The notes under the pieces are model-generated. The model saw only the letters and a program-made list of their open reading frames with translations, was not told where the DNA came from and did not search any database. A DNA stretch of 64,000 bases, taken from positions 1,995,001 through 2,059,000 of the forward strand of contig NZ_JABFHO010000001.1 in NCBI RefSeq assembly GCF_013404085.1, given 5' to 3'. Made by a program: the position numbers and the translations under genes. The stretch comes from Winogradskyella helgolandensis. GTDB lineage: Bacteria > Bacteroidota > Bacteroidia > Flavobacteriales > Flavobacteriaceae. Below are positions 1 through 64,000 of this stretch, piece by piece. Each line of letters begins with the position of its first letter. Within the stretch, counting starts at the first letter, position 1.

Positions 1-1
1 A

Positions 2-202
2 GGATTTACTTCAGAATTGTCAGAGACAGTGGCTATAGAGATATTTAATCGCTATGGTAAACAAGTGGCTATAATAAATGCTACAAACCAAAATTGGGAT
101 GGTACAAGTAATGGAGAATTATTACCAACGGACGATTATTGGTTTATCGCAAAATTCACGGATGGCAGAACTTTTAAAGGTCATTTTACACTAAAACGCT
201 AA
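2..202 (+). CDS. C-terminal end of a T9SS type B-sorted (gliding-associated CHU_C) protein, 5' truncated by window
   Basis: The reading frame is open from the left edge and ends at TAA 200-202, so only the last 66 codons are visible. They read like the end of a CHU_C/gliding-motility-associated C-terminal domain (TIGR04131 type): a VAIEIFNRYGKQV strand, an NWDGTSNGELLPTDDYWF segment and a final strand ending in LKR. In this family the tail is the type IX secretion signal that exports a large surface or secreted protein, but the cargo portion lies outside the window. The TTG at 17 is just an internal codon; no start is present. Confidence 0.85.
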   Translation, partial: GFTSELSETVAIEIFNRYGKQVAIINATNQNWDGTSNGELLPTDDYWFIAKFTDGRTFKGHFTLKR

Positions 203-289
203 TTTTATAAAAATTTTAAGAAATTTCATACGATTTCTAGCTTTCTTGCGTTTTTAAAATGCTATTCATCAATCAATCAACCGCTCAAC

Positions 290-3070
290 ATGAAAAAACT
301 ATCACTAGTTTTTGCAATCTTATTTGCATTACAATCATTTTCCCAAGAGAAATCATTCGAAATTACAGGAACACTTAAAGCTGAAGATACAGAGTTATCA
401 TTAGAGTCTGCAACCGTTTATTTAGAGCGTGTAAAGGATAGTTCGGTAGTAACTTATACAATTACAGATAAGGACGGGAAATTTAAAATAGAAAATTCAA
501 CCTATGATAAAGATCTAAATTTCTACGTGTCATATGTTGGCTATAGGACATATTTTAAGAAAATAGCAATAGATAAAGAAAAGATAGATTTAGGTACAAT
601 AGTAATGCCTTTGGATAATCAATTAGGAGAAGTTTTAGTGAAATCTACAGCTCCGATTACCATTAAAAAAGACACTTTAGAGTTTAACGTAAAATCGTTT
701 AAAACGAAAAAAGATGCCAATGTTGAAGATTTATTAAAACAATTACCCGGAGTAGAAGTTGATGAAGAAGGTAATATTACAGTTAATGGAAAAAGTGTTA
801 ATAAAATTTTAGTGAATGGTAAGCCCTTTTTTGGTGATGACCCAACCATTACAACTAAGAATTTAACGAAGGATATTATTGAAAAAATTCAGGTTGTAGA
901 TACAAAAACCAAATCTGAAGCCTTTACAGGAGAGGAAGGTGATAAAGAAAATAAAACCATAAATCTTACCATCAAAGAAGAAAACAATAAAGGAGTTTTT
1001 GGGCGTGTTTCTGCAGGTGCCGGAACTGACGATCGTTACGAGTTTGCAGGCATGGTCAACCTGTTTGATAACGATAGACGCGTAAGTGTGCTCGCGGGTG
1101 GTAATAATACCAATACTCCAGGGTTTAGCTTTGGTGAGATTTCAAAAATGTTTGGACGTGGTGGTGGATCTTCTTTTAGTAGTAATGGCTCTTTTACTAT
1201 AGGTGGTCGATCGTTTGGAGGTGGAGAAGGGATTACAACATCGCAAAATGCAGGTGTTAACTATGCTGATATTATAGGTGAAAAAACAGATGTTTCCGCA
1301 GATTATTTTTTCTCATCGAGTAATTCTGAAAATGAATCGTCATCTGAACGCGAAACTATTTTATCTGATTCACGCTATTTTACCAATTCAGATTCGAGAT
1401 CGGATAATGATACGGATAATCATTCCTTTAATGTAGAATTTGAAATTGAAACCGATTCTACCTTTCAAATTAATATTGAGCCATCATTTGGGTATTCAAA
1501 ATCGAGAACTTTATATACTAGTAATGAGGAAACCTTAGATGAGGATTTAATACTAACAAATCAATCTAACGTCAACTCAAATGTAGAGAGTTATGTGAAA
1601 CGGTTTTCTAATGAAATCTCTATAACCAAGCGATTAGGAAAACGAGGTGCTTTTATTAAAACCGAATTAGAAACAAGTATCAATCAGCAAGAAAGTGATG
1701 ACTTTTTAAATTCCAATACTGAAGTTTTTGGAACCAATCCAGAGATTATAGATCGAAATCAATTTACAGATGGAGAGAATAATAGTTATGGTGTTTCCGC
1801 AAAATTATCCTACAGATTACCAATAATAACTAAGAAATTCTTCTTGAATTTTGAATATGAATACGCCAGAGATAAAGATAATAACCGAGAGAGCACTTAT
1901 GATTTTAGTAATGGCACACAGGATTTTACGGATTTTAATACGGATCTAAGTACTGATTTTCAATATACTGATTATAGAAGTATTCCGTCAGTAGGCTTAT
2001 CGTATAGAGGTGAAAAATTGTCTACAAGTTTCGATTTAGGTTACAACATAAGAACTTTGAAAAATCAAGATTTATTAAGACCAGAATTTAATGTAGAGCG
2101 CAATTTTGAAAATATAGAAGCTAATTCTTATATCAGCTATACGTTTAGTCCCAAGTCGTCAATCTATGTAAATTATTGGTTAGAAAATCAGCCGCCAGGA
2201 TTAAGGCAACTTCAAGCCTATGAAGATGTATCAAATCCACTTCAAACTGTAATTGGTAATCCTAATTTAGAACCTTCAAATAATCATGGTTTATATCTAG
2301 GTTATAATGGGTTTGATTGGCAGAAGCGTACAGGTTTTTATGTCGGTGTTAATGCTAGTGTTTCAGATAATCAAGTAGTGGCAAAAACGACTATAGATGA
2401 AGAAACGTTGAAGCGAACGACGACTTATGTAAACGTTGATGGAAATTATAATATCGGTTCTTGGGTAAACTACAATAAAGACTTTAAGGTGGATACCTTA
2501 AGAACTATTAAACTAAAGTTTAGAGCAAGTTATAATTCGTCAGAACGAATTAATTTTAATAATGATGTAAAATATGCTAGTAAGTCCGATAGAATCTCAC
2601 CAAGACTAGGTGTAGATTTTATATGGGATAAAGTATTAGAGTTTAAACCTTATTACCAAATTAGTTTTACTAATACGGCTTATGATATTGAGGCTTTTGA
2701 TGATCGTCAATTTACAAGTCATAATGCAGGTGTAAGAACAGCTACTTTTTTGCCTAAAAACTTTGAGTGGAGAAATGACGTTAGTTTTAACTACAATCCA
2801 AATGTCGCAGATGGTTTTCAGAAAAGTGCTTGGTTTTGGAATTCAACATTAGCCTATAGTATGTTTAAGGATAAAGCTATTATAACATTAAAGGTTTATG
2901 ATTTATTAAATCAAAACACTAATGCGACGCGTATAGCAACTCAAGATTATATTGAAGACAAACAGAGTACTGTTTTAAGACAATACTTTATGCTAAGTCT
3001 AAGTTATAAGTTTAATAGCTTGGGAAGTAAAGGAGAAACTAATGATGGTGGTGTTATTTTCTTTGATTAA
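290..3070 (+). CDS. Outer-membrane beta-barrel protein with carboxypeptidase-regulatory-like N-domain (TonB-receptor-like)
   Basis: 926 residues. A signal peptide (about 1-18, cut after QSFS) is followed by a carboxypeptidase-regulatory-like Ig domain (about 22-110) and a short plug-like region with VNGKSVNKILVNGKPFFGDD (about 165-190). From about residue 230 the sequence has alternating hydrophobic/polar strands and Gly/Ser/Asn-rich loops typical of the outer-membrane barrel family OMP_b-brl_3. Substrate is unknown; such proteins resemble TonB-dependent receptors but often lack a TonB box. Its stop overlaps the stop of the convergent gene at 3067 by 4 bp, so no room is left for a terminator. 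Confidence 0.88.
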   Translation: MKKLSLVFAILFALQSFSQEKSFEITGTLKAEDTELSLESATVYLERVKDSSVVTYTITDKDGKFKIENSTYDKDLNFYVSYVGYRTYFKKIAIDKEKIDLGTIVMPLDNQLGEVLVKSTAPITIKKDTLEFNVKSFKTKKDANVEDLLKQLPGVEVDEEGNITVNGKSVNKILVNGKPFFGDDPTITTKNLTKDIIEKIQVVDTKTKSEAFTGEEGDKENKTINLTIKEENNKGVFGRVSAGAGTDDRYEFAGMVNLFDNDRRVSVLAGGNNTNTPGFSFGEISKMFGRGGGSSFSSNGSFTIGGRSFGGGEGITTSQNAGVNYADIIGEKTDVSADYFFSSSNSENESSSERETILSDSRYFTNSDSRSDNDTDNHSFNVEFEIETDSTFQINIEPSFGYSKSRTLYTSNEETLDEDLILTNQSNVNSNVESYVKRFSNEISITKRLGKRGAFIKTELETSINQQESDDFLNSNTEVFGTNPEIIDRNQFTDGENNSYGVSAKLSYRLPIITKKFFLNFEYEYARDKDNNRESTYDFSNGTQDFTDFNTDLSTDFQYTDYRSIPSVGLSYRGEKLSTSFDLGYNIRTLKNQDLLRPEFNVERNFENIEANSYISYTFSPKSSIYVNYWLENQPPGLRQLQAYEDVSNPLQTVIGNPNLEPSNNHGLYLGYNGFDWQKRTGFYVGVNASVSDNQVVAKTTIDEETLKRTTTYVNVDGNYNIGSWVNYNKDFKVDTLRTIKLKFRASYNSSERINFNNDVKYASKSDRISPRLGVDFIWDKVLEFKPYYQISFTNTAYDIEAFDDRQFTSHNAGVRTATFLPKNFEWRNDVSFNYNPNVADGFQKSAWFWNSTLAYSMFKDKAIITLKVYDLLNQNTNATRIATQDYIEDKQSTVLRQYFMLSLSYKFNSLGSKGETNDGGVIFFD

Positions 3071-3576
3071 TCCCAGAGTAAAATTAAAGAATCTATAGCT
3101 TTATCAACACCTTTATAATAGTTGTTGATTTTAAATTGGGGAATTATTATGCTATCAATAATAACCTTGCATTCGTAATCAGAAATAGTTTGTTCTGTTC
3201 CAATTCCTGTTGAAATAGCAACCGCTTTATCAAATTTTGAAATGGTTATAATAAGGCCGTTATCCTTTTCTTTAGTACCAATTCCCCTGGAATTTCCAAC
3301 TTCAGTTCCAAAGCCTTGGGCCGTTGTGAGTGGCGGCAACGAATCTATGGTAAGAATAGCGATTTGGTTTGTTGACTCAGTTTCATATCGAAGGATTTTT
3401 TCCACTAAAGAATCTTGTTGACTATTTGAAAATAAATGAGATACATCTACAACCCGTTTTTGTGATGGATTTAAGGGAATATATGAATAATTAGTTGTGA
3501 TCTCAGGCTGCTTTCCTTTACAATTTGAAAGCAAGAAAGCAATAATAATTATCGGAAATATGAGTTTTAATCGCAT
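3067..3576 (-). CDS. TPM-domain lipoprotein
   Basis: 169 residues. The N-terminus is a lipoprotein signal (lipobox LLSNC, Cys about 19). The rest is a single TPM (TPM_phosphatase) domain: VVDVSHLFSNSQQDSL, QIAILTID, GIGTKEKDNGLIITIS and AISTGIGTE segments. TPM domains are found in the thylakoid TLP18.3 and bacterial YgcG families; biochemical role here is unknown. It is the last gene of the six-gene operon that starts with the M23 peptidase and is 49 bp after the larger TPM gene, apparently a diverged duplicate of it without the Gly-rich tail. Confidence 0.85.
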   Translation of the reverse strand: MRLKLIFPIIIIAFLLSNCKGKQPEITTNYSYIPLNPSQKRVVDVSHLFSNSQQDSLVEKILRYETESTNQIAILTIDSLPPLTTAQGFGTEVGNSRGIGTKEKDNGLIITISKFDKAVAISTGIGTEQTISDYECKVIIDSIIIPQFKINNYYKGVDKAIDSLILLWD

Positions 3577-3625
3577 GGATACTTATTAAAAAAGGATAAA
3601 ATCGACGGATGATTTGGGCTAAAAA

Positions 3626-4450
3626 TTACCAGCTTCCGCCAGCTCCACCACCAGAGAAACCTCCTCCTCCTCCGAAGCCTCCTCCTCCGAAGCCTCCACC
3701 AGAGCTACCGCCAAAACCACCTCCAAATCCACCAGAAGATGAACCTCTAGAATAACTTCCGCGTCCCATATTGCTTAAAATAATGGCTTCGAGAAGACTT
3801 CCTGTGCCAGATCGGTTTCCTCTATTGCCACCATTGCCTCCACCACGTGTTTTGGAAATGGCTATGATAAAAATGATGAATACAATAAATAAAAAGAAAA
3901 TGACTTCGATAGGCATGCCATCAGAAGATTCTGTTCTGTTGTTTTTATAAGCACCACTCAGTACATCAAATATGGCATCGGTTCCTTTGTCTAAACCCTT
4001 ATAATAATCACCATTTTTAAATTCAGGTATAATTACATTTCTTGTAAGCTCACCAACAATACCAGCAGTAAGTCTGTCTTCTACACCATAACCGGGTGAA
4101 ATCCATATTTCACGATCAATTCTTGCGAGTAATATAAAAACTCCATTATCTTCTTTTGCTTGTCCAATTCCCCATTTTTGTCCCCATTTTGGTGCTAATA
4201 AACCAATGTTTTCTCCTTTGGTTGTTGGGATTATTACGACAATAATTTCTGTAGATGTACTATCGCTGTAGCGTTGTAACTTTTGAGAAAGATTATCAAA
4301 CTCGTATTGTTTTAGAACCTTGGTGCTGTCAATTACAGGAGGAATAAAATCCGGTTTATCAGGAATGTTATATTGGGCATTCGCTGTAAAACTGAAGCTT
4401 GTTACTGAGCTTATAAAAAGGGTTAATATGATAAGTTTAATACTGTGCAT
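3626..4450 (-). CDS. TPM-domain membrane protein with Gly-rich C-terminus (YgcG-like)
   Basis: 274 residues: signal peptide (cut near TANA|Q), TPM domain (about 30-170, with KEDNGVFILLARIDREIWIS), one transmembrane helix (about 182-203), then a low-complexity Gly/Ser tail ending in GGSW. This order (signal, TPM, helix, Gly-rich tail) is that of the YgcG family, often encoded next to LemA. Its ATG overlaps the stop of the upstream TPM gene (TAATG), indicating translational coupling. The tail is encoded by a C/T-rich stretch at 3630-3750 on the plus strand. Function is not established for the family. Confidence 0.88.
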   Translation of the reverse strand: MHSIKLIILTLFISSVTSFSFTANAQYNIPDKPDFIPPVIDSTKVLKQYEFDNLSQKLQRYSDSTSTEIIVVIIPTTKGENIGLLAPKWGQKWGIGQAKEDNGVFILLARIDREIWISPGYGVEDRLTAGIVGELTRNVIIPEFKNGDYYKGLDKGTDAIFDVLSGAYKNNRTESSDGMPIEVIFFLFIVFIIFIIAISKTRGGGNGGNRGNRSGTGSLLEAIILSNMGRGSYSRGSSSGGFGGGFGGSSGGGFGGGGFGGGGGFSGGGAGGSW

Positions 4451-4887
4451 TAGCTTTTTGAAATCGTATTATCCAATTCGTTAATATCATTGTGCTGCCA
4501 AGGAAAGTGTTTCGATAATGTTTTGCCAGATTCTTTTATGCCTTCGATGATACCTTGTTTGAAATTCTGAGATTTGAATTGTGTAGCAATTTTGTTGCGA
4601 GTCGAATTCCAAAAATCAGCACCTACAATATTGTTAATGCCTTGGTCACCACAAATGACAAATGATTTATTTTCAACTGCGATGTAGATTAATACACCAT
4701 TCCGTTGTGCTGTATTATCCATTTTTAAATCATGAAAAACTTCTAGGGCATGTTCGTAAACATCTCCATCACATTCCTGTTCAATGTGTACGCGAATTTC
4801 CCCAGAGGTTTGACTTTCTGCAATCCTAATGGCTTCAACGATTTCCTGTTCGTCTTCCGCACTAAGAAAATCTTCAAGTTTAGACAT
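4450..4887 (-). CDS. Cytoplasmic-type TPM-domain protein
   Basis: 145 residues, no signal peptide or membrane helix. It is nearly all TPM domain: ESQTSGEIRVHIEQ, NGVLIYIAVENKSFVICGDQGIN and FKQGIIEGI. It is the middle of three consecutive TPM genes, lies 12 bp after LemA and overlaps the next gene by one base. The lack of an export signal, in contrast to its two neighbours, suggests that the operon places TPM domains on both sides of the inner membrane (inference). Confidence 0.86.
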   Translation of the reverse strand: MSKLEDFLSAEDEQEIVEAIRIAESQTSGEIRVHIEQECDGDVYEHALEVFHDLKMDNTAQRNGVLIYIAVENKSFVICGDQGINNIVGADFWNSTRNKIATQFKSQNFKQGIIEGIKESGKTLSKHFPWQHNDINELDNTISKS

Positions 4888-4899
4888 CGTTTCTATTTA

Positions 4900-5496
4900 T
4901 TAAAAATCAAATTCTACATCTACAGGTTTTTCAGCTCCTGCTTCTGCATCAAAATAAGGTTTTTCATCAAAATTTAAAAACCCAGCTAAAATTGTATTTG
5001 GAAATGTATTAACATGAACATTATATGGTTTAATTTTTTCATTATAACGTGTCCTTGCGGTTTGAATCGTGTTTTCCGTACTCGTTAATTCATCCTGTAA
5101 TTTTAAGAAATTTTGATTCGCTTTCAATTCAGGATAGCGTTCTACGGTTACTAATAAACGAGACAAAGCACTGCTTAGTCCACCTTGAGCTTGATTGAAC
5201 TGAGATAGTTGTTCTGGTGTAATATTAGATGGGTCGATTGTTGTTTTTGTAGCTTCAGACCTTGCTTTAATTACAGCTTCTAAAGTGCTTTTTTCAAAAT
5301 CAGCGGCTCCTTTAACCGTGTTTACTAAATTTCCGATTAAATCATTTCGTCTTTGGTAAGATGTCTGAACATTTCCCCAAGCTTCTTTTACGTTTTCGTT
5401 AAGTGTTACAGCTGTATTATTGAAGTTTTTGCCCCAAGAATAAAAACCGAATCCTATGATTGCAATTACGATTACAGGAATTAGCCATTTTTTCAT
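4900..5496 (-). CDS. lemA: LemA family protein
   Basis: 198 residues with one N-terminal transmembrane helix (about 3-20) followed by the long helical LemA domain; diagnostic segments are VQTSYQRRNDLIGNLVNTVK, EVIKARSEATK-like helix and RYPELKANQNFLKLQDEL. LemA proteins are membrane-anchored helical proteins of unclear function, often co-encoded with TPM/YgcG proteins, as here. It is 11 bp downstream of the MerR-type gene, so probably co-transcribed with it. Confidence 0.93.
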   Translation of the reverse strand: MKKWLIPVIVIAIIGFGFYSWGKNFNNTAVTLNENVKEAWGNVQTSYQRRNDLIGNLVNTVKGAADFEKSTLEAVIKARSEATKTTIDPSNITPEQLSQFNQAQGGLSSALSRLLVTVERYPELKANQNFLKLQDELTSTENTIQTARTRYNEKIKPYNVHVNTFPNTILAGFLNFDEKPYFDAEAGAEKPVDVEFDF

Positions 5497-5507
5497 AATA
5501 GTTAGTT

Positions 5508-5837
5508 TTAAAGTTGTGTTTTGATTTTGTTTAGTTGTGCTTTTATGCCTTCAAGTTTTTCGATAATTTCAAATTTCTCTAAAGCTTGTTTTTTTTCTTC
5601 TTTAAGATGTGTTTTTGCTCCCTCTAAAGTAAATCCTCTTTCTTTTACCAAGTGGTAAATAAACTTAAGATTCTTAATATCTTCAGGTGTAAATTTTCGG
5701 TTGCCCTTAGCGTTTTTCTTCGGCTTTAATGCATCAAATTCCTTTTCCCAAAACCGAATTAATGAGGCATTCACCTTAAAGGCTTTGGCCACTTCTCCAA
5801 TACCGTAATAACGCTTTTCTGGTAGATCTATATGCAT
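5508..5837 (-). CDS. MerR family transcriptional regulator
   Basis: 109 residues. The N-terminal winged helix-turn-helix is clear: YYGIGEVAKAFKVNASLIRFWEKEFDALKPKKN, then RKFTPEDIKNLKFIYHLVKERGFTLEGAK. A short C-terminal coiled coil follows; there is no obvious metal- or drug-binding domain. Only one base separates it from the stop of the M23 peptidase upstream, and LemA follows 11 bp later. It may regulate this operon or cell-wall genes (inference from context). Confidence 0.92.
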   Translation of the reverse strand: MHIDLPEKRYYGIGEVAKAFKVNASLIRFWEKEFDALKPKKNAKGNRKFTPEDIKNLKFIYHLVKERGFTLEGAKTHLKEEKKQALEKFEIIEKLEGIKAQLNKIKTQL

Positions 5838-5838
5838 C

Positions 5839-6810
5839 TTAATCGAGAGATTGGTTTTCTAATGATGCTTTTTTAAGCAATATGTCGTATTCTTCAGCAG
5901 ATAAGTTACCGTAATAAAAATTAATAGGATTTATACGTTCACCATCTTTAAAGACTTCATAATGTAAATGCGGAGCTTCAGAACGCCCTGTGCTACCCAC
6001 AAAACCTATTAAATCGCCACGTTTTACGCGTTGATTTACTTTTACATTGTACTTGTATAAGTGTGCATATAAAGAAACATAGCCGTAACCATGATCTATT
6101 CTGATATGATTTCCATAACCTGTAGATCTGCTATCTGCTCGTTTTATAACTCCATCTCCTGAGGCATAAATTGGTGTGCCACGAGGCGCTGTAAAATCCA
6201 TTCCGTAATGAAACTTTCTAACCTTTGTAAATGGGTCAGTTCTATAACCATAACCAGATGCCATTCTTGTCATGTTTTCATTACTAATAGGTTGAATAGC
6301 CGGTATAGCTTCTAAAAATTTCTCTTTATCTTCGGCTAGTTTTGCAATTTCATCTAAAGATTTAGACTGAACAACAATAGCTTTTTCTAAAATTTCTAAA
6401 CGTTTATAGCTTTCAGTAATAAGTTCTGAATTGCCGAAACCTTCGTATTTCTTATAGCGATTAATTCCACCAAATCCAGCTCTGCGCTGTTCGGTTGGTA
6501 TGGGATTAGCTTCAAAGTATAATCTATAGATCGCATTGTCTCGCTCTTCAACATTTTCTAAAGCAGCAAAAGCATCATCAGTACGTTTGCTAAGCAACTC
6601 ATATTGCAATTCCATATTTTGTAATTCTCTAGCCATTTGTCGCTCTTTAGGCGATTCAATATATTGACTGGCAATAAAAAATGATAGGAATCCAAATAGT
6701 GCTGCAGCACTTAGAAATACCAAAGCATACTTTGCCGTTGTCGATTTCTTACGCTTTATTTTGCGATACGAAAGCGTTTCAGAATCATAATAATATTTTA
6801 CTTTAGCCAT
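5839..6810 (-). CDS. M23 family metallopeptidase (LytM-type, membrane-anchored)
   Basis: About 323 residues from the start chosen at 6810, which gives the N-terminus MAKVKYYYDSETLSYRKIKR usual for flavobacterial members; the frame continues upstream to 6855 but that extension looks non-coding. One transmembrane helix (about 26-48), a coiled-coil stalk, then an M23 domain: HYGMDFTAPRGTP (zinc His about 201 and Asp about 205) and the HLHYEV motif near the end. It should cut peptidoglycan cross-bridges or activate an amidase in the periplasm. First gene of the operon, divergent from alaS. Confidence 0.93.
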   Translation of the reverse strand: MAKVKYYYDSETLSYRKIKRKKSTTAKYALVFLSAAALFGFLSFFIASQYIESPKERQMARELQNMELQYELLSKRTDDAFAALENVEERDNAIYRLYFEANPIPTEQRRAGFGGINRYKKYEGFGNSELITESYKRLEILEKAIVVQSKSLDEIAKLAEDKEKFLEAIPAIQPISNENMTRMASGYGYRTDPFTKVRKFHYGMDFTAPRGTPIYASGDGVIKRADSRSTGYGNHIRIDHGYGYVSLYAHLYKYNVKVNQRVKRGDLIGFVGSTGRSEAPHLHYEVFKDGERINPINFYYGNLSAEEYDILLKKASLENQSLD

Positions 6811-6824
6811 GTTTGAATTTATGC

Positions 6825-6832
6825 TATTTTTG
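6825..6832 (+). promoter_or_regulatory. Candidate alaS promoter -7 element (TATTTTTG)
   Basis: TATTTTTG matches the Bacteroidota -7 consensus TAnnTTTG; a weak TTTAG lies about 19 bp upstream where the -33 TTTG is expected. It would give a leader of about 100 nt for alaS. Match by eye only. Confidence 0.35.
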
Positions 6833-6878
6833 CAGCTAATAAGCGTAGAAATCAAGCATCTTTTATTAGCGTAACGTT

Positions 6879-6886
6879 CAAAGATA
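6879..6886 (-). promoter_or_regulatory. Candidate promoter -7 element (TATCTTTG) for the M23/MerR/LemA/TPM operon
   Basis: The minus strand reads TATCTTTG, an exact TAnnTTTG match, about 70 bp upstream of the M23 start at 6810. No clear -33 TTTG at the expected spacing. Confidence 0.4.
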
Positions 6887-6940
6887 AAAAAATGTTTTGC
6901 ATTTGCGCTAATTTAATAACACAAGCTCTAATTTTAATAT

Positions 6941-9556
6941 ATGAAGTCTCAAGATATACGATCTAAATTTTTGAATTTCTTTGAAGGAAAACAACATCTC
7001 GTGGTTCCTTCTGCGCCAATGGTATTAAAGGACGATCCAACATTAATGTTTGTTAATTCTGGAATGGCGCCTTTTAAAGAGTACTTTTTAGGTAATGCAG
7101 AACCAAAGAAAAATAGAATTTCTGATTCGCAAAAATGTTTGCGTGTTTCTGGTAAGCACAACGATTTGGAAGAAGTGGGTTACGATACCTACCACCACAC
7201 TTTATTTGAAATGCTAGGGAACTGGAGTTTTGGTGATTATTTTAAAAAGGAAGCCATTGCTTGGGCTTGGGAATTGCTAACCGAAGTCTATGGTATTGAT
7301 AAAGATATCCTATATGTGACTGTTTTTGAAGGTAGTGATGATAGCGATAATCTAGAAATGGATACGGAAGCATACGATATTTGGAAACAATATATTGCTG
7401 AAGATCGTATCTTAAAAGGCAATAAAAAAGATAATTTCTGGGAAATGGGAGACCAAGGGCCTTGTGGACCTTGTAGTGAAATCCATGTAGATATTCGTTC
7501 GGCAGAAGAAAAAGCAAAGGTGGATGGAAAGACATTGATTAACATGGATCATCCACATGTGGTTGAAGTATGGAATCTAGTTTTTATGGAATTCAACCGA
7601 AAAGCCAATGGTTCGTTAGAAACATTGCCAAATAAGCATATCGATACAGGAATGGGATTTGAGCGTTTGTGTATGGTGTTGCAAGGAGTGCAATCAAATT
7701 ACGATACGGATGTTTTTACTCCCATTATTCGCGAAATTAGTGCTGTTACTAATAAAGATTATGGAAAAGATGAAACGGTAGATGTAGCTATCAGAGTTAT
7801 TTCAGATCATGTACGTGCCGTTGCATTTTCCATTGCAGATGGGCAACTACCTAGTAACACTGGTGCTGGTTACGTTATTCGTAGAATTTTACGAAGAGCT
7901 GTACGTTATGGTTTTACATTTTTAGATAAAAAGGAACCTTTTATATACCGTTTAGTTGACGTATTGAGCAAAAAAATGGGAGATGCGTTTCCGGAATTGA
8001 AAGCTCAAAAAACATTAATAGAAAATGTTATTAAAGAAGAGGAAGCCTCTTTTTTAAGAACATTAGATCAAGGTTTGGTATTGCTTAATCGTATTGTTGA
8101 AGAAACAAAAGGCGACACCGTTTCTGGAGAAAAAGCATTTGAATTGTATGATACCTATGGTTTTCCAATTGATTTAACAGCTTTAATTTTATCAGAAAAG
8201 AATTTAAAGCTTGATGAAAAAGGTTTTAAAGATCATTTGCAAAAACAGAAAGATAGATCGCGTTCGGCAAGTGAAACTTCTACGGAAGATTGGACGGTTT
8301 TAAAAGAAGACGATGTTGAAGAATTTATTGGTTATGATGCTGAGGAAGCCAATGTAAAAATTACGAGATACAGAAAAGTGACTTCAAAAAAAGAAGGCGA
8401 AATGTATCAGTTAGTTTTCAATTTAACACCATTTTATCCTGAAGGAGGTGGACAAGTTGGAGACAAAGGAGTGTTGCAAGACGCACATGGAGATTTGGTT
8501 TATATTTTGGATACCAAAAAGGAAAACAACGTTATTATTCATTTAGTAAAAGAATTACCAGAACATATTAACGAAAGTTTTAAAGCCGTTGTAAGTAGTG
8601 AGCATAGAGCTTTATCGTCAAGTAATCACACGGCAACACATTTATTGCACCAAGCATTACGAACCGTTTTAGGTGAGCATGTTGAGCAGAAAGGGTCTTT
8701 GGTAAAACCTAAATCACTACGATTTGATTTTTCACACTTTTCAAAAGTAACACCAGAGCAATTACAAGAAATAGAAGATTTTGTAAATGCAAGAATTGAA
8801 GGTAAATTGCCATTGGAAGAAGGGAGGAATATACCAATGGAAAAAGCGGTTGAAGAAGGGGCAATGGCATTATTTGGTGAGAAATATGGAGATACGGTAA
8901 GAACGATTCGTTTTGGGAAGTCTATTGAATTATGTGGAGGTATTCATGTAAAAAACACCTCTGATATTTGGCATTTTAAAATTGTGTCTGAAGGAGCCGT
9001 TGCTGCAGGCATAAGACGAATTGAAGCGATAACAAATAAATCTGTAAGAGATTATTATTCTGAAAATAACGCAGCATTTCTTGAAATGAAAGGCTTGTTG
9101 AACAATGCAAAAGAACCTGTAAAAGCATTAGAGCATCTTCAAGAAGAGAATAACGATTTAAAAAAGCAGATTGAAGGCCTATTAAAAGATAAAGCGAAAA
9201 ATATAAAAGGGGAACTTAAAAGTGAATTAACCGAAATCAATGGCATTCAATTCTTAGCTAAAAAACTAGATTTAGATGCGTCAGGAATTAAAGATGTCTG
9301 TTTTGAATTAGGTAGTCAGTTTGAAAATTTATTCTTGTTATTTGGAGCAGAAAACGATGGGAAAGCAATTTTGTCTTGCTATATTTCTAAGGAATTAGTT
9401 GCTAGTAAAAACTTAAATGCAGGAACAATAGTAAGAGAACTCGGAAAACACATACAAGGTGGAGGTGGTGGCCAACCATTCTTTGCCACTGCAGGTGGTA
9501 AAAATCCTGATGGGATAACAGCTGCTTTGGAGGCTGGAAAAAGTTTTATCAGCTAA
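6941..9556 (+). CDS. alaS: Alanine--tRNA ligase
   Basis: 871 residues, full length for the family. It charges tRNA-Ala with alanine in the cytoplasm. The class II catalytic core is at the N-terminus ([45 protein letters not shown] region). The editing domain carries the zinc motif [10 protein letters not shown] (about 561-570) and CGGIHVKN (Cys about 664, His about 668), and the C-terminal C-Ala domain ends with [21 protein letters not shown] at 6941 is the expected family start. Divergent from the M23 operon. Confidence 0.98.
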
Positions 9557-9576
9557 GTAATTATTCAATAAACAAT

Positions 9577-10434
9577 ATGAAAACTAAAAAAGCAAATGTT
9601 ATAAAATGTGTATTACCCATTTTAAGTATTTGCTTTTTGATTTTATCTTGTAAAAAAACAGAAACAATTGAGCCTAAAAGTTCAATACAATTAAGTTTAG
9701 AAGATTCGTTAAGGGTTAATTATTTTAAAGGACGTGCTTATCGTCAAAATTTATATTCTCAAGAATTTCAAAAATACTTAGATTCCGCTCTACAAGTTAG
9801 TCCTAGTGATGCACATTTATGGCAGCAAAAAGCAATGGCTTGTTTTAAAAGTAAGAAATATGAAGTGGGAATGGGTTTCTTAGATAAAGCTGTAGCATTA
9901 GATACTGAATACTATATAGATTACCGCGCTTTCATAAAATGTATTTTTACGAAACAATATAAAGCTTCAATAGTTGATTTTAAAAAAGCAAAGCAATTAT
10001 TGGGGAGTTCTTATATAATGGATCATACTTATGATTTTTATCTAGGTCTTTGTTATTTACAGCTCAACGAATTTGAAAAAGCAAATCGTTACTTTAGAGC
10101 GACTATTAATAGCGAATTAGAAGAACATGACGAGAGTTGGATCCATTATTTAGATTGGTTTTATTATGGTATCTCTGAATTTGAATTAGGGAATTATGAT
10201 AAAGCTATTGTTTATTTAGACAAAAGTCTTGTTGATTTTCCAAAATTTTCTGATGCTCAATATTATAAAATTAAATGTCTCGCTAGAATTGGTAAAATTG
10301 ATGAAGCTAAAGATTTATTGAAAATTGGAATAGAGAATATTGAACTAGGTCACACTATTTTTGATTCTAATTCGCAATACGAAACCTATCCATATCAAAT
10401 ATCAGAAAAACAGTTTAAAAATTTCGTAGATTAA
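9577..10434 (+). CDS. TPR-containing lipoprotein
   Basis: 285 residues. Lipoprotein signal with lipobox LILSC (Cys about 25) followed by about six TPR-like helical pairs (for example YKASIVDFKKAKQLLG, FEKANRYFRATIN, YDKAIVYLDKSL). Probably anchored on the periplasmic side of a membrane; partner unknown. It is 20 bp after alaS, and its stop overlaps the start of the GSCFA gene (TAATG), so the two are translationally coupled. Confidence 0.85.
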   Translation: MKTKKANVIKCVLPILSICFLILSCKKTETIEPKSSIQLSLEDSLRVNYFKGRAYRQNLYSQEFQKYLDSALQVSPSDAHLWQQKAMACFKSKKYEVGMGFLDKAVALDTEYYIDYRAFIKCIFTKQYKASIVDFKKAKQLLGSSYIMDHTYDFYLGLCYLQLNEFEKANRYFRATINSELEEHDESWIHYLDWFYYGISEFELGNYDKAIVYLDKSLVDFPKFSDAQYYKIKCLARIGKIDEAKDLLKIGIENIELGHTIFDSNSQYETYPYQISEKQFKNFVD

Positions 10435-11384
10435 TGAAATTACTTACCGAAATACCAATGCCACCACAGCAACATAATCAAATAGATTACAATTCTAAGA
10501 TTATGCTGTTTGGCTCATGCTTTTCTGAGAATATAAGTGCGAAGTTCAAGTATTTTAAGTTTCAATCTAGGGTTAATCCTTTTGGTATCTTATTTCAGCC
10601 ATTGGCTATAGAAAATTTAATTACTCATGCCATTAATGAAAAAGTATATAGCGATGGCGATGTTTTTTTTCAAAATGAACAATGGCATTGTTTTGACGCG
10701 CATTCTCAATTAAGTTCAGCTTCAAAAGAGGAGTTGTTAGATGACTTGAATAATCAAATTAAATTAACACATCAGCAAATAAACGAGGCGAGTAATATCA
10801 TAATTACATTGGGAACGGCTTGGGTTTATAGGGAAATAGAAACGGATACGATTGTTGCTAATTGCCATAAAGTCCCACAAAAACAATTTTTGAAAGAATT
10901 ACTTTCGGTAGATACGATTACAGAGTCGCTACAAGCCATTATCGCTTTAGTTAAAAGTGTGAATCCAAACGTTAGTTGTCTATTTACAGTTTCACCTATA
11001 CGGCATATTAAAGATGGTTTTGTAGAAAATATGCAGAGTAAAGCGCATTTAATTGCTGCAATTCATAAGGTTGTTGAACCTAGACATCAAAATTATTATT
11101 TTCCTTCTTATGAAATTCTAATGGACGAGCTTCGTGATTATCGCTATTATGCTGAAGATATGATTCATCCTAACCAAACTGCTATAGATTACATTTGGGA
11201 AAAGTTTCAAAACGTTTGGATTTCGGGAACCACTTCTAATACGATGGATGAGGTGGAAACCATTCAGAAAGGACTTCAACATAAACCATTTAATTCAGCA
11301 TCTGAGGCACATCAAAAATTTCTTCAAAAACTAGAAGATAAAAAAGCGAAGTTACGCGCTGAATTTCCTCATATTATTTTCTAA
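10434..11384 (+). CDS. GSCFA domain-containing protein (SGNH-like hydrolase fold)
   Basis: 316 residues. The family-defining motif is present as FGSCFSENISAKFKYFKF (about 26-43), followed by NPFGILFQP, IITLGTAWVYRE, FTVSPIRHIKDG and DMIHPNQTAIDYIWEKF, the last resembling the Asp/His block of SGNH hydrolases. No signal peptide, so cytoplasmic. GSCFA proteins are common in Bacteroidota and of unknown substrate. Coupled to the preceding TPR lipoprotein gene. Confidence 0.93.
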   Translation: MKLLTEIPMPPQQHNQIDYNSKIMLFGSCFSENISAKFKYFKFQSRVNPFGILFQPLAIENLITHAINEKVYSDGDVFFQNEQWHCFDAHSQLSSASKEELLDDLNNQIKLTHQQINEASNIIITLGTAWVYREIETDTIVANCHKVPQKQFLKELLSVDTITESLQAIIALVKSVNPNVSCLFTVSPIRHIKDGFVENMQSKAHLIAAIHKVVEPRHQNYYFPSYEILMDELRDYRYYAEDMIHPNQTAIDYIWEKFQNVWISGTTSNTMDEVETIQKGLQHKPFNSASEAHQKFLQKLEDKKAKLRAEFPHIIF

Positions 11385-11593
11385 GACTTTAAGTTGTATT
11401 GTAGATAAACTCTACGATGGTAAAGTAGGGAAATCGGAACTTAGAAAGCAACTTCTGCTACTTATGGGGTAATTAACTTATTGTTTATCAGTTGGTTCTT
11501 GTCTTGTTTTTGAAATATACGCAATTCATCGTATGTTTTAGCTCTGTCTTATTTCTCAAATTTGTCTCATTATTAATCAATACAAAATTTATA

Positions 11594-12136
11594 ATGAGAA
11601 AATTAAACGAAATCATGTTACTTATAATGACAGTTTCATTAGTAACATTCACATCATGTTCTAAAGATGACGATGGAGGTAGTGGTGGCAACGCACCTTC
11701 GGGAACTTTAACCGCAAAAGTAGATGGTTCAAGCTTTCAATCTATGGAAATTTCTTCTTCCGCAACTGTAAGCAGTAATCCATCAGGGCAAAGTCTAATA
11801 ATTATCGCAACCAATAGCGATGGTAATGCATTTTCGTTTACCATTTTGGGTTATGACGGAGTCGGTACTTATAGTTTTGATGGCTCTGTAAACACTGGAG
11901 TTAACGTCGCTTCTTATTCAGAAACAACGGTAGATTTAAGTAATCCTTTAAACTCAGAAACAAAACTGTGGCAAGCACCTTACGAGAATTTAGCTGTTGG
12001 TACAATCAGTATTTCAGAAGAGACGGATACTAAATTAATTGGGACGTTTGAGTTTAATTGTAAAAACTTAAACGGAGACCAATCAGTTAAAAATATTACG
12101 AATGGTTCTTTTAATCTAGGTAAACAAACTTTATAA
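11594..12136 (+). CDS. Surface-type lipoprotein, DUF6252-like
   Basis: 180 residues from ATG 11594; the frame is open upstream to 11492, but only the 11594 start gives a lipoprotein signal (MRKLNEIMLL...FTSC). After the Cys comes SKDDDGG, which resembles the lipoprotein export signal (acidic run at +2/+3) that sends flavobacterial lipoproteins to the cell surface. The remainder is a beta-rich domain starting GTLTAKVDGSSFQS. The DUF6252 assignment is by resemblance only. The next gene starts 3 bp after its stop. Confidence 0.78.
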   Translation: MRKLNEIMLLIMTVSLVTFTSCSKDDDGGSGGNAPSGTLTAKVDGSSFQSMEISSSATVSSNPSGQSLIIIATNSDGNAFSFTILGYDGVGTYSFDGSVNTGVNVASYSETTVDLSNPLNSETKLWQAPYENLAVGTISISEETDTKLIGTFEFNCKNLNGDQSVKNITNGSFNLGKQTL

Positions 12137-12139
12137 GTT

Positions 12140-14053
12140 ATGAAGACGCTATTTATAAATACACAGAAATTAATAATGTTTGTATTCTTATTGAGTACAG
12201 CATTATTGTTTGCTCAGAAAGCAGAAACTCCAGATCAAAATTATGACTTAGGAAGTAAAATAAACGAAATGACGCTTACTATCGGAGGAGTGTTAGTTGT
12301 GGCAACGAACGATGGTTTAGTTGGAATAAAGCCAACAGATAGTCAGCCTGTATTTACATTCAATAATTTTGGAAAGTTAAAACCTGAAGAAACAGATTTT
12401 ATACCAAGTTCACCTTATGTGGTGGTGTCGCAAGGTGTTGGTGCTACTTTTGCTGGTATTTCTAAAACGAAACGGGCGGTAATTGATTATGTTCAAGGTC
12501 GCGTCATTTTTAATTCAGAAAATGACAATTGGAATCAAATTTACACGTGTAATGTTGTTTTGCCACAGAATAAACTAATCGTGAGTGGGATTCAAAAAGA
12601 AGGTGATAAGTTTGAGAAAATTACACCAAAAGTTGCCGTTTATGACTTAGCCACATCTCAACTTGATTACAGTTTCTTTTTAGACAAACCAGGTAGAGTT
12701 GGTATGGCCAAAGATTTTAGTGTTACAGGAGTGCCTTTGTTGTTAAAGGATTTTTTAATCATTCCTACCGCTCAAGGTCTAATTGCTAAATCTCATAGTG
12801 GAGACGATTTGTGGCAAACAAAAATTAAGGGTGTAAATTGGATGGTTGCTGACCAAACAGAATCTGAAATCTATGGTTTTGAATCTGTTAATAATGGTAA
12901 AAACACCAGAATTCACAAAATAGGTAAAGATGGTAGTGAGTTATGGAAAGATGATAGAAAGATACAAGGAGTGGTTTCAAAATTTGAAATTCTTCCGCAA
13001 GGTCTTGCTGTTGTTAGCAATAAAGGAGAAGGTAGTGACGGTGGCGTATTCTCTCAAAAAAGTGAATCGGAAATTGCATTTTTAAGTACATCTTCGGGAG
13101 AGGATCTTTGGGAAAAAGCACCAAAAACCAAAGGTTATGTTCAGCACTTTTATATTATGGAGGACGGCATATTATTCGGGATCTATTCTGGTGGTATTAA
13201 CAAAGTGTCTTTTGATGGCAAACCATTATTTAAAAAGCCATTAAAGACAGGTGAGAATATTATTACCATGGCACATTCGCCTCAAGGTTTAATTTACATT
13301 ACAAGTGAAGATGCCAATATTGTAAATTTAGAAACGGGAGACGAAGTTTGGGCTAAACCATTAAAATATAAATCTTCGGATTCGGTAGCGTCAACATTTG
13401 ATAGTGACAATAACCGTTATTTAATCGTGGCCGATGGTACTATTTTCGCCATTGATGCGGACTCTGGAAATGTTTCTGAATTATCGAATATAAAATTTGA
13501 GGAGAAGGAATCACCAAATACCATGGCTATAAAAAATGGTAATATTTTTATAGGGTCGTCACAAAACATGATGTTGTTAGATAACGACGGAAAGGAAATA
13601 TATCATAGTTATCAGAAATCGCCAGGTAAAAGTGGTTTTATGAAAGTCGTTGGAGGTGTGGTAGCGGCAGCTTCATTAGTTGCAACGGTATCTACTGCAG
13701 CTGCTGCAGGCGCGAACAATAATGGAATAAGTACAAACAATCTGCGTAATTATAATGACTACGGAAAAGACGCAAAACGAGCTTCAGATATGTTTGCTTC
13801 CATTAGTGATGCGTCTTTTAAAATGATGGCTGAGCGTTTTAAAGCCTCATCCGCAACTGAGAATGCACAATTTATTTTAACAAATTTAGACAGTGGCGTC
13901 GGTTTAGTAAAAGTGAATAAAGACACTGGTGAAATAGATAAGGAAATTCTTCTCAAAGACAAAAAGCCTGAGTACAAAGTAGATGAATATGGAGGGTATT
14001 TGTTTTATAAAGCAAGTGATGATACCATTTATACTTATAATCTTAATAAATAG
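12140..14053 (+). CDS. Secreted PQQ-like beta-propeller repeat protein
   Basis: 637 residues with a signal peptide (cut near LLFAQ|KAE). Repeats of the PQQ/quinoprotein type are visible, for example GLIAKSHSGDDLWQTKIKG, STSSGEDLWEKAPKT and VNLETGDEVWAKPLK, each with the D/E-x-x-W core of propeller blades. A hydrophobic Ala-rich stretch (about 505-530: VVGGVVAAASLVATVSTAAAA) interrupts the C-terminal part. No enzyme active site is recognisable, so it is probably a scaffold or binding protein. It lies 3 bp after the lipoprotein gene and is followed by a good terminator at 14068. Confidence 0.8.
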   Translation: MKTLFINTQKLIMFVFLLSTALLFAQKAETPDQNYDLGSKINEMTLTIGGVLVVATNDGLVGIKPTDSQPVFTFNNFGKLKPEETDFIPSSPYVVVSQGVGATFAGISKTKRAVIDYVQGRVIFNSENDNWNQIYTCNVVLPQNKLIVSGIQKEGDKFEKITPKVAVYDLATSQLDYSFFLDKPGRVGMAKDFSVTGVPLLLKDFLIIPTAQGLIAKSHSGDDLWQTKIKGVNWMVADQTESEIYGFESVNNGKNTRIHKIGKDGSELWKDDRKIQGVVSKFEILPQGLAVVSNKGEGSDGGVFSQKSESEIAFLSTSSGEDLWEKAPKTKGYVQHFYIMEDGILFGIYSGGINKVSFDGKPLFKKPLKTGENIITMAHSPQGLIYITSEDANIVNLETGDEVWAKPLKYKSSDSVASTFDSDNNRYLIVADGTIFAIDADSGNVSELSNIKFEEKESPNTMAIKNGNIFIGSSQNMMLLDNDGKEIYHSYQKSPGKSGFMKVVGGVVAAASLVATVSTAAAAGANNNGISTNNLRNYNDYGKDAKRASDMFASISDASFKMMAERFKASSATENAQFILTNLDSGVGLVKVNKDTGEIDKEILLKDKKPEYKVDEYGGYLFYKASDDTIYTYNLNK

Positions 14054-14067
14054 ATGTGTAACTAATT

Positions 14068-14106
14068 GATTGAGCGCAATTTGTCTATGATTGCGCTTAA
14101 TCTTTT
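14068..14106 (+). terminator. Rho-independent terminator after the PQQ-like gene
   Basis: Arms 14068-14080 and 14090-14102 pair over 13 positions (GATTGAGCGCAAT with ATTGCGCTTAATC, one G-T pair), loop of 9 nt, followed by TTTT. It separates the propeller gene from the two-component cluster. Confidence 0.8.
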
Positions 14107-14190
14107 AAAACAGCTAATTAACTCACTAACAATCTTATATTCCTAATGCTATTAATTAATTACTTAAGAGGCATCAATTGTAAATTCTGT

Positions 14191-15141
14191 ATGAAGTACA
14201 GAAAACACTTGATGTTTTTTTTGTTATTGTTTTTAAGCAATAGCACAAATTTAGTAGCTATAAATTCGACCTTAAATAGCAAATATCCTTCCGTTTCTGA
14301 AGCTCATATAATACGAGATAATACGAATCAAATTCTTATAGATAGAGTTGTCTTGGCAGAGCAGCAATTAAGAGTTCAAAAACAAAATTATCAAGTTTAT
14401 GGTGGTCTTTGCTTGTTTGTAATTTTAAGTGTAATAGCTTACCTTATTTACAGTCAATACCAATTAAAACACCATCAAAGTCAAAAAGAAAAGGAGTTAA
14501 AAGAAGCATTGTCAAAAATAAAAATCCAGAATAAACAACAAGAGCAACGCTTAAAAATATCCAAAGATCTACACGACACTATTGGGGCACAGCTTACTTA
14601 TATAATTTCGTCTTTAGATCATCTAAAATATGCTTTCGATATAGAGGATGAGAAATTAAAAGAGAAACTCAACATTATTAGCAGTTTCACATCACATACC
14701 ATTTACGAACTTAGAGACTCTATTTGGGCGATGACTAAAAGCGAAATTACGTTTCTAGATTTACAAGCTCGAATTTCAAATTATATAGATCAAGTAAAAC
14801 TTAATGATTCTAACATTCAATTCGTATTTAAAGTTGGTCATAATGTGGATTCAATTATAAAGTTCACAACTGTTGAAGGTTTTAATATCTATAGTATTAT
14901 ACAAGAGGCCATTCAAAATAGTTTAAAGCATGCTAAGGCTTCAATAATAAAAGTTGAAGTTGTGAAGCTAGTTTCTAACATAGTATTTACAATTTCTGAC
15001 AATGGAAAAGGGTTTAATACATTCAATGTAAAAAGAGAAAATGGACTTAATGCTATGGAAAAAAGAATACAAAGTATTGGCGGATTATTGGAGATTAATT
15101 CCATTGAAAATGCTGGTACTGAAATCATAATAACAATTTAG
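14191..15141 (+). CDS. Sensor histidine kinase (HisKA_3 type) lacking a TPR sensor region
   Basis: About 316 residues from ATG 14191, chosen because it gives a signal peptide (MKYRKHLMFFLLLF...); the frame also has an ATG at 14146. After a short periplasmic stretch and one membrane helix comes a coiled coil, the dimerisation/phosphoacceptor box KDLHDTIGAQL (His about 128) and an HATPase domain with N-box QEAIQNSLKHAKA and G-box DNGKGF. The kinase half closely resembles that of the next gene, but the TPR repeats are missing, so this looks like a shortened tandem copy. It probably signals to the NarL regulator at 17121. Confidence 0.88.
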   Translation: MKYRKHLMFFLLLFLSNSTNLVAINSTLNSKYPSVSEAHIIRDNTNQILIDRVVLAEQQLRVQKQNYQVYGGLCLFVILSVIAYLIYSQYQLKHHQSQKEKELKEALSKIKIQNKQQEQRLKISKDLHDTIGAQLTYIISSLDHLKYAFDIEDEKLKEKLNIISSFTSHTIYELRDSIWAMTKSEITFLDLQARISNYIDQVKLNDSNIQFVFKVGHNVDSIIKFTTVEGFNIYSIIQEAIQNSLKHAKASIIKVEVVKLVSNIVFTISDNGKGFNTFNVKRENGLNAMEKRIQSIGGLLEINSIENAGTEIIITI

Positions 15142-15190
15142 TTTAAAAAAAATGATATCTTCATATCGCTATTAATTAACCAACCTTGTA

Positions 15191-17062
15191 ATGAGACTAT
15201 TCGCTTTTTTATTACTTTTTAATTTTGTTTGTGTTGGGCAAACACCGGAATCTGCTAAAAAACTTAATGATTCGGCTTTAAGTATTTATAAAAATCACCC
15301 TAAAAAAGCACTTGAAATATTTGAACAATCTGAAGCTGTTGCAAAGTCTAAAAATGAAACTTTAGAATATGCAAGAGCCAAAAACGGTTTGGGTTTAATT
15401 TATAGAGATTTAGGAGAATTTGAAAAAGCTATTGCCTATGCAAATGATGCTATGTCTATTTCTAAAGACTCGTTATTAACATCTAGTGCTTTAAATAATA
15501 TAGGACGCTCTAAACGGCAACTTGGTTTATATGAAGATGCTTTAATCTATTATTTACAAGCCTTAGATATCTATGATGATTTAAATAAAAAAGAAGAGGA
15601 AGCTACTGTAACCAATAATATAGGTTTAGTTTATAGTTATTTGGGTATAAATGATAAGGCTATAGAATATCATCTTAAGGCTAAAACTGCTTTTGAAGCC
15701 TTAAACAATAAAAAAGGCATCTCGGAAGTCTATAATAATATCGCCATAATTTATGCCAATGATGGTGATTTAGATAAAGCATTGGATTATTTTAAATATT
15801 CTTTGGCCATAGAAGTTGATCTCGATGATAAAAAAGGTATGGCAGAATCGGCAAATAATGTAGGTGCTGTTTATTATTATATGCAAGAGGTAGATTCGGC
15901 CTTAACCTATTTTGAAAAATCGGTTAACATTGAAAAATCAATAGGGAATTTTGCAGGCTTGCCAGCGAGTTTCAACAATATAGCCCAAGTTTTAATGGAA
16001 AACAAAAGGCTGTCAGAGTCCAAAACGTTTATTGATAGTGCCTATCAATACGCCCAAGACTATAAAGTTGCCACAGAAATTGAAAATTCCCTACTTAATT
16101 ATTCGGAATATTACGAAGCTTCGCAAAACAACAGTAAAGCATTAGATTACTACAAAGCCTATTCAAAAGCAAAAGACAGTTTACTTAATATTGGAACTAA
16201 TAGTAAGATTGCCGAATTAGAAATAGAATACCAAACCGAAAAAAAGGAGAAAGAACTATTAGAGCATCGTGCAGATTTGGCAGAAAAGGAATTAGATTTA
16301 AGTAAAAAAAATAATTACATATTAGGTTTAAGCGCGCTAGCCATTGTATTAATGCTGTTAGGCTATTTAATTTATAACCAACAAAAACTCAAAAATCGAC
16401 AGTTAATAAAAGAAAACGAATTAAAAGATGCATTGTTAAAAATTGAAACGCAAAACAAATTACAAGAACAGCGTTTAAGAATCTCTAGAGATCTTCATGA
16501 TAATATAGGTGCGCAACTGACTTTTATAATTTCATCTTTAGATAATTTGAAATATGGTTTTAAACTTCCAGAAAAACTAAGTCAGAAATTAGTCCATATA
16601 AGTGAATTTACCACGACCACAATTTATGAATTAAGAGATACCATTTGGGCCATGAATAAAAATGAGATTACGTTTGAAGATCTTCAGATACGAATTTCAA
16701 ATTTTATCGATACAGCGAATTTGGCAGCACATAATATAAATTTTTACTTACGTATTGACGATAACGTTGATAAGGAGGCTGTATTTTCATCCGTTGAAGG
16801 CATGAATATTTATAGAATAATTCAAGAAGCGATTAATAACGCTCTTAAATATGCAGAAGCAAAAAACATTAATTTAACCGTTAAGGAAAAAGATGATAAA
16901 TTAGAAATAGCCATTTCGGATAATGGAAAAGGATTTGATGAAACTACAGTAGAATTAGGAAACGGCATACAAAACATGAAAAAACGAGCAGTTGAGATAC
17001 ACGGAAATTTAATTGTAGAATCTAATGAAGGTAAAGGAACAATTATAACACTCAAATTGTAA
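15191..17062 (+). CDS. TPR sensor histidine kinase (NarX/DesK-like)
   Basis: 623 residues: signal peptide (MRLFAFLLLFNFVCVG), about seven tetratricopeptide repeats (about 20-330), a transmembrane helix (about 376-396), coiled coil, phosphoacceptor box RDLHDNIGAQL (His about 436) and HATPase domain (QEAINNALKYAEA, SDNGKGFDE, NGIQNMKKRA). Flavobacteria have many such TPR kinases, which pair with LuxR/NarL regulators; the signal is unknown. The regulator gene follows 58 bp later. Confidence 0.93.
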   Translation: MRLFAFLLLFNFVCVGQTPESAKKLNDSALSIYKNHPKKALEIFEQSEAVAKSKNETLEYARAKNGLGLIYRDLGEFEKAIAYANDAMSISKDSLLTSSALNNIGRSKRQLGLYEDALIYYLQALDIYDDLNKKEEEATVTNNIGLVYSYLGINDKAIEYHLKAKTAFEALNNKKGISEVYNNIAIIYANDGDLDKALDYFKYSLAIEVDLDDKKGMAESANNVGAVYYYMQEVDSALTYFEKSVNIEKSIGNFAGLPASFNNIAQVLMENKRLSESKTFIDSAYQYAQDYKVATEIENSLLNYSEYYEASQNNSKALDYYKAYSKAKDSLLNIGTNSKIAELEIEYQTEKKEKELLEHRADLAEKELDLSKKNNYILGLSALAIVLMLLGYLIYNQQKLKNRQLIKENELKDALLKIETQNKLQEQRLRISRDLHDNIGAQLTFIISSLDNLKYGFKLPEKLSQKLVHISEFTTTTIYELRDTIWAMNKNEITFEDLQIRISNFIDTANLAAHNINFYLRIDDNVDKEAVFSSVEGMNIYRIIQEAINNALKYAEAKNINLTVKEKDDKLEIAISDNGKGFDETTVELGNGIQNMKKRAVEIHGNLIVESNEGKGTIITLKL

Positions 17063-17120
17063 TTAAGAATAACTTGAGTTTTATAATCAAAGAGATTCAA
17101 AATCTAGATAATAATAACAG

Positions 17121-17771
17121 ATGAAAATAAAAATTGCCATTGTTGATGATAATACCTTTTTAATAAAAACGGTAGAAGAGAAGTTGTCTTTTTTTGAAGA
17201 TTTAGAAGTGAAGTTTACTGCGATGAATGGTGTAGATGTATTAGAGAAATTAGACGGAAATCATAATCTCGATCTAATACTAATGGATATCGAAATGCCA
17301 ATTATGAATGGCATTGAAGCCACAGAAAAAGTAAAACAAAAATATCCACACATTAAGATAATCATGCTCACCGTTTTTGATAATGATGAAAATATTTTTA
17401 ATGCTATTAAAGCAGGAGCAGATGGTTATTTATTGAAAGAAATTAATGCAGGAGATTTACATACCGGTATTGAAGAAACTTTAAATGGTGGAGCCGCTAT
17501 GAATCCTTCAATTGCCTTAAAAACATTAAAATTATTACGTAATCCGTTTGTAGCTGAAGACAAACAAGACCTAGAAACTATTAAACTAACAGATCGCGAA
17601 GTCGATGTTTTAGAACAATTGAGTAAAGGATTAAGTTATAATGCGATTGCAGATAATCTCATTCTTTCTACAGGAACCATAAGAAAACATATAGAAAACA
17701 TATACCGAAAACTTCAAGTGCACAACAAACTTGAAGCGGTACAGAAGGCTAGACGTAATAATCTTATATAG
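17121..17771 (+). CDS. NarL/LuxR family response regulator
   Basis: 216 residues. Receiver domain with acidic pocket VDDN and phosphoacceptor Asp56 (ILMDIEMPIMNG), Lys of KEINAGD, then a LuxR helix-turn-helix (LTDREVDVLEQLSKGLSYNAIADNL ... TIRKHIENIYRKL). It is the output partner of the kinases immediately upstream. All key residues are present. Confidence 0.95.
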   Translation: MKIKIAIVDDNTFLIKTVEEKLSFFEDLEVKFTAMNGVDVLEKLDGNHNLDLILMDIEMPIMNGIEATEKVKQKYPHIKIIMLTVFDNDENIFNAIKAGADGYLLKEINAGDLHTGIEETLNGGAAMNPSIALKTLKLLRNPFVAEDKQDLETIKLTDREVDVLEQLSKGLSYNAIADNLILSTGTIRKHIENIYRKLQVHNKLEAVQKARRNNLI

Positions 17772-17818
17772 TGTTTCCGTGTTTATTGTTATTTTCGTGG
17801 TCTAATATAAATTTTACT

Positions 17819-18559
17819 ATGAAGAAACTAATTTTTATTTTTTGCGTTTTTGGTTTAATTCTTAATTCTTGTGAAGACAACGAAACTGTTGATACTACCG
17901 ATAATCCTCCTACAGATGCTGTTTTTTTAAAGTCTACAACTGAGACTTATGATGGTGAAGAATTAGTTACAAACTTTACTTATTTAGATGATAAATTGAT
18001 AGAGGTATCAGATTCTGATGGTTACAGAGAAGTCTTTATTTATGTAGATGATTTGTTAACGATAATAGAGGAATATGAAGATGATGTTTTAGATTCTCAA
18101 ACAGAGTTAGAATATGATAGTAATAATCGATTGATTAAAGAGTCTTATTCGTATGATTCAGGTTCTGTGCAAGTCAATGAATTTACCTATAATTCAGATG
18201 GCACAATAACAATGGATGAATCAGGTGTGAACACCTATATTTACACCTATAATACTGTTGGTAACCGTGTATTTGAAGAGCATGTAGAAGGTGATGAAGA
18301 TTATAGCTATACGTATGATACACAGAATAATCCATTTAGAAATATCCATCAAAGAGAAGTTTTTGAACTGCTTGGACGTGATACTTATGCGAATAATGTT
18401 CTAAGCTATATTAATTCAAGTAGTGCAGCTTTTTCTGATGATTTGACAAGTGCTTATTCATACAATGCTAGCGATTATCCTACAAGTGGTTCTACAGTTT
18501 ACAATCAAGGAACGGTAGACCAAGAAGTTGTAACCATACAATTTATTTACGAGCTATAA
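17819..18559 (+). CDS. Lipoprotein with YD-like repeats
   Basis: 246 residues from ATG 17819; the frame is open from 17771 but only this start gives a lipoprotein signal (MKKLIFIFCVFGLILNSC, Cys 18). The rest has short beta repeats of the form YDSNNRLIKESYSYD, FTYNSDGTITM, YTYNTVGNRVFEEH, similar to YD/RHS-type repeats seen in flavobacterial lipoproteins. Function unknown; likely outer-membrane anchored. Downstream of the response regulator but possibly a separate unit; followed by a strong terminator. Confidence 0.78.
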   Translation: MKKLIFIFCVFGLILNSCEDNETVDTTDNPPTDAVFLKSTTETYDGEELVTNFTYLDDKLIEVSDSDGYREVFIYVDDLLTIIEEYEDDVLDSQTELEYDSNNRLIKESYSYDSGSVQVNEFTYNSDGTITMDESGVNTYIYTYNTVGNRVFEEHVEGDEDYSYTYDTQNNPFRNIHQREVFELLGRDTYANNVLSYINSSSAAFSDDLTSAYSYNASDYPTSGSTVYNQGTVDQEVVTIQFIYEL

Positions 18560-18576
18560 TATTTATATTTAACCCA

Positions 18577-18618
18577 TAAAAAAAACTCAAATCTAAAAAA
18601 GATATGAGTTTTTTTTTG
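18577..18618. terminator. Bidirectional terminator between convergent genes
   Basis: AAAAAACTCAaATCT pairs with AGATaTGAGTTTTTT around an A-rich loop; A-tract on one side and T-tract on the other let it serve both the lipoprotein gene (plus) and coaD (minus). Confidence 0.85.
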
Positions 18619-18638
18619 TTTTAAAATGTATGGTTATA

Positions 18639-19097
18639 TTATCGGTTTACTCTAACACTATCAGGAACTAAAACGGTATAATCGCCATTGTTTCTTAAAA
18701 CATCACGCACAATGGAAGATGAAATAAAAGACGTTCGAGAGGATGTTAGTAAAAAGACAGTTTCAATTTTTGATAACTTTCTATTGGTGTGAGCAATGGC
18801 TTTTTCAAATTCAAAATCTGCAGGATTTCGTAAACCTCTAAGTATAAATTCTGCGTTAATTTCTTTACAGAAATCAATAGTTAAACCTTTATAGGTAACT
18901 ACTTTTACTTTAGGTTCGTCTTTAAAGGCGTCTTCAATAAATGCTTTTCTCTGCTCTAAAGAAAACATATATTTTTTTTCAGCATTAATACCAATTGCAA
19001 CTACAACTTCATCGAACAATTTAATGCCACGTTGTATTATATCGAAGTGGCCGTTTGTGAGTGGATCAAAAGATCCAGGGAATAGTGCTCGTTTCAT
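18639..19097 (-). CDS. coaD: Phosphopantetheine adenylyltransferase
   Basis: 152 residues, normal length. It converts 4'-phosphopantetheine and ATP to dephospho-CoA. The nucleotidyltransferase motif GSFDPLTNGHFDIIQRG is at residues 7-23 (HxGH-type signature as NGHF), and the C-terminal TSSRTSFISSSIVRDV motif is present. It lies 60 bp downstream of ddl on the same strand. Confidence 0.97.
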   Translation of the reverse strand: MKRALFPGSFDPLTNGHFDIIQRGIKLFDEVVVAIGINAEKKYMFSLEQRKAFIEDAFKDEPKVKVVTYKGLTIDFCKEINAEFILRGLRNPADFEFEKAIAHTNRKLSKIETVFLLTSSRTSFISSSIVRDVLRNNGDYTVLVPDSVRVNR

Positions 19098-19157
19098 TAC
19101 CTGAGTTTTGTGGTTACTGTGATATATTGGAAACTTTTAAGAGTTCAAATATAATTA

Positions 19158-20135
19158 TTATTTATTCAAAGCTTCTTCAATAGCGTTCCCGAACAAATCT
19201 TTCAAACTAATTCCAGCTTCTGCGGCCTGTTGAGGTAGAATACTTTCTTTGGTTAATCCTGGAACTGTATTTACTTCTAATAAATAAGGGTCATCATTTT
19301 TGGCAATGAATTCACTTCGAGAGAACCCTTTCATACCAAGGATTTCATAAATCCTTTTAGCTTCAGTTCTCACTTTGCTAGCATAATCTTCCGAAATACG
19401 AGCAGGAGTAATTTCCTGAGATTTCCCTTCGTATTTAGCTTGGTAATCAAAGAAATCATTTTCAGAAACGATTTCTGTAATTGGTAATACCAGGGTTTCA
19501 CCTTTATAAGAGATTACACCAACAGAAACTTCTACACCATCTAAAAACTGTTCAATAATAATTTCATTATCTTCTTTAAAAGAGTTTTCAATTGCTGCTT
19601 GCAAGTCTTCTTTTTTGTACACTTTAGAGATTCCAAAACTACTACCAGCTTTATTCGCTTTTACAAAACAAGGTAAGCCAACTTTGGCAACTATAGCATC
19701 TTCATTAATTGCATCACCAAGGTTTAGGTAATAGCTTTCTGCAGTTTTAATACCATAAGGTTTCAACGTTGCTAATAAATCACGTTTATTAAACGTCAAT
19801 GCTGCTTGGTACATATCGCAACTCGTTTGTGGCATATTTAGTAAGTCAAAATAGCCTTGCATGTAGCCATCTTCACCAGGCGAACCGTGAATGGCATTAA
19901 AAACACAATCAAATTCTATTTTAGTTTCATTTACTAAAACCGAAAAATTATTTTTATCTATCGGAAATTCTTCATCCAAATCATTAACAAAAACCCATTT
20001 ATCTTCAAAAATATGAATGCGATAAGCATTGTATGTCTCTTTATCAAGAGTGTCGTAAACCACGTTGCCACTCTTAAGGGAAATCTTATATTCACTAGAA
20101 TAACCTCCCATTATAATTGCAATATTTTTCTTCAT
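19158..20135 (-). CDS. ddl: D-alanine--D-alanine ligase
   Basis: 325 residues. ATP-grasp enzyme that makes the D-Ala-D-Ala dipeptide for peptidoglycan. Visible signatures: IIMGGYSSEYKISLKSG at the N-terminus, NAIHGSPGEDGYMQG, PCFVKANKAGSSFGISKV and LLEVNTVPGLTKESILPQQ. ATG 20135 is the family start. It diverges from the PASTA-domain gene. Confidence 0.97.
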   Translation of the reverse strand: MKKNIAIIMGGYSSEYKISLKSGNVVYDTLDKETYNAYRIHIFEDKWVFVNDLDEEFPIDKNNFSVLVNETKIEFDCVFNAIHGSPGEDGYMQGYFDLLNMPQTSCDMYQAALTFNKRDLLATLKPYGIKTAESYYLNLGDAINEDAIVAKVGLPCFVKANKAGSSFGISKVYKKEDLQAAIENSFKEDNEIIIEQFLDGVEVSVGVISYKGETLVLPITEIVSENDFFDYQAKYEGKSQEITPARISEDYASKVRTEAKRIYEILGMKGFSRSEFIAKNDDPYLLEVNTVPGLTKESILPQQAAEAGISLKDLFGNAIEEALNK

Positions 20136-20285
20136 CTTTAGTGCCCATAAAAGTGGGTATCTTTTAGTTTAAAAAAGCCGTAGTGTAAAAGTATCATTTA
20201 TTTTCAATAATCTAATTCTCTAATTCATACGTATTTTATTTTTGTGTCGTTATTATTTCTTAGTTTTGTCAACAATTATTTACAT

Positions 20286-20834
20286 ATGAGTTTTGTTAAG
20301 TTTCTTACCAGTAAAGTGTTTTTTAAACAATTGGCGTTAGCCGTTGTAGCCTTAGTTGTAATATGTTTTATTGCCTTAAAATGGTTAAATGTAACTACTA
20401 ATCATGGAGAATTTGTGGTAGTGCCAGATTTAAAGGGAAAGTCTTTAGAGATTGTTAATATCGAATTAAAGGATAATGATTTAGCAATGGAGATACAAGA
20501 TTCGGCTAATTATAATCCTAAATATCCTAAGTATTCTGTGATTGAGCAAAATCCAATTGCAGGATCACATGTAAAAGAAAATCGAAAAATTTATTTAATC
20601 CTAAATCCTTCTGATTACCGTAAGGTTGAAGTGCCAGACATTTTAAAACGTACCTTTAGACAAGCTAAGCCACAATTAGAGGCTTTAGAATTTGAAATAG
20701 GTGAAATCACCTATAAAGATGCTATTGGTGAAGGTGTTATCTCTATGTCGCATAAAGGTAAGACGTTAAAGCCAGGTACATTATTACCCTTAACATCTAA
20801 GATAGACTTGGTATTAGGTAACGGTAAACTATAA
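20286..20834 (+). CDS. PASTA domain-containing membrane protein
   Basis: 182 residues from ATG 20286 (MSFVKFLTSKVFFKQ...); an upstream in-frame ATG at 20244 would precede it by 14 codons. One transmembrane helix (about 17-36) then at least two PASTA domains starting VVPDLKGKSLEIVN and VEVPDILKRTFRQAK. PASTA domains bind peptidoglycan fragments; here there is no kinase domain. Position beside ddl supports a cell-wall role. The pseudouridine synthase gene follows after 9 bp. Confidence 0.9.
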   Translation: MSFVKFLTSKVFFKQLALAVVALVVICFIALKWLNVTTNHGEFVVVPDLKGKSLEIVNIELKDNDLAMEIQDSANYNPKYPKYSVIEQNPIAGSHVKENRKIYLILNPSDYRKVEVPDILKRTFRQAKPQLEALEFEIGEITYKDAIGEGVISMSHKGKTLKPGTLLPLTSKIDLVLGNGKL

Positions 20835-20843
20835 TATAAAATA

Positions 20844-21884
20844 ATGCCAAATATTCCTGATATTTCAGACCAAGAAGAAAACGAATTATACGAGCATCAC
20901 GCGTTTAGAGTTGTTGCAGGTCAACAGCCACTCCGTATCGATAAATACTTAATGAATTTTATTGAAAATGCAACACGAAACAAAATACAAGCCGCTGCCA
21001 AAGACGGAAGTATTTTTGTGAATGATGTCCCAGTAAAATCGAATTATAAAGTAAAACCTAACGATTATATTACGGTTAAGTTTGAACATCCTCCTCACGA
21101 AAATCTTCTAATTGCTGAAGATATTCCTATCGATGTGGTTTACGAAGACGATGATTTGTTGGTCGTTAATAAACCTGCAGGTATGGTCGTTCATCCTGGA
21201 CATGGTAACTATTCTGGGACTTTAATAAATGCACTTATTTTTCATTTCGAAAATCTGCCTAATAACTCAAGTGAGCGACCAGGTTTAGTTCATAGAATTG
21301 ATAAAGATACCAGTGGATTATTAGTGGTTGCCAAGACGGAACAGGCCATGGCGCACCTTTCTAGTCAATTTGCTAAAAAAACAAGTGAGCGAGAATATGT
21401 TGCTCTTGTTTGGGGCAATATGGAAGAAGAGGAAGGTACTATTGAAGGTAACATTGGTCGTCATCCAAAAAATAGATTACAGAATACTGTATTTTTAGAT
21501 GATGAAGAAGAACAAGGAAAGCCAGCGGTAACACATTATAAAGTTTTAGAGCGTTTAGGCTACGTCACTTTAGTGTCTTGTAAACTTGAAACAGGACGTA
21601 CACACCAAATCCGTGTGCATATGAAGCATATTGGACATACGCTTTTTAATGACGAACGTTATGGAGGCGAACGCATCTTAAAAGGGACCACATTTACAAA
21701 GTACAAACAGTTTGTAGATAATTGTTTTAAGATTTTACCACGACAAGCTTTACATGCTAAAACCTTAGGATTTGTACATCCAACAACAAATGAATTCATG
21801 AGGTTTGAATCTGAAGTACCACAGGATATTACCCTTTGTATTGAGAAGTGGAGGCATTATGCTAAACATACAAGTGAATATTAA
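20844..21884 (+). CDS. rluD: RluA/RluD family 23S rRNA pseudouridine synthase
   Basis: 346 residues. S4 RNA-binding domain at about 30-90 (RIDKYLMNFIENATRNKIQ), then the RluA catalytic domain with the diagnostic HRIDKDTSGLLVVAKT motif, whose Asp is the catalytic nucleophile, and the GRTHQIRVHMKHIGH block. It isomerises uridines in large-subunit rRNA. Probably co-transcribed with the PASTA gene 9 bp upstream. The exact target (RluD versus RluC-like sites) cannot be fixed from sequence alone. Confidence 0.93.
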   Translation: MPNIPDISDQEENELYEHHAFRVVAGQQPLRIDKYLMNFIENATRNKIQAAAKDGSIFVNDVPVKSNYKVKPNDYITVKFEHPPHENLLIAEDIPIDVVYEDDDLLVVNKPAGMVVHPGHGNYSGTLINALIFHFENLPNNSSERPGLVHRIDKDTSGLLVVAKTEQAMAHLSSQFAKKTSEREYVALVWGNMEEEEGTIEGNIGRHPKNRLQNTVFLDDEEEQGKPAVTHYKVLERLGYVTLVSCKLETGRTHQIRVHMKHIGHTLFNDERYGGERILKGTTFTKYKQFVDNCFKILPRQALHAKTLGFVHPTTNEFMRFESEVPQDITLCIEKWRHYAKHTSEY

Positions 21885-22301
21885 TTTTTTGGGCGTTTCA
21901 TTTTTTTATAATCGACAAGGTTTTCTAAACCTTGCAAGAAAAAAATGACCAGGCTGTCCATTATATCTTTTTATTTGGTGAATTCGATTACGATCAATAA
22001 CCATCGTTCAATCACCAAATAAAAAGGATGTCATTCCCTCCCTTAACGTACTTTCCCGAAGTCATTTTGTAGAGATGAACAACAATGAAACCAATTGTAT
22101 GGTGCTCTTTTCGGTATTTCAGATTCTTAAATAGGAATTCATTATATCACTATCAAGATTAGTTCTCACTAATATTTGAAACTCTTTTAATTACATCGTA
22201 TTTTTACATTTGAAAGAGAAAATTGTTTAACCTTTAATGAGACATCTGCTTTTGTGAATGTTGATTTAATTTTAAAGGAACCCACGTTTGTGGGCAATAT
22301 T
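21885..22301. other. 417-bp intergenic region with two hairpins
   Basis: No coding frame is convincing. It holds an 8-bp-stem hairpin (CAAGGTTT/AAACCTTG, 21916-21934) and a longer inverted repeat at 21967-22026. A TACATTTG (22205-22212) that fits the Bacteroidota -7 consensus could serve yaaA. Confidence 0.6.
21967..22026. repeat. Perfect 15-bp inverted repeat with 30-nt spacer
   Basis: CTTTTTATTTGGTGA at 21967-21981 and its exact reverse complement at 22012-22026. There is no T-run after the stem on the plus strand as in a simple terminator. It might be a small mobile repeat (MITE-like) or an RNA hairpin. Confidence 0.6.
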
Positions 22302-23060
22302 ATGAAACTAGTACTATCACCAGCAAAATCATTAGATTACGAGACTAAATTACCAACTTCTAAAATCACAGAAGGTGTTTTTTTAGACGAAGCAGAACGC
22401 TTAAATAAAGTATTAAAAAAGAAATCAGCCAAGAGCTTATCCGAACTAATGCATATTTCAGATAATTTAAGTCAATTAAATTACGAGCGTAACCAAGAGT
22501 GGGAATTACCATTTACAAAAGACAATGCTAGGCCAGCTATTTATGCATTTAGTGGTGATGTGTATAGAGGGTTGGATGCGTATACTATTGATACTAAAAA
22601 ACTAGATAAAGTTCAAGATACCATTCGGATTCTTTCTGGCTTATATGGTGTTTTAAAACCCTTAGATTTAATACAACCTTACCGATTAGAAATGGGAACT
22701 AAAATGCCAGTTGGGAAAAACAAAAACCTTTATGAATTCTGGCAAAAGAAAGTAACAAAAGCCTTAAATGACGAGTTAGAGGATGACGAAATTTTCCTGA
22801 ATTTAGCGAGTCAAGAGTATTTTAAAGCCATAGATACAAAAGCCTTAAAAGTACCTGTAATAAATGTGGCTTTTAAAGAATTTAAAAATGATAAGTATAA
22901 AATCATCGCCATATTCGCAAAATTAGCAAGAGGATTAATGAGCAGATATATTATTGATACAGATGCAAAAACCTTAGATGATATTAAAGGATTCAATTAT
23001 GAGAATTATGGTTTTAGTGAAGAATTATCTTCTGAAAACGAATTAGTTTTTACGAGATAA
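22302..23060 (+). CDS. yaaA: Peroxide stress protein YaaA (UPF0246)
   Basis: 252 residues from ATG 22302 ([18 protein letters not shown]), the normal family start; the frame continues upstream to 22254 without support. Family segments: [75 protein letters not shown]. In Escherichia coli YaaA limits intracellular iron under peroxide stress. Cytoplasmic, all conserved blocks present. Confidence 0.93.
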
Positions 23061-23090
23061 AATAGGTTTATATTCACTTAAATTTTCATT

Positions 23091-23810
23091 ATGTATTACT
23101 TACTTATAATTGTTCAGGTGTTCTGTTTGTATCACGCTTATAAAAACAGAAAACCTTACTATTGGTATTTTCTTATATTTTTTATTCCTGCTATTGGTTC
23201 TTTAATTTACATTATTACTCAGGTGTATAATAAGAGTGATGTAGGAAAAATTCAGGAAGAAATAACAACAGTTCTTAATCCAACTAAAAAGATAAAAGAC
23301 TTAGAGAAGAAGTTAGAATTTATTGATACATACACTAACAGAATTGAGTTAGCTGATGCGTATTTTAAAAATAAAGATATTCCAAATGCTATTGTAAATT
23401 ACAAGAAAACTTTAGAAGATACAGTTCAAGATGATTTGTATACAAGGCAAAATTTGATATTGTGCTATTTTCAATTGAGAGATTATGTTGCCGTTATTGA
23501 ACAGGCAGAGCAAATTAAAGATAAACCGGAATTTAAAGGCTCTAAACAGCAATTTTGTTATGGTCTAGCTTTAAGCGAATTGGGTAAAATTGAAGAGGCA
23601 GAAGCGCAATTAAAACAAATTGATAGACCCTATTCAAATTATGCAGAACGTTTAGCACTCGCTAAATTTTATGTAGAAAACAATAGAACTTCAGAAGGTA
23701 AGGAGTTGCTAAATGAGATTTCTACTGAGTCGAAACGTTTAACAAAACCAAACAGAAAACTTTATGGAGCCACTATTGTTGAGGTTGAGCGTCTGTTGGC
23801 TTCGCTTTAG
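23091..23810 (+). CDS. Membrane protein with PLDc_N-type helices and TPR repeats
   Basis: 239 residues. Two N-terminal membrane helices (about 3-14 and 24-43) with the YHAYKNRKPYYWYFLIFFIPAIG pattern of the PLDc_N domain, a short coiled coil, then TPR repeats (about 80-225). Function unknown. Its last 29 codons (23724-23810) are repeated at 27203-27289, about 3.4 kb downstream on the other side of the MBOAT/AlgX pair. Confidence 0.85.
   Translation: MYYLLIIVQVFCLYHAYKNRKPYYWYFLIFFIPAIGSLIYIITQVYNKSDVGKIQEEITTVLNPTKKIKDLEKKLEFIDTYTNRIELADAYFKNKDIPNAIVNYKKTLEDTVQDDLYTRQNLILCYFQLRDYVAVIEQAEQIKDKPEFKGSKQQFCYGLALSELGKIEEAEAQLKQIDRPYSNYAERLALAKFYVENNRTSEGKELLNEISTESKRLTKPNRKLYGATIVEVERLLASL
23724..23810 (+). 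repeat. 87-bp direct repeat, copy 1 (3' end of the TPR gene)
   Basis: The final 29 codons of the PLDc_N/TPR gene, from ACTGAGTCGAAACG to the TAG. Copy 2 is at 27203-27289; the first 28 bases are identical and the rest differ at roughly a dozen positions. The two copies flank the O-acetylation gene pair. Confidence 0.9.
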
Positions 23811-24085
23811 TTACCACACTGATTTACTGAAACTCTAATTTTGTCATATAGAGTATCTTCGTTCGTATATTGCTTTTACACTGTAGTAAGTAATTATTCC
23901 CTCTAGCTTTTTTAAACTTTTTAGACTGGTTGCTTTTGTTAGTATGTGCAAAATCAGTAATCACTTGAGTCTTTTTTCTTTTAGATGGAAAATTAGAAAG
24001 TTTAATTTAATATATTCGCTTTTTGCAATATTGATAACAATCTTTATTCTTTTAAAGATATTTTTTTACTCAATTATTAGAATGT

Positions 24086-25480
24086 ATGGTTTTTAGTTCC
24101 TTACTGTTTGTTTTTTGTTTTTTACCCTTTGTTTTATTACTGAATAAATTGCTACCAGCCAGTTGGAGAAATTATTTTCTGTTAATTGTCAGTTTAACGT
24201 TTTATGCTATTGGTGAAGAAGAACTAGTGTTGGTAATGGTTGGTTCTATCATTGTGAATTATATCGCAGGTATATTAATTAATCGTTATAGACACTCTAA
24301 AAGTGGTAAATTCTACTTGGGTTTAGCCATAGGTTTAAATTTAGGAACGTTAATTTATTTTAAATACACTAATTTCATTTTTGATCAATTTGCATTTAAA
24401 ATTGAGAATATCCATCTTCCAATCGGAATTTCGTTTTTTACTTTTCAAAGTATTTCCTATTTAGTTGATGTCTATCGCGTCCCTAGTTTATATCAAAAGA
24501 ATCCTTTTAAACTCGGCTTATATATATCACTTTTCCCACAACTTATCGCAGGTCCAATAGTAAGATATGCTGATATAGCTAAAGAAATTTCATCGCGAAC
24601 AGAAAGTGCAGAACTTTTTAAATCGGGAGTACTTCGTTTTGTTACTGGGTTAGCAAAAAAATTGCTGATAGCTAATACATTAGCCTCAATAGCAGATACT
24701 GCTTTTTATATGCCAGCGGAGGAGTTGCCATTAAGTATGGCATGGCTGGGTATTATTTGTTATACGCTTCAAATTTACTTTGATTTTTCAGGATATTCTG
24801 ACATGGCGATTGGTCTAGGTAGAATGTTTGGATTTCATTTTTTAGAAAATTTTAATTATCCTTATATTTCAAAAAGTATACAAGAATTCTGGAGAAGGTG
24901 GCATATATCGCTTTCTTCATGGTTTAGAGATTATGTATATATTCCTTTAGGGGGAAATAGATTGGGGGAACGAAGAACGTATTTAAATCTCATAAGCGTG
25001 TTTTTGCTAACAGGTATTTGGCATGGTGCAAGTTGGAATTTTATTGTTTGGGGTTTATGGCATGGAGCTTTTATTTTGATTGAAAAATCGAGTAACTTCC
25101 CCATTAGGAATGTAGCTTTAAAGTCTGTATTAAGTAGGGTTTATCTACTTTTAGTAGTAATGATAGGTTGGGTGTTTTTTAGAGCAGAAGACTTAAGTTA
25201 TGCGCTTGTATATATTAAACATTTAATATGGTATTCTTCTGAAAATACAAATTATTATGCGTTGTATTATGTAAATGCTAAATCTATTTTAGTTTTAATT
25301 TTAGCGATCATTATTTCTACACCAATAAAAAGAATACTTCTTAGAAAGCTGGATACTAATACTTTCTTTGTAAATTATAAAGCATTTGTTTTACCATTTT
25401 ATGTTGGTGTTTTAATGATATTGTGCACCATTGAGATGGCGTCTAATTCATTTAATCCTTTTATTTATTTTAGATTTTAA
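24086..25480 (+). CDS. MBOAT family O-acyltransferase (AlgI/DltB-like)
   Basis: 464 residues, about ten membrane helices. Diagnostic segments: YFDFSGYSDMAIGLGRMFGF, NFNYPYISKSIQEFWRRWHISLSSWFRDYVYIPLGG, and the catalytic-His block LTGIWHGASWNFIVWGLWHGAF (both His present). Members move acetyl groups across the inner membrane for alginate or other exopolysaccharide O-acetylation. Its stop overlaps the next gene's start (TAATG), and the partner is AlgX/AlgJ-like, as expected for a two-component O-acetylation system. Confidence 0.95.
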   Translation: MVFSSLLFVFCFLPFVLLLNKLLPASWRNYFLLIVSLTFYAIGEEELVLVMVGSIIVNYIAGILINRYRHSKSGKFYLGLAIGLNLGTLIYFKYTNFIFDQFAFKIENIHLPIGISFFTFQSISYLVDVYRVPSLYQKNPFKLGLYISLFPQLIAGPIVRYADIAKEISSRTESAELFKSGVLRFVTGLAKKLLIANTLASIADTAFYMPAEELPLSMAWLGIICYTLQIYFDFSGYSDMAIGLGRMFGFHFLENFNYPYISKSIQEFWRRWHISLSSWFRDYVYIPLGGNRLGERRTYLNLISVFLLTGIWHGASWNFIVWGLWHGAFILIEKSSNFPIRNVALKSVLSRVYLLLVVMIGWVFFRAEDLSYALVYIKHLIWYSSENTNYYALYYVNAKSILVLILAIIISTPIKRILLRKLDTNTFFVNYKAFVLPFYVGVLMILCTIEMASNSFNPFIYFRF

Positions 25481-27141
25481 TGAAAAGTAACTCATTTATT
25501 AAATTTTGTCTTTGGGTAATAGCATCAATTTTGATTTATCAAATCTTATTGAGTAGTGCTGCATTACTTTTTTCTTCTCAAATTACCTCTATTAAGGTTT
25601 TTACTGATCGAAACACTAAGGGAGGGATTAATTTATATTCTTTTGATCGTAAAGAGATAAAAGAGGATGTTACAGTACTTAGTCAATTACATGATTCAAC
25701 AGATAATTTCTATAACTTTGAGTTGCCAAAGAAATTTAAAAATGATAGAATAAGTCTTCATTTTGTAAATGATAAACAAAGAACTGCAGAGATTTTTGAT
25801 ATTCATTTGGTGAGTCCATATTTTGATTTCAAAATTCAAAGAAAAAATCTTCCTGATTACCTATTAGAAGCTTCTCCTTGTTTAATTGTAGATGGCGCGT
25901 ATGTATTCCAAAAAAACGAGGGTAATGTTATCGTTCTTGATTTTTTACCATTCTCAGATATTATAAAAGAAAACATTAGGTATAAAACATTAGGTCTATT
26001 AATACTTGTTTTAAGTATTTTAATTGTCTTTTTGGTTAAATATTTTAAAGTATTTGATAAAATAACTAAAAATAATGAGTCATCTGCATTATCTGTTAAT
26101 GGGGTTTTTATTTTAATTCTCTTTACACCAATGGTTATCTTTTTTATGCATTGGGATAATGAAGAGACGTCTGAAAATAGAAAATTAAACTCAATAGAAG
26201 ATATTAGATCATACATGGATGTAATGTTTCCTTTCAAATCTTCGTTGGTTTATATGAATAGTTTTATTAATGATAAAGTATTTTTAGGACCTAATAATAC
26301 GAAGCAGGTTGCTGTCGGTGATGATGACTATTTATTTAAGTATTCGGAAGGCTCAGATTTAGCATTGTATAATCTCAGAAGAAAATATTTATCAAAAAAC
26401 CTATTAGATACTATTGAGGACCGCATAATTGATCATCAAAATTATTCTAAATCAAAAGGGATTGAATATTTGAGAGTCTACTATCCCGGCAAATATGATA
26501 TTTATCCAGATAAATTACCTTTTGCGCTTCGTTCTGCAATAAAAGATACCATTTCTAGAAAAGAACAGATAGCTAAGCGATTATTTGAACAAGGAATTAA
26601 CATCATCGATTTTGAGAAAACTTTAGAAAAAAAGAGTTATAAAACAATCTATAGAAAAAAAGATACTCATTGGAATAATTTGGGAGGGTTTTTTGCATAT
26701 CAACATGTTATGCAAAGTTTATTTGAGAGGACTAATGTAGAAGCTTATGCTCCAACAAAACTCGATGATTATACTTTGATATATGAATTAATTACTTCTG
26801 GTGATATTATCGCTAAGTTAGCGGATTATCCTTATGATATTACAGATATGGGACCTGTTCTTTACCCTAAATTTTCTTACGAATTTAAGAAAGAGACAAA
26901 TGATAAAAGATTACCATATAACTCCATGAAAATCACTAATTCTAAATCAAAAAGTGATAAAACAGTTTTAATATTTAGTGACTCATTTGTTCTATCGCAG
27001 CGATTATTTTACGCGATGAATTTTCGTACTGTGTATCACTTAAGGGATCAGGCTTTTAATAAGGACTTAATAGAATTGCTTAAACCTGATGTAATTATTG
27101 AAGGTTATTCAGAAATGACTCATAATAATTTGATATATTGA
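25480..27141 (+). CDS. AlgX/AlgJ-like SGNH O-acetyltransferase partner
   Basis: 553 residues. Membrane helix near the N-terminus (about 10-30), a beta domain (about 35-160), two more helices (about 168-187 and 205-222), then an AlgX/AlgJ-type SGNH domain. Catalytic motifs are visible: KKDTHWNNLGGFFAY (Asp and His) and VLIFSDSFVLSQ (Ser). The enzyme would transfer acetyl groups delivered by the MBOAT partner to a polysaccharide outside the cytoplasm. No alginate or other polysaccharide synthase is adjacent, so the acceptor is unknown. Confidence 0.85.
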   Translation: MKSNSFIKFCLWVIASILIYQILLSSAALLFSSQITSIKVFTDRNTKGGINLYSFDRKEIKEDVTVLSQLHDSTDNFYNFELPKKFKNDRISLHFVNDKQRTAEIFDIHLVSPYFDFKIQRKNLPDYLLEASPCLIVDGAYVFQKNEGNVIVLDFLPFSDIIKENIRYKTLGLLILVLSILIVFLVKYFKVFDKITKNNESSALSVNGVFILILFTPMVIFFMHWDNEETSENRKLNSIEDIRSYMDVMFPFKSSLVYMNSFINDKVFLGPNNTKQVAVGDDDYLFKYSEGSDLALYNLRRKYLSKNLLDTIEDRIIDHQNYSKSKGIEYLRVYYPGKYDIYPDKLPFALRSAIKDTISRKEQIAKRLFEQGINIIDFEKTLEKKSYKTIYRKKDTHWNNLGGFFAYQHVMQSLFERTNVEAYAPTKLDDYTLIYELITSGDIIAKLADYPYDITDMGPVLYPKFSYEFKKETNDKRLPYNSMKITNSKSKSDKTVLIFSDSFVLSQRLFYAMNFRTVYHLRDQAFNKDLIELLKPDVIIEGYSEMTHNNLIY

Positions 27142-27202
27142 TATTAAATTAGAGCTAGTCTCAGAATATTCTTGGTTTACCTCTTACTAAATTTTAATCT
27201 TT

Positions 27203-27289
27203 ACTGAGTCGAAACGTTTAACAAAACCAATAAGAAAACTATACGGAGCAATTATTGTTAAGCTTGAGGGTATGTTGGCTTCGCTTTAG
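27203..27289 (+). pseudogene. Orphan 3' fragment of the PLDc_N/TPR gene (87-bp direct repeat, copy 2)
   Basis: In frame it reads TESKRLTKPIRKLYGAIIVK... and ends LASL plus stop, against TESKRLTKPNRKLYGATIVE... in the intact gene at 23091. Upstream of codon 1 of the repeat the similarity fades at once, so only the 3' end is present. It marks a duplication or insertion boundary around the MBOAT/AlgX pair. Confidence 0.85.
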
Positions 27290-27398
27290 TTTACCTTCAA
27301 AGTGTTGCACGGAATTTATTTGGTTGTCGTCAATGACATTTTGATGTAAAGTCCTTTAGATGCTACCATTCTAAAACCAAGTTGAAAAAATTATAAAT

Positions 27399-27412
27399 CC
27401 CTGTTTTCGGGG
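27399..27412. promoter_or_regulatory. Operator-like dyad CCCTGTTTTCGGGG upstream of the TPR kinase
   Basis: CCCTG-TTTT-CGGGG, 34 bp upstream of the kinase ATG. A very similar CCCTG-TTTA-CAGGG lies at 30405-30418 upstream of the next operon. Shared form CCCTGTTTwCrGGG; a candidate binding site for the LuxR-type regulator at 29545 (inference). Confidence 0.45.
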
Positions 27413-27446
27413 GTGATTATAAGCTTTTCTATTCCTACATTTGCGC

Positions 27447-29540
27447 ATGTCTTTTAAGCTTCAATACATTTTTATTTCTCTGTTTGTAGGCTATACTTCA
27501 ATTTGTATGGCGCAAACAACTCCTGTAGTTGAAAGTGAAGACAAAAAAGTAGATCAGCTTTTTTACTATTTTAATAATGGTTCTGAAACCAAAGCATATC
27601 GGGAAGCTCACAAATCTTTGCGCACTTTTAAATCTAATAACGCCATAACCAATACCAATTTATTATTGGCTTACTACCATAATAGATATGTTGCTATAGA
27701 TTCTTCTATTTATTATACGCATCAAGCACTAAATAGTAAAAAGAATGTTAACGACTCTTTAGGCGTTAGGCTAACCATATTATCTTACCAGTTATTGGCT
27801 TTAAATAATAAAAACAAAGGCTTATATCAAGAAAGTAAAAAGTGGCATATCAAAGGAGCTGAACTCAGTGAAAAACATAATGAAACAAACCTATATTATA
27901 CACATTTACACGGGTTGGCAAGTACTTATGTTACTCTTGGTAAAACGGAAGAGGCCTTAGAGCTTTTTGAAAAATGTATTAAGTTTTCTAATGATGAAGA
28001 ACTTATTTTGGGGAGTTACATCAATTTAGGTTCTATTTATTCGTCGCTTTCCCAATACGAAACATCTAATACATATTTACAGAAAGCAAAAGCTATTTGC
28101 GAGAAGGATACTCATAAAAAACAAGCCTTAGTAAATGTTATTATTAATATAGGTGATAATTATTTAGGTAAAGGAGAAACAGATAAAGCACTTTTGGCTT
28201 TCTACGAAGCAAAAGATATAAGCAATGACACTAGATCTTATAATTTAGAACTCATCATTTTAGGTAAAATAGGTACTGTGTTATTTAATGAAGAAAGAAA
28301 TAATGAAGCCCTTTTAATTTTTTCTAATACCTTAATTAAATCTGTCAATTTGGGTAATTTAGATATTGAGATGAATAGCTATCTTATGTTAGAAAAACTC
28401 TCACTTCGAAAAGGGGATCATCGCAGTGCATATAACTATGGAAAATACTATTACCAGATAAAAGATTCTATTGAGAATTCGCAAAGGCAACAAGAGATTA
28501 ACAATTTAGAAGTTAAATTTAAAACGCTCGAAAAAGAAAAAACGATAAAAGTCTTACAGATAGAAAATCTTAATAAGAGCTTAAATATTAAGAACAAGGA
28601 TGCAGATATAGAAAAGTATAAACTTCAAAAAGCTATAATTGCAAAACAAAATGAAAATCAGGTTTTACAATTACAAAATGGTGTTGAAAAACGTAAAAAC
28701 GAAATTGCATTACTTAAAGAAAAAGAAGCGTTAAAAGCTGTAGAGCTAGATAGAGAGAAGACCATTAAATATACTGTTCTCGTTGCTTTTTTTATTCTAT
28801 TAATTCCTATTGTTGGACTTTTAGTCATCTACTATCAAAAATTACAAGCACAGAGTTTACTTAATCTAAAAGAGAAAGAAATTAACGAGCAGCAAGTCAT
28901 TTCATTAAAAAAAGATCAAGAAATAAAATTAATTAAAGCATCCGTTAGAGGTCAGGATCAAGAGCGAAAAAAAATCGCTCAAGAAATGCACGATAGTGTT
29001 GGAGGCAATTTAGCCGCTATAAAATTACAATTCAGTCAGCTTTATAATCAGCCAGATAAATTAAAATTAATTTATAGTCAGTTAGATGATACTTATGAGC
29101 AAGTACGAAATTTATCACATAACCTGTTGCCTAAAAAAATTAGAGAGAACGATTTTGTTTTTCTAATTAAAGAATACATTCATACTGTTGAAGAGGCAAG
29201 TGAAATCACCATTAACCTTTCTTTTTACGATGAGGAAAAAATCAACCCCCTTAGTAAGATATTACAAAACGAATTGTTCTCAATTTTTCAAGAATTAACT
29301 ACCAATACGCTTAAGTACGCCAAAGCAAATACCATAGATATACAATTAGATTTTTTAAATGAATGTTTGTTTTTTGTTTATGAAGATGATGGTATTGGGT
29401 TTGATTTATCGATGATTACATTAGGCATAGGCTTAACGAATATAAAGAATAGGGTAGAAATGTATAACGGTATATTGCATATCGATTCTAAACCTAACAG
29501 AGGGACTAACATTAATATAGAAATTCCATTAAAAGCATAA
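27447..29540 (+). CDS. TPR sensor histidine kinase
   Basis: 697 residues from ATG 27447; a TTG two codons upstream is in frame but less likely. Signal peptide (cut near CMAQ|TTP), five or six TPR repeats (about 30-340), long coiled coil, transmembrane helix (about 447-467), HisKA_3 box QEMHDSVGGNLAAIK (His about 515) and HATPase domain (QELTTNTLKYAKA, YEDDGIGFD, GIGLTNIKNRV). Partner of the regulator 4 bp downstream. A dyad CCCTGTTTTCGGGG lies just upstream. Confidence 0.93.
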   Translation: MSFKLQYIFISLFVGYTSICMAQTTPVVESEDKKVDQLFYYFNNGSETKAYREAHKSLRTFKSNNAITNTNLLLAYYHNRYVAIDSSIYYTHQALNSKKNVNDSLGVRLTILSYQLLALNNKNKGLYQESKKWHIKGAELSEKHNETNLYYTHLHGLASTYVTLGKTEEALELFEKCIKFSNDEELILGSYINLGSIYSSLSQYETSNTYLQKAKAICEKDTHKKQALVNVIINIGDNYLGKGETDKALLAFYEAKDISNDTRSYNLELIILGKIGTVLFNEERNNEALLIFSNTLIKSVNLGNLDIEMNSYLMLEKLSLRKGDHRSAYNYGKYYYQIKDSIENSQRQQEINNLEVKFKTLEKEKTIKVLQIENLNKSLNIKNKDADIEKYKLQKAIIAKQNENQVLQLQNGVEKRKNEIALLKEKEALKAVELDREKTIKYTVLVAFFILLIPIVGLLVIYYQKLQAQSLLNLKEKEINEQQVISLKKDQEIKLIKASVRGQDQERKKIAQEMHDSVGGNLAAIKLQFSQLYNQPDKLKLIYSQLDDTYEQVRNLSHNLLPKKIRENDFVFLIKEYIHTVEEASEITINLSFYDEEKINPLSKILQNELFSIFQELTTNTLKYAKANTIDIQLDFLNECLFFVYEDDGIGFDLSMITLGIGLTNIKNRVEMYNGILHIDSKPNRGTNINIEIPLKA

Positions 29541-29544
29541 TTAA

Positions 29545-30189
29545 ATGAAGCATAACCTCATTATAGCCGACGATCACAAAATGTTTTTAGATGGTTTATT
29601 AAGTATTCTAAATACAGAAAGCAATTACAATATTCTATTTACGGCAAAGCATGGTGGCCATGTTCAAAAGTATATTTCTATAAATACGGAAGAAAAAATA
29701 GACCTCGTAATTACTGATGTTACAATGCCTGAAGTGGACGGTATTACTCTAAATAAGTGGATAAAGAATAGGGATAGAAATATAAAGACATTGGTGGTTA
29801 GTATGCACAACACACCAGAAATCATAGATAGCCTTATTGAAAATAATGTGGATGGCTATCTTCAAAAAAATGCACAAAAAGAGGAATTCTTAAAAGCTAT
29901 AGAAACCATTTTAGGAGGTGAGAAATACTTCTCCAAGGAAATTAAAGATATCTATCTTCAAAATAAATTTGAAAAGAATAAAGAAAAGGAAGTTAAACTA
30001 ACGAAACGAGAAGTTGAAGTCATCTCGCTTATTGCTGAAGAGTTTACCACTCAAGAAATCGCAGATCAGCTGTTTCTAAGTAAGCACACGATTGAAAGCT
30101 ACCGGAAAAACCTGATTACTAAATTGAATGTTAGAAACCTAGCAGGACTTACCAAATACGCTATTAAAAAAGGTTACGTGTCGTCGTAA
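29545..30189 (+). CDS. NarL/LuxR family response regulator
   Basis: 214 residues: receiver domain (IADDHKMF, phosphoacceptor Asp58 in VITDVTMPEVDG, Lys in YLQKNAQKEEF) and LuxR helix-turn-helix (LTKREVEVISLIAEEFTTQEIADQL ... TIESYRKNLITKL). Starts 4 bp after the kinase gene. Its likely targets include its own operon and the membrane protein/SIMPL/LipL32-like operon downstream, judged from the shared dyad. Confidence 0.95.
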   Translation: MKHNLIIADDHKMFLDGLLSILNTESNYNILFTAKHGGHVQKYISINTEEKIDLVITDVTMPEVDGITLNKWIKNRDRNIKTLVVSMHNTPEIIDSLIENNVDGYLQKNAQKEEFLKAIETILGGEKYFSKEIKDIYLQNKFEKNKEKEVKLTKREVEVISLIAEEFTTQEIADQLFLSKHTIESYRKNLITKLNVRNLAGLTKYAIKKGYVSS

Positions 30190-30217
30190 CATCAATATAT
30201 TATCATCAATGTAATAC

Positions 30218-30248
30218 AAAGGTTCTATTTTTTAATAGAGCTTTTTTT
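30218..30248 (+). terminator. Rho-independent terminator after the response regulator
   Basis: GGTTCTATT and AATAGAGCT pair (one G-T) around TTTT, followed by a run of T. Confidence 0.8.
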
Positions 30249-30403
30249 TATGGTTACTATGTTTTGTTTTCTAAGTATTAGCCCTTTAGGATTTTAATAT
30301 AAATACATTCTTAAATAGGTTTTATATCCAATGTGATTTTATTTGGAAGGTCTAAATTAAAGATATAAATAATATGTTGATTTTCAGGTTTTTATGTTTT
30401 GTT

Positions 30404-30419
30404 ACCCTGTTTACAGGGT
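30404..30419. promoter_or_regulatory. Dyad ACCCTGT-TT-ACAGGGT upstream of the membrane protein/SIMPL/LipL32-like operon
   Basis: Two perfect 7-bp arms around TT, 47 bp before a TAAATTTG -7 element that lacks an obvious -33 box, which fits an activator-dependent promoter. It shares CCCTGTTTwCrGGG with the site upstream of the kinase gene at 27447. Confidence 0.5.
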
Positions 30420-30465
30420 GTTAGTTTTCACTTAAAATGGGGTTAAAACAAGGTAGCTATTGGTA

Positions 30466-30473
30466 TAAATTTG
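30466..30473 (+). promoter_or_regulatory. Candidate -7 element TAAATTTG for the 30559 operon
   Basis: Exact match to TAnnTTTG; predicts a leader of about 80 nt. No TTTG at -33. Confidence 0.4.
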
Positions 30474-30558
30474 CATAAGAAAATAAGAAACATCATAAAA
30501 AACGAAACGTGTTTCTATTTCAAAAACAAACAAATTTTTAACCATTAAAAACAAAATT

Positions 30559-30978
30559 ATGACTTTCGGAATTACACTTATTTTTTTAAGTATCATCGCA
30601 GTACCTTCTTTATTATTATCAAAAAAACCTAACGCAAAAGAGTTGTTAGAGAAAATAGAACCTTATCAAGGTTGGATCGGACTTATTTTATGTTTTTATG
30701 GTGTTTGGGGTATTATTTTTTCCATTTTAAACTTAGGCTGGTTGACAACATTTCCTATCTGGTGGGTAACATTATTAGCAGGAAGTATTGTACAAGCTGT
30801 TCTAGGATTTATGTTAGGATTTAGCCTTATTAATAAATACGTTTTATCTAAAAATGACGCTGCAAAAGAAAAAGCTGTAGTTCTTAGAGAGAAACTAGCC
30901 CCAAAACAAGGAAAGCTTGGTATTGTAGGTGTATTTGTTGGTGGATGGATGATCCTAGCTTCAATCCTTTTCTTCTAA
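30559..30978 (+). CDS. Conserved hypothetical four-helix membrane protein
   Basis: 139 residues. Predicted helices at about 1-19, 36-56, 62-90 and 118-137; the loop after the first and the segment before the last are related ([24 protein letters not shown] and [22 protein letters not shown]), so the protein looks like an internal duplication. No family recognised. First gene of a three-gene operon with SIMPL and LipL32-like proteins, 22 bp before the SIMPL gene. Confidence 0.75.
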
Positions 30979-31000
30979 AAATTTCAAATCAGATTAATAC

Positions 31001-31618
31001 ATGAAAAAAATTATCTTTTTAATGGCATTGTTATTTACAGTGCCATTAATAGCCCAAGAACACAAAAACACAATTACTGTAGTTGGTGAAACAGAAACAA
31101 TAGTTGATGACGATAGTTATATAGTTCTAATCGCATTGCAACAAGTCCTTGTTTATGAAGGACAAGGTGAAGTAGAAGTAACCGCTTTGAATGAAGTTAA
31201 AAAGAATTACATCAAAAAAGTAGAAGCTTCAGGAATCGATTTTAACCAGTTTACTAGAAATACATATTATGAGTTTGCAATGTCGTATTCACAAAATAGA
31301 GAATCGGAATATTACCACTTCAAAACATCAAATAAGGAAGATGTTCGAAAATTATCAAAGTTAAAATCAGCAGGAATGTCTGTTGTTAATACAGAGGTAG
31401 AAGCTAAGAAATTAACCAACGAACAGTTGGTAGATCTTTCAAAAAAAGCAATAGATAATGCCAAAGAAAAAGCAAACGCTTTAGCTAAAGAATTGAATAA
31501 ATCTATTGGAGAAATTATTTCTATTGTCGATCAAAATTCTAGTGCACAGTATATCCAAAGTTACGGGACTTCGACCTCACAAAGTCATGCCGTAACCGTC
31601 TCTTTCGAATTAAAATAA
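31001..31618 (+). CDS. SIMPL domain-containing secreted protein (DUF541)
   Basis: 205 residues with a signal peptide (cut near LIAQ|EH). The SIMPL domain is seen as NTITVVGETETIVDDDSYIV at its start and as the KKAIDNAKEKANALAKEL helix and AVTVSFELK strand at its end. SIMPL (BP26/DUF541) proteins form periplasmic or outer-membrane oligomers of unclear role, linked to stress in some bacteria. Second gene of the operon. Confidence 0.88.
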   Translation: MKKIIFLMALLFTVPLIAQEHKNTITVVGETETIVDDDSYIVLIALQQVLVYEGQGEVEVTALNEVKKNYIKKVEASGIDFNQFTRNTYYEFAMSYSQNRESEYYHFKTSNKEDVRKLSKLKSAGMSVVNTEVEAKKLTNEQLVDLSKKAIDNAKEKANALAKELNKSIGEIISIVDQNSSAQYIQSYGTSTSQSHAVTVSFELK

Positions 31619-31662
31619 TAAAATCACGAATGTCTTTAAATAATCAAAAAAACTTAAAAATC

Positions 31663-32343
31663 ATGAAAATTAAATTAGTAGTATTATCAGTATTTGCTTT
31701 CTGTTGTGTGTTTAACGCAGAAGCTCAAAAATTAAAAAAGTTTGGAAGTTCAGTAGAGAAAAAAGTGGGACCAAAAACTATTAAAGTGCCTTACACAGAT
31801 GTGATATCGTATTTAGGATATGCCTCTGCAGGAAACGAAGATGAAATCGTAGATGGTAAAAAATTCTATTATATTTATTTATGGGTTCCTGCTGTAGCAC
31901 CAGAACTTGGAGTGAGAATGTTATCGCCAGTAGCTAAAACGAAGGTTAAAGATGCTATTACTTCTGAGGAGTATACAGAAAATGCATCTTCAAGCGATTA
32001 TTTTGATACCTACATTACTTTAGAGCGATCTACTATTTTTACAAAAGAAGGTATTACTGAAGAAGCTGCTAAAAATGCTACTTGGACAACCCTTGCTAGT
32101 AATGATGATAATAGCGAAATGCCAAAGCAACCTAGTGGAAGTAGCTACAATTCTTTATTAAGATATAAGAGTGAAGTGGGTAGCCCTACAAAAGCGTTAA
32201 CTGCTGGTTTATACCGTATTGGTTTCACAACTTACAAAACAGGTGAAGTTAAAGGAACATTTTTAGCGGAAGTTGCAGCGCCAATAAAACTACCAGGTGT
32301 TGTAATGGCTAAAACTATTGAAGACCTTAAAAAAGAACTATAA
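31663..32343 (+). CDS. LipL32-like secreted protein
   Basis: 226 residues from ATG 31663 (MKIKLVVLSVFAFCCVF..., signal peptide cut near AEAQ); an upstream in-frame ATG at 31630 is less likely. The mature part resembles the Leptospira major surface lipoprotein LipL32 from memory of that family: KKFYYIYLWVPAVAPELGVR matches YYLYVWIPAVIAEMGVRM, then YFDTYITLERS, SYNSLLRYK and GLYRIGFTTYKTGEVKGTF. There is no clear lipobox, so it is probably periplasmic or secreted rather than lipidated. An acidic NDDNSE stretch sits where LipL32 has its Asp-rich calcium-binding loop. Third gene of the operon, followed by a terminator. Confidence 0.82.
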   Translation: MKIKLVVLSVFAFCCVFNAEAQKLKKFGSSVEKKVGPKTIKVPYTDVISYLGYASAGNEDEIVDGKKFYYIYLWVPAVAPELGVRMLSPVAKTKVKDAITSEEYTENASSSDYFDTYITLERSTIFTKEGITEEAAKNATWTTLASNDDNSEMPKQPSGSSYNSLLRYKSEVGSPTKALTAGLYRIGFTTYKTGEVKGTFLAEVAAPIKLPGVVMAKTIEDLKKEL

Positions 32344-32371
32344 ATAGAAAAATAGATATTCGTATTTTAAT

Positions 32372-32407
32372 AAAACACCTCTTTATGAAACTAAAGAGGT
32401 GTTTTTG
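32372..32407 (+). terminator. Strong rho-independent terminator after the LipL32-like gene
   Basis: AAAACACCTCTTTA pairs with TAAAGAGGTGTTTT around TGAAAC, ending in a T run; the A/T tracts may allow it to work in both directions. Confidence 0.9.
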
Positions 32408-32574
32408 GTGTTAGTCTTTTCTTAAGTATTGTCTATAAGGTACTAATAATTGAAATCTAAAATAATAGATTTTAGAGTGAATGTAGTTCATACTTGGTTT
32501 TTATATTAACATGATTCGCTTTTAACTGTAAATCATGTGTTAAATCAGAAGATTATCTTTTTTTTGTAAACAGA

Positions 32575-34383
32575 TTATTCATTCATCGTATCTGTAATTT
32601 TTTCAATATTTAGACTGTTAGCCATGGCATTAAAAATATCGTGATAAGCACCTTCGTTATCATATAATTCTTCATGAGTACCTTCTTCCATAACTTTTCC
32701 TTTCTCTAAAACGATGACGTTTTCAGCATCTATAATTTGAGAAATACTATGGGATATGATGATTACAGTTCTCCCTTTTTTTATAGAATCTAAACTCTTT
32801 TTAATTTGTTGCGTTGCAATGGCATCTAAACTTGCTGTAGGTTCATCAAGGAAAATAATTGGTGGATTTTTTAAAAATAAGCGCGCAATCGAAACCCGTT
32901 GTTTTTGTCCTCCAGAAAGTAAAGTTGCTTTGGAGTTGTAACCTTCAGGGAGTTCGATAATTTGCTCGTGTATATGTGCTTTTATGGCTGCTTCAACAAC
33001 TTCTTCGTGTGTAGCATTCTCTTTTCCATATAGGATGTTCTCTTCTATAGTACCATTAAATATGTGGTTTTTCTGTAAAACTAATCCGATATTATCACGC
33101 AACCATAGGGTGTCATACTCTTGTAAATCCACACCATCTAAAAGAATGGTACCTGAAGACGGTTCGTAAAACTTATCCAAAAGGTTAACTACGGTACTTT
33201 TCCCAGCTCCACTTAAACCAACCATAGCATTAATGGTATTTGGCTTTATGACCATTGATACATCGAACAATGCTTTTGTGCCATTTGGGTAGGCAAAATC
33301 AACATTTTTTAGTTCAAAATTTCCAATGACTTTTTCCGGAATATAGGTGCCACTAAATTCGGTTTCATCCGCTTCCATAATGTCAAAAAATGCTTCGGAA
33401 TAAATTAAAGCATCATTGACTTCGTCATAGATTCTGTGTAATTGACGAATAGGTGCAGATACATTATTAAACAATAAAATATGAAACATAATGGCGCCAA
33501 TACTCATGGTTCCGTTTAATACAAAGTAAGCCGTTAAAACTATGATTATAACAACTCCAAATTGCTCAGTAAAGGTTTTAACTCCATCGAATAAAAAACT
33601 TAATTGTCGAGTTTTCATTTGGTTTTCTGTCATGTCTAATTGAATGACCTCGTGTTTTTTGCTTTCTAAATGCTCTCTAGTAAACGATTTGATAACTGTT
33701 ATAGAATTAATTAAATCAATAATACCATTATTTCTAGACTCTCTATAACCTCTCATGGTACGTCTAAATCCTTTTAGTTTTTTAGCTTGTAAACTACTGA
33801 TGTAGAAAAATAAAGGGATAATTCCCAGACTCACTAATCCGACATATAAATTAGCTTGAAACATAAAAACCAACGCTATAATAGCTGTTGTAAATAAAGG
33901 TAAAATATCGATAAAGAAATTCTTAACCAATTGCGTCAGACTTGATACTCCGAGATCTATTCGGGTTTGTAATTTGCCACTTTCATTTTCTGATGAGCTA
34001 TAAAAAGCCATTTTATAGGTTAGTATTTTATCGACGACTTGTTGCGCAAAATCGCGAGAAATATAGATTTTCATCTTTTCGCCATAAAACTTTTGACCAA
34101 ATTGAACTATCGCATAAATCAATTCTTTAGATAATAAAATAACGCTAATCGTTATTAAAAGTGTAAAGCCATCTTGTAAGGTTTTATTTTCATCTTTAAT
34201 GACGGTAAGTTCATCTACAGCATATCGTAATATGAGTGCATTTACTTGTGCGAGAAAAGCGCCAATAAGGGTTAAAACTAAAGTGGCTACGACTAAATGC
34301 TTATAAGGTTTTATGTAGCTAAATAATTTTTTAAAAAGCTGTAATAAAGAGATGTTATATGATTTTTTTTGTTTTTTAGCCAT
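32575..34383 (-). CDS. ABC transporter, ATP-binding/permease (MsbA-like half-transporter)
   Basis: 602 residues. N-terminal exporter membrane domain with six helices (about 30-320) and C-terminal ATPase domain: Walker A GLSGAGKST, signature LSGGQKQRVSIARL, Walker B IIFLDEPTASLD and the H-loop IISHSIS. A homodimeric exporter of lipids, drugs or peptides; substrate cannot be told. No adjacent partner gene. Confidence 0.94.
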   Translation of the reverse strand: MAKKQKKSYNISLLQLFKKLFSYIKPYKHLVVATLVLTLIGAFLAQVNALILRYAVDELTVIKDENKTLQDGFTLLITISVILLSKELIYAIVQFGQKFYGEKMKIYISRDFAQQVVDKILTYKMAFYSSSENESGKLQTRIDLGVSSLTQLVKNFFIDILPLFTTAIIALVFMFQANLYVGLVSLGIIPLFFYISSLQAKKLKGFRRTMRGYRESRNNGIIDLINSITVIKSFTREHLESKKHEVIQLDMTENQMKTRQLSFLFDGVKTFTEQFGVVIIIVLTAYFVLNGTMSIGAIMFHILLFNNVSAPIRQLHRIYDEVNDALIYSEAFFDIMEADETEFSGTYIPEKVIGNFELKNVDFAYPNGTKALFDVSMVIKPNTINAMVGLSGAGKSTVVNLLDKFYEPSSGTILLDGVDLQEYDTLWLRDNIGLVLQKNHIFNGTIEENILYGKENATHEEVVEAAIKAHIHEQIIELPEGYNSKATLLSGGQKQRVSIARLFLKNPPIIFLDEPTASLDAIATQQIKKSLDSIKKGRTVIIISHSISQIIDAENVIVLEKGKVMEEGTHEELYDNEGAYHDIFNAMANSLNIEKITDTMNE

Positions 34384-34448
34384 TATTGTAATTTAACCGG
34401 AATTTTAACTGGTTTGTTTGCGTTATAAACGCTTAAAGTAATTATGAA

Positions 34449-35015
34449 TTAATCCTCAGTTCCCCAAGGAGCATCTGGTGTTTCAATAGTTTTAGTTAAG
34501 TCGAAACGAACAGTAAATAAACGATCTGTTCCAAGACGACGTAGATTATAAGTCAGGCTTGTTTCATCTATTGTAAACCACCAAATGTTAGTAGAGGTGG
34601 CTGGTAATATTTCTGAAGTATGAGCATCGGCAGGGAACATTTGGAGATTTGCTAAACCATGGTTAGAACTTACACCACCATATTGTGTTAATTCTTCTTC
34701 TGTTCCATCTTCATGACGATGATCGTGCTTAAGACTAATTATTTTTTCGTCATTCATTTTTAAGACCCAAGTACGCGATTTGTCCTCACCAACAAAAAAT
34801 GGAATTCTAATATCGTCAGTTTCGCAAGAACGCACATGCATCACTAATTTTTTACCTGTAAAGCCATCTCCTTCTTTTCCACCTTCTGTAATGACGCCTT
34901 CGTAAGCTTTACCACAATGTGTTTCTAATTGTTTCCAAAATTTTTCTGAATTGGTTAGTTCTTGAGCTAAGAGTGTTAATGGAAATACGAGTAAAAAACA
35001 GAATAGTGCCTTCAT
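34449..35015 (-). CDS. Conserved secreted protein of unknown function
   Basis: 188 residues with a signal peptide (MKALFCFLLVFPLTLLAQ). Beta-rich, with conserved-looking SEKFWKQLETHCGKAYEGVI, CETDDIRIPF, ISLKHDHRHEDGTEEELTQYGG and LRRLGTDRLFTVRFDL; two Cys could form a disulphide. Resembles flavobacterial secreted proteins without assigned function. 65 bp upstream (in transcription order) of the ABC transporter gene. Confidence 0.75.
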   Translation of the reverse strand: MKALFCFLLVFPLTLLAQELTNSEKFWKQLETHCGKAYEGVITEGGKEGDGFTGKKLVMHVRSCETDDIRIPFFVGEDKSRTWVLKMNDEKIISLKHDHRHEDGTEEELTQYGGVSSNHGLANLQMFPADAHTSEILPATSTNIWWFTIDETSLTYNLRRLGTDRLFTVRFDLTKTIETPDAPWGTED

Positions 35016-35303
35016 GTTACAAGTTTTAAAATTATTAGTTAATTTAAGCTTTTAAACTTACTGAAATTTACCTAAATAAGTTCTATATGTTAATATTTTA
35101 AATCCTGTATTGCAGTATCTTTATAGTTAAAAAAAATTCGTCTTAAATTCAAAAATGTAGAATTATAGAACCAAATTTGATAATGTAATAATCAAATTAG
35201 GACGAAAAAGATAGTATTTATTAATCTCATTAAAGTTAAATAATATCACAAATAAGACAAGTCGTTTTTAGGACTGTGCTTAAATTAGTTAAAAATATTA
35301 AGA

Positions 35304-36083
35304 ATGAAAAAAGGTCTACAAATAGGCAATGGTATCGCATTGATTTCTACTATCATTGTCAATTATCTTTCTAATACAGGGCTCTTAAATAATACAACAA
35401 TTGGTGAGGTATCTAATAGTTATAGATCTTTGTTTACACCGGCAGGTTATACATTTGCGATTTGGGGATTGATTTATGTAATGCTTTTAGGGTTTGCGAT
35501 TTACCAAGGAAGAAGTCTGTTTATAAAAGTTAAAAATGATGATTTTGTTTTAAAAACGGGTTGGTGGTTTATGCTGTCTTGTTTATTTAATTCGCTTTGG
35601 GTGTTTGCATGGATTTATGAATATACGGCTCTGTCTTGTGTTTTTATATTCCTTCTTCTTTTTTCATTATTAAAGGTGGTATTTAACAACAGAATGGAGT
35701 TAGATGATAAACCATTACCCATTATTGCTTTTGTTTGGTGGCCTTTCGTGATATATTCTGGTTGGGTAACGGTAGCGAGTATTGCTAATGTGTCAACGTA
35801 TTTAGTGAAAATAGGTTGGGATGGTTTTGGATTATCTGAGGTCACTTGGACTGTTATATTAATTGTAATTGCAGTTGTTATAAATTTAATGATAACATGG
35901 AGACGCAATATGAGAGAGTTTGCTCTTGTTGGTGCTTGGGCTTTGATTGGTATAGGTAATGCTAATTTATTAATGAATGAAACTATAATGTATGTTGCAT
36001 TTATAAGTGCAGCTTTATTACTGTTAAGTAGCTCTATACATGGTTTTAAAAACCGAGATACAAATCCATTTAATAAGCTTTAG
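35304..36083 (+). CDS. TspO/MBR-related tryptophan-rich membrane protein
   Basis: 259 residues with about seven hydrophobic helices. The TspO-like signature is visible as FTPAGYTFAIWGLIYVMLLGFAIYQ and WWFMLSCLFNSLWVFAW, followed by further Trp-rich helices. It is longer than the five-helix TspO (about 160 residues), as in the extended Bacteroidota family. TspO proteins bind porphyrins and affect tetrapyrrole or stress responses; ligand here is unknown. The 288-bp gap upstream contains nothing recognised. Confidence 0.82.
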   Translation: MKKGLQIGNGIALISTIIVNYLSNTGLLNNTTIGEVSNSYRSLFTPAGYTFAIWGLIYVMLLGFAIYQGRSLFIKVKNDDFVLKTGWWFMLSCLFNSLWVFAWIYEYTALSCVFIFLLLFSLLKVVFNNRMELDDKPLPIIAFVWWPFVIYSGWVTVASIANVSTYLVKIGWDGFGLSEVTWTVILIVIAVVINLMITWRRNMREFALVGAWALIGIGNANLLMNETIMYVAFISAALLLLSSSIHGFKNRDTNPFNKL

Positions 36084-36273
36084 TCACCTAGGAATTTAAA
36101 ACAAAATAATTTCGCATTGAAATGTACGAGTTTACGTGTTTGGTTTCTTAATAAAGACAAACAGTTCCAATGAGGTTTAATTGTTTTAAATAAAAACTCA
36201 CCTTTACTTATAGGTTTTGTCCAAAAATTCAAGATGAGTTTTGTTGTGTTTTTTTGTGTTCTACTGAAGGTTT

Positions 36274-36924
36274 CTAAGATAAGTTTTTCAAAGCTTCAAT
36301 AATCTCATCAGGTTCAGAACGTGTTCTATAATCAACATTAACATAGCTCCATTTAACGATTCCATCACTTCCAATTATAAAAGTGGCTGGAATAGGTAGT
36401 ATAGTATCATTTCCATTATTGATTTTTTTCAAATCGAGATTACGATCTACTCGCATATGTTCCATCAGAAATTCTGGAACTTCCCAAGCAACACCATATT
36501 GTGAGGCAACTTTAGCATCTTGATCAGATAATACGATAAAATCCATTTTACTAATTTCATCTTTTGTCAATGACCCATCCGGATGTTCAGGGCTAATGGC
36601 AATTAATGTGGCACCTAATGTCTTTATGTCGTTTAATTTTGCTTGCAAGGCTCTAAGTTGCAAATTGCAATATGGGCACCAACTACCACGATAAAATGTG
36701 ATAACAACAGGACCTTCGTTGAGAAAAGTAGATAATGATATTAATTTTTCCTGTGGGTTAGGCAACTTAAAATTTGGTGCTTTTTCTCCAATTTTAATTG
36801 CGTTTTTTCCTTGTTGAAACTCCTTTGCTTTACGAATAATATCATCAACCCCTTTCATAAAATCAGGATTGTTTTTTCGTCCCATAGCAATTTTAGCGTC
36901 CGTTTGTTCTCTTAGTTTATTCAT
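36274..36924 (-). CDS. Peroxiredoxin-like (AhpC/TSA) protein
   Basis: 216 residues, cytoplasmic. Thioredoxin fold with VVITFYRGSWCPYCNLQLRALQ: the usual peroxidatic TxxC is replaced by W-C-P-Y-C, as in the peroxiredoxin-like family that is common in Bacteroidota. Also GEKAPNFKLPNPQ at about 45-57, LIAISPEHPDG and PATFIIGSDGIVKW. Probably a thiol-dependent peroxidase; electron donor unknown. It lies at the left border of the cassette-like region and reads away from it. Confidence 0.9.
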   Translation of the reverse strand: MNKLREQTDAKIAMGRKNNPDFMKGVDDIIRKAKEFQQGKNAIKIGEKAPNFKLPNPQEKLISLSTFLNEGPVVITFYRGSWCPYCNLQLRALQAKLNDIKTLGATLIAISPEHPDGSLTKDEISKMDFIVLSDQDAKVASQYGVAWEVPEFLMEHMRVDRNLDLKKINNGNDTILPIPATFIIGSDGIVKWSYVNVDYRTRSEPDEIIEALKNLS

Positions 36925-37084
36925 TGTTTTTTTTTAATTATAGCGTGTTGTATTTCAAATGTTATAGCATATAGGTCACTAATCTATTTTTGGTAGATTC
37001 GGATTGAAAAACACTAAAATGCTAGTTAAAAATTAATAAGATTGTAATTGATTTTTTTACTCAGTACACTGTTGTCAACTAGCT

Positions 37085-37663
37085 TTATTTCATTATTTCA
37101 GTCAGATAAACAATTCCGAAAACCCAACCAACATAAAGTAGCGTATAAGCCAACGAATAAACTGCTGAAACACCAATATCTCCTTTTGTGTCCTTTGATT
37201 TGTTGAAAACGAATTTTAGTGCTCTGAAAAAAATCCAATATAGCATTGCTAAAATTATAAAGAGTGAAAACCAGAAAATAGCCTCCAAAACAATTAGCAA
37301 TAAAATTATCAAAATCGTCATTCCAATCCACAGTAAAACTGATAAAATCAGTCCTCCAATTCCGTCTCCAACCTCAATTGAAGGCGTATCAAAAGTAGGT
37401 GAAATATTTCCCATTATGTCGCCTCGTTTAAAATTCCGAAATTTAGGAAAATTATCAATCAGTCCAATTCCTTTATACAGCCCGTAAGTCATAAATAGAA
37501 AAAGAGTGGTAGCTATAATTCCGAGAGACAAATAGAGGTTAGAAGTCAGACTTCGGTTGAAGTTAATTCCTGTCAGATAAACAGTCAGAATTGTAATTCC
37601 GATTACGAGTAATGAAACTATGAAAACGGATTTTCCTTTTAAATAATTCTGTTTTATTTTCAA
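37085..37663 (-). CDS. Hypothetical membrane protein (cassette-like gene 6)
   Basis: 192 residues with about five hydrophobic helices (about 13-30, 42-62, 105-135, 128-148 and 168-187) and a short soluble loop with FRNFKRGDIMGNISPTFDTP. No family recognised. It is the last of six consecutive minus-strand genes of unknown function separated by related palindromic spacers; it ends just before a TAGTTGACAACAGTGTAC sequence that resembles the spacer ends. Confidence 0.68.
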   Translation of the reverse strand: MKIKQNYLKGKSVFIVSLLVIGITILTVYLTGINFNRSLTSNLYLSLGIIATTLFLFMTYGLYKGIGLIDNFPKFRNFKRGDIMGNISPTFDTPSIEVGDGIGGLILSVLLWIGMTILIILLLIVLEAIFWFSLFIILAMLYWIFFRALKFVFNKSKDTKGDIGVSAVYSLAYTLLYVGWVFGIVYLTEIMK

Positions 37664-37795
37664 TTCAGAGTATTTTGGTCAGCTTGTTGGCAAGTATTTA
37701 TACAGGTGATCTGTGCGGTTATGCAACTAATTTAGCAAACTTTTACAAGTAGAAAGAACAAGGCAATTAATAATAACCGGTATTGTAGGTCGTTT
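37664..37795 (-). repeat. Cassette-spacer element E1 (attC-like)
   Basis: 132 bp between two cassette-like genes. Read on the minus strand it begins near CTACAATACCGGTTATTATT and ends with TATAAATACTTGCCAACAAG; the GTTGGCAA-type core is on the plus strand at 37685-37692. It is a more diverged member of the spacer family. Confidence 0.5.
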
Positions 37796-38398
37796 TTATT
37801 CAGCAAATTCTCCACCAGATATAAAATTCAATCCAATTGTTGATATTAAAATCAACAAACAAATTGCTAATCCAACTCCTAAAATCCAACCAAAATTAAT
37901 TTCGCTCTCAATGCCATCTGATTTTATTTTCGGTTGTTTGTTGAAAAGCAATGGTATTAAACATAACATAAATCCAGTTGAGAATAAATATCTAGAAAAA
38001 AGTCTATTTCGTTGCTTATGAAATTGAGCCTTGTTAAATTGTAAATATTCAGTGCCGTTTTTACTTAAAGTTAGGATAATATCATCAATTACTCCAATTG
38101 TTAATTTATCGCCGATTTTAATATTTCTTTTAAATTGACGATGTTTTAAATATTTATAATCAATTCCAGAGATATTAAAATCAGTAGTCTTAGGATTTAA
38201 TTCTAATGAATAACTACAACTTCCTCTTCCATTACAATTTTTTCGAAATTCTGGTTCTTCGTTAAGCTCAATCGTTTTATATGTCAGATTTTCTTTTTCA
38301 TATTCAGGTGTTTGAATAAATGTAATAACTATTAAAAACAAGAACGCGAATGTTCCAATTTTAAATGTTTTCTTTTTTTCTTGCCAAGTTTTCTCCAT
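37796..38398 (-). CDS. Hypothetical membrane protein (cassette-like gene 5)
   Basis: 200 residues with three predicted helices (about 12-28, 139-153 and 170-192) and a central periplasmic or extracellular beta domain (about 35-125) containing CNGRGSCSYSLEL, a likely disulphide-bonded hairpin, and IKIGDKLTIGV. No family recognised; overall plan (helix, OB-like or beta domain, helices) resembles small DUF3592-type proteins, without firm support. The start lies 6 bp from the 58-bp repeat at 38405. Confidence 0.68.
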   Translation of the reverse strand: MEKTWQEKKKTFKIGTFAFLFLIVITFIQTPEYEKENLTYKTIELNEEPEFRKNCNGRGSCSYSLELNPKTTDFNISGIDYKYLKHRQFKRNIKIGDKLTIGVIDDIILTLSKNGTEYLQFNKAQFHKQRNRLFSRYLFSTGFMLCLIPLLFNKQPKIKSDGIESEINFGWILGVGLAICLLILISTIGLNFISGGEFAE

Positions 38399-38555
38399 TC
38401 TAAAATGTCTTGCCCTGAAATATGGCTACAGGTTAAAATTGAATTAAGCTGATAATTTATATGAGCAACAGATTTTGAGTTGCAATTCGTATGATGCTTT
38501 TTCAAAACTGTAAAATTTGCCATATGAATGCTTTTTCGATTCTATTTAGTCAATA
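38399..38555 (-). repeat. Cassette-spacer element E2 with 58-bp repeat shared with E4
   Basis: 157-bp spacer. Positions 38405-38462 match 39454-39510; 33 bases in a row are identical (38430-38462 against 39478-39510). The other part holds short repeats such as GCATTCATATGGCAAATTTT and GCATCATACG. It lies in the 5' leader of gene 5. Confidence 0.7.
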
Positions 38556-38744
38556 CTAACTGCTTGCAGTTTTGAAATTTCCAAAAATCAAAGACGTAAG
38601 TAATAATCCAATGCCAATTCCCACAAAAGAACCTTTCGCTAAATCAGGTAACTCAAAGTAATAAGAAAATACTTGTGAAGTAGCAATTACAAACATTCCG
38701 ATTGATAATAAAATTAGTGCTTTCCTTTTAGTTATTTTTTTCAT
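38556..38744 (-). CDS. Small two-helix membrane protein (cassette-like gene 4)
   Basis: 62 residues: KKITKRKALILLSIGMFVIATSQ... gives a basic start and two transmembrane helices (about 8-26 and 36-55) with a GIGIGLLLTSLIFG ending. No family recognised. Size and plan fit the small membrane proteins often found as single-gene cassettes. Weak because short, but the start, the helices and the flanking spacers support it. Confidence 0.6.
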   Translation of the reverse strand: MKKITKRKALILLSIGMFVIATSQVFSYYFELPDLAKGSFVGIGIGLLLTSLIFGNFKTASS

Positions 38745-38901
38745 GTCATTTGTGTTTTAATGATTTGTATTTCAAATCTATTATTTGTTACAGATATTTT
38801 TAAAATTATTGTCAAGGGTTGCATATAGTAATAATGTACGTACATCTAATGACGAACTAAACTAAGGATTATTTTTTTATGCGATATTAGCAAACGTTTT
38901 T
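38745..38901 (-). repeat. Cassette-spacer element E3 (attC-like)
   Basis: 157 bp. On the minus strand it starts with GTTTGCTAATATCGCATAA, which matches the E5 start TTGCCAACACCGTATAA at most positions, and it contains a CATTAGATGTACGTACAT palindrome core and a CTATATGCAACCC end. Confidence 0.6.
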
Positions 38902-39453
38902 TTAATCTACGTAACCTTGATATTCTATGAATTTTAGTTTTCCGTTTTCAAATTTAAAAATGAAAACAGATGTTTGTTCTAAATTTCCAATTTTTAATAA
39001 ATCAGTTTTAAATTCCGTTTTAATGCGATTCTCAAGTTTTTCTTTTTTTATTCCCACAAAAATAGAGTCTAAAAACTCAAAATCTGAATTCTCTATTTTA
39101 GCCGAGTAAATTGATTCCCAGTTTGTTGCTCGATAAGAATAAATTTTGGTCTTGTCAAAAGTCAGTGTCTTAATGGTGTCAGTAACTGATTCGTCGTGCG
39201 TATTACTATTGGGTTCTACTTTTAAGTCAAACTTTGGATTTAAGGCGATTTTTTCTAAATCAGATTCCAATTCAGTTAATAAGCTATCATTTTCAAAATA
39301 CTGTTCAGGTATTACAATTTCCTCAATCTGTTTTTTCGGTACAGCTTTTAATTCCATCGTTGGTTTTACTTCAATCGATTCCGCTTTTTGGATTTCCTTT
39401 TGTTTACAAGAAACTATCAGAATTAGCATTAAAATTGGTAGCTGTCTTTTCAT
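38902..39453 (-). CDS. Hypothetical lipoprotein (cassette-like gene 3)
   Basis: 183 residues. Lipoprotein signal MKRQLPILMLILIVSCKQKE (Cys about 16) followed by a charged linker and a mixed alpha/beta domain (about 95-183) with SIFVGIKKEKLENRI and VFIFKFENGKLKFIEYQGY, which looks like the small periplasmic domain that monitors calcium or ligand in some cassette lipoproteins, but no family was recognised. The ATG is directly next to the 58-bp repeat of E4 (39454). Confidence 0.72.
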   Translation of the reverse strand: MKRQLPILMLILIVSCKQKEIQKAESIEVKPTMELKAVPKKQIEEIVIPEQYFENDSLLTELESDLEKIALNPKFDLKVEPNSNTHDESVTDTIKTLTFDKTKIYSYRATNWESIYSAKIENSDFEFLDSIFVGIKKEKLENRIKTEFKTDLLKIGNLEQTSVFIFKFENGKLKFIEYQGYVD

Positions 39454-39536
39454 ATGTCTTGTCCGAAGTAATGCTATAGGTTAAAATTGAATTAAGCTGA
39501 TAATTTATATACGATATCGGCTGTAGTTTTTTATAT
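39454..39536 (-). repeat. Cassette-spacer element E4 with 58-bp repeat shared with E2
   Basis: 83 bp. On the minus strand it begins AGCCGATATCGTATATAA, aligned with the E3 and E5 starts, and continues into the block that is repeated in E2. Gene 2's TGA stop and gene 3's ATG bracket it exactly. Confidence 0.7.
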
Positions 39537-39977
39537 TCAACTTTTAATTTCTATGTCGTTATTATTTTTTAACGCAATATTCTTAAATTCTTCAAAATAT
39601 TTTGAATTCCAGCGAGGCCATATTCTAATGGACTTTTTAATATTATTCCTATCTCGATAATATATTTTCCATATGTCACGATCATTAATTTCAGCAAGTG
39701 TTTTTTTTATTTTCAGAATATTTTTGAAGGATATTTTTTCATCTGAATTTTTTGATGAAATGAACAAGTATTCATTGTCAAATTCAATTGATTTACCTTT
39801 ATCAAAAACAAAGTATAATCCAGTAAGTAGGAAAATAAATATAGTCAAAATTCCGATTGCTAAAATGTCATCCTTATTTTCAGTCAAAATTTTAATAGCG
39901 ATTCCAACCATTAAAATTCCAATAATAATTGGAACATATTTCCAATTTCTTGTATTTGTTGATATTCGTTTCCTCAT
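39537..39977 (-). CDS. Hypothetical membrane protein with PH-like domain (cassette-like gene 2)
   Basis: 146 residues: two helices (about 14-30 and 39-58) followed by a beta domain (about 62-140: FDNEYLFISSKNSDEKISFKNI, WKIYYRDRNN, IRIWPRWNSKYFEEFKNIAL) whose layout is that of bacterial PH-like domain proteins. No closer family recognised. Lys/Asn/Ile-rich composition, like its cassette-like neighbours. Confidence 0.7.
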   Translation of the reverse strand: MRKRISTNTRNWKYVPIIIGILMVGIAIKILTENKDDILAIGILTIFIFLLTGLYFVFDKGKSIEFDNEYLFISSKNSDEKISFKNILKIKKTLAEINDRDIWKIYYRDRNNIKKSIRIWPRWNSKYFEEFKNIALKNNNDIEIKS

Positions 39978-39990
39978 TTTCTAGATTACG

Positions 39991-40115
39991 GCCAATGTTG
40001 TTGTATATGGTTTGTTTAAGTAGTGAATTTACTAAATAAAACACGAACGTCAAAATTCCTAAGGAATTTTAAGGGTGGACTAGAACGAGCAATAAAGTTT
40101 ATACGGTGTTGGCAA
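39991..40115 (-). repeat. Cassette-spacer element E5 (best attC-like copy)
   Basis: 125 bp. The minus strand begins TTGCCAACACCGTATAAAC and ends CATATACAACAACATTGGC, so the ends form an imperfect inverted repeat (GCCAA/TTGGC outside, GTATA/TATAC inside). Near the centre is a perfect hairpin AAAATTCCT-A-AGGAATTTT (40052-40070). This architecture, with paired short outer and inner boxes around a variable loop, is like integron attC sites, although the boxes do not match the classical RYYYAAC/GTTRRRY exactly. Confidence 0.6.
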
Positions 40116-40124
40116 TTTGGCTTT

Positions 40125-40877
40125 TTATTCAACTAATTTTAATTCAGTTCGTTTTGTCTTTTTTAGGTATTCAATATTTAAATCGGTTAAATTCCATAAG
40201 TAAATTCGATTATTCGTTTTGCTCAAAATTCCAAATTCCGATATAATTTTCTTTTGTCCAGAATTCGTTAAATGTGATTCGTTTATATAATTAATTGGAT
40301 ATAAGTTTTTTATTATTCCGTTTAGAATTTCAACTTTATTTGAATTCCAAGTATGGTCTTTTTCTAAAATATTAACGGAAGTTGAAAACAATCCTTTTTT
40401 CATTTTTCTTTCAGTTCCTGAATCAAAATTCGAGTCAAGTTTTGTTGTATATCCATAATCAAAACCTAATTCGTCAATTAAAATTCTATTAAATTCTAAA
40501 ATTGATTTTTCATTACAATATTCTGTGCTTAATTGTAGACAAAAGTCAATTGTTGATTTTTCAGGTTTCTCTTTTAGATTCAACATTTGATTGCTGATAG
40601 AAAAATATGTTTCGGTTGTTTCAGAATTAAAACCGACAAAGCAATAAACTAATTCCTTATTTGATTTAAGTGCTTTTTCAAAACCACTTTTAGTTTTGTA
40701 GATTGATTGATAATTAATGTCAAACGATTTTGCTTTAAGTTCAGACATTTTTTCAATTTGTTTAATGCAGAATAGAATTTTAGATTCCATTTCAAACATT
40801 TCTGCGGATTTTTCGTCAGTTAGTTTGAATAGTTTAATTATCCAATTCTTTGTTCTGTTTTTCATTAGGAACTTCAT
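40125..40877 (-). CDS. Hypothetical cytoplasmic protein (cassette-like gene 1)
   Basis: 250 residues, no signal or helix; ATG 40865 (MKNRTKNW) is an alternative start five codons in. Mixed alpha/beta with segments KELVYCFVGFNSETTETYFSISNQM, NRILIDELGFDYGYTTKLDS and a C-terminal NRIYLWNLTDLNIEYLKK. No family recognised. First gene of the cassette-like run; the GTTGGCAAC core of spacer E6 lies 10 bp upstream. Confidence 0.7.
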   Translation of the reverse strand: MKFLMKNRTKNWIIKLFKLTDEKSAEMFEMESKILFCIKQIEKMSELKAKSFDINYQSIYKTKSGFEKALKSNKELVYCFVGFNSETTETYFSISNQMLNLKEKPEKSTIDFCLQLSTEYCNEKSILEFNRILIDELGFDYGYTTKLDSNFDSGTERKMKKGLFSTSVNILEKDHTWNSNKVEILNGIIKNLYPINYINESHLTNSGQKKIISEFGILSKTNNRIYLWNLTDLNIEYLKKTKRTELKLVE

Positions 40878-41222
40878 TTTAAGATTGTTGCCAACTAGTT
40901 ATATAATAACTTTTATTACCGATATCCCGTAAAGATAACAGGTAAATAAACTATAACAAGGTAAAAGTTTTGAGGCTCATGTGTTTATGTTTTCTGCCAT
41001 TTTAGGATCTTACTTCAGCTTTAGTAAACATAGGCATGCTATTCGCTATTAATTAAACGCGTGTAAATTAGCATATTGAACATACCTGTTTCATAATAAG
41101 TTGCCAATATCGTAATCTCCCAAGAAATTAGCTGTAACTTCGCGCCAAATTAAAGGAGTGACCTAAATACTATTTCAAGTAAGGAATAATAAATTATAGA
41201 GTTTGCTTCATAAACTTTATAT
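40878..41222. repeat. 345-bp gap: spacer element E6, array border and rhlE leader
   Basis: The minus strand ends ...TATATAACTAGTTGGCAAC at 40887-40895, with GATATCGGTAATAAAAG behind it. A second core, GTTGCCAATATCGTAATC on the plus strand at 41100-41117, mirrors the TTGCCAACACCGTAT start of E5, so about 200 bp between them may be a gene-less or decayed cassette. From about 41120 the sequence is the rhlE leader. Confidence 0.5.
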
Positions 41223-42518
41223 ATGTCATTTAAATCTTTGGGCCTATCTGAGCCTTTACTTAAAGCTATCCAGAAAAAAGGATACGAAACACCTTCTCCA
41301 ATTCAAGCAAAAGCCATTCCTCCTGTATTAGAAGGAAGAGATGTTTTAGCTTCAGCACAAACCGGAACAGGAAAAACGGCTGGTTTTACACTACCGTTGC
41401 TTCACTTGTTGTCTGATCATACTGCTCAAAGGCACAGACCTATTAGAGCTTTAATCTTAACTCCAACACGTGAGTTGGCAGCGCAAGTTTTTGCGAATGT
41501 AAAAGAGTATAGCGAGTTCTTAAATATAAGAAGTGCGGTTATTTTTGGTGGAGTCAACCAGAAACCGCAAGTCAATAAATTAAGTCAAGGTGTCGATGTT
41601 TTAGTGGCGACTCCAGGACGTTTAATAGATTTAGAAAATCAAGGAGTTTTATCTTTAAATAAAGTAGAGATATTTGTTTTAGATGAAGCCGATCGTATGT
41701 TAGATATGGGGTTTTTGCGTGATATTGAACGCGTTATGAAATTAATGCCAGCTAAGCGACAAAATTTGATGTTCTCAGCAACGTTTTCTAAAGATATTAA
41801 GAAATTAGCCTATTCAATTCTTAATAATCCAGTGCAAGTTGAAGCGACTCCAGAAAATACAGCGGTTGAAGTTATTGAACAAAAGGTTTACAGAGTTGCT
41901 AAAGGCAAGAAAACAGACTTAATTATTAAATTAATTACTGAAGGTAATTGGAAACAAGTACTAGTTTTTAATAGAACAAAACATGGCGCCAACAAGCTTT
42001 GTAAAAAAATGATTAGTGCTGGTATTACGGCTGCTGCTATTCATGGTAATAAAAGTCAAGGAGCAAGAACAAAAGCGTTAGCCGGATTTAAAAATGGATC
42101 GGTTAGGGTTTTAGTAGCTACAGATATTGCAGCGCGAGGTTTAGATATTCCTTTACTACCACATGTTATAAATTTTGAATTACCTAATATTTCTGAAGAC
42201 TACGTGCATAGAATTGGTAGAACAGGTAGAGCAGGAGCCAGTGGAGAAGCTATTTCTTTGGTTAGCGCAGATGAAACGACATATTTGCGAGATATTGAGA
42301 AATTAATTGATATGAAGATTGAAGTTGAAATCCTTGAAGGATTTGAACCCGATCCTAATGCTTCAACAGAACCTATAAAACCAGGTCAGAATAGAAATCA
42401 AGGACGCGGAAGAGGTTCTAATAATAAAAATTCGGGAAACTCAGGGAAGTCTAAAAGCTCGAGTTCAGACCGAAATAAAAGTAGAAGTCGTAGTAGAAAC
42501 AACGATAGTAGACGTTAA
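41223..42518 (+). CDS. rhlE: DEAD-box RNA helicase, RhlE type
   Basis: 431 residues. All helicase motifs are present: Q-motif region [59 protein letters not shown], then [15 protein letters not shown] and [10 protein letters not shown]. The C-terminal tail (about 385-431) is Arg/Gly/Ser/Asn-rich and likely binds RNA. It unwinds RNA in ribosome assembly or cold adaptation. The small gene at 42522 follows 3 bp later. Confidence 0.96.
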
Positions 42519-42521
42519 GCC

Positions 42522-42737
42522 ATGACTTCAGTTTTAAAAGAAAAAATTCTAGAAGTTTGCGATAAAAAGGTGTCTCAAAAAGGGACTAATGTAGGCATTT
42601 CATTTTATGCATTCTTTAAAAATAAAAATGATAATCCAGAATTGTTAATGGAAGCTGCAACGTGGTGGATAAAAACCCAGCAATTAGATCATTTTGAAAA
42701 GGCGGTTAAGATTAAGGAATTAGTAAAAGATTTATAA
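42522..42737 (+). CDS. Small conserved protein, DUF6500-like
   Basis: 71 residues: VCDKKVSQKGTNVGISFYAFF, ELLMEAATWWIKTQQLDHFEKA. I recall this pattern from a small conserved family (DUF6500), but the name is tentative and function unknown. It begins 3 bp after rhlE, so the two are likely co-transcribed. Confidence 0.8.
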   Translation: MTSVLKEKILEVCDKKVSQKGTNVGISFYAFFKNKNDNPELLMEAATWWIKTQQLDHFEKAVKIKELVKDL

Positions 42738-42793
42738 TAGCAGTAGCTACTATGTCGTACTACCACTATAGTATTAATAAAATTGTAAATTTG

Positions 42794-42868
42794 TTGTCGT
42801 TCCTGCGTAGGCAGTAATTGACTTTAATTATAAATAATATTAGATTTCTGCTTTCGCAGGAATGACAG
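42794..42868. repeat. REP-like inverted repeat (GTCnTTCCTGCGnAGGCAG family)
   Basis: GTCGTTCCTGCGTAGGCAG on the left and its near reverse complement CTGCTTTCGCAGGAATGAC on the right, about 27 bp apart. A further half copy (TTCCTGCGAAGGCAGAAAT) is at 49972-49990. Such copies are scattered in many Bacteroidota genomes. Confidence 0.75.
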
Positions 42869-42872
42869 AATT

Positions 42873-43100
42873 ATGTCTACACAACCCAACAATCCACTTC
42901 ACGGAGTAAAGCTAGAACAGATTATTACTGAATTACAAGCGCATTATGGTTGGGAATATATGGGCTATCAAATAAAGATTCGTTGCTTTACGGAAAATCC
43001 GTCAGTAAAATCGAGCTTAAAGTTTTTAAGGCGCACACCTTGGGCTAGAACTAAGGTTGAGACTATGTATTTAGACTATTTAAAAAAGAATAAGAATTAA
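42873..43100 (+). CDS. VF530 family DNA-binding protein (DUF2132)
   Basis: 75 residues, normal length. The family block [25 protein letters not shown] and [23 protein letters not shown] are clear. VF530 is a small double-stranded DNA-binding protein of unknown role. The ATG is only 4 bp from the REP-like repeat, and the stop overlaps the convergent gene at 43097 by 4 bp. Confidence 0.93.
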
Positions 43101-43756
43101 TCTTCGTCGTCTTCAAACTCAATTACAGTGACGTCAAATTCAGCATCATTGAATTCATCTCTACTCATCCAATATTCTGAAGTAATTAATCTATAAGAGT
43201 TGTCATCAATTTTTGTTAATTTCCAAACTATAGATTCAGCTTCGTTAAATTCTTCTTTTCCGGCGAGGTGATTGGAGAATAATCGTTTAATTACGCTGTT
43301 ATTGGCTAAAGTTTTATCAAACGCTTTTAGAACAACTTCTTTAGTAATGTCTTTATTAGGAGTAATTTCAAATTCAACTACAGTTGCTTTTGCATTTGGA
43401 AATGTTCCATTATAGGCTTTATGAAGCAATTGGTTGATATTGAATAGTTGATGATGCAAACTAATATCAGCATATTCTTCAGATATTTTATCGAGTAACA
43501 TTTCATGCGAAATTTGCTCAATCTGATTTTCATTAAGTTGATCGGATAATTTGTAATCTAAGAGTATAGCAGCTGCTTCTTCTGGCTCAAAATCTGAAAT
43601 GCCCATAAACAACAATTCTATTAATTCTGAGGTTGAAGACTCGCTAACGTCTTCTAACCCAAATTTTTCTAATAAAACAATATAGTCTTCATTTGTCCAA
43701 GCGTCTTTAAGCTCATCAACTGTTTTTACGCTATTAATAATAATGTGGTATTTCAT
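43097..43756 (-). CDS. Conserved hypothetical protein
   Basis: 219 residues, cytoplasmic, acidic at the C-terminus (VIEFEDDED). N-terminal helices ([37 protein letters not shown]) and a C-terminal beta part ([32 protein letters not shown]). No family recognised. It converges on the VF530 gene with a 4-bp overlap. Confidence 0.75.
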
Positions 43757-43930
43757 AGGTTATTATTTATTGCTTTTTTTAAACACATGTTGTTGGCTAT
43801 TTATCATTTTCTTGAGTGATAAAATTTTGAACATGCTCGTTTCGTGTGTTTATTTCTAATGCTTTTTAACGGTCACATGGTTTATCCATGTTAATATTGA
43901 CATAATGAAGTAAATTTGGTTATGGATGTT

Positions 43931-44821
43931 TCATATTTTTCCTAAGGTTTTGCCTTTTTTCTTATCTAGATAGTGTCGTAATACACCACCTTTAACATTG
44001 TTAACATCAAACTCAACGATAAAAGCATTTTCGTCTATGTCTTCAATGATACGATGCATTTTTTTTATGTCTATACGATTAATAATGGTGTGAATAATAT
44101 CAAAATCTTGCTGAGGTCCATTACTTCCAAATCCTTTAGAACCTTTGTAGGTGGTTAATCCTACACCTAATTCAATCATAATGGCATGTTTAATATCTGC
44201 ATATTCGTTAGATACTATAGTAACACCAATAAAATCTTCAAAACCTTCAATAGTTAAATCGGTAACTTTTGCTGTCACAATATAGGTGAGAATAGAGTAG
44301 AGTGCAATTTCAACAGAAACGACTAATGCCGTAATACTGAATAGCACAATATTAAACATAAGAATAACTTTACCAATACTGAGGCCAAACTTGTCATTAA
44401 GGTAAATTCCTAAAATTTCTGAACCATCTAAAACCGATCCATTTCTAATGGCTATGCCAATACCTCCACCTAAACACAAGCCTCCAAAGATTGAAATGAG
44501 TAGTTTGTCTTCTGTAATCGTTCCATAATCCCCAAAATGAATTAATGATGCAAAACCTAGAATACTAAGGATAGATTTAATAACAATACGCTTAGATACC
44601 GTATAATAACCAAGAATTAGAAATGGTAAACTAAAAATAATTAGTAATACTGATACATTTATGCCGAGTAGACCATTAACGAGTAATGCTATTCCTGTAA
44701 CGCCTCCATCCAAAAAACCATTAGGCAATAAAAATGCTTTTAGACCAATACTGGCTAATACGATGCCTAAAGTAATTTGACCAAATTCAGAAAAAAAATT
44801 GTACGTTTTTGAGTGTTTCAA
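43931..44821 (-). CDS. YitT family membrane protein (DUF161/DUF2179)
   Basis: 296 residues. Five to six membrane helices (about 13-190) with the family motif LLPNGFLDGGVTGIALLVNGLLGINVSVLL and GIAIRNGSVLDGSEILGIYLN, then a cytoplasmic DUF2179 domain with GVGLTTYKGSKGFG and a HRIIEDIDENAFIVEFDVNNVKGG end. Function is not established; transporter-like. Single gene unit. Confidence 0.92.
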   Translation of the reverse strand: MKHSKTYNFFSEFGQITLGIVLASIGLKAFLLPNGFLDGGVTGIALLVNGLLGINVSVLLIIFSLPFLILGYYTVSKRIVIKSILSILGFASLIHFGDYGTITEDKLLISIFGGLCLGGGIGIAIRNGSVLDGSEILGIYLNDKFGLSIGKVILMFNIVLFSITALVVSVEIALYSILTYIVTAKVTDLTIEGFEDFIGVTIVSNEYADIKHAIMIELGVGLTTYKGSKGFGSNGPQQDFDIIHTIINRIDIKKMHRIIEDIDENAFIVEFDVNNVKGGVLRHYLDKKKGKTLGKI

Positions 44822-44920
44822 ATGTTGAGTTTTTGTTCTGGAAAAGTTACAAAAACCATTTAAGACGCAATTATTTTAAGATGGTTATTTACAGTTTATT
44901 TTGAGCGTAAATATAGTTTT

Positions 44921-45379
44921 TCAACTTTGCTCTATTTGCCGTAAGCCTTCATATACAATGATGCCTACAGCATTGGCTAAATTGAGACTTCGTATAGATT
45001 CGCTATACAACGGAATTTTAAAAAGTTGTGATTTATGGCTTTCTATTAGTGGTTTAGGCAAGCCGACAGATTCTTTGCCAAAAACTAAAAACATGTCATC
45101 TTCAAATGTAATTTCCCAATGCGATTTTGTTCCATGACTAGATAAAAAGACCATTTTAGCATCTCTGTTTTTTGAGAAGAAGTCTTTGGTATTATCGTAG
45201 TAGATGACTTCTAGATGTTGCCAATAGTCGAGTCCTGCACGTTTTAAACGTTTGTCATCTATTTCAAATCCAAAAGGTTTTACTAAATGTAATGTGGATC
45301 CTGAAGCTAATGCTAACCGACCGATGTTACCAGTGTTATTTGGGATTTCGGGTTCTATGAGGACGATGTTAAGCGGCAT
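44921..45379 (-). CDS. trmL: tRNA (cytidine(34)-2'-O)-methyltransferase
   Basis: 152 residues, the size of the minimal SPOUT family TrmL. It methylates the ribose of the wobble nucleotide in tRNA-Leu isoacceptors. Motifs: NIVLIEPEIPNNTGNIGRLALA at the start, LVFGKESVGLPKPLIE and IRSLNLANAVGIIVYEGLR, which form the trefoil knot. Its start overlaps the stop of the small upstream gene by 11 bp. Confidence 0.95.
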   Translation of the reverse strand: MPLNIVLIEPEIPNNTGNIGRLALASGSTLHLVKPFGFEIDDKRLKRAGLDYWQHLEVIYYDNTKDFFSKNRDAKMVFLSSHGTKSHWEITFEDDMFLVFGKESVGLPKPLIESHKSQLFKIPLYSESIRSLNLANAVGIIVYEGLRQIEQS

Positions 45380-45593
45380 TCTTTCTGGTGATTTTTACAA
45401 TAATTAATCTTAGTAGTAACACAAAAGGAAATCCGTGAAATATCACATCAAACCAATCTTTTAGCGTCATGCCATTGGCTCCTCCTGCAATCCATCTTAT
45501 TTTGCCTAAAAGATGTGGTTCTGGAAAAAATGGAGCTAAGCCTAAGGTTAAACAAAGTAAGATGATAAGGCGCCAATCGTTGAGTAGTTTCAT
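45369..45593 (-). CDS. Small conserved membrane protein
   Basis: 74 residues with two hydrophobic helices (about 8-25 and 48-66) and a conserved-looking centre LLGKIRWIAGGANGMTLKDWFD. It overlaps trmL by 11 bp, suggesting co-transcription. Of the type annotated as hypothetical in Flavobacteriaceae; function unknown. Confidence 0.8.
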   Translation of the reverse strand: MKLLNDWRLIILLCLTLGLAPFFPEPHLLGKIRWIAGGANGMTLKDWFDVIFHGFPFVLLLRLIIVKITRKNAA

Positions 45594-45600
45594 GCTATAA

Positions 45601-45633
45601 AAAAAAGTCTATTCAAAGATATGAATAGACTTT
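45601..45633 (-). terminator. Rho-independent terminator of the 47-residue gene
   Basis: Perfect 12-bp arms AAAGTCTATTCA/TGAATAGACTTT with a 6-nt loop; on the minus strand the stem is followed by a run of eight T. It ends transcription from the 45654-45797 gene before the 45593 start. Confidence 0.85.
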
Positions 45634-45653
45634 ACAATTTTTAGTTATAATAA

Positions 45654-45797
45654 TTATTTTTTGATCTGTTGACTTTTTATTGTTGTCTTGTCAATGTCAA
45701 ACTCATTTGTTTTCTGATTTACATTACCCGTTGGATTGGTTGGGTTTGTTTGCTTCTTACTAATCTTAAATTTCTTTCTGTCTTTAATAATTCCCAT
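45654..45797 (-). CDS. Small basic hypothetical protein (47 aa)
   Basis: ATG at 45797, stop TAA at 45654-45656, 47 codons: MGIIKDRKKFKISKKQTNPT, then Asn/Thr/Gln-rich, ending KSQQIKK. It is very basic, with no helix or signal. Support: a clean start, an own strong terminator 21 bp after the stop, and no competing frame. Family unknown. Confidence 0.55.
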   Translation of the reverse strand: MGIIKDRKKFKISKKQTNPTNPTGNVNQKTNEFDIDKTTIKSQQIKK

Positions 45798-45894
45798 GAT
45801 ATATCATTTTTTAGATTCACCATAATATAAAAAACTTAGAAGCCCTAGTCTCACAATGCTTTCATAAAGTCTTGAAGGTAAATGTTAAACTATT

Positions 45895-46665
45895 TTAAGA
45901 CTTAGGACGAATTGATGTGATGAACGTATCAATATTGTCAATGCCACTTGTGGTTATATATTTAATAAAAGCACTACCAATAATAGCACCTTTTCCATAT
46001 TGGGTAGCTTGCGTAAATGTTTCATTATCTGAAATACCAAAACCTACAATTTGTGGGTTTTTTAGTTTCATGTCTGCGATGCGTTTAAAGTAATCTGTTT
46101 GTGTAGCTCCAAAACCAGAACTACTTCCTGTGACACTTGCCGAACTTACCATATAGATAAAGCCGTTAGAAACCGAATCGATATAACGAATGCGCTCCTC
46201 TGATGTTTGAGGTGTAATTAATAAGACATTAATTAAGCCATATTTTTCAAACGTAGCTTTGTATTCTGAATGGTAAACATCTACAGGTAAATCTGGAATG
46301 ATGAGTCCGTCAATACCAACCTCTAGGCATTTTTTACAGAAGGCTTCAACACCATACTGTAACATAGGATTAAAATAGCCCATAATGATTAAGGGAATGG
46401 AAACCGTTTTCCGAATATCTTTGAGTTGTTCAAATAGCAATTCGCTTGTCATTCCGTTTTTTAAAGCTTCAGTAGAACTAGCTTGTATGGTTGGGCCATC
46501 AGCTAAAGGGTCACTAAAAGGTAATCCGATTTCTATCATATCTACACCACTTTTTTCGAGGTTTTCAATAATAGTAACAGTATCGTTAATTTTTGGATAG
46601 CCTGCTGTGAAATATATAGACAGCAGTTTATTGTTTTGGTCTAGTTTTTGATTTATTCTGTTCAA
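45895..46665 (-). CDS. trpA: Tryptophan synthase alpha subunit
   Basis: 256 residues from TTG 46665 (M)NRINQKLDQNNKLLSIYFTAGYP, which is where homologues start; the frame extends to a TTG at 46725 and contains no ATG before the conserved region. TIM-barrel enzyme that splits indole-3-glycerol phosphate. Catalytic Glu and Asp are in MIEIGLPFSDPLADGP (about 47-62); GFIYMVSSASVTG and FGISDN are also intact. TrpB and the other trp genes are not next to it: the upstream gene is divergent, so trpA is isolated from a trp operon. Confidence 0.93.
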   Translation of the reverse strand: MNRINQKLDQNNKLLSIYFTAGYPKINDTVTIIENLEKSGVDMIEIGLPFSDPLADGPTIQASSTEALKNGMTSELLFEQLKDIRKTVSIPLIIMGYFNPMLQYGVEAFCKKCLEVGIDGLIIPDLPVDVYHSEYKATFEKYGLINVLLITPQTSEERIRYIDSVSNGFIYMVSSASVTGSSSGFGATQTDYFKRIADMKLKNPQIVGFGISDNETFTQATQYGKGAIIGSAFIKYITTSGIDNIDTFITSIRPKS

Positions 46666-46903
46666 AATATAGGTTTTGTTAGTCTGAAATGTTATCAGGG
46701 TAATTGATGCTAAATAAGCTGCCAATTTACAGAAAAACTGAGAGATAATAGGATTTCATAGCAACTTAATACTGAATTAAATCAATCGCCTTAGGACTAA
46801 AAAAGGCACTATTTATTTCTGAGTGCTTCACACGACTTACTATTTTTAATAACTCCGTGTATAATTATAAACAATTTCTATCGTTATAGATTTGGTATTG
46901 AAT

Positions 46904-46911
46904 TATATTTG
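46904..46911 (+). promoter_or_regulatory. Candidate -7 element TATATTTG for the large TPR gene
   Basis: Exact TAnnTTTG match, 36 bp upstream of ATG 46947; no good -33 TTTG at the right spacing. Confidence 0.4.
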
Positions 46912-46946
46912 CAACAACAAAAAATCATCAATAAAACACTTATCAA

Positions 46947-49900
46947 ATGATGTACTTCAAAAGACAGTTAATCATCGTTTTCCTTATAATTTCTTCAGTT
47001 GGTATGGCGCAAAAATCGGCCATCTATACGAATGATTTACAAGATTATCAAAAGGCATTAACGCTATATAATAATAACCAGTTTAAAGCTGCTCAGTCCT
47101 TGTTTGACGATGTAAAGTTAAATACAGACGATGCTACTATACAATCCGACTGTGCCTATTATATTGCCAATTGTGCTGTACGTTTAAATCAAAATAACGC
47201 AGATAATCTGATTACAGAATTTGTAGAAGACTATCCAACAAGCACTAAAAAGAATACCGCCTTTTTAGATGTAGCGGATTATTATTTTAACAACGGAAAA
47301 TACGCTTACGCACGCAAGTGGTACGATAGAGTAGATGAGCGTAATATGGCACAAGCTGAAAAGGAACGTTTCAACTTTAATTATGGTTACACTTTGTATT
47401 CTACTAAAGACGAAAAGAAAGCGACTAAATATTTAAATCGTGTTGTAAACTCGAAGGAATACGGTTCACAAGCAAAATATTACATTGGTTTTATGGCCTA
47501 TCAAGGTGATGATTATGATACCGCGAATGAATATTTTGATCAAGTTAGCGATAACGAAAAGTATAAAGAGAAGTTATCGTATTATCAAGCCGATTTAAAT
47601 TTCAAGTTAGGAAAATTTGAAAAAGCTATTGAACTAGCTGAAGCACAATTGCCAAAAAGTAATGCAGCTGAAAAATCTGAATTATCAAAAATTATTGGTG
47701 AAAGTTATTTTAATCTTGAAAAGTATGCTGAAGCTATTCCGTATTTAAAAGACTATAAAGGTAAGGACCGAAAATGGAGTAATACCGATTATTACCAATT
47801 AGGTTACGCACATTACAAACAAAATGATTTTGAAAGTGCCATTTCAGAATTCAATAAAATTATTGGAGGAGATAATCCTGTGGCACAGAATGCCTATTAT
47901 CATTTAGGTGAGAGTTATATTAATTTAGAAAAAAAACCAGAAGCATTAAACGCGTTTAGAAATGCGTCGCAAATGGACTATGATTTAAAAATTCAAGAAG
48001 ATGCTTGGTTGAATTACGCAAAGATTAGTTATGATATTGGAAATCCATACCAATCCGTTCCTCAAGTATTAACAGGGTATTTAAAGCAATATCCAAACAC
48101 GAATTATAAAGATGAAGTTGAAACCTTATTAATAGATTCATACATTACATCGAAGAATTATAAAGAAGCCTTAGAACTTTTAAAAGGTAAAAATAGTTTT
48201 GAAAATAAAGCGGCTTATCAAAAAGTAGCCTTTTTTAGAGCGGTTGAATTATATAATGAAAACAAGTATAACGACGCTTTAACGCTTTTTAATGGGTCAT
48301 TGAAAGAACCTAGAGATCCGATGTTTGTTGCTAAAGCCACGTTCTGGAAAGCAGAAACCGAATACAATTTAACCAATTACAACGATGCGTTAATTGGATT
48401 TAAACAGTTTGATGGGTTTAGTGAGTCTTCAAGTTTAACAGAAAACGAAAATCTAAACTACAACTTAGCATATACCTATTTTAAGTTGAAGGATTATACA
48501 AACGCCTCTAATTATTTTGAAAAATTTATAGCGCAGAAGCAGAATGATAGATTACGTCAAAATGATGCTTATTTGAGATTAGCTGATGGTTATTTTGTGT
48601 CTAGTAAATATAATGATGCTATTGCGGCTTATAAAAAGGCTATTCAAATTAATGAAATTGAAACGGACTATGCAGCATTTCAAGTGGCTATGAGTGAAGG
48701 TTATTTGGGAAAGGGTTCTGATAAAATTTCAGCATTAAATTCGTTTATAAACACGTATCCAAAATCAGCATTGCGAGATGACGCTATGTATGAGTTGGCA
48801 AATTCTTATGTAAAATCTAACGATACAGATAAAGCGATGCAAATGTATGATCGTTTAAATTCGGAATACAAAACAAGTGCATTTACTTCAAAAGCCTTAT
48901 TACGTCAAGGTTTAGTGTATTATAATGGAAATGATAATACACGTGCGTTAACAAAATTCAAAAAAGTAGCGACGGATTTTCCAGGTTCTGGTGAAGCAGT
49001 TCAAGCAGTTTCAACCGTTCGTTTAATTTATATAGATTTAGGAAAAGTTGATGAATATGCCACTTGGGTAAGAACTTTGGATTATGTTGAAATTTCTGAT
49101 GTAGAACTAGATAACACCACATATCTAGCGGCAGAAAAACCGTATTTAGATAATGAAACCGATAAAGCTATTCGTCAGTTTAATAATTATTTGACACAGT
49201 TTCCAAAAGGCATTCACAGTTTAAAAGCACATTTCTATGTAGCGCAATTGTATTACAAAAAGGATTTGTCTGATAATGCACAGCCACATTATAAAGCCGT
49301 TGCTGAGGCACCTAAATCTGAATATACAGAACAAGCCATAGTAAAACTGAGTGAGATTTATTTAAGTAAATCGGATTGGGAAAAGGCGGTTCCTATATTG
49401 CAACGATTAGAGACTGAAGCGGATTATCCACAGAATATCATCTATGCACAATCTAACTTAATGAATGCCTATTATCAAACGGATGATTATGTTGAAGCCG
49501 AACGCTATGCGGAAAAAGTATTGAGCAATTCTAATTTAGATAACAAAGTAAAAAGTGATGCTAAATTAATTATTGCACGTTCAGCGATAAAAACAGGAAA
49601 CGAGGACAAAGCAAAAACCGCTTATGCAGAGGTTGAAAAAATTGCTACAGGAAGTGTTGCTGCAGAAGCTCTTTTTTACAATGGTTATTTTAAAAATAAA
49701 GCAGGAGAGTACGAAGCGTCAAATACAACCATTCAAAGATTAGCTAAAGATTACGGAAGCTATAAATTGTTTAGTGCAAAAGGGTTGGTGGTAATGGCTA
49801 AGAATTTTTATGCTTTAGGCGATGCTTTTCAAGCGACTTATATTTTAGAAAGTGTGATAAGCAACTTCCCAGATTTTACAGAGGTTGTTAATGAGGCAAA

Positions 49901-49970
49901 AGTAGAATTAAACAAAATAAAAGCCGAAGAGGCTAAAACAAATTCATCTGTTGAAACGGATGACAACTAA
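46947..49970 (+). CDS. Large TPR protein, exported
   Basis: 1007 residues. Signal peptide (cut near GMAQ|KSA) then TPR repeats over nearly the entire length (dozens of NALALFxxx-YNDAIAAYKKAI-type helices, with TolA/YbgF-like spacing such as FPGSGEAVQAVSTV). Probably a periplasmic scaffold. Two genes later is an outer-membrane barrel (50607), and this pairing of a giant TPR protein with a barrel is frequent in flavobacteria; partner and function unknown. ATG 46950 is an alternative start one codon on. Confidence 0.9.
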   Translation: MMYFKRQLIIVFLIISSVGMAQKSAIYTNDLQDYQKALTLYNNNQFKAAQSLFDDVKLNTDDATIQSDCAYYIANCAVRLNQNNADNLITEFVEDYPTSTKKNTAFLDVADYYFNNGKYAYARKWYDRVDERNMAQAEKERFNFNYGYTLYSTKDEKKATKYLNRVVNSKEYGSQAKYYIGFMAYQGDDYDTANEYFDQVSDNEKYKEKLSYYQADLNFKLGKFEKAIELAEAQLPKSNAAEKSELSKIIGESYFNLEKYAEAIPYLKDYKGKDRKWSNTDYYQLGYAHYKQNDFESAISEFNKIIGGDNPVAQNAYYHLGESYINLEKKPEALNAFRNASQMDYDLKIQEDAWLNYAKISYDIGNPYQSVPQVLTGYLKQYPNTNYKDEVETLLIDSYITSKNYKEALELLKGKNSFENKAAYQKVAFFRAVELYNENKYNDALTLFNGSLKEPRDPMFVAKATFWKAETEYNLTNYNDALIGFKQFDGFSESSSLTENENLNYNLAYTYFKLKDYTNASNYFEKFIAQKQNDRLRQNDAYLRLADGYFVSSKYNDAIAAYKKAIQINEIETDYAAFQVAMSEGYLGKGSDKISALNSFINTYPKSALRDDAMYELANSYVKSNDTDKAMQMYDRLNSEYKTSAFTSKALLRQGLVYYNGNDNTRALTKFKKVATDFPGSGEAVQAVSTVRLIYIDLGKVDEYATWVRTLDYVEISDVELDNTTYLAAEKPYLDNETDKAIRQFNNYLTQFPKGIHSLKAHFYVAQLYYKKDLSDNAQPHYKAVAEAPKSEYTEQAIVKLSEIYLSKSDWEKAVPILQRLETEADYPQNIIYAQSNLMNAYYQTDDYVEAERYAEKVLSNSNLDNKVKSDAKLIIARSAIKTGNEDKAKTAYAEVEKIATGSVAAEALFYNGYFKNKAGEYEASNTTIQRLAKDYGSYKLFSAKGLVVMAKNFYALGDAFQATYILESVISNFPDFTEVVNEAKVELNKIKAEEAKTNSSVETDDN

Positions 49971-50025
49971 ATTCCTGCGAAGGCAGAAATGGCTTAGTCG
50001 AAATTCGAAAAACTAATCACAAGCA

Positions 50026-50571
50026 ATGATAAAATTTAAAAGTTTCATAATATATATATCATTTTTACTATTGACGATTCTAGTCATTTCATGTGGAGAT
50101 GATGACAATAATCAAGGAGAAGAAGATGTGTTCTCGGGTTGTTGTTCTGGATTAACTGCATTTGGTGAAGATGTAGACAATTTAGATCAATCTCAAGGTG
50201 ACATAATAGCTGATAATATTTTTACGCCAAATGGAGACGGAATCAATGATTATTTTCAAATAGAAAATATAGAATTATATAATAATCATGAAGTTACTAT
50301 TTATTCTATTGATGATGAGGTTGTGTTTCAAAGTACTGATTATGGTTCAGGTTTTAATAATTTTTTTCCTGTTCAAACTCAGGGGTATTTTGGAGTAGAT
50401 GGATTAGCCGATGGAACTTATAAATACAAAATTGTTGTAGAAAATGAACAAATATTCAAAAGATCAGGTTTCTTTTGTTTATTCACTAATAATCCATCTA
50501 TTGAACAAAATTTCGCAGAATGTGATCCCTTACAGCCAGGGGAATTCGATCAGATATTAACTGGTTTATAG
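50026..50571 (+). CDS. Lipoprotein with an internal CHU_C-like (gliding-associated) motif
   Basis: 181 residues. Lipoprotein signal with LVISC (Cys about 23) followed by GDDDNNQGEED, an acidic run like the surface-export signal of flavobacterial lipoproteins. Residues about 66-130 read IFTPNGDGINDYFQIENI ... YNNHEVTIYS ... and GLADGTYKYKIVVENEQIFKRSGFFCLF, which is the pattern of a T9SS type B C-terminal domain, but about 25 more residues with extra Cys follow. So it looks like a CHU_C domain tethered as a lipoprotein rather than used as a sorting tail. Confidence 0.78.
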   Translation: MIKFKSFIIYISFLLLTILVISCGDDDNNQGEEDVFSGCCSGLTAFGEDVDNLDQSQGDIIADNIFTPNGDGINDYFQIENIELYNNHEVTIYSIDDEVVFQSTDYGSGFNNFFPVQTQGYFGVDGLADGTYKYKIVVENEQIFKRSGFFCLFTNNPSIEQNFAECDPLQPGEFDQILTGL

Positions 50572-50606
50572 AGTTAGATAGTTTCAATCAAATCAAAATA
50601 ATACAC

Positions 50607-52331
50607 ATGAAAATTAAACATATAATCTTAGCAATTTTCACTTTAAGTTTAACTTTTAGTCATGCTCAAGAAACAGATACTATAGCAGACCAAACGGTTA
50701 ACGTTATAAAACCATATACTCCAACAATTTCGGATGCTTTTAAAATTAAGGATCATCCAAAATTGAATGATTCAAATGCGGTAAAGAAAAAGGAAATTAA
50801 GTATAACATTTTTTCAATTCCAGTAGCCTCAACCTTTACACCTGCTAAAGGTAAGGCGGCAACTGTAGATAGAGCCAAAGCTATAAAATTATATGATAAT
50901 TATGCTTCAGTAGGTTTTGGGTCTTACACCACTATATTGGGTGAGGTTTATCTCAATCATGAGTTAAGTAGAGATGAAAATGTGGGAGGCTATTTTAGTC
51001 ATCATTCATCACAAGGTGGTATAGATGATTTGGTGTTAGATGATAATTTTTCTAAAACGAAGTTGAATGCCTACTATAAAAAAAGTGATAGAGATTTTAC
51101 ATGGCAAGTAGATGGTGGATTTAATTTGCAAACCTACAATTGGTATGGTGTCTCTCAAGATTATTATTTGGAAAATGATCTAGATGATCTTGATGCTGGC
51201 CAGACCTATAATGACTTTTACGTTGGTGGTAAAATTGATTTTGAAGATGCTATTGTTAAAGATGCAAGTCTTCGATTTAGACGTTTTGGAGATATTAATG
51301 ATTCTGGAGAAAATAGATTAGTTGCTAAAACTAGTTTTGATTTTCCTATTCAAGATGAAATTATTAATGCAGAACTTTCAGTCGATTATATTGGTGGCAC
51401 TTTTGATAGAAATTTAGCGAATACAGCTGAAATTAATTATGGAAATGTGTCATTAGGATTTGCACCGTCTTACCAAATGACTCAAGATGATTTAACCTTA
51501 GATTTAGGTGTGAAATTAGTCTATCTTAATGATACAGAGTTTAGTGAGAGTAAGTTTTATATATATCCAAATATTGAAGCATCTTACCGTTTAGTTGATG
51601 AATTATTAATTGCTTTTGGTGGACTCAAAGGAGATTTAATCCAGAATTCTTATTATGATTTCGTAAATGAAAATCCATTTGTGTCTCCGTCTTTATTCAT
51701 TACACCCACCGATCAGCAGTATACAACGTTTGTTGGTGTAAAAGGGAAACTGACAAATAGTATCGGTTACAATTTAAAAGCGAACTATGCCTCAGAAAAG
51801 AATAAAGCCTTGTTTAAATCAAATCCGGCTTCAAATGATCCATTAAGGGAATATCAGTATGGAAATTCGTTCAGCGTAGCCTATGATGATGTGACCACCT
51901 TTTCAGTAGCAGGTGAGTTGAATGTAGACTTTAATAGAAATTTTACTTTAGGTTTAAAAGGAGAGTTTTTTGCGTATAATACAGATAACCAATCTGAAGC
52001 ATGGAACCTACCAGATCTAAAAGCCTCATTATTCTTAGATTATCAAATTTCTGAACAATGGTTCGCTGGATCAAGCTTGTTCTTTGTAGGTGAACGTAAG
52101 GATCAGAGACTGTTTGTAGATGAACTAAACGCATTGAATAATACAGTTACAACAGTCTCTTTAGATAGTTATTTTGATATCAATGCCCATGTCGGTTATA
52201 AAATAAACGATCAGTTGTCTGTTTTTGGTAAAGCCAATAACATCGCAAGTCAAAATTACGAACGTTGGTTAAATTTCCCAGTGCAAGGTATACAAGTGCT
52301 TGCTGGAGCCACTTATCAGTTTGATTTTTAA
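50607..52331 (+). CDS. TonB-dependent-receptor-like outer-membrane beta-barrel
   Basis: 574 residues. Signal peptide (cut near SHAQ|ETD), a short N-terminal segment with TVNVIKPYTPTISDAFKIKD, then about 16-22 amphipathic strands ending in the aromatic terminal strand GATYQFDF, typical of outer-membrane barrels. No plug domain is visible, so it is not a complete TonB receptor. It follows the giant TPR protein and the CHU_C-like lipoprotein on the same strand, probably one unit. Confidence 0.85.
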   Translation: MKIKHIILAIFTLSLTFSHAQETDTIADQTVNVIKPYTPTISDAFKIKDHPKLNDSNAVKKKEIKYNIFSIPVASTFTPAKGKAATVDRAKAIKLYDNYASVGFGSYTTILGEVYLNHELSRDENVGGYFSHHSSQGGIDDLVLDDNFSKTKLNAYYKKSDRDFTWQVDGGFNLQTYNWYGVSQDYYLENDLDDLDAGQTYNDFYVGGKIDFEDAIVKDASLRFRRFGDINDSGENRLVAKTSFDFPIQDEIINAELSVDYIGGTFDRNLANTAEINYGNVSLGFAPSYQMTQDDLTLDLGVKLVYLNDTEFSESKFYIYPNIEASYRLVDELLIAFGGLKGDLIQNSYYDFVNENPFVSPSLFITPTDQQYTTFVGVKGKLTNSIGYNLKANYASEKNKALFKSNPASNDPLREYQYGNSFSVAYDDVTTFSVAGELNVDFNRNFTLGLKGEFFAYNTDNQSEAWNLPDLKASLFLDYQISEQWFAGSSLFFVGERKDQRLFVDELNALNNTVTTVSLDSYFDINAHVGYKINDQLSVFGKANNIASQNYERWLNFPVQGIQVLAGATYQFDF

Positions 52332-52337
52332 ACAGAA

Positions 52338-52366
52338 AGATCATTGCGAACAGCGTGAAGTAATCT
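52338..52366. repeat. REP-like half repeat (CATTGCGAnCnnnGTGAAGTAATCT)
   Basis: Resembles the widespread Bacteroidota intergenic repeat with a CATTGCGA...GAAGCAATCT core. Only one arm is seen here. Confidence 0.4.
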
Positions 52367-52390
52367 GTTAATTTTATTGTTGTAATTTAT

Positions 52391-52417
52391 AAGCGTTCCA
52401 ATTTGGAGCGCTTTTCT
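52391..52417 (+). terminator. Terminator after the barrel gene
   Basis: AAGCGTTCCA pairs with TGGAGCGCTT (one T-G pair) around ATT, followed by TTCTT. Confidence 0.7.
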
Positions 52418-52447
52418 TATTTTTACATATCACTAAACCAGCAACAA

Positions 52448-54112
52448 ATGAAATCTCAGCATTATAATCATTCATTTACTAACGTTATTAAAAGAAGTAA
52501 AAAGGTAATCTTGTTAGCCGCTATTTGTGCTATCTTTTCGTGTGAAAAAGATAAACAACAAGTAGATTTAATCGTCACTAATGCAAATATCTATACGGTT
52601 GATGATGCTTTTAGTAAAGCAGAGTCATTTGCTGTTAGAGATGGAAAAATCATAGCCGTTGGTACCACCTCCGAAATAGAGAAGACGTACAAAGCCAACG
52701 ATACACTAAATGCAGATGGTAAAACCATTGTTCCGGGATTTATAGATGCACATTGCCACTTTTTAGGATTAGGTTTTAACCAGCAAGTCGCCAATTTGGT
52801 TGGTTCTAAAAGTTTTGAGGAAATGATGAAACGCGTGTTGAATTTTCAAAATAAGCACAACAATGATTTTGTTTTAGGAAGAGGTTGGGATCAAAACGAC
52901 TGGGAAGACAAACAGTTTCCGAATAAAAATTTGTTAGATAAATTATACCCAAACACTCCAGTGGCTTTAACGCGTATTGATGGCCATGCCTTATTGGTCA
53001 ATCAAGCAGCACTAGACTTAGGAGGTGTAACTGTGGATAGTAAAATTGAAGGAGGTGAAGTTGTGATTGAAAATGGTAAACTTACAGGAATTCTCATAGA
53101 TAATGCTGAATATTTAGTGATGGAACATTGGCCAAGACCGACTAGAGCAGATATGACGAATGCCTTGTTAGAAGCACAAAAATTATGTTTCGATCTTGGT
53201 TTAACAACGGTTGATGATGCGGGATTAACTAAAGAAGCGATTGAAATTATTGATAGTCTTCAAAACACAGGTGATTTAAAAATGCGTATTTACGCGATGG
53301 TATCTGCGTCTGAAGATAATTTAGATTATTTTTTAGATCAAGGGATTACTAAGACTGACCGACTAAACGTGCGTTCTTTTAAATTTTATGCCGATGGAGC
53401 TTTAGGATCTCGAGGAGCCATGCTTAGAGAACCGTATTCTGATAAACCAGGCCATTTAGGCTTGTTAGTGACAGATTTAGAAACATTAAGTCAGTCCGCG
53501 GAGCGTATTGCAAATTCCGAATTTCAAATGAATACACATGCGATTGGAGACTCAGCAAATCATGCCGTATTGCAAACTTATAATAAAGTTTTAGCGGGAA
53601 AAGAAGACCGACGTTGGCGTGTAGAACATGCACAGATTGTATCACCTGAGGATTTTGAGTTGTATAAAAATGTAATGCCATCCATTCAGCCAACCCATGC
53701 GACGAGTGATATGTATTGGGCAGAAGATAGAGTAGGAGCAGAACGTATAAAAGGAGCTTATGCCTATAAGCAATTGTTGGAAGCTTACGGAAAAGTCGCT
53801 TTAGGAACTGATTTTCCTGTGGAGCAAGTAAGTCCGTTTTTAACATTTTATGCTGCTGTTGCCAGACAAGATTTAGAACAGTATCCTGAAGGTGGTTTTC
53901 AGATTGAAAATGGACTAACTAGAGAAGAAACCTTAAAAGGTATGACGATTTGGGCAGCCTATTCTAATTTTGAAGAGGATGAAAAAGGAAGTATTGAAGT
54001 TGGGAAGTTTGCAGATTTTATTGTCTTGGATAAAGATATTATGACGGTGAATGCTAAGCAGATTCCTAATATTAAGGTGTTGACGACTGTGGTTGGTGGT
54101 GAGGTGCAGTAA
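52448..54112 (+). CDS. Amidohydrolase family lipoprotein (YtcJ-like)
   Basis: 554 residues from ATG 52448 (an in-frame ATG at 52403 lies inside the terminator stem region and is less likely). N-terminal lipoprotein-type signal with FSCEKD (Cys about 32). Metal-binding motif PGFIDAHCHFLG, further SFKFYADGALGSRGA, NTHAIGD and ALGTDFPVE, and the closing FADFIVLDKDIM of the YtcJ amidohydrolase 3 family. Hydrolyses an amide-containing substrate in the periplasm; substrate unknown. Confidence 0.92.
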   Translation: MKSQHYNHSFTNVIKRSKKVILLAAICAIFSCEKDKQQVDLIVTNANIYTVDDAFSKAESFAVRDGKIIAVGTTSEIEKTYKANDTLNADGKTIVPGFIDAHCHFLGLGFNQQVANLVGSKSFEEMMKRVLNFQNKHNNDFVLGRGWDQNDWEDKQFPNKNLLDKLYPNTPVALTRIDGHALLVNQAALDLGGVTVDSKIEGGEVVIENGKLTGILIDNAEYLVMEHWPRPTRADMTNALLEAQKLCFDLGLTTVDDAGLTKEAIEIIDSLQNTGDLKMRIYAMVSASEDNLDYFLDQGITKTDRLNVRSFKFYADGALGSRGAMLREPYSDKPGHLGLLVTDLETLSQSAERIANSEFQMNTHAIGDSANHAVLQTYNKVLAGKEDRRWRVEHAQIVSPEDFELYKNVMPSIQPTHATSDMYWAEDRVGAERIKGAYAYKQLLEAYGKVALGTDFPVEQVSPFLTFYAAVARQDLEQYPEGGFQIENGLTREETLKGMTIWAAYSNFEEDEKGSIEVGKFADFIVLDKDIMTVNAKQIPNIKVLTTVVGGEVQ

Positions 54113-54126
54113 TTATATGTTGTTGC

Positions 54127-54629
54127 ACAAAGTTCCACAAAGAAGGCACAAAGCTCCACAAAGAAAATGACTCTTGAATGAAATTTTTATAGAATCACGC
54201 GTCGTATTCCTTTTTTAAGTGTGGTGACATGAAAGTTTAAAAGCAATCCTTATTTATAATTTCCAAGTTTTAAATAGGTTAAAACTTGTGCTAAATGAAC
54301 ATCAGAGAACGTTTCAATAGTTTTAATTTCTATGACTACTTTGTTTTCGACAAGTAAATCAATTCTATAACCATGATCCAACTTTATGTCTTTCTAAACA
54401 ATAGGTAATGTTTTTTCTTTTATAACAGCAAGACCTGCTTTCTTCAATTCATATAATAAACACTCTTGATAAGCTGATTCTAATAATCCTGATCCAAGTT
54501 GTTTATGCACTTCTATTGCACAGCCTAAAATGATATGTGATAATTTATTCTCATCCATAGGTTTAAAAGTATCGAATTAATTTTAAATACACTTCGGTGT
54601 CTTTTGTGCCTTCTTTGTGGAACTTTGTG
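54127..54629. repeat. 27-bp inverted repeats flanking the GxxExxY pseudogene
   Basis: 54127-54153 (CACAAAGTTCCACAAAGAAG... ) and 54603-54629 are perfect reverse complements over 27 bases. They enclose only the decayed GxxExxY gene, giving a 503-bp unit. Related, degenerate sequence occurs at 62270-62490. Confidence 0.85.
54187..54558 (-). pseudogene. GxxExxY protein gene, disrupted by two in-frame stops
   Basis: Translation of the minus strand reads MDENKLSHIILGCAIEVHKQ, then LGSGLLESAYQECLLYELKK (the GxxExxY motif), up to LPIV, a TAG stop (54394-54396), DIKLDHGYRIDLLVENKVVI, LTYLKLGNYK, a TAA stop (54250-54252) and a normal end KGIRRVIL. The two stops are at positions where family members have Tyr- and Leu-like residues, so it is a recently dead copy. 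Family role unknown; a PD-(D/E)XK-like nuclease fold has been suggested. Confidence 0.85.
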
Positions 54630-54638
54630 AAATAGCCA

Positions 54639-55337
54639 CTAAAAGAGCCTTGCCAAATAATCAAAATGCTCACCATCCATAACCTTTTCACACTTCAAAC
54701 CAACGGTTAAACACGCTGTTTTCAGCGTTTCAAAATCGAGATACAACCATTTCATAGGGGTTTCTTTTTCGGCTTTATATGACAGGAAATAATCTAATTC
54801 TCCAGGATAGCCTTGGTTGAGGTCTAGCCACATGCCTCCATCGTCATCTTCGTACATATAAGAAATATCAGAAGAGTCTATTAAAATTTGACCATCAGGA
54901 TTTAAAAGCGATTTCAAATGCTTCAAATAGTGAGCTACTTGTGATAATTCTTGAAAAATCCCTGTACCATTCATCAATAGTAAAATGGTATCAAAATGTT
55001 CGGTTTCTTCTAAAAGTGGTTTTAATTCAACATTTAATACACCACGTTTCATAGCGACTTCAACCGCACCTTTTGAACTGTCAATCGCTTTTATTGTAAC
55101 ATCTTTTTCTTGTAACCATAACGCATGACTTCCAGCTCCACAACCCACATCCAACACCTTTCCTTTTGATAATTGCAACGCGGTTTGTTCTAGTTTTGGC
55201 ATTTCAGAATAACTTCTAAATAAATAAGGAAGTGGTAAGGAGTCTTCATCTGAAATATTTGTAGATGTGATGATATCCTCAGAATATTTGCCATTCTGAT
55301 AATCTAATAATGCTTTTCCAAAGAGATCTTTACTCAT
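54639..55337 (-). CDS. Class I SAM-dependent methyltransferase
   Basis: 232 residues. Rossmann motif GKVLDVGCGAGSHALWLQ (about 59-76), acidic loop IKAIDSS and FDTILLLMNGTGIFQELSQ follow; family of SAM methyltransferases with small-molecule or protein targets. Substrate unknown. The N-terminus has SKDLFGKALLDYQNGKY like other flavobacterial members. Starts 71 bp from the divergent YkgJ-type gene. Confidence 0.9.
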   Translation of the reverse strand: MSKDLFGKALLDYQNGKYSEDIITSTNISDEDSLPLPYLFRSYSEMPKLEQTALQLSKGKVLDVGCGAGSHALWLQEKDVTIKAIDSSKGAVEVAMKRGVLNVELKPLLEETEHFDTILLLMNGTGIFQELSQVAHYLKHLKSLLNPDGQILIDSSDISYMYEDDDGGMWLDLNQGYPGELDYFLSYKAEKETPMKWLYLDFETLKTACLTVGLKCEKVMDGEHFDYLARLF

Positions 55338-55408
55338 AGTTATTCGTTAGTTCGAGTGATTTCCATTTTTATCGAAATTGTATCGAGAACTTTAATTAAA
55401 TTTGTTTT

Positions 55409-55903
55409 ATGCAAGATCAAATTAATAATCTTCCTAAGCTCGCCAAAGATAAGCATAAGGAGAATAAAACCTTTTTTACGAAGCTAAAAAAGAAACCGCC
55501 AAAGCAGTTGGATTATTTAATGCAAGAGTTGCATGAGGAGGAGTTTGAACGTACAGATTGTTTAGAATGCGCAAATTGTTGTAAAACAACAGGGCCTTTA
55601 TTTACGCCAAAAGATATTCAGCGGATTTCGAAGTTCTTTAAAATGAAAGAGCAGCAATTCATTGAAACGTATTTGCGCTTGGATGAAGAAAACGATTATG
55701 TATTACAATCCGTACCTTGTACATTTCTAGGATCGGATAATTACTGTTCAATTTATGACGTGCGACCAAAAGCATGCAGTGAATTTCCGCATACTGACCG
55801 AAAAAAGTTTCAGCAAATTTCTAATCTAACGTTGAAGAATGTCGCTATTTGTCCAGCAGCGTATAATATTGTAGAGGAAATGAAAAAGAGAATTCCGTTA
55901 TAA
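55409..55903 (+). CDS. YkgJ family cysteine-cluster protein
   Basis: 164 residues. Eight Cys in the family pattern: DCLECANCCKTTGPLFTP, then CTFLGSDNYCSIYDVRPKAC and a final C in NVAICPAAY. These probably bind zinc or an iron-sulphur cluster. Function unknown, cytoplasmic. Divergent from the methyltransferase. Confidence 0.92.
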   Translation: MQDQINNLPKLAKDKHKENKTFFTKLKKKPPKQLDYLMQELHEEEFERTDCLECANCCKTTGPLFTPKDIQRISKFFKMKEQQFIETYLRLDEENDYVLQSVPCTFLGSDNYCSIYDVRPKACSEFPHTDRKKFQQISNLTLKNVAICPAAYNIVEEMKKRIPL

Positions 55904-55956
55904 TAAGTCTGCCTTCGGAATAATTTTTGATGCTTAATTGAATTAAAAAAAAGACT

Positions 55957-56859
55957 ATGAATAAATTTATTATTAACGTTCTATTTCTATTATTTGCTTT
56001 CCATCTATCGCATTCTCAAGCATGGATGACCAATTTAGATATAGCTCAAAAACTAGCCTTAACTCAAAACAAAATGGTGTTGATGGTTTGGGAGGAAAGC
56101 ACCAAATATCCATATGGTGTATTAGCCAATGACGAGAATGGGAAAACTATTTATATAGAAAGTTTGTTTGAAAGTGAGGTTATAAGTCCTATAATCTGGG
56201 AGCATTTTGTACCCGTAATTGTTAGTGAGTATAAATATGCAGACTTATATGGTGAAATAAAGGATAAGCGATCACAAAAGTATATTAATAAGTTTAATGA
56301 TGATTCTATAAAAATTATGGATGTTAATGGTAACATTTTAAATGTGTCCAGTGATCCAGAGAGTTTTCAAAATATCACAACTATAATTAATAATTATGCT
56401 TTAAATACTGATTATGTTTCAACTGAGTTAATTGGTTATAAGACTCAAAGGGATTTCTATTCTTCATTTTATTTGGCTTCAAAATATTTTGACTTTTCAT
56501 TGTATATGAAAGATAAAATAAGATCAGAATTCATTGATTTAGGAATTATTTATTTAAATGAAGCTACAGGATTTATCGCCACGCAGCCAACCGAAGATCA
56601 ATTGGCGTTAACACAACGTGCAGCGCTTTTAGACCTTCAACAGTATTTAATTTTAAAACGACCAAAAAAGGTACTCAGACAATTAAAACGAATGGATGCT
56701 GAAGGCATAGAGCCAAATAATGAGTCGTTTGTAGCTTTTTTATATTATACGGCATATCAAATTTTAAACGATGTAACTAACGCAGCATTATGGGAATCTA
56801 AAATTTCTTCAGTAAATTTGAAGAAAGCGCAATTACTTATTAATTTGAATCGTAATTAA
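55957..56859 (+). CDS. Secreted protein with a thioredoxin-like N-terminal region
   Basis: 300 residues, signal peptide (cut near SHSQ|AWM). W-x3-LDIAQKLALTQNKMVLMVWEE at about 24-46 resembles the start of thioredoxin_7-like folds, but no CxxC is present, so no redox function is claimed. The C-terminal half is helical (about 170-300). It begins a block of three co-directional genes (lipocalin-like lipoprotein 12 bp later). Confidence 0.6.
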   Translation: MNKFIINVLFLLFAFHLSHSQAWMTNLDIAQKLALTQNKMVLMVWEESTKYPYGVLANDENGKTIYIESLFESEVISPIIWEHFVPVIVSEYKYADLYGEIKDKRSQKYINKFNDDSIKIMDVNGNILNVSSDPESFQNITTIINNYALNTDYVSTELIGYKTQRDFYSSFYLASKYFDFSLYMKDKIRSEFIDLGIIYLNEATGFIATQPTEDQLALTQRAALLDLQQYLILKRPKKVLRQLKRMDAEGIEPNNESFVAFLYYTAYQILNDVTNAALWESKISSVNLKKAQLLINLNRN

Positions 56860-56870
56860 GTTCTATAATA

Positions 56871-57314
56871 ATGAAAAAAACGACTATTCTGTTAGTGTTG
56901 GTATTTGTATTTAACTGTTCATCGGATGATGATAGTTCTACAAGTCTCGATTTAAATCTATTATATGGTCAATGGTATCGCGTAGGTTTGTGTCAAGAGC
57001 AAAATAGTTTGTTCTTAGATGCAGATGGAACCTATGAAAGTTTCAGATCAGGAGCTGTAGATTGTGATGATTCAGAACCAGATACTTATAAATTTACAGG
57101 AACCTATACCATAAATGGTAACTTTTATAGACCTAACGAGCTTACTCGCGAACTTATTATTGATGGTACAAACCTTACTGTTTTTGATTTTGAAGACCCT
57201 AACCTTAAGAGGGAGATAATTGAGCTGAACGAATCATCATTGGTTATTAAAACTTATATTGATAATGGCAATAATAGCATTGATTTACTAGGGGAATATT
57301 CATACGAGCATTAA
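56871..57314 (+). CDS. Lipocalin-like lipoprotein
   Basis: 147 residues. Lipoprotein signal (FVFNC, Cys 16) and SSDDDSS acidic run typical for surface-exposed flavobacterial lipoproteins. The body is a lipocalin_4-type beta barrel: LLYGQWYRVG, LFLDADGTYESF, YKFTGTYTINGN, NESSLVIKTY. Ligand unknown. The desaturase-family gene starts 2 bp after its stop. Confidence 0.78.
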   Translation: MKKTTILLVLVFVFNCSSDDDSSTSLDLNLLYGQWYRVGLCQEQNSLFLDADGTYESFRSGAVDCDDSEPDTYKFTGTYTINGNFYRPNELTRELIIDGTNLTVFDFEDPNLKREIIELNESSLVIKTYIDNGNNSIDLLGEYSYEH

Positions 57315-57316
57315 AT

Positions 57317-58160
57317 ATGGAAGATATTATCACATACTTTGAAACGATTCCTTCTTCTCATAGAAGTCTTATTCTTGTTGGAGGTCTTACTTTTTTCTGG
57401 TTATTAGAAGGAGGTATTCCATTATTTAAGTTTAAGTATAAAAAAATGGAGACATGCGGTTCCGAATCTGTTTTTTACGCTGACCACGATTATTATAAAT
57501 TTCGCCTTGGCGTTTTTATTGTTATGGATGTCAGATTGGGTAAGCGCAAATAATTTTGGAATTATAAACTGGTTGCCACCAATGCCGTTATGGTTATATG
57601 CTTTGCTAGGAGTTGTATTGCTCGATTTTTTTGGAGCGTATTTAGCTCATTATGTAGAGCATAGAGTAAAACCGCTTTGGATGGTGCACATCGTACATCA
57701 TACCGATCACAGTGTAGACACAACCACAGGAAATAGGCATCACCCAATAGAAAGTGTAATTCGGTTTTCATTTACGTTACTTGGTATTTTTATCGTTGGT
57801 ACGCCTATTGCTTTGGTGATGATTTATCAAGCGCTATCACTTATATTTACCCAGCTTACGCATGCCAATATTAAAATGCCAAAAGGTTTGGATAAAGCAT
57901 TAAGCTATGTTATTGTATCTCCGGATATGCATAAAATACATCATCATTATAGATTGCCATACACGGATTCTAACTTTGGGAATATCTTTAGTATATGGGA
58001 CCGGATTTTTGGAACCTACATGTACATGGAACGAGAAAATTTGATTTATGGAGTCGATGTGTTTCCGGATGAAGTTAAAAATGGAAACATCAAAGAGTTA
58101 CTTAAACAGCCATTCCAAAAATATGAAACACCAACACTTTCAACAGATGAAGAAATTTAG
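57317..58160 (+). pseudogene. Sterol desaturase/fatty-acid hydroxylase family gene with a one-base frameshift
   Basis: Translation starts MEDIITYFETIPSSHRSLIL and is normal up to KYKK, then leaves frame at a seven-A run (57440-57446). Removing one A restores KKWRHAVPNLFFTLTTI... and joins the frame that runs on to 58160. That second frame carries the diiron His motifs: HYVEHRVKPLWMVHIVHH, TGNRHHP and DMHKIHHHYRLPY. The enzyme would be a membrane-bound di-iron oxygenase for lipids. Whether the frameshift is a real mutation, a slippery-site product or a sequencing error cannot be told. The GDPD gene overlaps its end by 14 bp. Confidence 0.9.
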
Positions 58161-59022
58161 TGTATGTATTGTTTTAATACTACTATGTATGAGCTGCAAT
58201 TCTGAAAAACAAGTGGATATTCAAGGGCATAGAGGTTGTAGAGGTTTACTACCTGAGAATTCCTTGCCCGCTTTTGAAAAAGCGATTGATTTGGGAGTAA
58301 ACACCTTGGAATTAGATATCGTAATTTCTAAAGACCTTAAAATCGTGGTCTCTCATGAGCCTTATATGAATCCAGTGATTTGTTTAACTCCTAAAGGAGA
58401 CACCCTTCCCAATAATTCAGCAAAAGATTATAATTTATATAATATGAATTATGATGACATTAAACAATTTGATTGTGGCTCAAAATTTCATCCCACATAT
58501 CCTGAGCAAGAAAAACAAAAGACCTACAAACCGTTATTATCTAAAGTTTTCGATCTAGTAAAAGCCAAGAAATCAAATGTTAAGTTTAATATTGAAATTA
58601 AATCGGAAACTTCATATTATGGCATTTTTACGCCACAGCCAGAAGCGTACGTGAAATTGGTTTTAGATGAGATTGAGTTAAATGGCATGTTGAGCCGTGT
58701 GAATCTTCAATCTTTTGATGTAGAAATTATTAGAGAAATAAGAAAACAAGATCCTAGTATACACATTGCGCTGTTGGTAGATGAAGGTGAAGAAATTTGG
58801 AGCAAAATTTCACAATTAGATATGGACAAGCTACCTGAAATTATAAGTCCGTATTTTAAACTTTTAGATTCTATAAAGGTTAGAAATTTACAAGCTGAAA
58901 ATTTTAAAGTCATACCTTGGACGCTTAACGAGGAAGACGATATGAAACAAATGTTGTCTTGGCAAGTTGATGGTATTATTACAGATTACCCAAATAAGCT
59001 TATTGAAATTATTGAAAACTAG
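58147..59022 (+). CDS. ugpQ: Glycerophosphodiester phosphodiesterase lipoprotein
   Basis: 291 residues from ATG 58147 (MKKFSVCIVLILLCMSC, lipobox Cys 17); the frame is open to 58048 but the extension is the other reading of the desaturase end. GDPD TIM barrel with HRGCRGLLPENSLPAFEKA (catalytic His-Arg, Glu), LELDIVISKDLKIVVSHEPY (Asp and His) and FKVIPWTLNEEDDM near the end. It hydrolyses glycerophosphodiesters from membrane lipids. Overlaps the upstream gene by 14 bp. Confidence 0.93.
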   Translation: MKKFSVCIVLILLCMSCNSEKQVDIQGHRGCRGLLPENSLPAFEKAIDLGVNTLELDIVISKDLKIVVSHEPYMNPVICLTPKGDTLPNNSAKDYNLYNMNYDDIKQFDCGSKFHPTYPEQEKQKTYKPLLSKVFDLVKAKKSNVKFNIEIKSETSYYGIFTPQPEAYVKLVLDEIELNGMLSRVNLQSFDVEIIREIRKQDPSIHIALLVDEGEEIWSKISQLDMDKLPEIISPYFKLLDSIKVRNLQAENFKVIPWTLNEEDDMKQMLSWQVDGIITDYPNKLIEIIEN

Positions 59023-59027
59023 GTTGT

Positions 59028-59065
59028 TAACAGAATTTTTAGTAAAAATTACAGTTCCTCTGTTA
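59028..59065 (+). terminator. Nested hairpin after the GDPD gene
   Basis: Outer arms TAACAGA/TCTGTTA and inner arms ATTTTTA/TAAAAAT around G; no long T run follows, so termination is plausible only. Confidence 0.4.
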
Positions 59066-59155
59066 TTTATGTAGTTTGTGGATATTCTTATGAATTTGAC
59101 TTAAAATCGTGTTATGTTTAGTCGGGATTAATTACATATTGTTGAGTTATCACGC

Positions 59156-59617
59156 ATGTTGTGTAACTTAAATAATACGATTTTGAAAAATTTAATACGC
59201 ATTGGTCTCGTCATCATCCTCATTTTTTTATTAAGCTTTACACTTCAAGCACAAGAGCCGTTTGCTAAGCTGGAAAAAAACAGAAATGTTCAAGCAAAAG
59301 GTTTAATCCATGAATTAAACACTACAAAAGATACGCTTATCCTAAGGAGCGATAATAGCATTACATCCTTATATACCATAAATCAGGCATACGAACGTGA
59401 ACTCGATTTTAAAATTGATTCAATGTCATATAAGTTGCCATTACACAAATTATCTAAAGGCAAACATGTGTTTGTTGTAAGTCAATCACAAATAAAAATT
59501 GTATTTGTAGTATACCTATTACCGACTACTCCTAAAGAAGATTCAGAAGACCTTGACATTAGATATAAGGTTGGTATTAAAGAAACAGATATGAAAATTA
59601 CCATTTGTAACGGTTAG
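59156..59617 (+). CDS. Hypothetical exported protein
   Basis: 153 residues with a long N-terminal hydrophobic signal (cut near LQAQ|EPF). The rest: FAKLEKNRNVQAKGLIHELN, DTLILRSDNSITSLYTINQ, LPLHKLSKGKHVFVVSQSQIKIVFVVYLLP, beta-rich, no family recognised. Convergent with the NamZ-like gene, 2 bp apart. Confidence 0.68.
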   Translation: MLCNLNNTILKNLIRIGLVIILIFLLSFTLQAQEPFAKLEKNRNVQAKGLIHELNTTKDTLILRSDNSITSLYTINQAYERELDFKIDSMSYKLPLHKLSKGKHVFVVSQSQIKIVFVVYLLPTTPKEDSEDLDIRYKVGIKETDMKITICNG

Positions 59618-59619
59618 TG

Positions 59620-60900
59620 TTATTCGTAAATAAGATAATTACGTCTTGTCAACCTAAAAGCAGCAATACCATCTTGCCAAGTCTCCTTAATTTCAGCTTC
59701 ATTTAAACCCGCTTCAATCTGTTTTTGCAATGTTTCTGTCCCTGCTAATAGTGTAAAAAAGTCTGTGAAAAAAGCCTCTTTTGGTGCATTCTGTTTATTC
59801 TCATTGTAGAACTCTATTAGCCACTTAAAATTCAACCCATCTAAATGAGTATTCTCAGACAAATCATAACCATAACAGATTTTGTTTTCGTGTTTTGGAT
59901 ATTTTGCACCTTCATTTGGTTTCGGTGTAAATTCAAATGTTGAATTATCACGATTAAAAAATGGAGACCCAACTACTTGAAATTGTTTATCTGTACCGCG
60001 ACCAACGCTGACATTTGTACCTTCAAAAAAGCATAAACTCGAATATAAATTAATAGCAACATCATTAGGTAAATTAGGTGAGGGTTTTATAGGAAGGCTG
60101 TATCGTAAATTATGCTCATAATTCTTAACAGGAATAACACTTAAAGCACATGTAACTCCATTTTTTAACCACTTTTCTCCATTGATCATATTTGCATACT
60201 CACCAATTGTCATACCATGAACCACAGGAATTGGGTGCATACCAATAAAACTAGTATGCTCCATTTCTAAAATAGGACCATCAATATAATGTCCATTTGG
60301 GTTTGGTCTATCTAATATTACAACAGGAATATTTTGCTCTGCACAAGCTTCCATAACATAATGCAAACTAGAAATATAAGTGTAAAATCGCGCACCTACA
60401 TCTTGGATGTCAAATACTACAATATCTAGATCTTTCAGCTGTGCTGCACTCGGCTTTTTGTTTTTGCCATAAAGAGAAATAATAGGCAACCCAGTTTTGG
60501 TATCTAGACCATCTTTTACCAATTCACCAGCATCTGCAGTACCTCTAAACCCATGTTCTGGAGCAAATACTCGTTTTACATCAATATTTAAACTTAATAA
60601 AGAATCCACTAAATGCGTATGGCTGTCTTCATTGAAGACCACACTCGTTTGATTGGCAACCACACCAACACGCTTTCCTTTTAATAGAGGTAAATATAAT
60701 GCTGTTCTGTTAGCACCAACAATAGGTTTGTCTATTTCATTTGTTGCATGTAAAGTCCCAGAAAAGTCGTTTACCGCTAAAGTATCAAGCTTTGTGTTTC
60801 TTGCATCCTGTTTTACACTATTTCCACATGAAAATGTTACAGCGGAAATCCCAATAATTATAGAGAATAAAACTGTATTTTTGAAAACCTTTAAAAGCAT
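59620..60900 (-). CDS. NamZ-like exo-beta-N-acetylmuramidase (DUF1343) lipoprotein
   Basis: 426 residues. Lipoprotein signal (FSC, Cys about 25). Family blocks: LLKGKRVGVVANQTSVV, FAPEHGFRGTADAGELV, DIQDVGARFYTYISSLHYVMEAC, DRPNPNGHYIDGPIL and SVGRGTDKQFQVVGSP. NamZ removes terminal MurNAc from peptidoglycan fragments; members are common in Bacteroidota recycling. ATG 60900; the divergent permease gene starts 8 bp away, so the promoters overlap. Confidence 0.92.
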   Translation of the reverse strand: MLLKVFKNTVLFSIIIGISAVTFSCGNSVKQDARNTKLDTLAVNDFSGTLHATNEIDKPIVGANRTALYLPLLKGKRVGVVANQTSVVFNEDSHTHLVDSLLSLNIDVKRVFAPEHGFRGTADAGELVKDGLDTKTGLPIISLYGKNKKPSAAQLKDLDIVVFDIQDVGARFYTYISSLHYVMEACAEQNIPVVILDRPNPNGHYIDGPILEMEHTSFIGMHPIPVVHGMTIGEYANMINGEKWLKNGVTCALSVIPVKNYEHNLRYSLPIKPSPNLPNDVAINLYSSLCFFEGTNVSVGRGTDKQFQVVGSPFFNRDNSTFEFTPKPNEGAKYPKHENKICYGYDLSENTHLDGLNFKWLIEFYNENKQNAPKEAFFTDFFTLLAGTETLQKQIEAGLNEAEIKETWQDGIAAFRLTRRNYLIYE

Positions 60901-60908
60901 ATCTAAGA

Positions 60909-62141
60909 GTGAATTTCGAGTTATTTATAGCTAAACGCATAATTGGCAATAAAACGTATAAAAGTAGTGTATCGGCACCAATAATTAAAATTGGTATCGC
61001 AGCAATTGCAATTGGTATTATTGTAATGCTTATTGCTATTGCGACCGGAATTGGCTTGCAACAAAAGATTAGAGATAAAGTTGTGGCATTTAATGGTCAT
61101 ATAGAAATCACCAATTACGATACCAATGCTTCAGATGAATCACAGGTACCTATTTCTATCAATCAAGATTTTTATCCCAATTTTAAGGATGTTGAAGGTA
61201 TAAAACACATCCAAGGTGTTGCTCAAAAATTTGCTGTAATTAGAACTGAAACTGATTTTGAAGGAGTTGTTGTTAAAGGAGTTGGACCGGATTATAATTG
61301 GGATTATTTTGAAGAATTCTTAGTTGAAGGCCGCCTTCCAGATTATACAAAAGAACGCAACGAAGACATCCTTATCTCTAGTTATTTAGCCAATCGTTTA
61401 GGGTTTAATATTGGTGATAAATTTCAAACCTTGTTCGGGAATCCTTTAAATGACAGTCCTCGTATTATGAGTTTTGAAATTGTTGGGATTTATAATTCTG
61501 GTTTTCAAGAGCTCGATGAAAAATTTTGTATTGCAGATTTAAGACATGTGCAACGACTCAATAAATGGGAATCTGATCAAATAGGAAGTTTTGAAGTTTT
61601 TATTGATGATTTCTCGCAGATTGAAGAAAAGACGCTTGAGGTCTACAAAACAGTGCCATCCTTAATGAATGCAAGATCTATTACAAGAAAATACTACACA
61701 ATTTTTGAATGGATTAAGATTTTTGATAATAATACCTATGGCATTATTGCTATTATGATTATCGTTGCTGGCATCAACATGATTACGGCTTTACTCGTTT
61801 TAATTCTAGAGCGAACTCAAATGATAGGCATCCTAAAAGCCTTAGGAAGTTCAAATTGGACAATTAGAAAAGTCTTTCTTTATAATGCGTCTTACTTAAT
61901 AGGTTTAGGATTACTGTGGGGAAATGCGATAGGTTTAGGTCTCTTGTTTGCTCAGAAATATTTTAAACTATTTCCGCTAGATCCAGATACCTATTACGTT
62001 AATAATGCTCCCGTTTACATCAGTTGGGATTATATCATTATTTTAAACATTGGCACATTTGTAGCTTGTTTATTAATGCTATTAATTCCATCAATTATTA
62101 TTTCCAAAATTTCACCAGTTAAGGCGATTCGGTTTGATTAA
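60909..62141 (+). CDS. FtsX-like (LolC/LolE-type) ABC transporter permease
   Basis: 410 residues beginning at a GTG (MNFELFIAKRIIG). Four membrane helices (about 25-50, 275-300, 320-350 and 370-395) and a large periplasmic domain between the first two (MacB_PCD, about 55-250), the layout of FtsX/LolE permeases that help move lipoproteins or envelope substrates. The ATPase subunit is not adjacent. It starts 8 bp from the divergent NamZ gene. Confidence 0.9.
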   Translation: MNFELFIAKRIIGNKTYKSSVSAPIIKIGIAAIAIGIIVMLIAIATGIGLQQKIRDKVVAFNGHIEITNYDTNASDESQVPISINQDFYPNFKDVEGIKHIQGVAQKFAVIRTETDFEGVVVKGVGPDYNWDYFEEFLVEGRLPDYTKERNEDILISSYLANRLGFNIGDKFQTLFGNPLNDSPRIMSFEIVGIYNSGFQELDEKFCIADLRHVQRLNKWESDQIGSFEVFIDDFSQIEEKTLEVYKTVPSLMNARSITRKYYTIFEWIKIFDNNTYGIIAIMIIVAGINMITALLVLILERTQMIGILKALGSSNWTIRKVFLYNASYLIGLGLLWGNAIGLGLLFAQKYFKLFPLDPDTYYVNNAPVYISWDYIIILNIGTFVACLLMLLIPSIIISKISPVKAIRFD

Positions 62142-62665
62142 AAAGCACTTAGAGTTAGTTGATTGATTTTCGTTAAGACGTTTAAATTTTACAAAAAATG
62201 AACGGTGAGATTCTGTTTTTTTACCGATGCTTGTGAACATTTTTTATCCCATGCAAATTAGGATTTTTACGAGATTTTTTAATTAGAAGAATTAATCTGA
62301 ATTTTAATAAAAACTCTCCGTGAATCTTAGCGTATTCTCCATAAAATTCCGCGAAACAACTTAAGCTTTTAAACATTGTTTCTCAGCGCCTTTGCGTACA
62401 TTTTATAATCAAAATAATTTAGTTTATAATTTAAAACAATGGCTCTGTGAATCTTTGTGTTTTCTCTGTGGAACTCTGTGTAACAACTTCCTATTTTTAA
62501 TAACAAAACATTAATAATTTCAAAATTAGTAAAACGTAACATTTAACGTAACTTTGCACTTTCAAAAAAAGAACGATGAACCGAGCCTAATAAAAAAGGT
62601 TCAATAATTATAAGGTTATATTAAAGGACAACACATTTTACCTTTAAAAATAATAATAAACAGAA
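62142..62665. other. 524-bp intergenic region with degenerate CTTTGTGnAAC repeats
   Basis: Several related lines are seen: CTCTCCGTGAATCTTAGCG (62306-62324), TTCCGCGAAACAACTT (62348-62363), CTCAGCGCCTTTGCGTACAT (62382-62401), GGCTCTGTGAATCTTTGTGT (62442-62461) and CTCTGTGGAACTCTGTGTAA (62465-62484). They resemble the repeats that flank the GxxExxY pseudogene, so this may be a worn-out element. No coding frame is convincing. Confidence 0.55.
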
Positions 62666-63646
62666 ATGGAATACGTAGAAAATATATTAGGTACAATAGG
62701 TAATACACCATTAGTTAAAATGAATAAACTAGTGGAAGACTTACCTTGTTTAGTACTCGCTAAATACGAAACATTTAACCCAGGGAATTCTGTTAAAGAC
62801 CGCATGGCTTTGCAGATGATTGAAGATGCGGAAGCAGATGGTCGCCTAAAACCAGGAGGAACTATTATTGAAGGTACTTCAGGAAACACTGGCATGGGAT
62901 TAGCATTAGCAGCTATTGTAAAAGGTTACAAATGTATTTTTGTGATGGCAGATAAACAATCTAAAGAAAAGGTAGATATTATGCGTGCTGTAGGTGCAGA
63001 AGTTATTGTTTGTCCAACTGCAGTTGAACCAACAGACCCTAGAAGTTACTATTCAGTGTCGAAACGATTAGGTGAAGAAACACCAAACTCTTGGTATGTA
63101 AATCAATATGACAACCCAAGTAATACCAAAGCACATTACGAAAGTACAGGACCCGAAATATGGAAACAAACCGATGGTAAAATCACGCATTTTGTAGTTG
63201 GTGTTGGTACAGGAGGTACTATCTCTGGAGTTGGTAAATACCTAAAAGAACAAAATCCTAATATTAAAATTTGGGGAGTTGATACGTACGGTTCAGTATT
63301 TAAAAAATATCATGAAACAGGAATTTTTGATGAAAACGAAATTTATCCTTATGTAACCGAAGGTATCGGAGAAGATATTCTTCCAAAAAATGTAGACTTT
63401 AGTTTAATCGATGGTTTTACAAAAGTAACTGATAAAGATGCTTGTGTATATACACAACGTTTGGCAAAAGAAGAAGGTATGTTTTTAGGAAACTCTGCAG
63501 GTTCAGCAATAAAAGGAGTGTTGCAATTAAAAGAGCATTTTAAACCGGATGATGTGGTTGTGGTTTTATTTCATGATCACGGAAGTCGTTATGTTGGTAA
63601 AATGTTTAATGACGATTGGATGCGGGAAATGGGTTATATTGATTAA
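62666..63646 (+). CDS. cysM: PLP-dependent cysteine synthase
   Basis: 326 residues. O-acetylserine sulfhydrylase/cystathionine-beta-synthase fold. PLP lysine in NSVKDRMALQM (Lys about 44), phosphate loop EGTSGNTG (about 69-76), GVGTGGTISGVGKYL and FLGNSAGSAIKG. Makes cysteine from O-acetylserine and sulfide or thiosulfate. Longer C-terminal ending HDHGSRYVGKMFNDDWMREMG is typical of the CysM/CBS-like bacterial branch; CysK versus CysM versus CBS cannot be decided. A strong terminator follows. Confidence 0.92.
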   Translation: MEYVENILGTIGNTPLVKMNKLVEDLPCLVLAKYETFNPGNSVKDRMALQMIEDAEADGRLKPGGTIIEGTSGNTGMGLALAAIVKGYKCIFVMADKQSKEKVDIMRAVGAEVIVCPTAVEPTDPRSYYSVSKRLGEETPNSWYVNQYDNPSNTKAHYESTGPEIWKQTDGKITHFVVGVGTGGTISGVGKYLKEQNPNIKIWGVDTYGSVFKKYHETGIFDENEIYPYVTEGIGEDILPKNVDFSLIDGFTKVTDKDACVYTQRLAKEEGMFLGNSAGSAIKGVLQLKEHFKPDDVVVVLFHDHGSRYVGKMFNDDWMREMGYID

Positions 63647-63702
63647 TAAATTCTATATTTATTGGTCACTTAACAAAGTTGAAGTACTCATTATATAAAG
63701 AG

Positions 63703-63735
63703 AAAAATCCTGATGTAATTATCAGGATTTTTTTT
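63703..63735 (+). terminator. Rho-independent terminator after cysteine synthase
   Basis: AAAAATCCTGAT pairs with ATCAGGATTTTT around a short loop (GTAATT), followed by T-run. Confidence 0.9.
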
Positions 63736-63879
63736 GCTTCAAACATTTTCAAAGCCAAGTAGTTACCATTTGTTTTTATTTTAATATTAATGGAAACAAT
63801 TCTAATTTAATTCATTCTTAATTCATCATAGTTGGCAGAAGCATTTGCCTACCTTCACCAAAAAGGGAAACCTACTATT

Positions 63880-64000
63880 ATGACGGATCTTAAAGTAAAT
63901 AAACCAAATCCATTTTTACCGCTGAAAGATGTCACTATTTATAATAGAGGAGTGGGTATTATAAGCATAATAAATGTACTAGAAGCGGGAAGCCCTGTTT
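63880..64000 (+). CDS. Start of an unidentified gene, truncated by window end
   Basis: ATG 63880 opens a frame to the window end (40 codons): MTDLKVNKPNPFLPLKDVTI, then YNRGVGIISIINVLEAG. No family recognised; low support because so little is visible. Confidence 0.35.
   Translation, partial: MTDLKVNKPNPFLPLKDVTIYNRGVGIISIINVLEAGSPV

Follow-up and report, generated by a model that had tools for sequence, protein, structure and literature searches.

A worn, integrase-less cassette array in Winogradskyella helgolandensis: probable outlier of an integron system of the Bacteroidia type

Background

Integrons are generally understood as an IntI recombinase together with classical attC sites, for which crossover rules are known. 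In the sedentary chromosomal integrons (superintegrons) an integrase gene and an attI site are joined to a long array of single-ORF cassettes, and CALINs, as IntegronFinder defines them, are matches to the published attC covariance model with no integrase nearby. Xer proteins act at dif sites, where they resolve dimers of the chromosome; they are not known to keep cassette arrays. The portions available to us of the open-licence PMC literature, preprints aside (PMC9668308, PMC8618304, PMC9024848, PMC2426708), contain no description of a non-IntI integron in Bacteroidia, and in the corresponding part of the IntegronFinder 2.0 survey a single complete Bacteroidetes integron is named, that of Salinibacter ruber M1 (PMC9024848).

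Here we analyze a stretch of 64,000 nucleotides from the genome of Winogradskyella helgolandensis (the window), for which a sequence-only reading had proposed a run of integron-like cassettes with non-classical boxes, possibly belonging to a Bacteroidota-specific system. Genome-wide tests and sister genomes support this proposal and refine it, in that the whole form, complete with integrase and attI-like site, lies elsewhere in the genome and the array of the window is itself worn.

Results and discussion

The six-gene block of the window

All six minus-strand ORFs on which the sequence-only reading was based are present at the coordinates it gave (Table 1), as are the strings quoted in it; all six stay below the Pfam cut-offs, in agreement with its view that they lack a recognisable family, and the five gaps, put there at 80-160 bp, measure 83-157 bp. 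A covariance model (R1), built on 41 clear sites from other parts of this genome, was used for an unfiltered scan of positions 36500-41500 of the window. Its four best matches (of 41) are all minus-strand and lie in four of the five gaps, two of them clear and two weak when taken alone. The claim of related sequence in every gap needs qualifying for the gap at 38399-38555, which the model leaves unmatched and which has a 46-bp repeat in common with the gap at 39465-39510. The clearest site, at 39985-40119, also scores 70.8 bits (E 1.5e-11) in a search of 44 sources. As a relaxed arm scan of the window yields many chance 8/10 pairs, the arm pair of the first cassette draws its weight only from its position.

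Table 1. Features of the strain-specific block, in coordinates of the window
Feature	Position	Strand	Remarks
Strain-specific block: peroxiredoxin-like gene and six-gene array	36084..41122	.	Ends approximate; between rhlE and a gene that we take, from reading its sequence, to be TspO-like
Mirrored core GTTGCCAATATCGTA, right border of block	41100..41114	+	String present in sequence
Start arm of first cassette, GTTGGCAACA (from 40895)	40886..40895	-	8/10 complementary to end arm AATTGCCAAC at 40117-40108
Cassette ORF, 250 aa	40125..40877	-	No Pfam family
attC-like site, clearest of window	39985..40119	-	R1 70.9 bits, E 1.4e-13
Cassette ORF of 146 aa that looks membrane-like	39537..39977	-	No Pfam family over cut-off
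Degenerate attC-like site with GCCGATATCGTATATAA as its left half	39434..39527	-	R1 11.6 bits, E 0.17, rank 4/41
Cassette ORF of 183 aa whose start looks lipoprotein-like	38902..39453	-	ORF list and Pfam scan
Degenerate attC-like site, TTGCTAATATCGCATAA ... ATATGCAACCCTTGACAA	38805..38897	-	R1 11.8 bits, E 0.15, rank 3/41
Cassette ORF of 62 aa that looks membrane-like	38556..38744	-	ORF list and Pfam scan
Gap without site-model match	38399..38555	-	Holds 46-bp repeat (91%), also in gap at 39465-39510
Cassette ORF of 200 aa that looks membrane-like	37796..38398	-	No Pfam family over cut-off
attC-like site, partly decayed	37683..37803	-	R1 23.9 bits, E 5e-4
Cassette ORF of 192 aa that looks membrane-like	37085..37663	-	No Pfam family

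The window holds no match to the IntI profile, just as no integrase had been visible to the sequence-only reading, and the likely integrase lies ~2.3 Mb from the block on the same contig. In tblastn searches against the array loci examined the six genes found no copy in another array; the sole match, for 4/6 genes, was L001, which is the overlap with the window itself. The comparison with sister strains that had been suggested shows the block to be missing at the rhlE border in 8/8 sister genomes examined. The flanking TspO-like gene and rhlE stand 132-158 bp apart in seven of these and 2.3 kb apart in the eighth (G010), against 5.1 kb in W. helgolandensis, and tblastn (E 1e-5) over ~16-kb stretches of the eight genomes recovered neither the six genes nor the peroxiredoxin. 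Read by eye, similarity to the sister genomes upstream of rhlE ends about the mirrored core near 41100. The six-gene row is a worn cassette array, which resembles a CALIN, as do several other arrays of this genome, in having sites and cassettes with no such integrase alongside, but differs in having sites that depart from the classical consensus.

Recurrence of the sites and structure of the cassettes

A search of the full genome for more spacers of this kind shows that the family recurs, with at least 150 sites, mostly of ~125 bp and set in arrays of one orientation. The wider pattern lies far above chance, with 40 matches to GCCAACACNGTATAW genome-wide versus 4 for the reversed control. One array that reaches the end of contig C1 probably resumes where C2 starts, but the arms at this break fail to match each other. 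A search of two array loci (L009 and L016; 40 kb) with Rfam models returned a chance hit and nothing relevant.

The genes sit between inverted ends of the form GTTnnnnnn...nnnnnnAAC. In an unselected test of neighbours, whose 122 candidates include one overlapping double, complementarity between the right end of a site and the left end of its successor was seen in 101 of 110 cases (shuffles: mean 7.9, maximum 17). Pairing ends are found in 116 of 120 cassettes, so that a circle would rebuild one attC; in these 116, which were picked for at least 5 of 6 arm matches, so that arm positions 3-8 are biased upward, 773 of 812 base pairs are formed. As proposed from the window, the boxes are unlike the classical ones, with GTTRRRY and RYYYAAC each fitting only 4/116 cassettes. 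Duplicated cassettes begin at GTT, the same cassette is found in copies with different neighbours, and gene-length units are copied between arrays. As a rule each cassette carries one main ORF (at least 60 aa in 98/116), and a Pfam scan of 93 of these 98, the other five having been set aside manually, placed at most two in any one family.

Folding of the single strands, which had been suggested as a check, predicts arms that fold and covary. The predicted R stem has 9-10 bp and contains a C.A mismatch that is almost invariant, the L box covaries, and the bottom strand is predicted to be the more stable in 107 of 108. The unpaired spacer is 3/6 nt in 72 cases (the next commonest form has 15), 36 of them from the W. 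helgolandensis genome, and some relatives prefer a 4/7, 2/5, 2/6 or 3/5 spacer. The mutually pairing ends, structured sites of ~125 bp, better-folding bottom strand and GTT/AAC at the presumed crossover are all shared with superintegrons, whereas the rarity of classical R boxes, the length and mismatch of the R stem and the asymmetric spacer set the Bacteroidia sites apart.

Two identical 1.2-kb IS110-family elements are present at the same position inside two attC-like sites. They recall IS1111-attC, the attC-targeting elements of the IS110 family, except that the sites hit here are non-classical.

The array-linked recombinase and its attI-like site

The search for a tyrosine recombinase proposed on the basis of the window led to a gene for a protein of 375 aa (G000:C1:4327165-4328289) that heads an array, which begins directly behind it. 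An attI-like dyad, GGATATA...TATATCC-AATT-GTT, directly follows the stop codon, and different first cassettes lie behind near-identical attI in different strains. The recombinase gene shares the direction of its array and has the attI-like site past its own stop codon, an arrangement unlike that of superintegrons. Among 15 loci examined, a GTT with paired first-cassette arms lies 39-82 bp past the int stop (152 in Rufibacter) in 11 and was not found in L039, L040, L041 and L105; some other GTTs in the post-int stretches also matched, and these we take as chance. The duplicated cassettes and strain-specific first cassettes, as sequences, would be consistent with attC x attC or attC x attI exchange.

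The four array-linked proteins scored with the IntI profile TIGR02249 reach 187-215 bits (cut-off 265). The distance from K to RHS is 67 residues in 12/12 array-linked proteins versus 109 in 11/11 IntI (measured in 12 of 13 and in 11 of 12 fetched loci, respectively), and 68 by eye in the 13th array-linked protein, L108; the array-linked recombinases thus lack the IntI insertion. In a tree of 82 rows, 11 IntI group together at 100/100 and the 13 array-linked integrases form a separate branch (91/94). Three of four proteins pass the 220-bit cut-off of the XerA family NF040815 (239.5, 230.5 and 220.2 bits; the fourth has 209.2), the highest score being that of the 375-aa protein itself, which among proteins of solved structure is closest to archaeal ones of XerA type and to IntI4. 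A further difference from the superintegron enzymes is an extra N-terminal domain of ~95 aa, which a Rufibacter ORF of 489 aa (L091) also seems to contain. Its residues ~1-78 show weak fold and profile similarity, below firm thresholds, to the HARP domain of SMARCAL1 and the N-terminal domain of XPB, and it may be HARP/XPB-like, although those domains sit on helicases and this one on a recombinase.

Spread in Bacteroidia and on plasmids

Relatives of the recombinase occur in 118/295 Bacteroidia genomes, the linkage of this recombinase group to a downstream array and attI-like dyad recurs in several families, and the whole-form layout is found again in other Bacteroidia. One link search covered 35 of 80 loci, mostly Bacteroidota, and another, run over all 80 with stricter settings, returned 35 links on + and 1 on -. 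Links were also present in 11 of 20 loci hand-picked, by length of contig, from the list of recombinase relatives; nine "downstream minus" links in these 20 are the expected mirror readings of near-palindromic sites. Plasmids gave a mixed picture. On the Rufibacter tibetensis plasmid NZ_CP012644 a script found a first-cassette arm pair, one link at 5/6 and an R1 match of 25.1 bits, with further paired ends seen by eye and no link returned by the strict detector. The Chryseobacterium plasmid NZ_CP041688 has one link and R1 matches of 36.6 and 30.3 bits, and the Persicobacter plasmid CP012862 no link and an R1 match of 36.2 bits.

Interpretation

The system has the anatomy of an integron, and we infer that recombination is carried out by the 375-aa protein. 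We regard it as very likely that the six genes of the window are a worn, integrase-less outlier of an integron of the Bacteroidia type, whose cassettes are moved by its own recombinase. That the block is instead an ordinary IntI-type integron or CALIN with diverged attC sites would be compatible with the like overall anatomy and with the frequency of canonical IntI in the phylum (84/296 genomes over the cut-off). However, the W. helgolandensis genome has no IntI over the cut-off, only G095 among the 85 phylum genomes with an IntI match belongs to Bacteroidia (whose share of the 296 is unlisted), the array-linked integrases lack the insertion and fall in another branch, and the boxes are non-classical; hence this explanation appears highly improbable. 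The IntI profile, clade and R-box tests all came out negative, and a classical integron was rejected on them.

The sites are palindromic, AT-rich and repeated, and many fall outside the main arrays, as would suit dispersed intergenic repeats, MITE-like or terminators, that trail single genes with no movement of cassettes. A plain repeat would not, however, give complementarity between the right end of one site and the left end of the next, by which this candidate was rejected, nor would it give a uniform orientation within each array, the copying of gene-length units from one array to another or an attI with differing first cassettes, and we give it very little credence. There is also scarcely any likelihood, in our estimate, that the cassettes are real but moved by another recombinase, either XerC/XerD of the host or an integrase from a plasmid or phage, the 375-aa protein being a mere neighbor. 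The arrays at C1:2.22-2.25, 2.76-2.79, 3.95-3.96 and 4.157-4.174 Mb have no adjoining IntI-profile match and two further arrays have other recombinases nearby, which would fit such a mover; against it, the recombinase group is tied to downstream arrays and the attI-like dyad across families, and XerC/XerD lie elsewhere in the genome and in a different branch of the tree.

In the Bacteroidia-type integron a cassette starts with GTTRnnnnn and ends with nnnnnYAAC, followed by the hairpin site of ~125 bp. We propose a model in which the bottom strand of the circular cassette would fold into a hairpin with an R stem of 9-10 bp, an unpaired spacer of 3/6 nt and an L stem of 6 bp; the recombinase would bind R and L, cut beside GTT and join the cut GTT to attI or to another attC. 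The N-terminal domain, possibly HARP/XPB-like, would aid the recognition of folded or branched DNA, as a substitute for the insertion specific to IntI. Isolated sites and short arrays elsewhere, including that of the window, would have arisen by secondary-site integration or by breakage of arrays.

Conclusions

On balance, and with less assurance than for the window itself, we favor the view that integrons arose more than once, and that in Bacteroidia an XerA-like recombinase with a HARP/XPB-like domain for branched DNA, rather than IntI, runs a widespread system with its own attI and hairpin attC, with arrays of at least 100 cassettes that include defence genes, and also on plasmids. If true, such a parallel system would mean large cassette reservoirs that standard profiles would be expected to miss, and a second solution to the recombination of folded single-stranded DNA, by comparison with which one could test what the IntI insertion and hairpin polarity do. 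It could also explain many orphan genes of flavobacterial genomes and why some flavobacterial assemblies break at repeats, and could offer a store of candidate anti-phage genes.

A genome-wide family of attC-like sites

Taken by itself the window is ambiguous, and the decisive evidence is found in the remainder of the W. helgolandensis genome. Repeats shared between the gaps of the six-gene block are mostly short, with one 46-bp pair as the sole exception. A search of the whole genome, as the sequence-only reading had proposed, showed similar spacers elsewhere: with at most one mismatch allowed, the 15-base spacer core GCCAACACNGTATAW was recovered 26 + 14 times, and its reversed control 2 + 2 times. 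Clusters of a single orientation contain many of these matches, and the regions fetched around them hold long rows of sites, mostly of 122-128 bp. A covariance model (R1) built from 41 sites of these rows detects at least 150 sites in the genome. Two arrays on contig C1 (2.22-2.25 and 2.76-2.79 Mb) include sites lengthened by an extra stretch of ~26 nt (ACCCGAGCGCAGCGAACAGACGAAG or near) adjoining the right stem, in about 8 of the 21 sites listed. The assembly break between the end of C1 (4356360) and the start of contig C2 lies within an apparent single array.

At the left end of a site, the bases preceding AAC are reverse-complementary to those that follow GTT at the right end of its predecessor. 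Such arms match at 5 or 6 of 6 positions in 101 of 110 neighbouring pairs at most 4 kb apart (1000 shuffles: mean 7.85, maximum 17), and within a single site the left and right arms match in just 8 of 122; a second detector found paired arms in 116 of 120. Because arms pair between neighbouring sites and rarely within one, the unit is GTTnnnnnn-gene-nnnnnnAAC plus site, like integron cassettes. Across 116 cassettes the median unit is 695.5 bp, and the longest ORF spans a median 88% of it and runs in the array direction in 103.

Circularisation of the units by script restored one long hairpin, in which 773 of 812 cells at R-arm offsets 3-9 are paired (shuffled mean 316, maximum 370), although these 116 cassettes were selected for arm matches and the unselected test is the neighbour count. 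In the circularised units four matched, covarying forms of the L box occur, and the unpaired spacer is asymmetric, with 3 nt facing 6 nt. A C.A mismatch at R-arm offset 10 (99/116) and an A.C mismatch at the first base inside the L box (116/116) could be marks of strand polarity. In folds of the circularised sites, the bottom strand was predicted to be more stable in 107/108. The boxes are indeed non-classical, with GTTRRRY and RYYYAAC each fitting 4/116 cassettes; their sole general part is GTTR (115/116).

The associated tyrosine recombinase

The proposed search for a tyrosine recombinase was productive: the best match of the IntI profile in the whole genome, albeit under the cut-off, is a 375-aa ORF directed into an array. 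Directly 3' of its stop codon lies an attI-like dyad, GTGGATATA...TATATCC-AATT-GTT, followed by a first cassette with paired ends GTTGTAAGT...ACTTACAAC. A dyad recurs among relatives and the cassette after it varies; loci L037 and L038 share the same 45 nt past the stop codon (to GTTGT), after which their first cassettes differ. First-cassette arms are paired in 11/15 loci. They were not found in L039, L040 and L041 (~1.5 kb downstream each) or in L105, and partners at some other GTTs in these stretches are taken as chance.

Coordinates of recombinase ORFs and IS elements in W. helgolandensis
Feature	Position	Remark
Integrase, 375 aa	C1:4327165-4328289	heads a cassette array
Tyrosine recombinase ORF	C1:1009097	close to array region
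Tyrosine recombinase ORF	C2:45280	close to array region
IS110-family element	L014:2909-3901 (C1:4.29 Mb)	just ahead of terminal CACGTT
IS110-family element	L016:15520-16512 (C1:4.35 Mb)	just ahead of terminal CACGTT

Signs of movement

Seven cassette pairs are near copies end to end (95-100%, BLAST), with unrelated neighbours in 7/7 (0.52-0.64 over 170 bases). The attached site was copied along in five pairs (>=0.97) and differs in two (0.62, 0.75). As the sites before the copies share family-level similarity (0.61-0.91), the break at GTT is placed by the changed neighbours and spacer bases, not by a total loss of similarity. Two identical 1.2-kb IS110-family elements occupy the same position within two different attC-like sites, and represent an IS that targets attC in a system of non-classical type.

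Distribution among relatives

R1 sites are present in 37/37 same-genus genomes searched and in 4/23 others of the order. Of the named relatives retrieved for the integrase, the closest is from Winogradskyella ursingii (71%). Among named loci, R1 sites lie 3' of the integrase on the same strand in Winogradskyella, Seonamhaeicola, Aequorivita, Algibacter and an unclassified Flavobacteriaceae; weak matches occur in others, a single weak match lies upstream, and three hits are mirror readings. A sequence-blind detector, whose sole inputs are AAC/GTT, the L stem and matching arms, found 40 downstream plus-strand links in 35 loci, versus 1 upstream plus, 2 downstream minus and 1 upstream minus. At least three links occur in 7/35, including Rufibacter with ~60-bp sites, and none in 26/35. 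Twenty additional loci, hand-picked out of a class search, gave 22 downstream plus versus 2 upstream plus links (9 downstream minus, 0 upstream minus), with at least one link in 11/20; one locus lacks downstream sequence. Eleven loci from the two sets combined have >9 kb downstream yet no link, and therefore the recombinase group is broader than the members heading recognisable arrays. Recombinase relatives occur in 118/295 Bacteroidia genomes at E <= 1e-80, a threshold that is no proof of an array in each. The 3/6 spacer is the most frequent geometry overall (72 versus 15 for the runner-up), half of the 72 coming from W. helgolandensis.

The Rufibacter loci L091 and L212 share the layout with sites of only ~60 bp and GC-rich centres; the L091 recombinase ORF has 489 aa and seems to contain the N-terminal domain twice. 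Integrase relatives are plasmid-borne in L211 (Chryseobacterium NZ_CP041688) and L212 (Rufibacter tibetensis NZ_CP012644), where small genes follow, mostly on the same strand; annotation places IS110 transposases on the two plasmids, and on L211 also a group II intron reverse transcriptase. Relatives' contigs end within 4 kb past the integrase in 6/20 (L193, L194, L195, L198, L204, L209), perhaps due to repeats.

The six-gene block

The six minus-strand ORFs with five gaps of 83-157 bp are present as described, and 0/6 exceed a Pfam cut-off, in keeping with the claimed lack of recognisable families. The claim of related sequence in every gap stands for four, two of them weak on their own: R1, run unfiltered over 36500-41500, scores them 70.9, 23.9, 11.8 and 11.6 bits, all on the minus strand (ranks 1-4 of 41 matches), and does not match the fifth. 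In eight sister genomes chosen by closest rhlE, tblastn found no match to the six genes or the peroxiredoxin in the ~16-kb rhlE stretches compared (0/8); the sequence-only reading had proposed to compare gene content at this border. The distance from rhlE to the TspO-like gene is 132-158 bp in 7/8 and 2.3 kb in G010. A close peroxiredoxin occurs in 6/37 genomes, W. helgolandensis included. Since the compared stretches of the sisters lack the block genes and R1 matches only four of five gaps, the block is a strain-specific insertion, decayed by now. It may have arrived by integrase action at a secondary site, or by the breaking up of a larger array.

Relation to known integrons

Canonical IntI exceeds the cut-off in 84/296 phylum genomes; any IntI match extends to 85, of which only G095 belongs to Bacteroidia. 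A review names Bacteroidota among integron-bearing phyla (PMC8618304), archaeal integrons are described as retaining the IntI domain (PMC9668308), and a single complete integron is named for Bacteroidetes in the IntegronFinder 2.0 survey, in Salinibacter ruber M1 (PMC9024848). Our searches of the open-licence PMC literature list no study of a Bacteroidia integron of non-IntI type, preprints being outside this scope. The W. helgolandensis system resembles integrons in anatomy yet lies outside the IntI family.

Among 93 cassette proteins scanned, each Pfam family is matched by at most two. PADLOC profiles match some of them, under names including PD-T4-6, AriA, AbiJ and capP, which are annotations. 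Judged by these matches, the cargo would fit an accessory store including some putative anti-phage genes.
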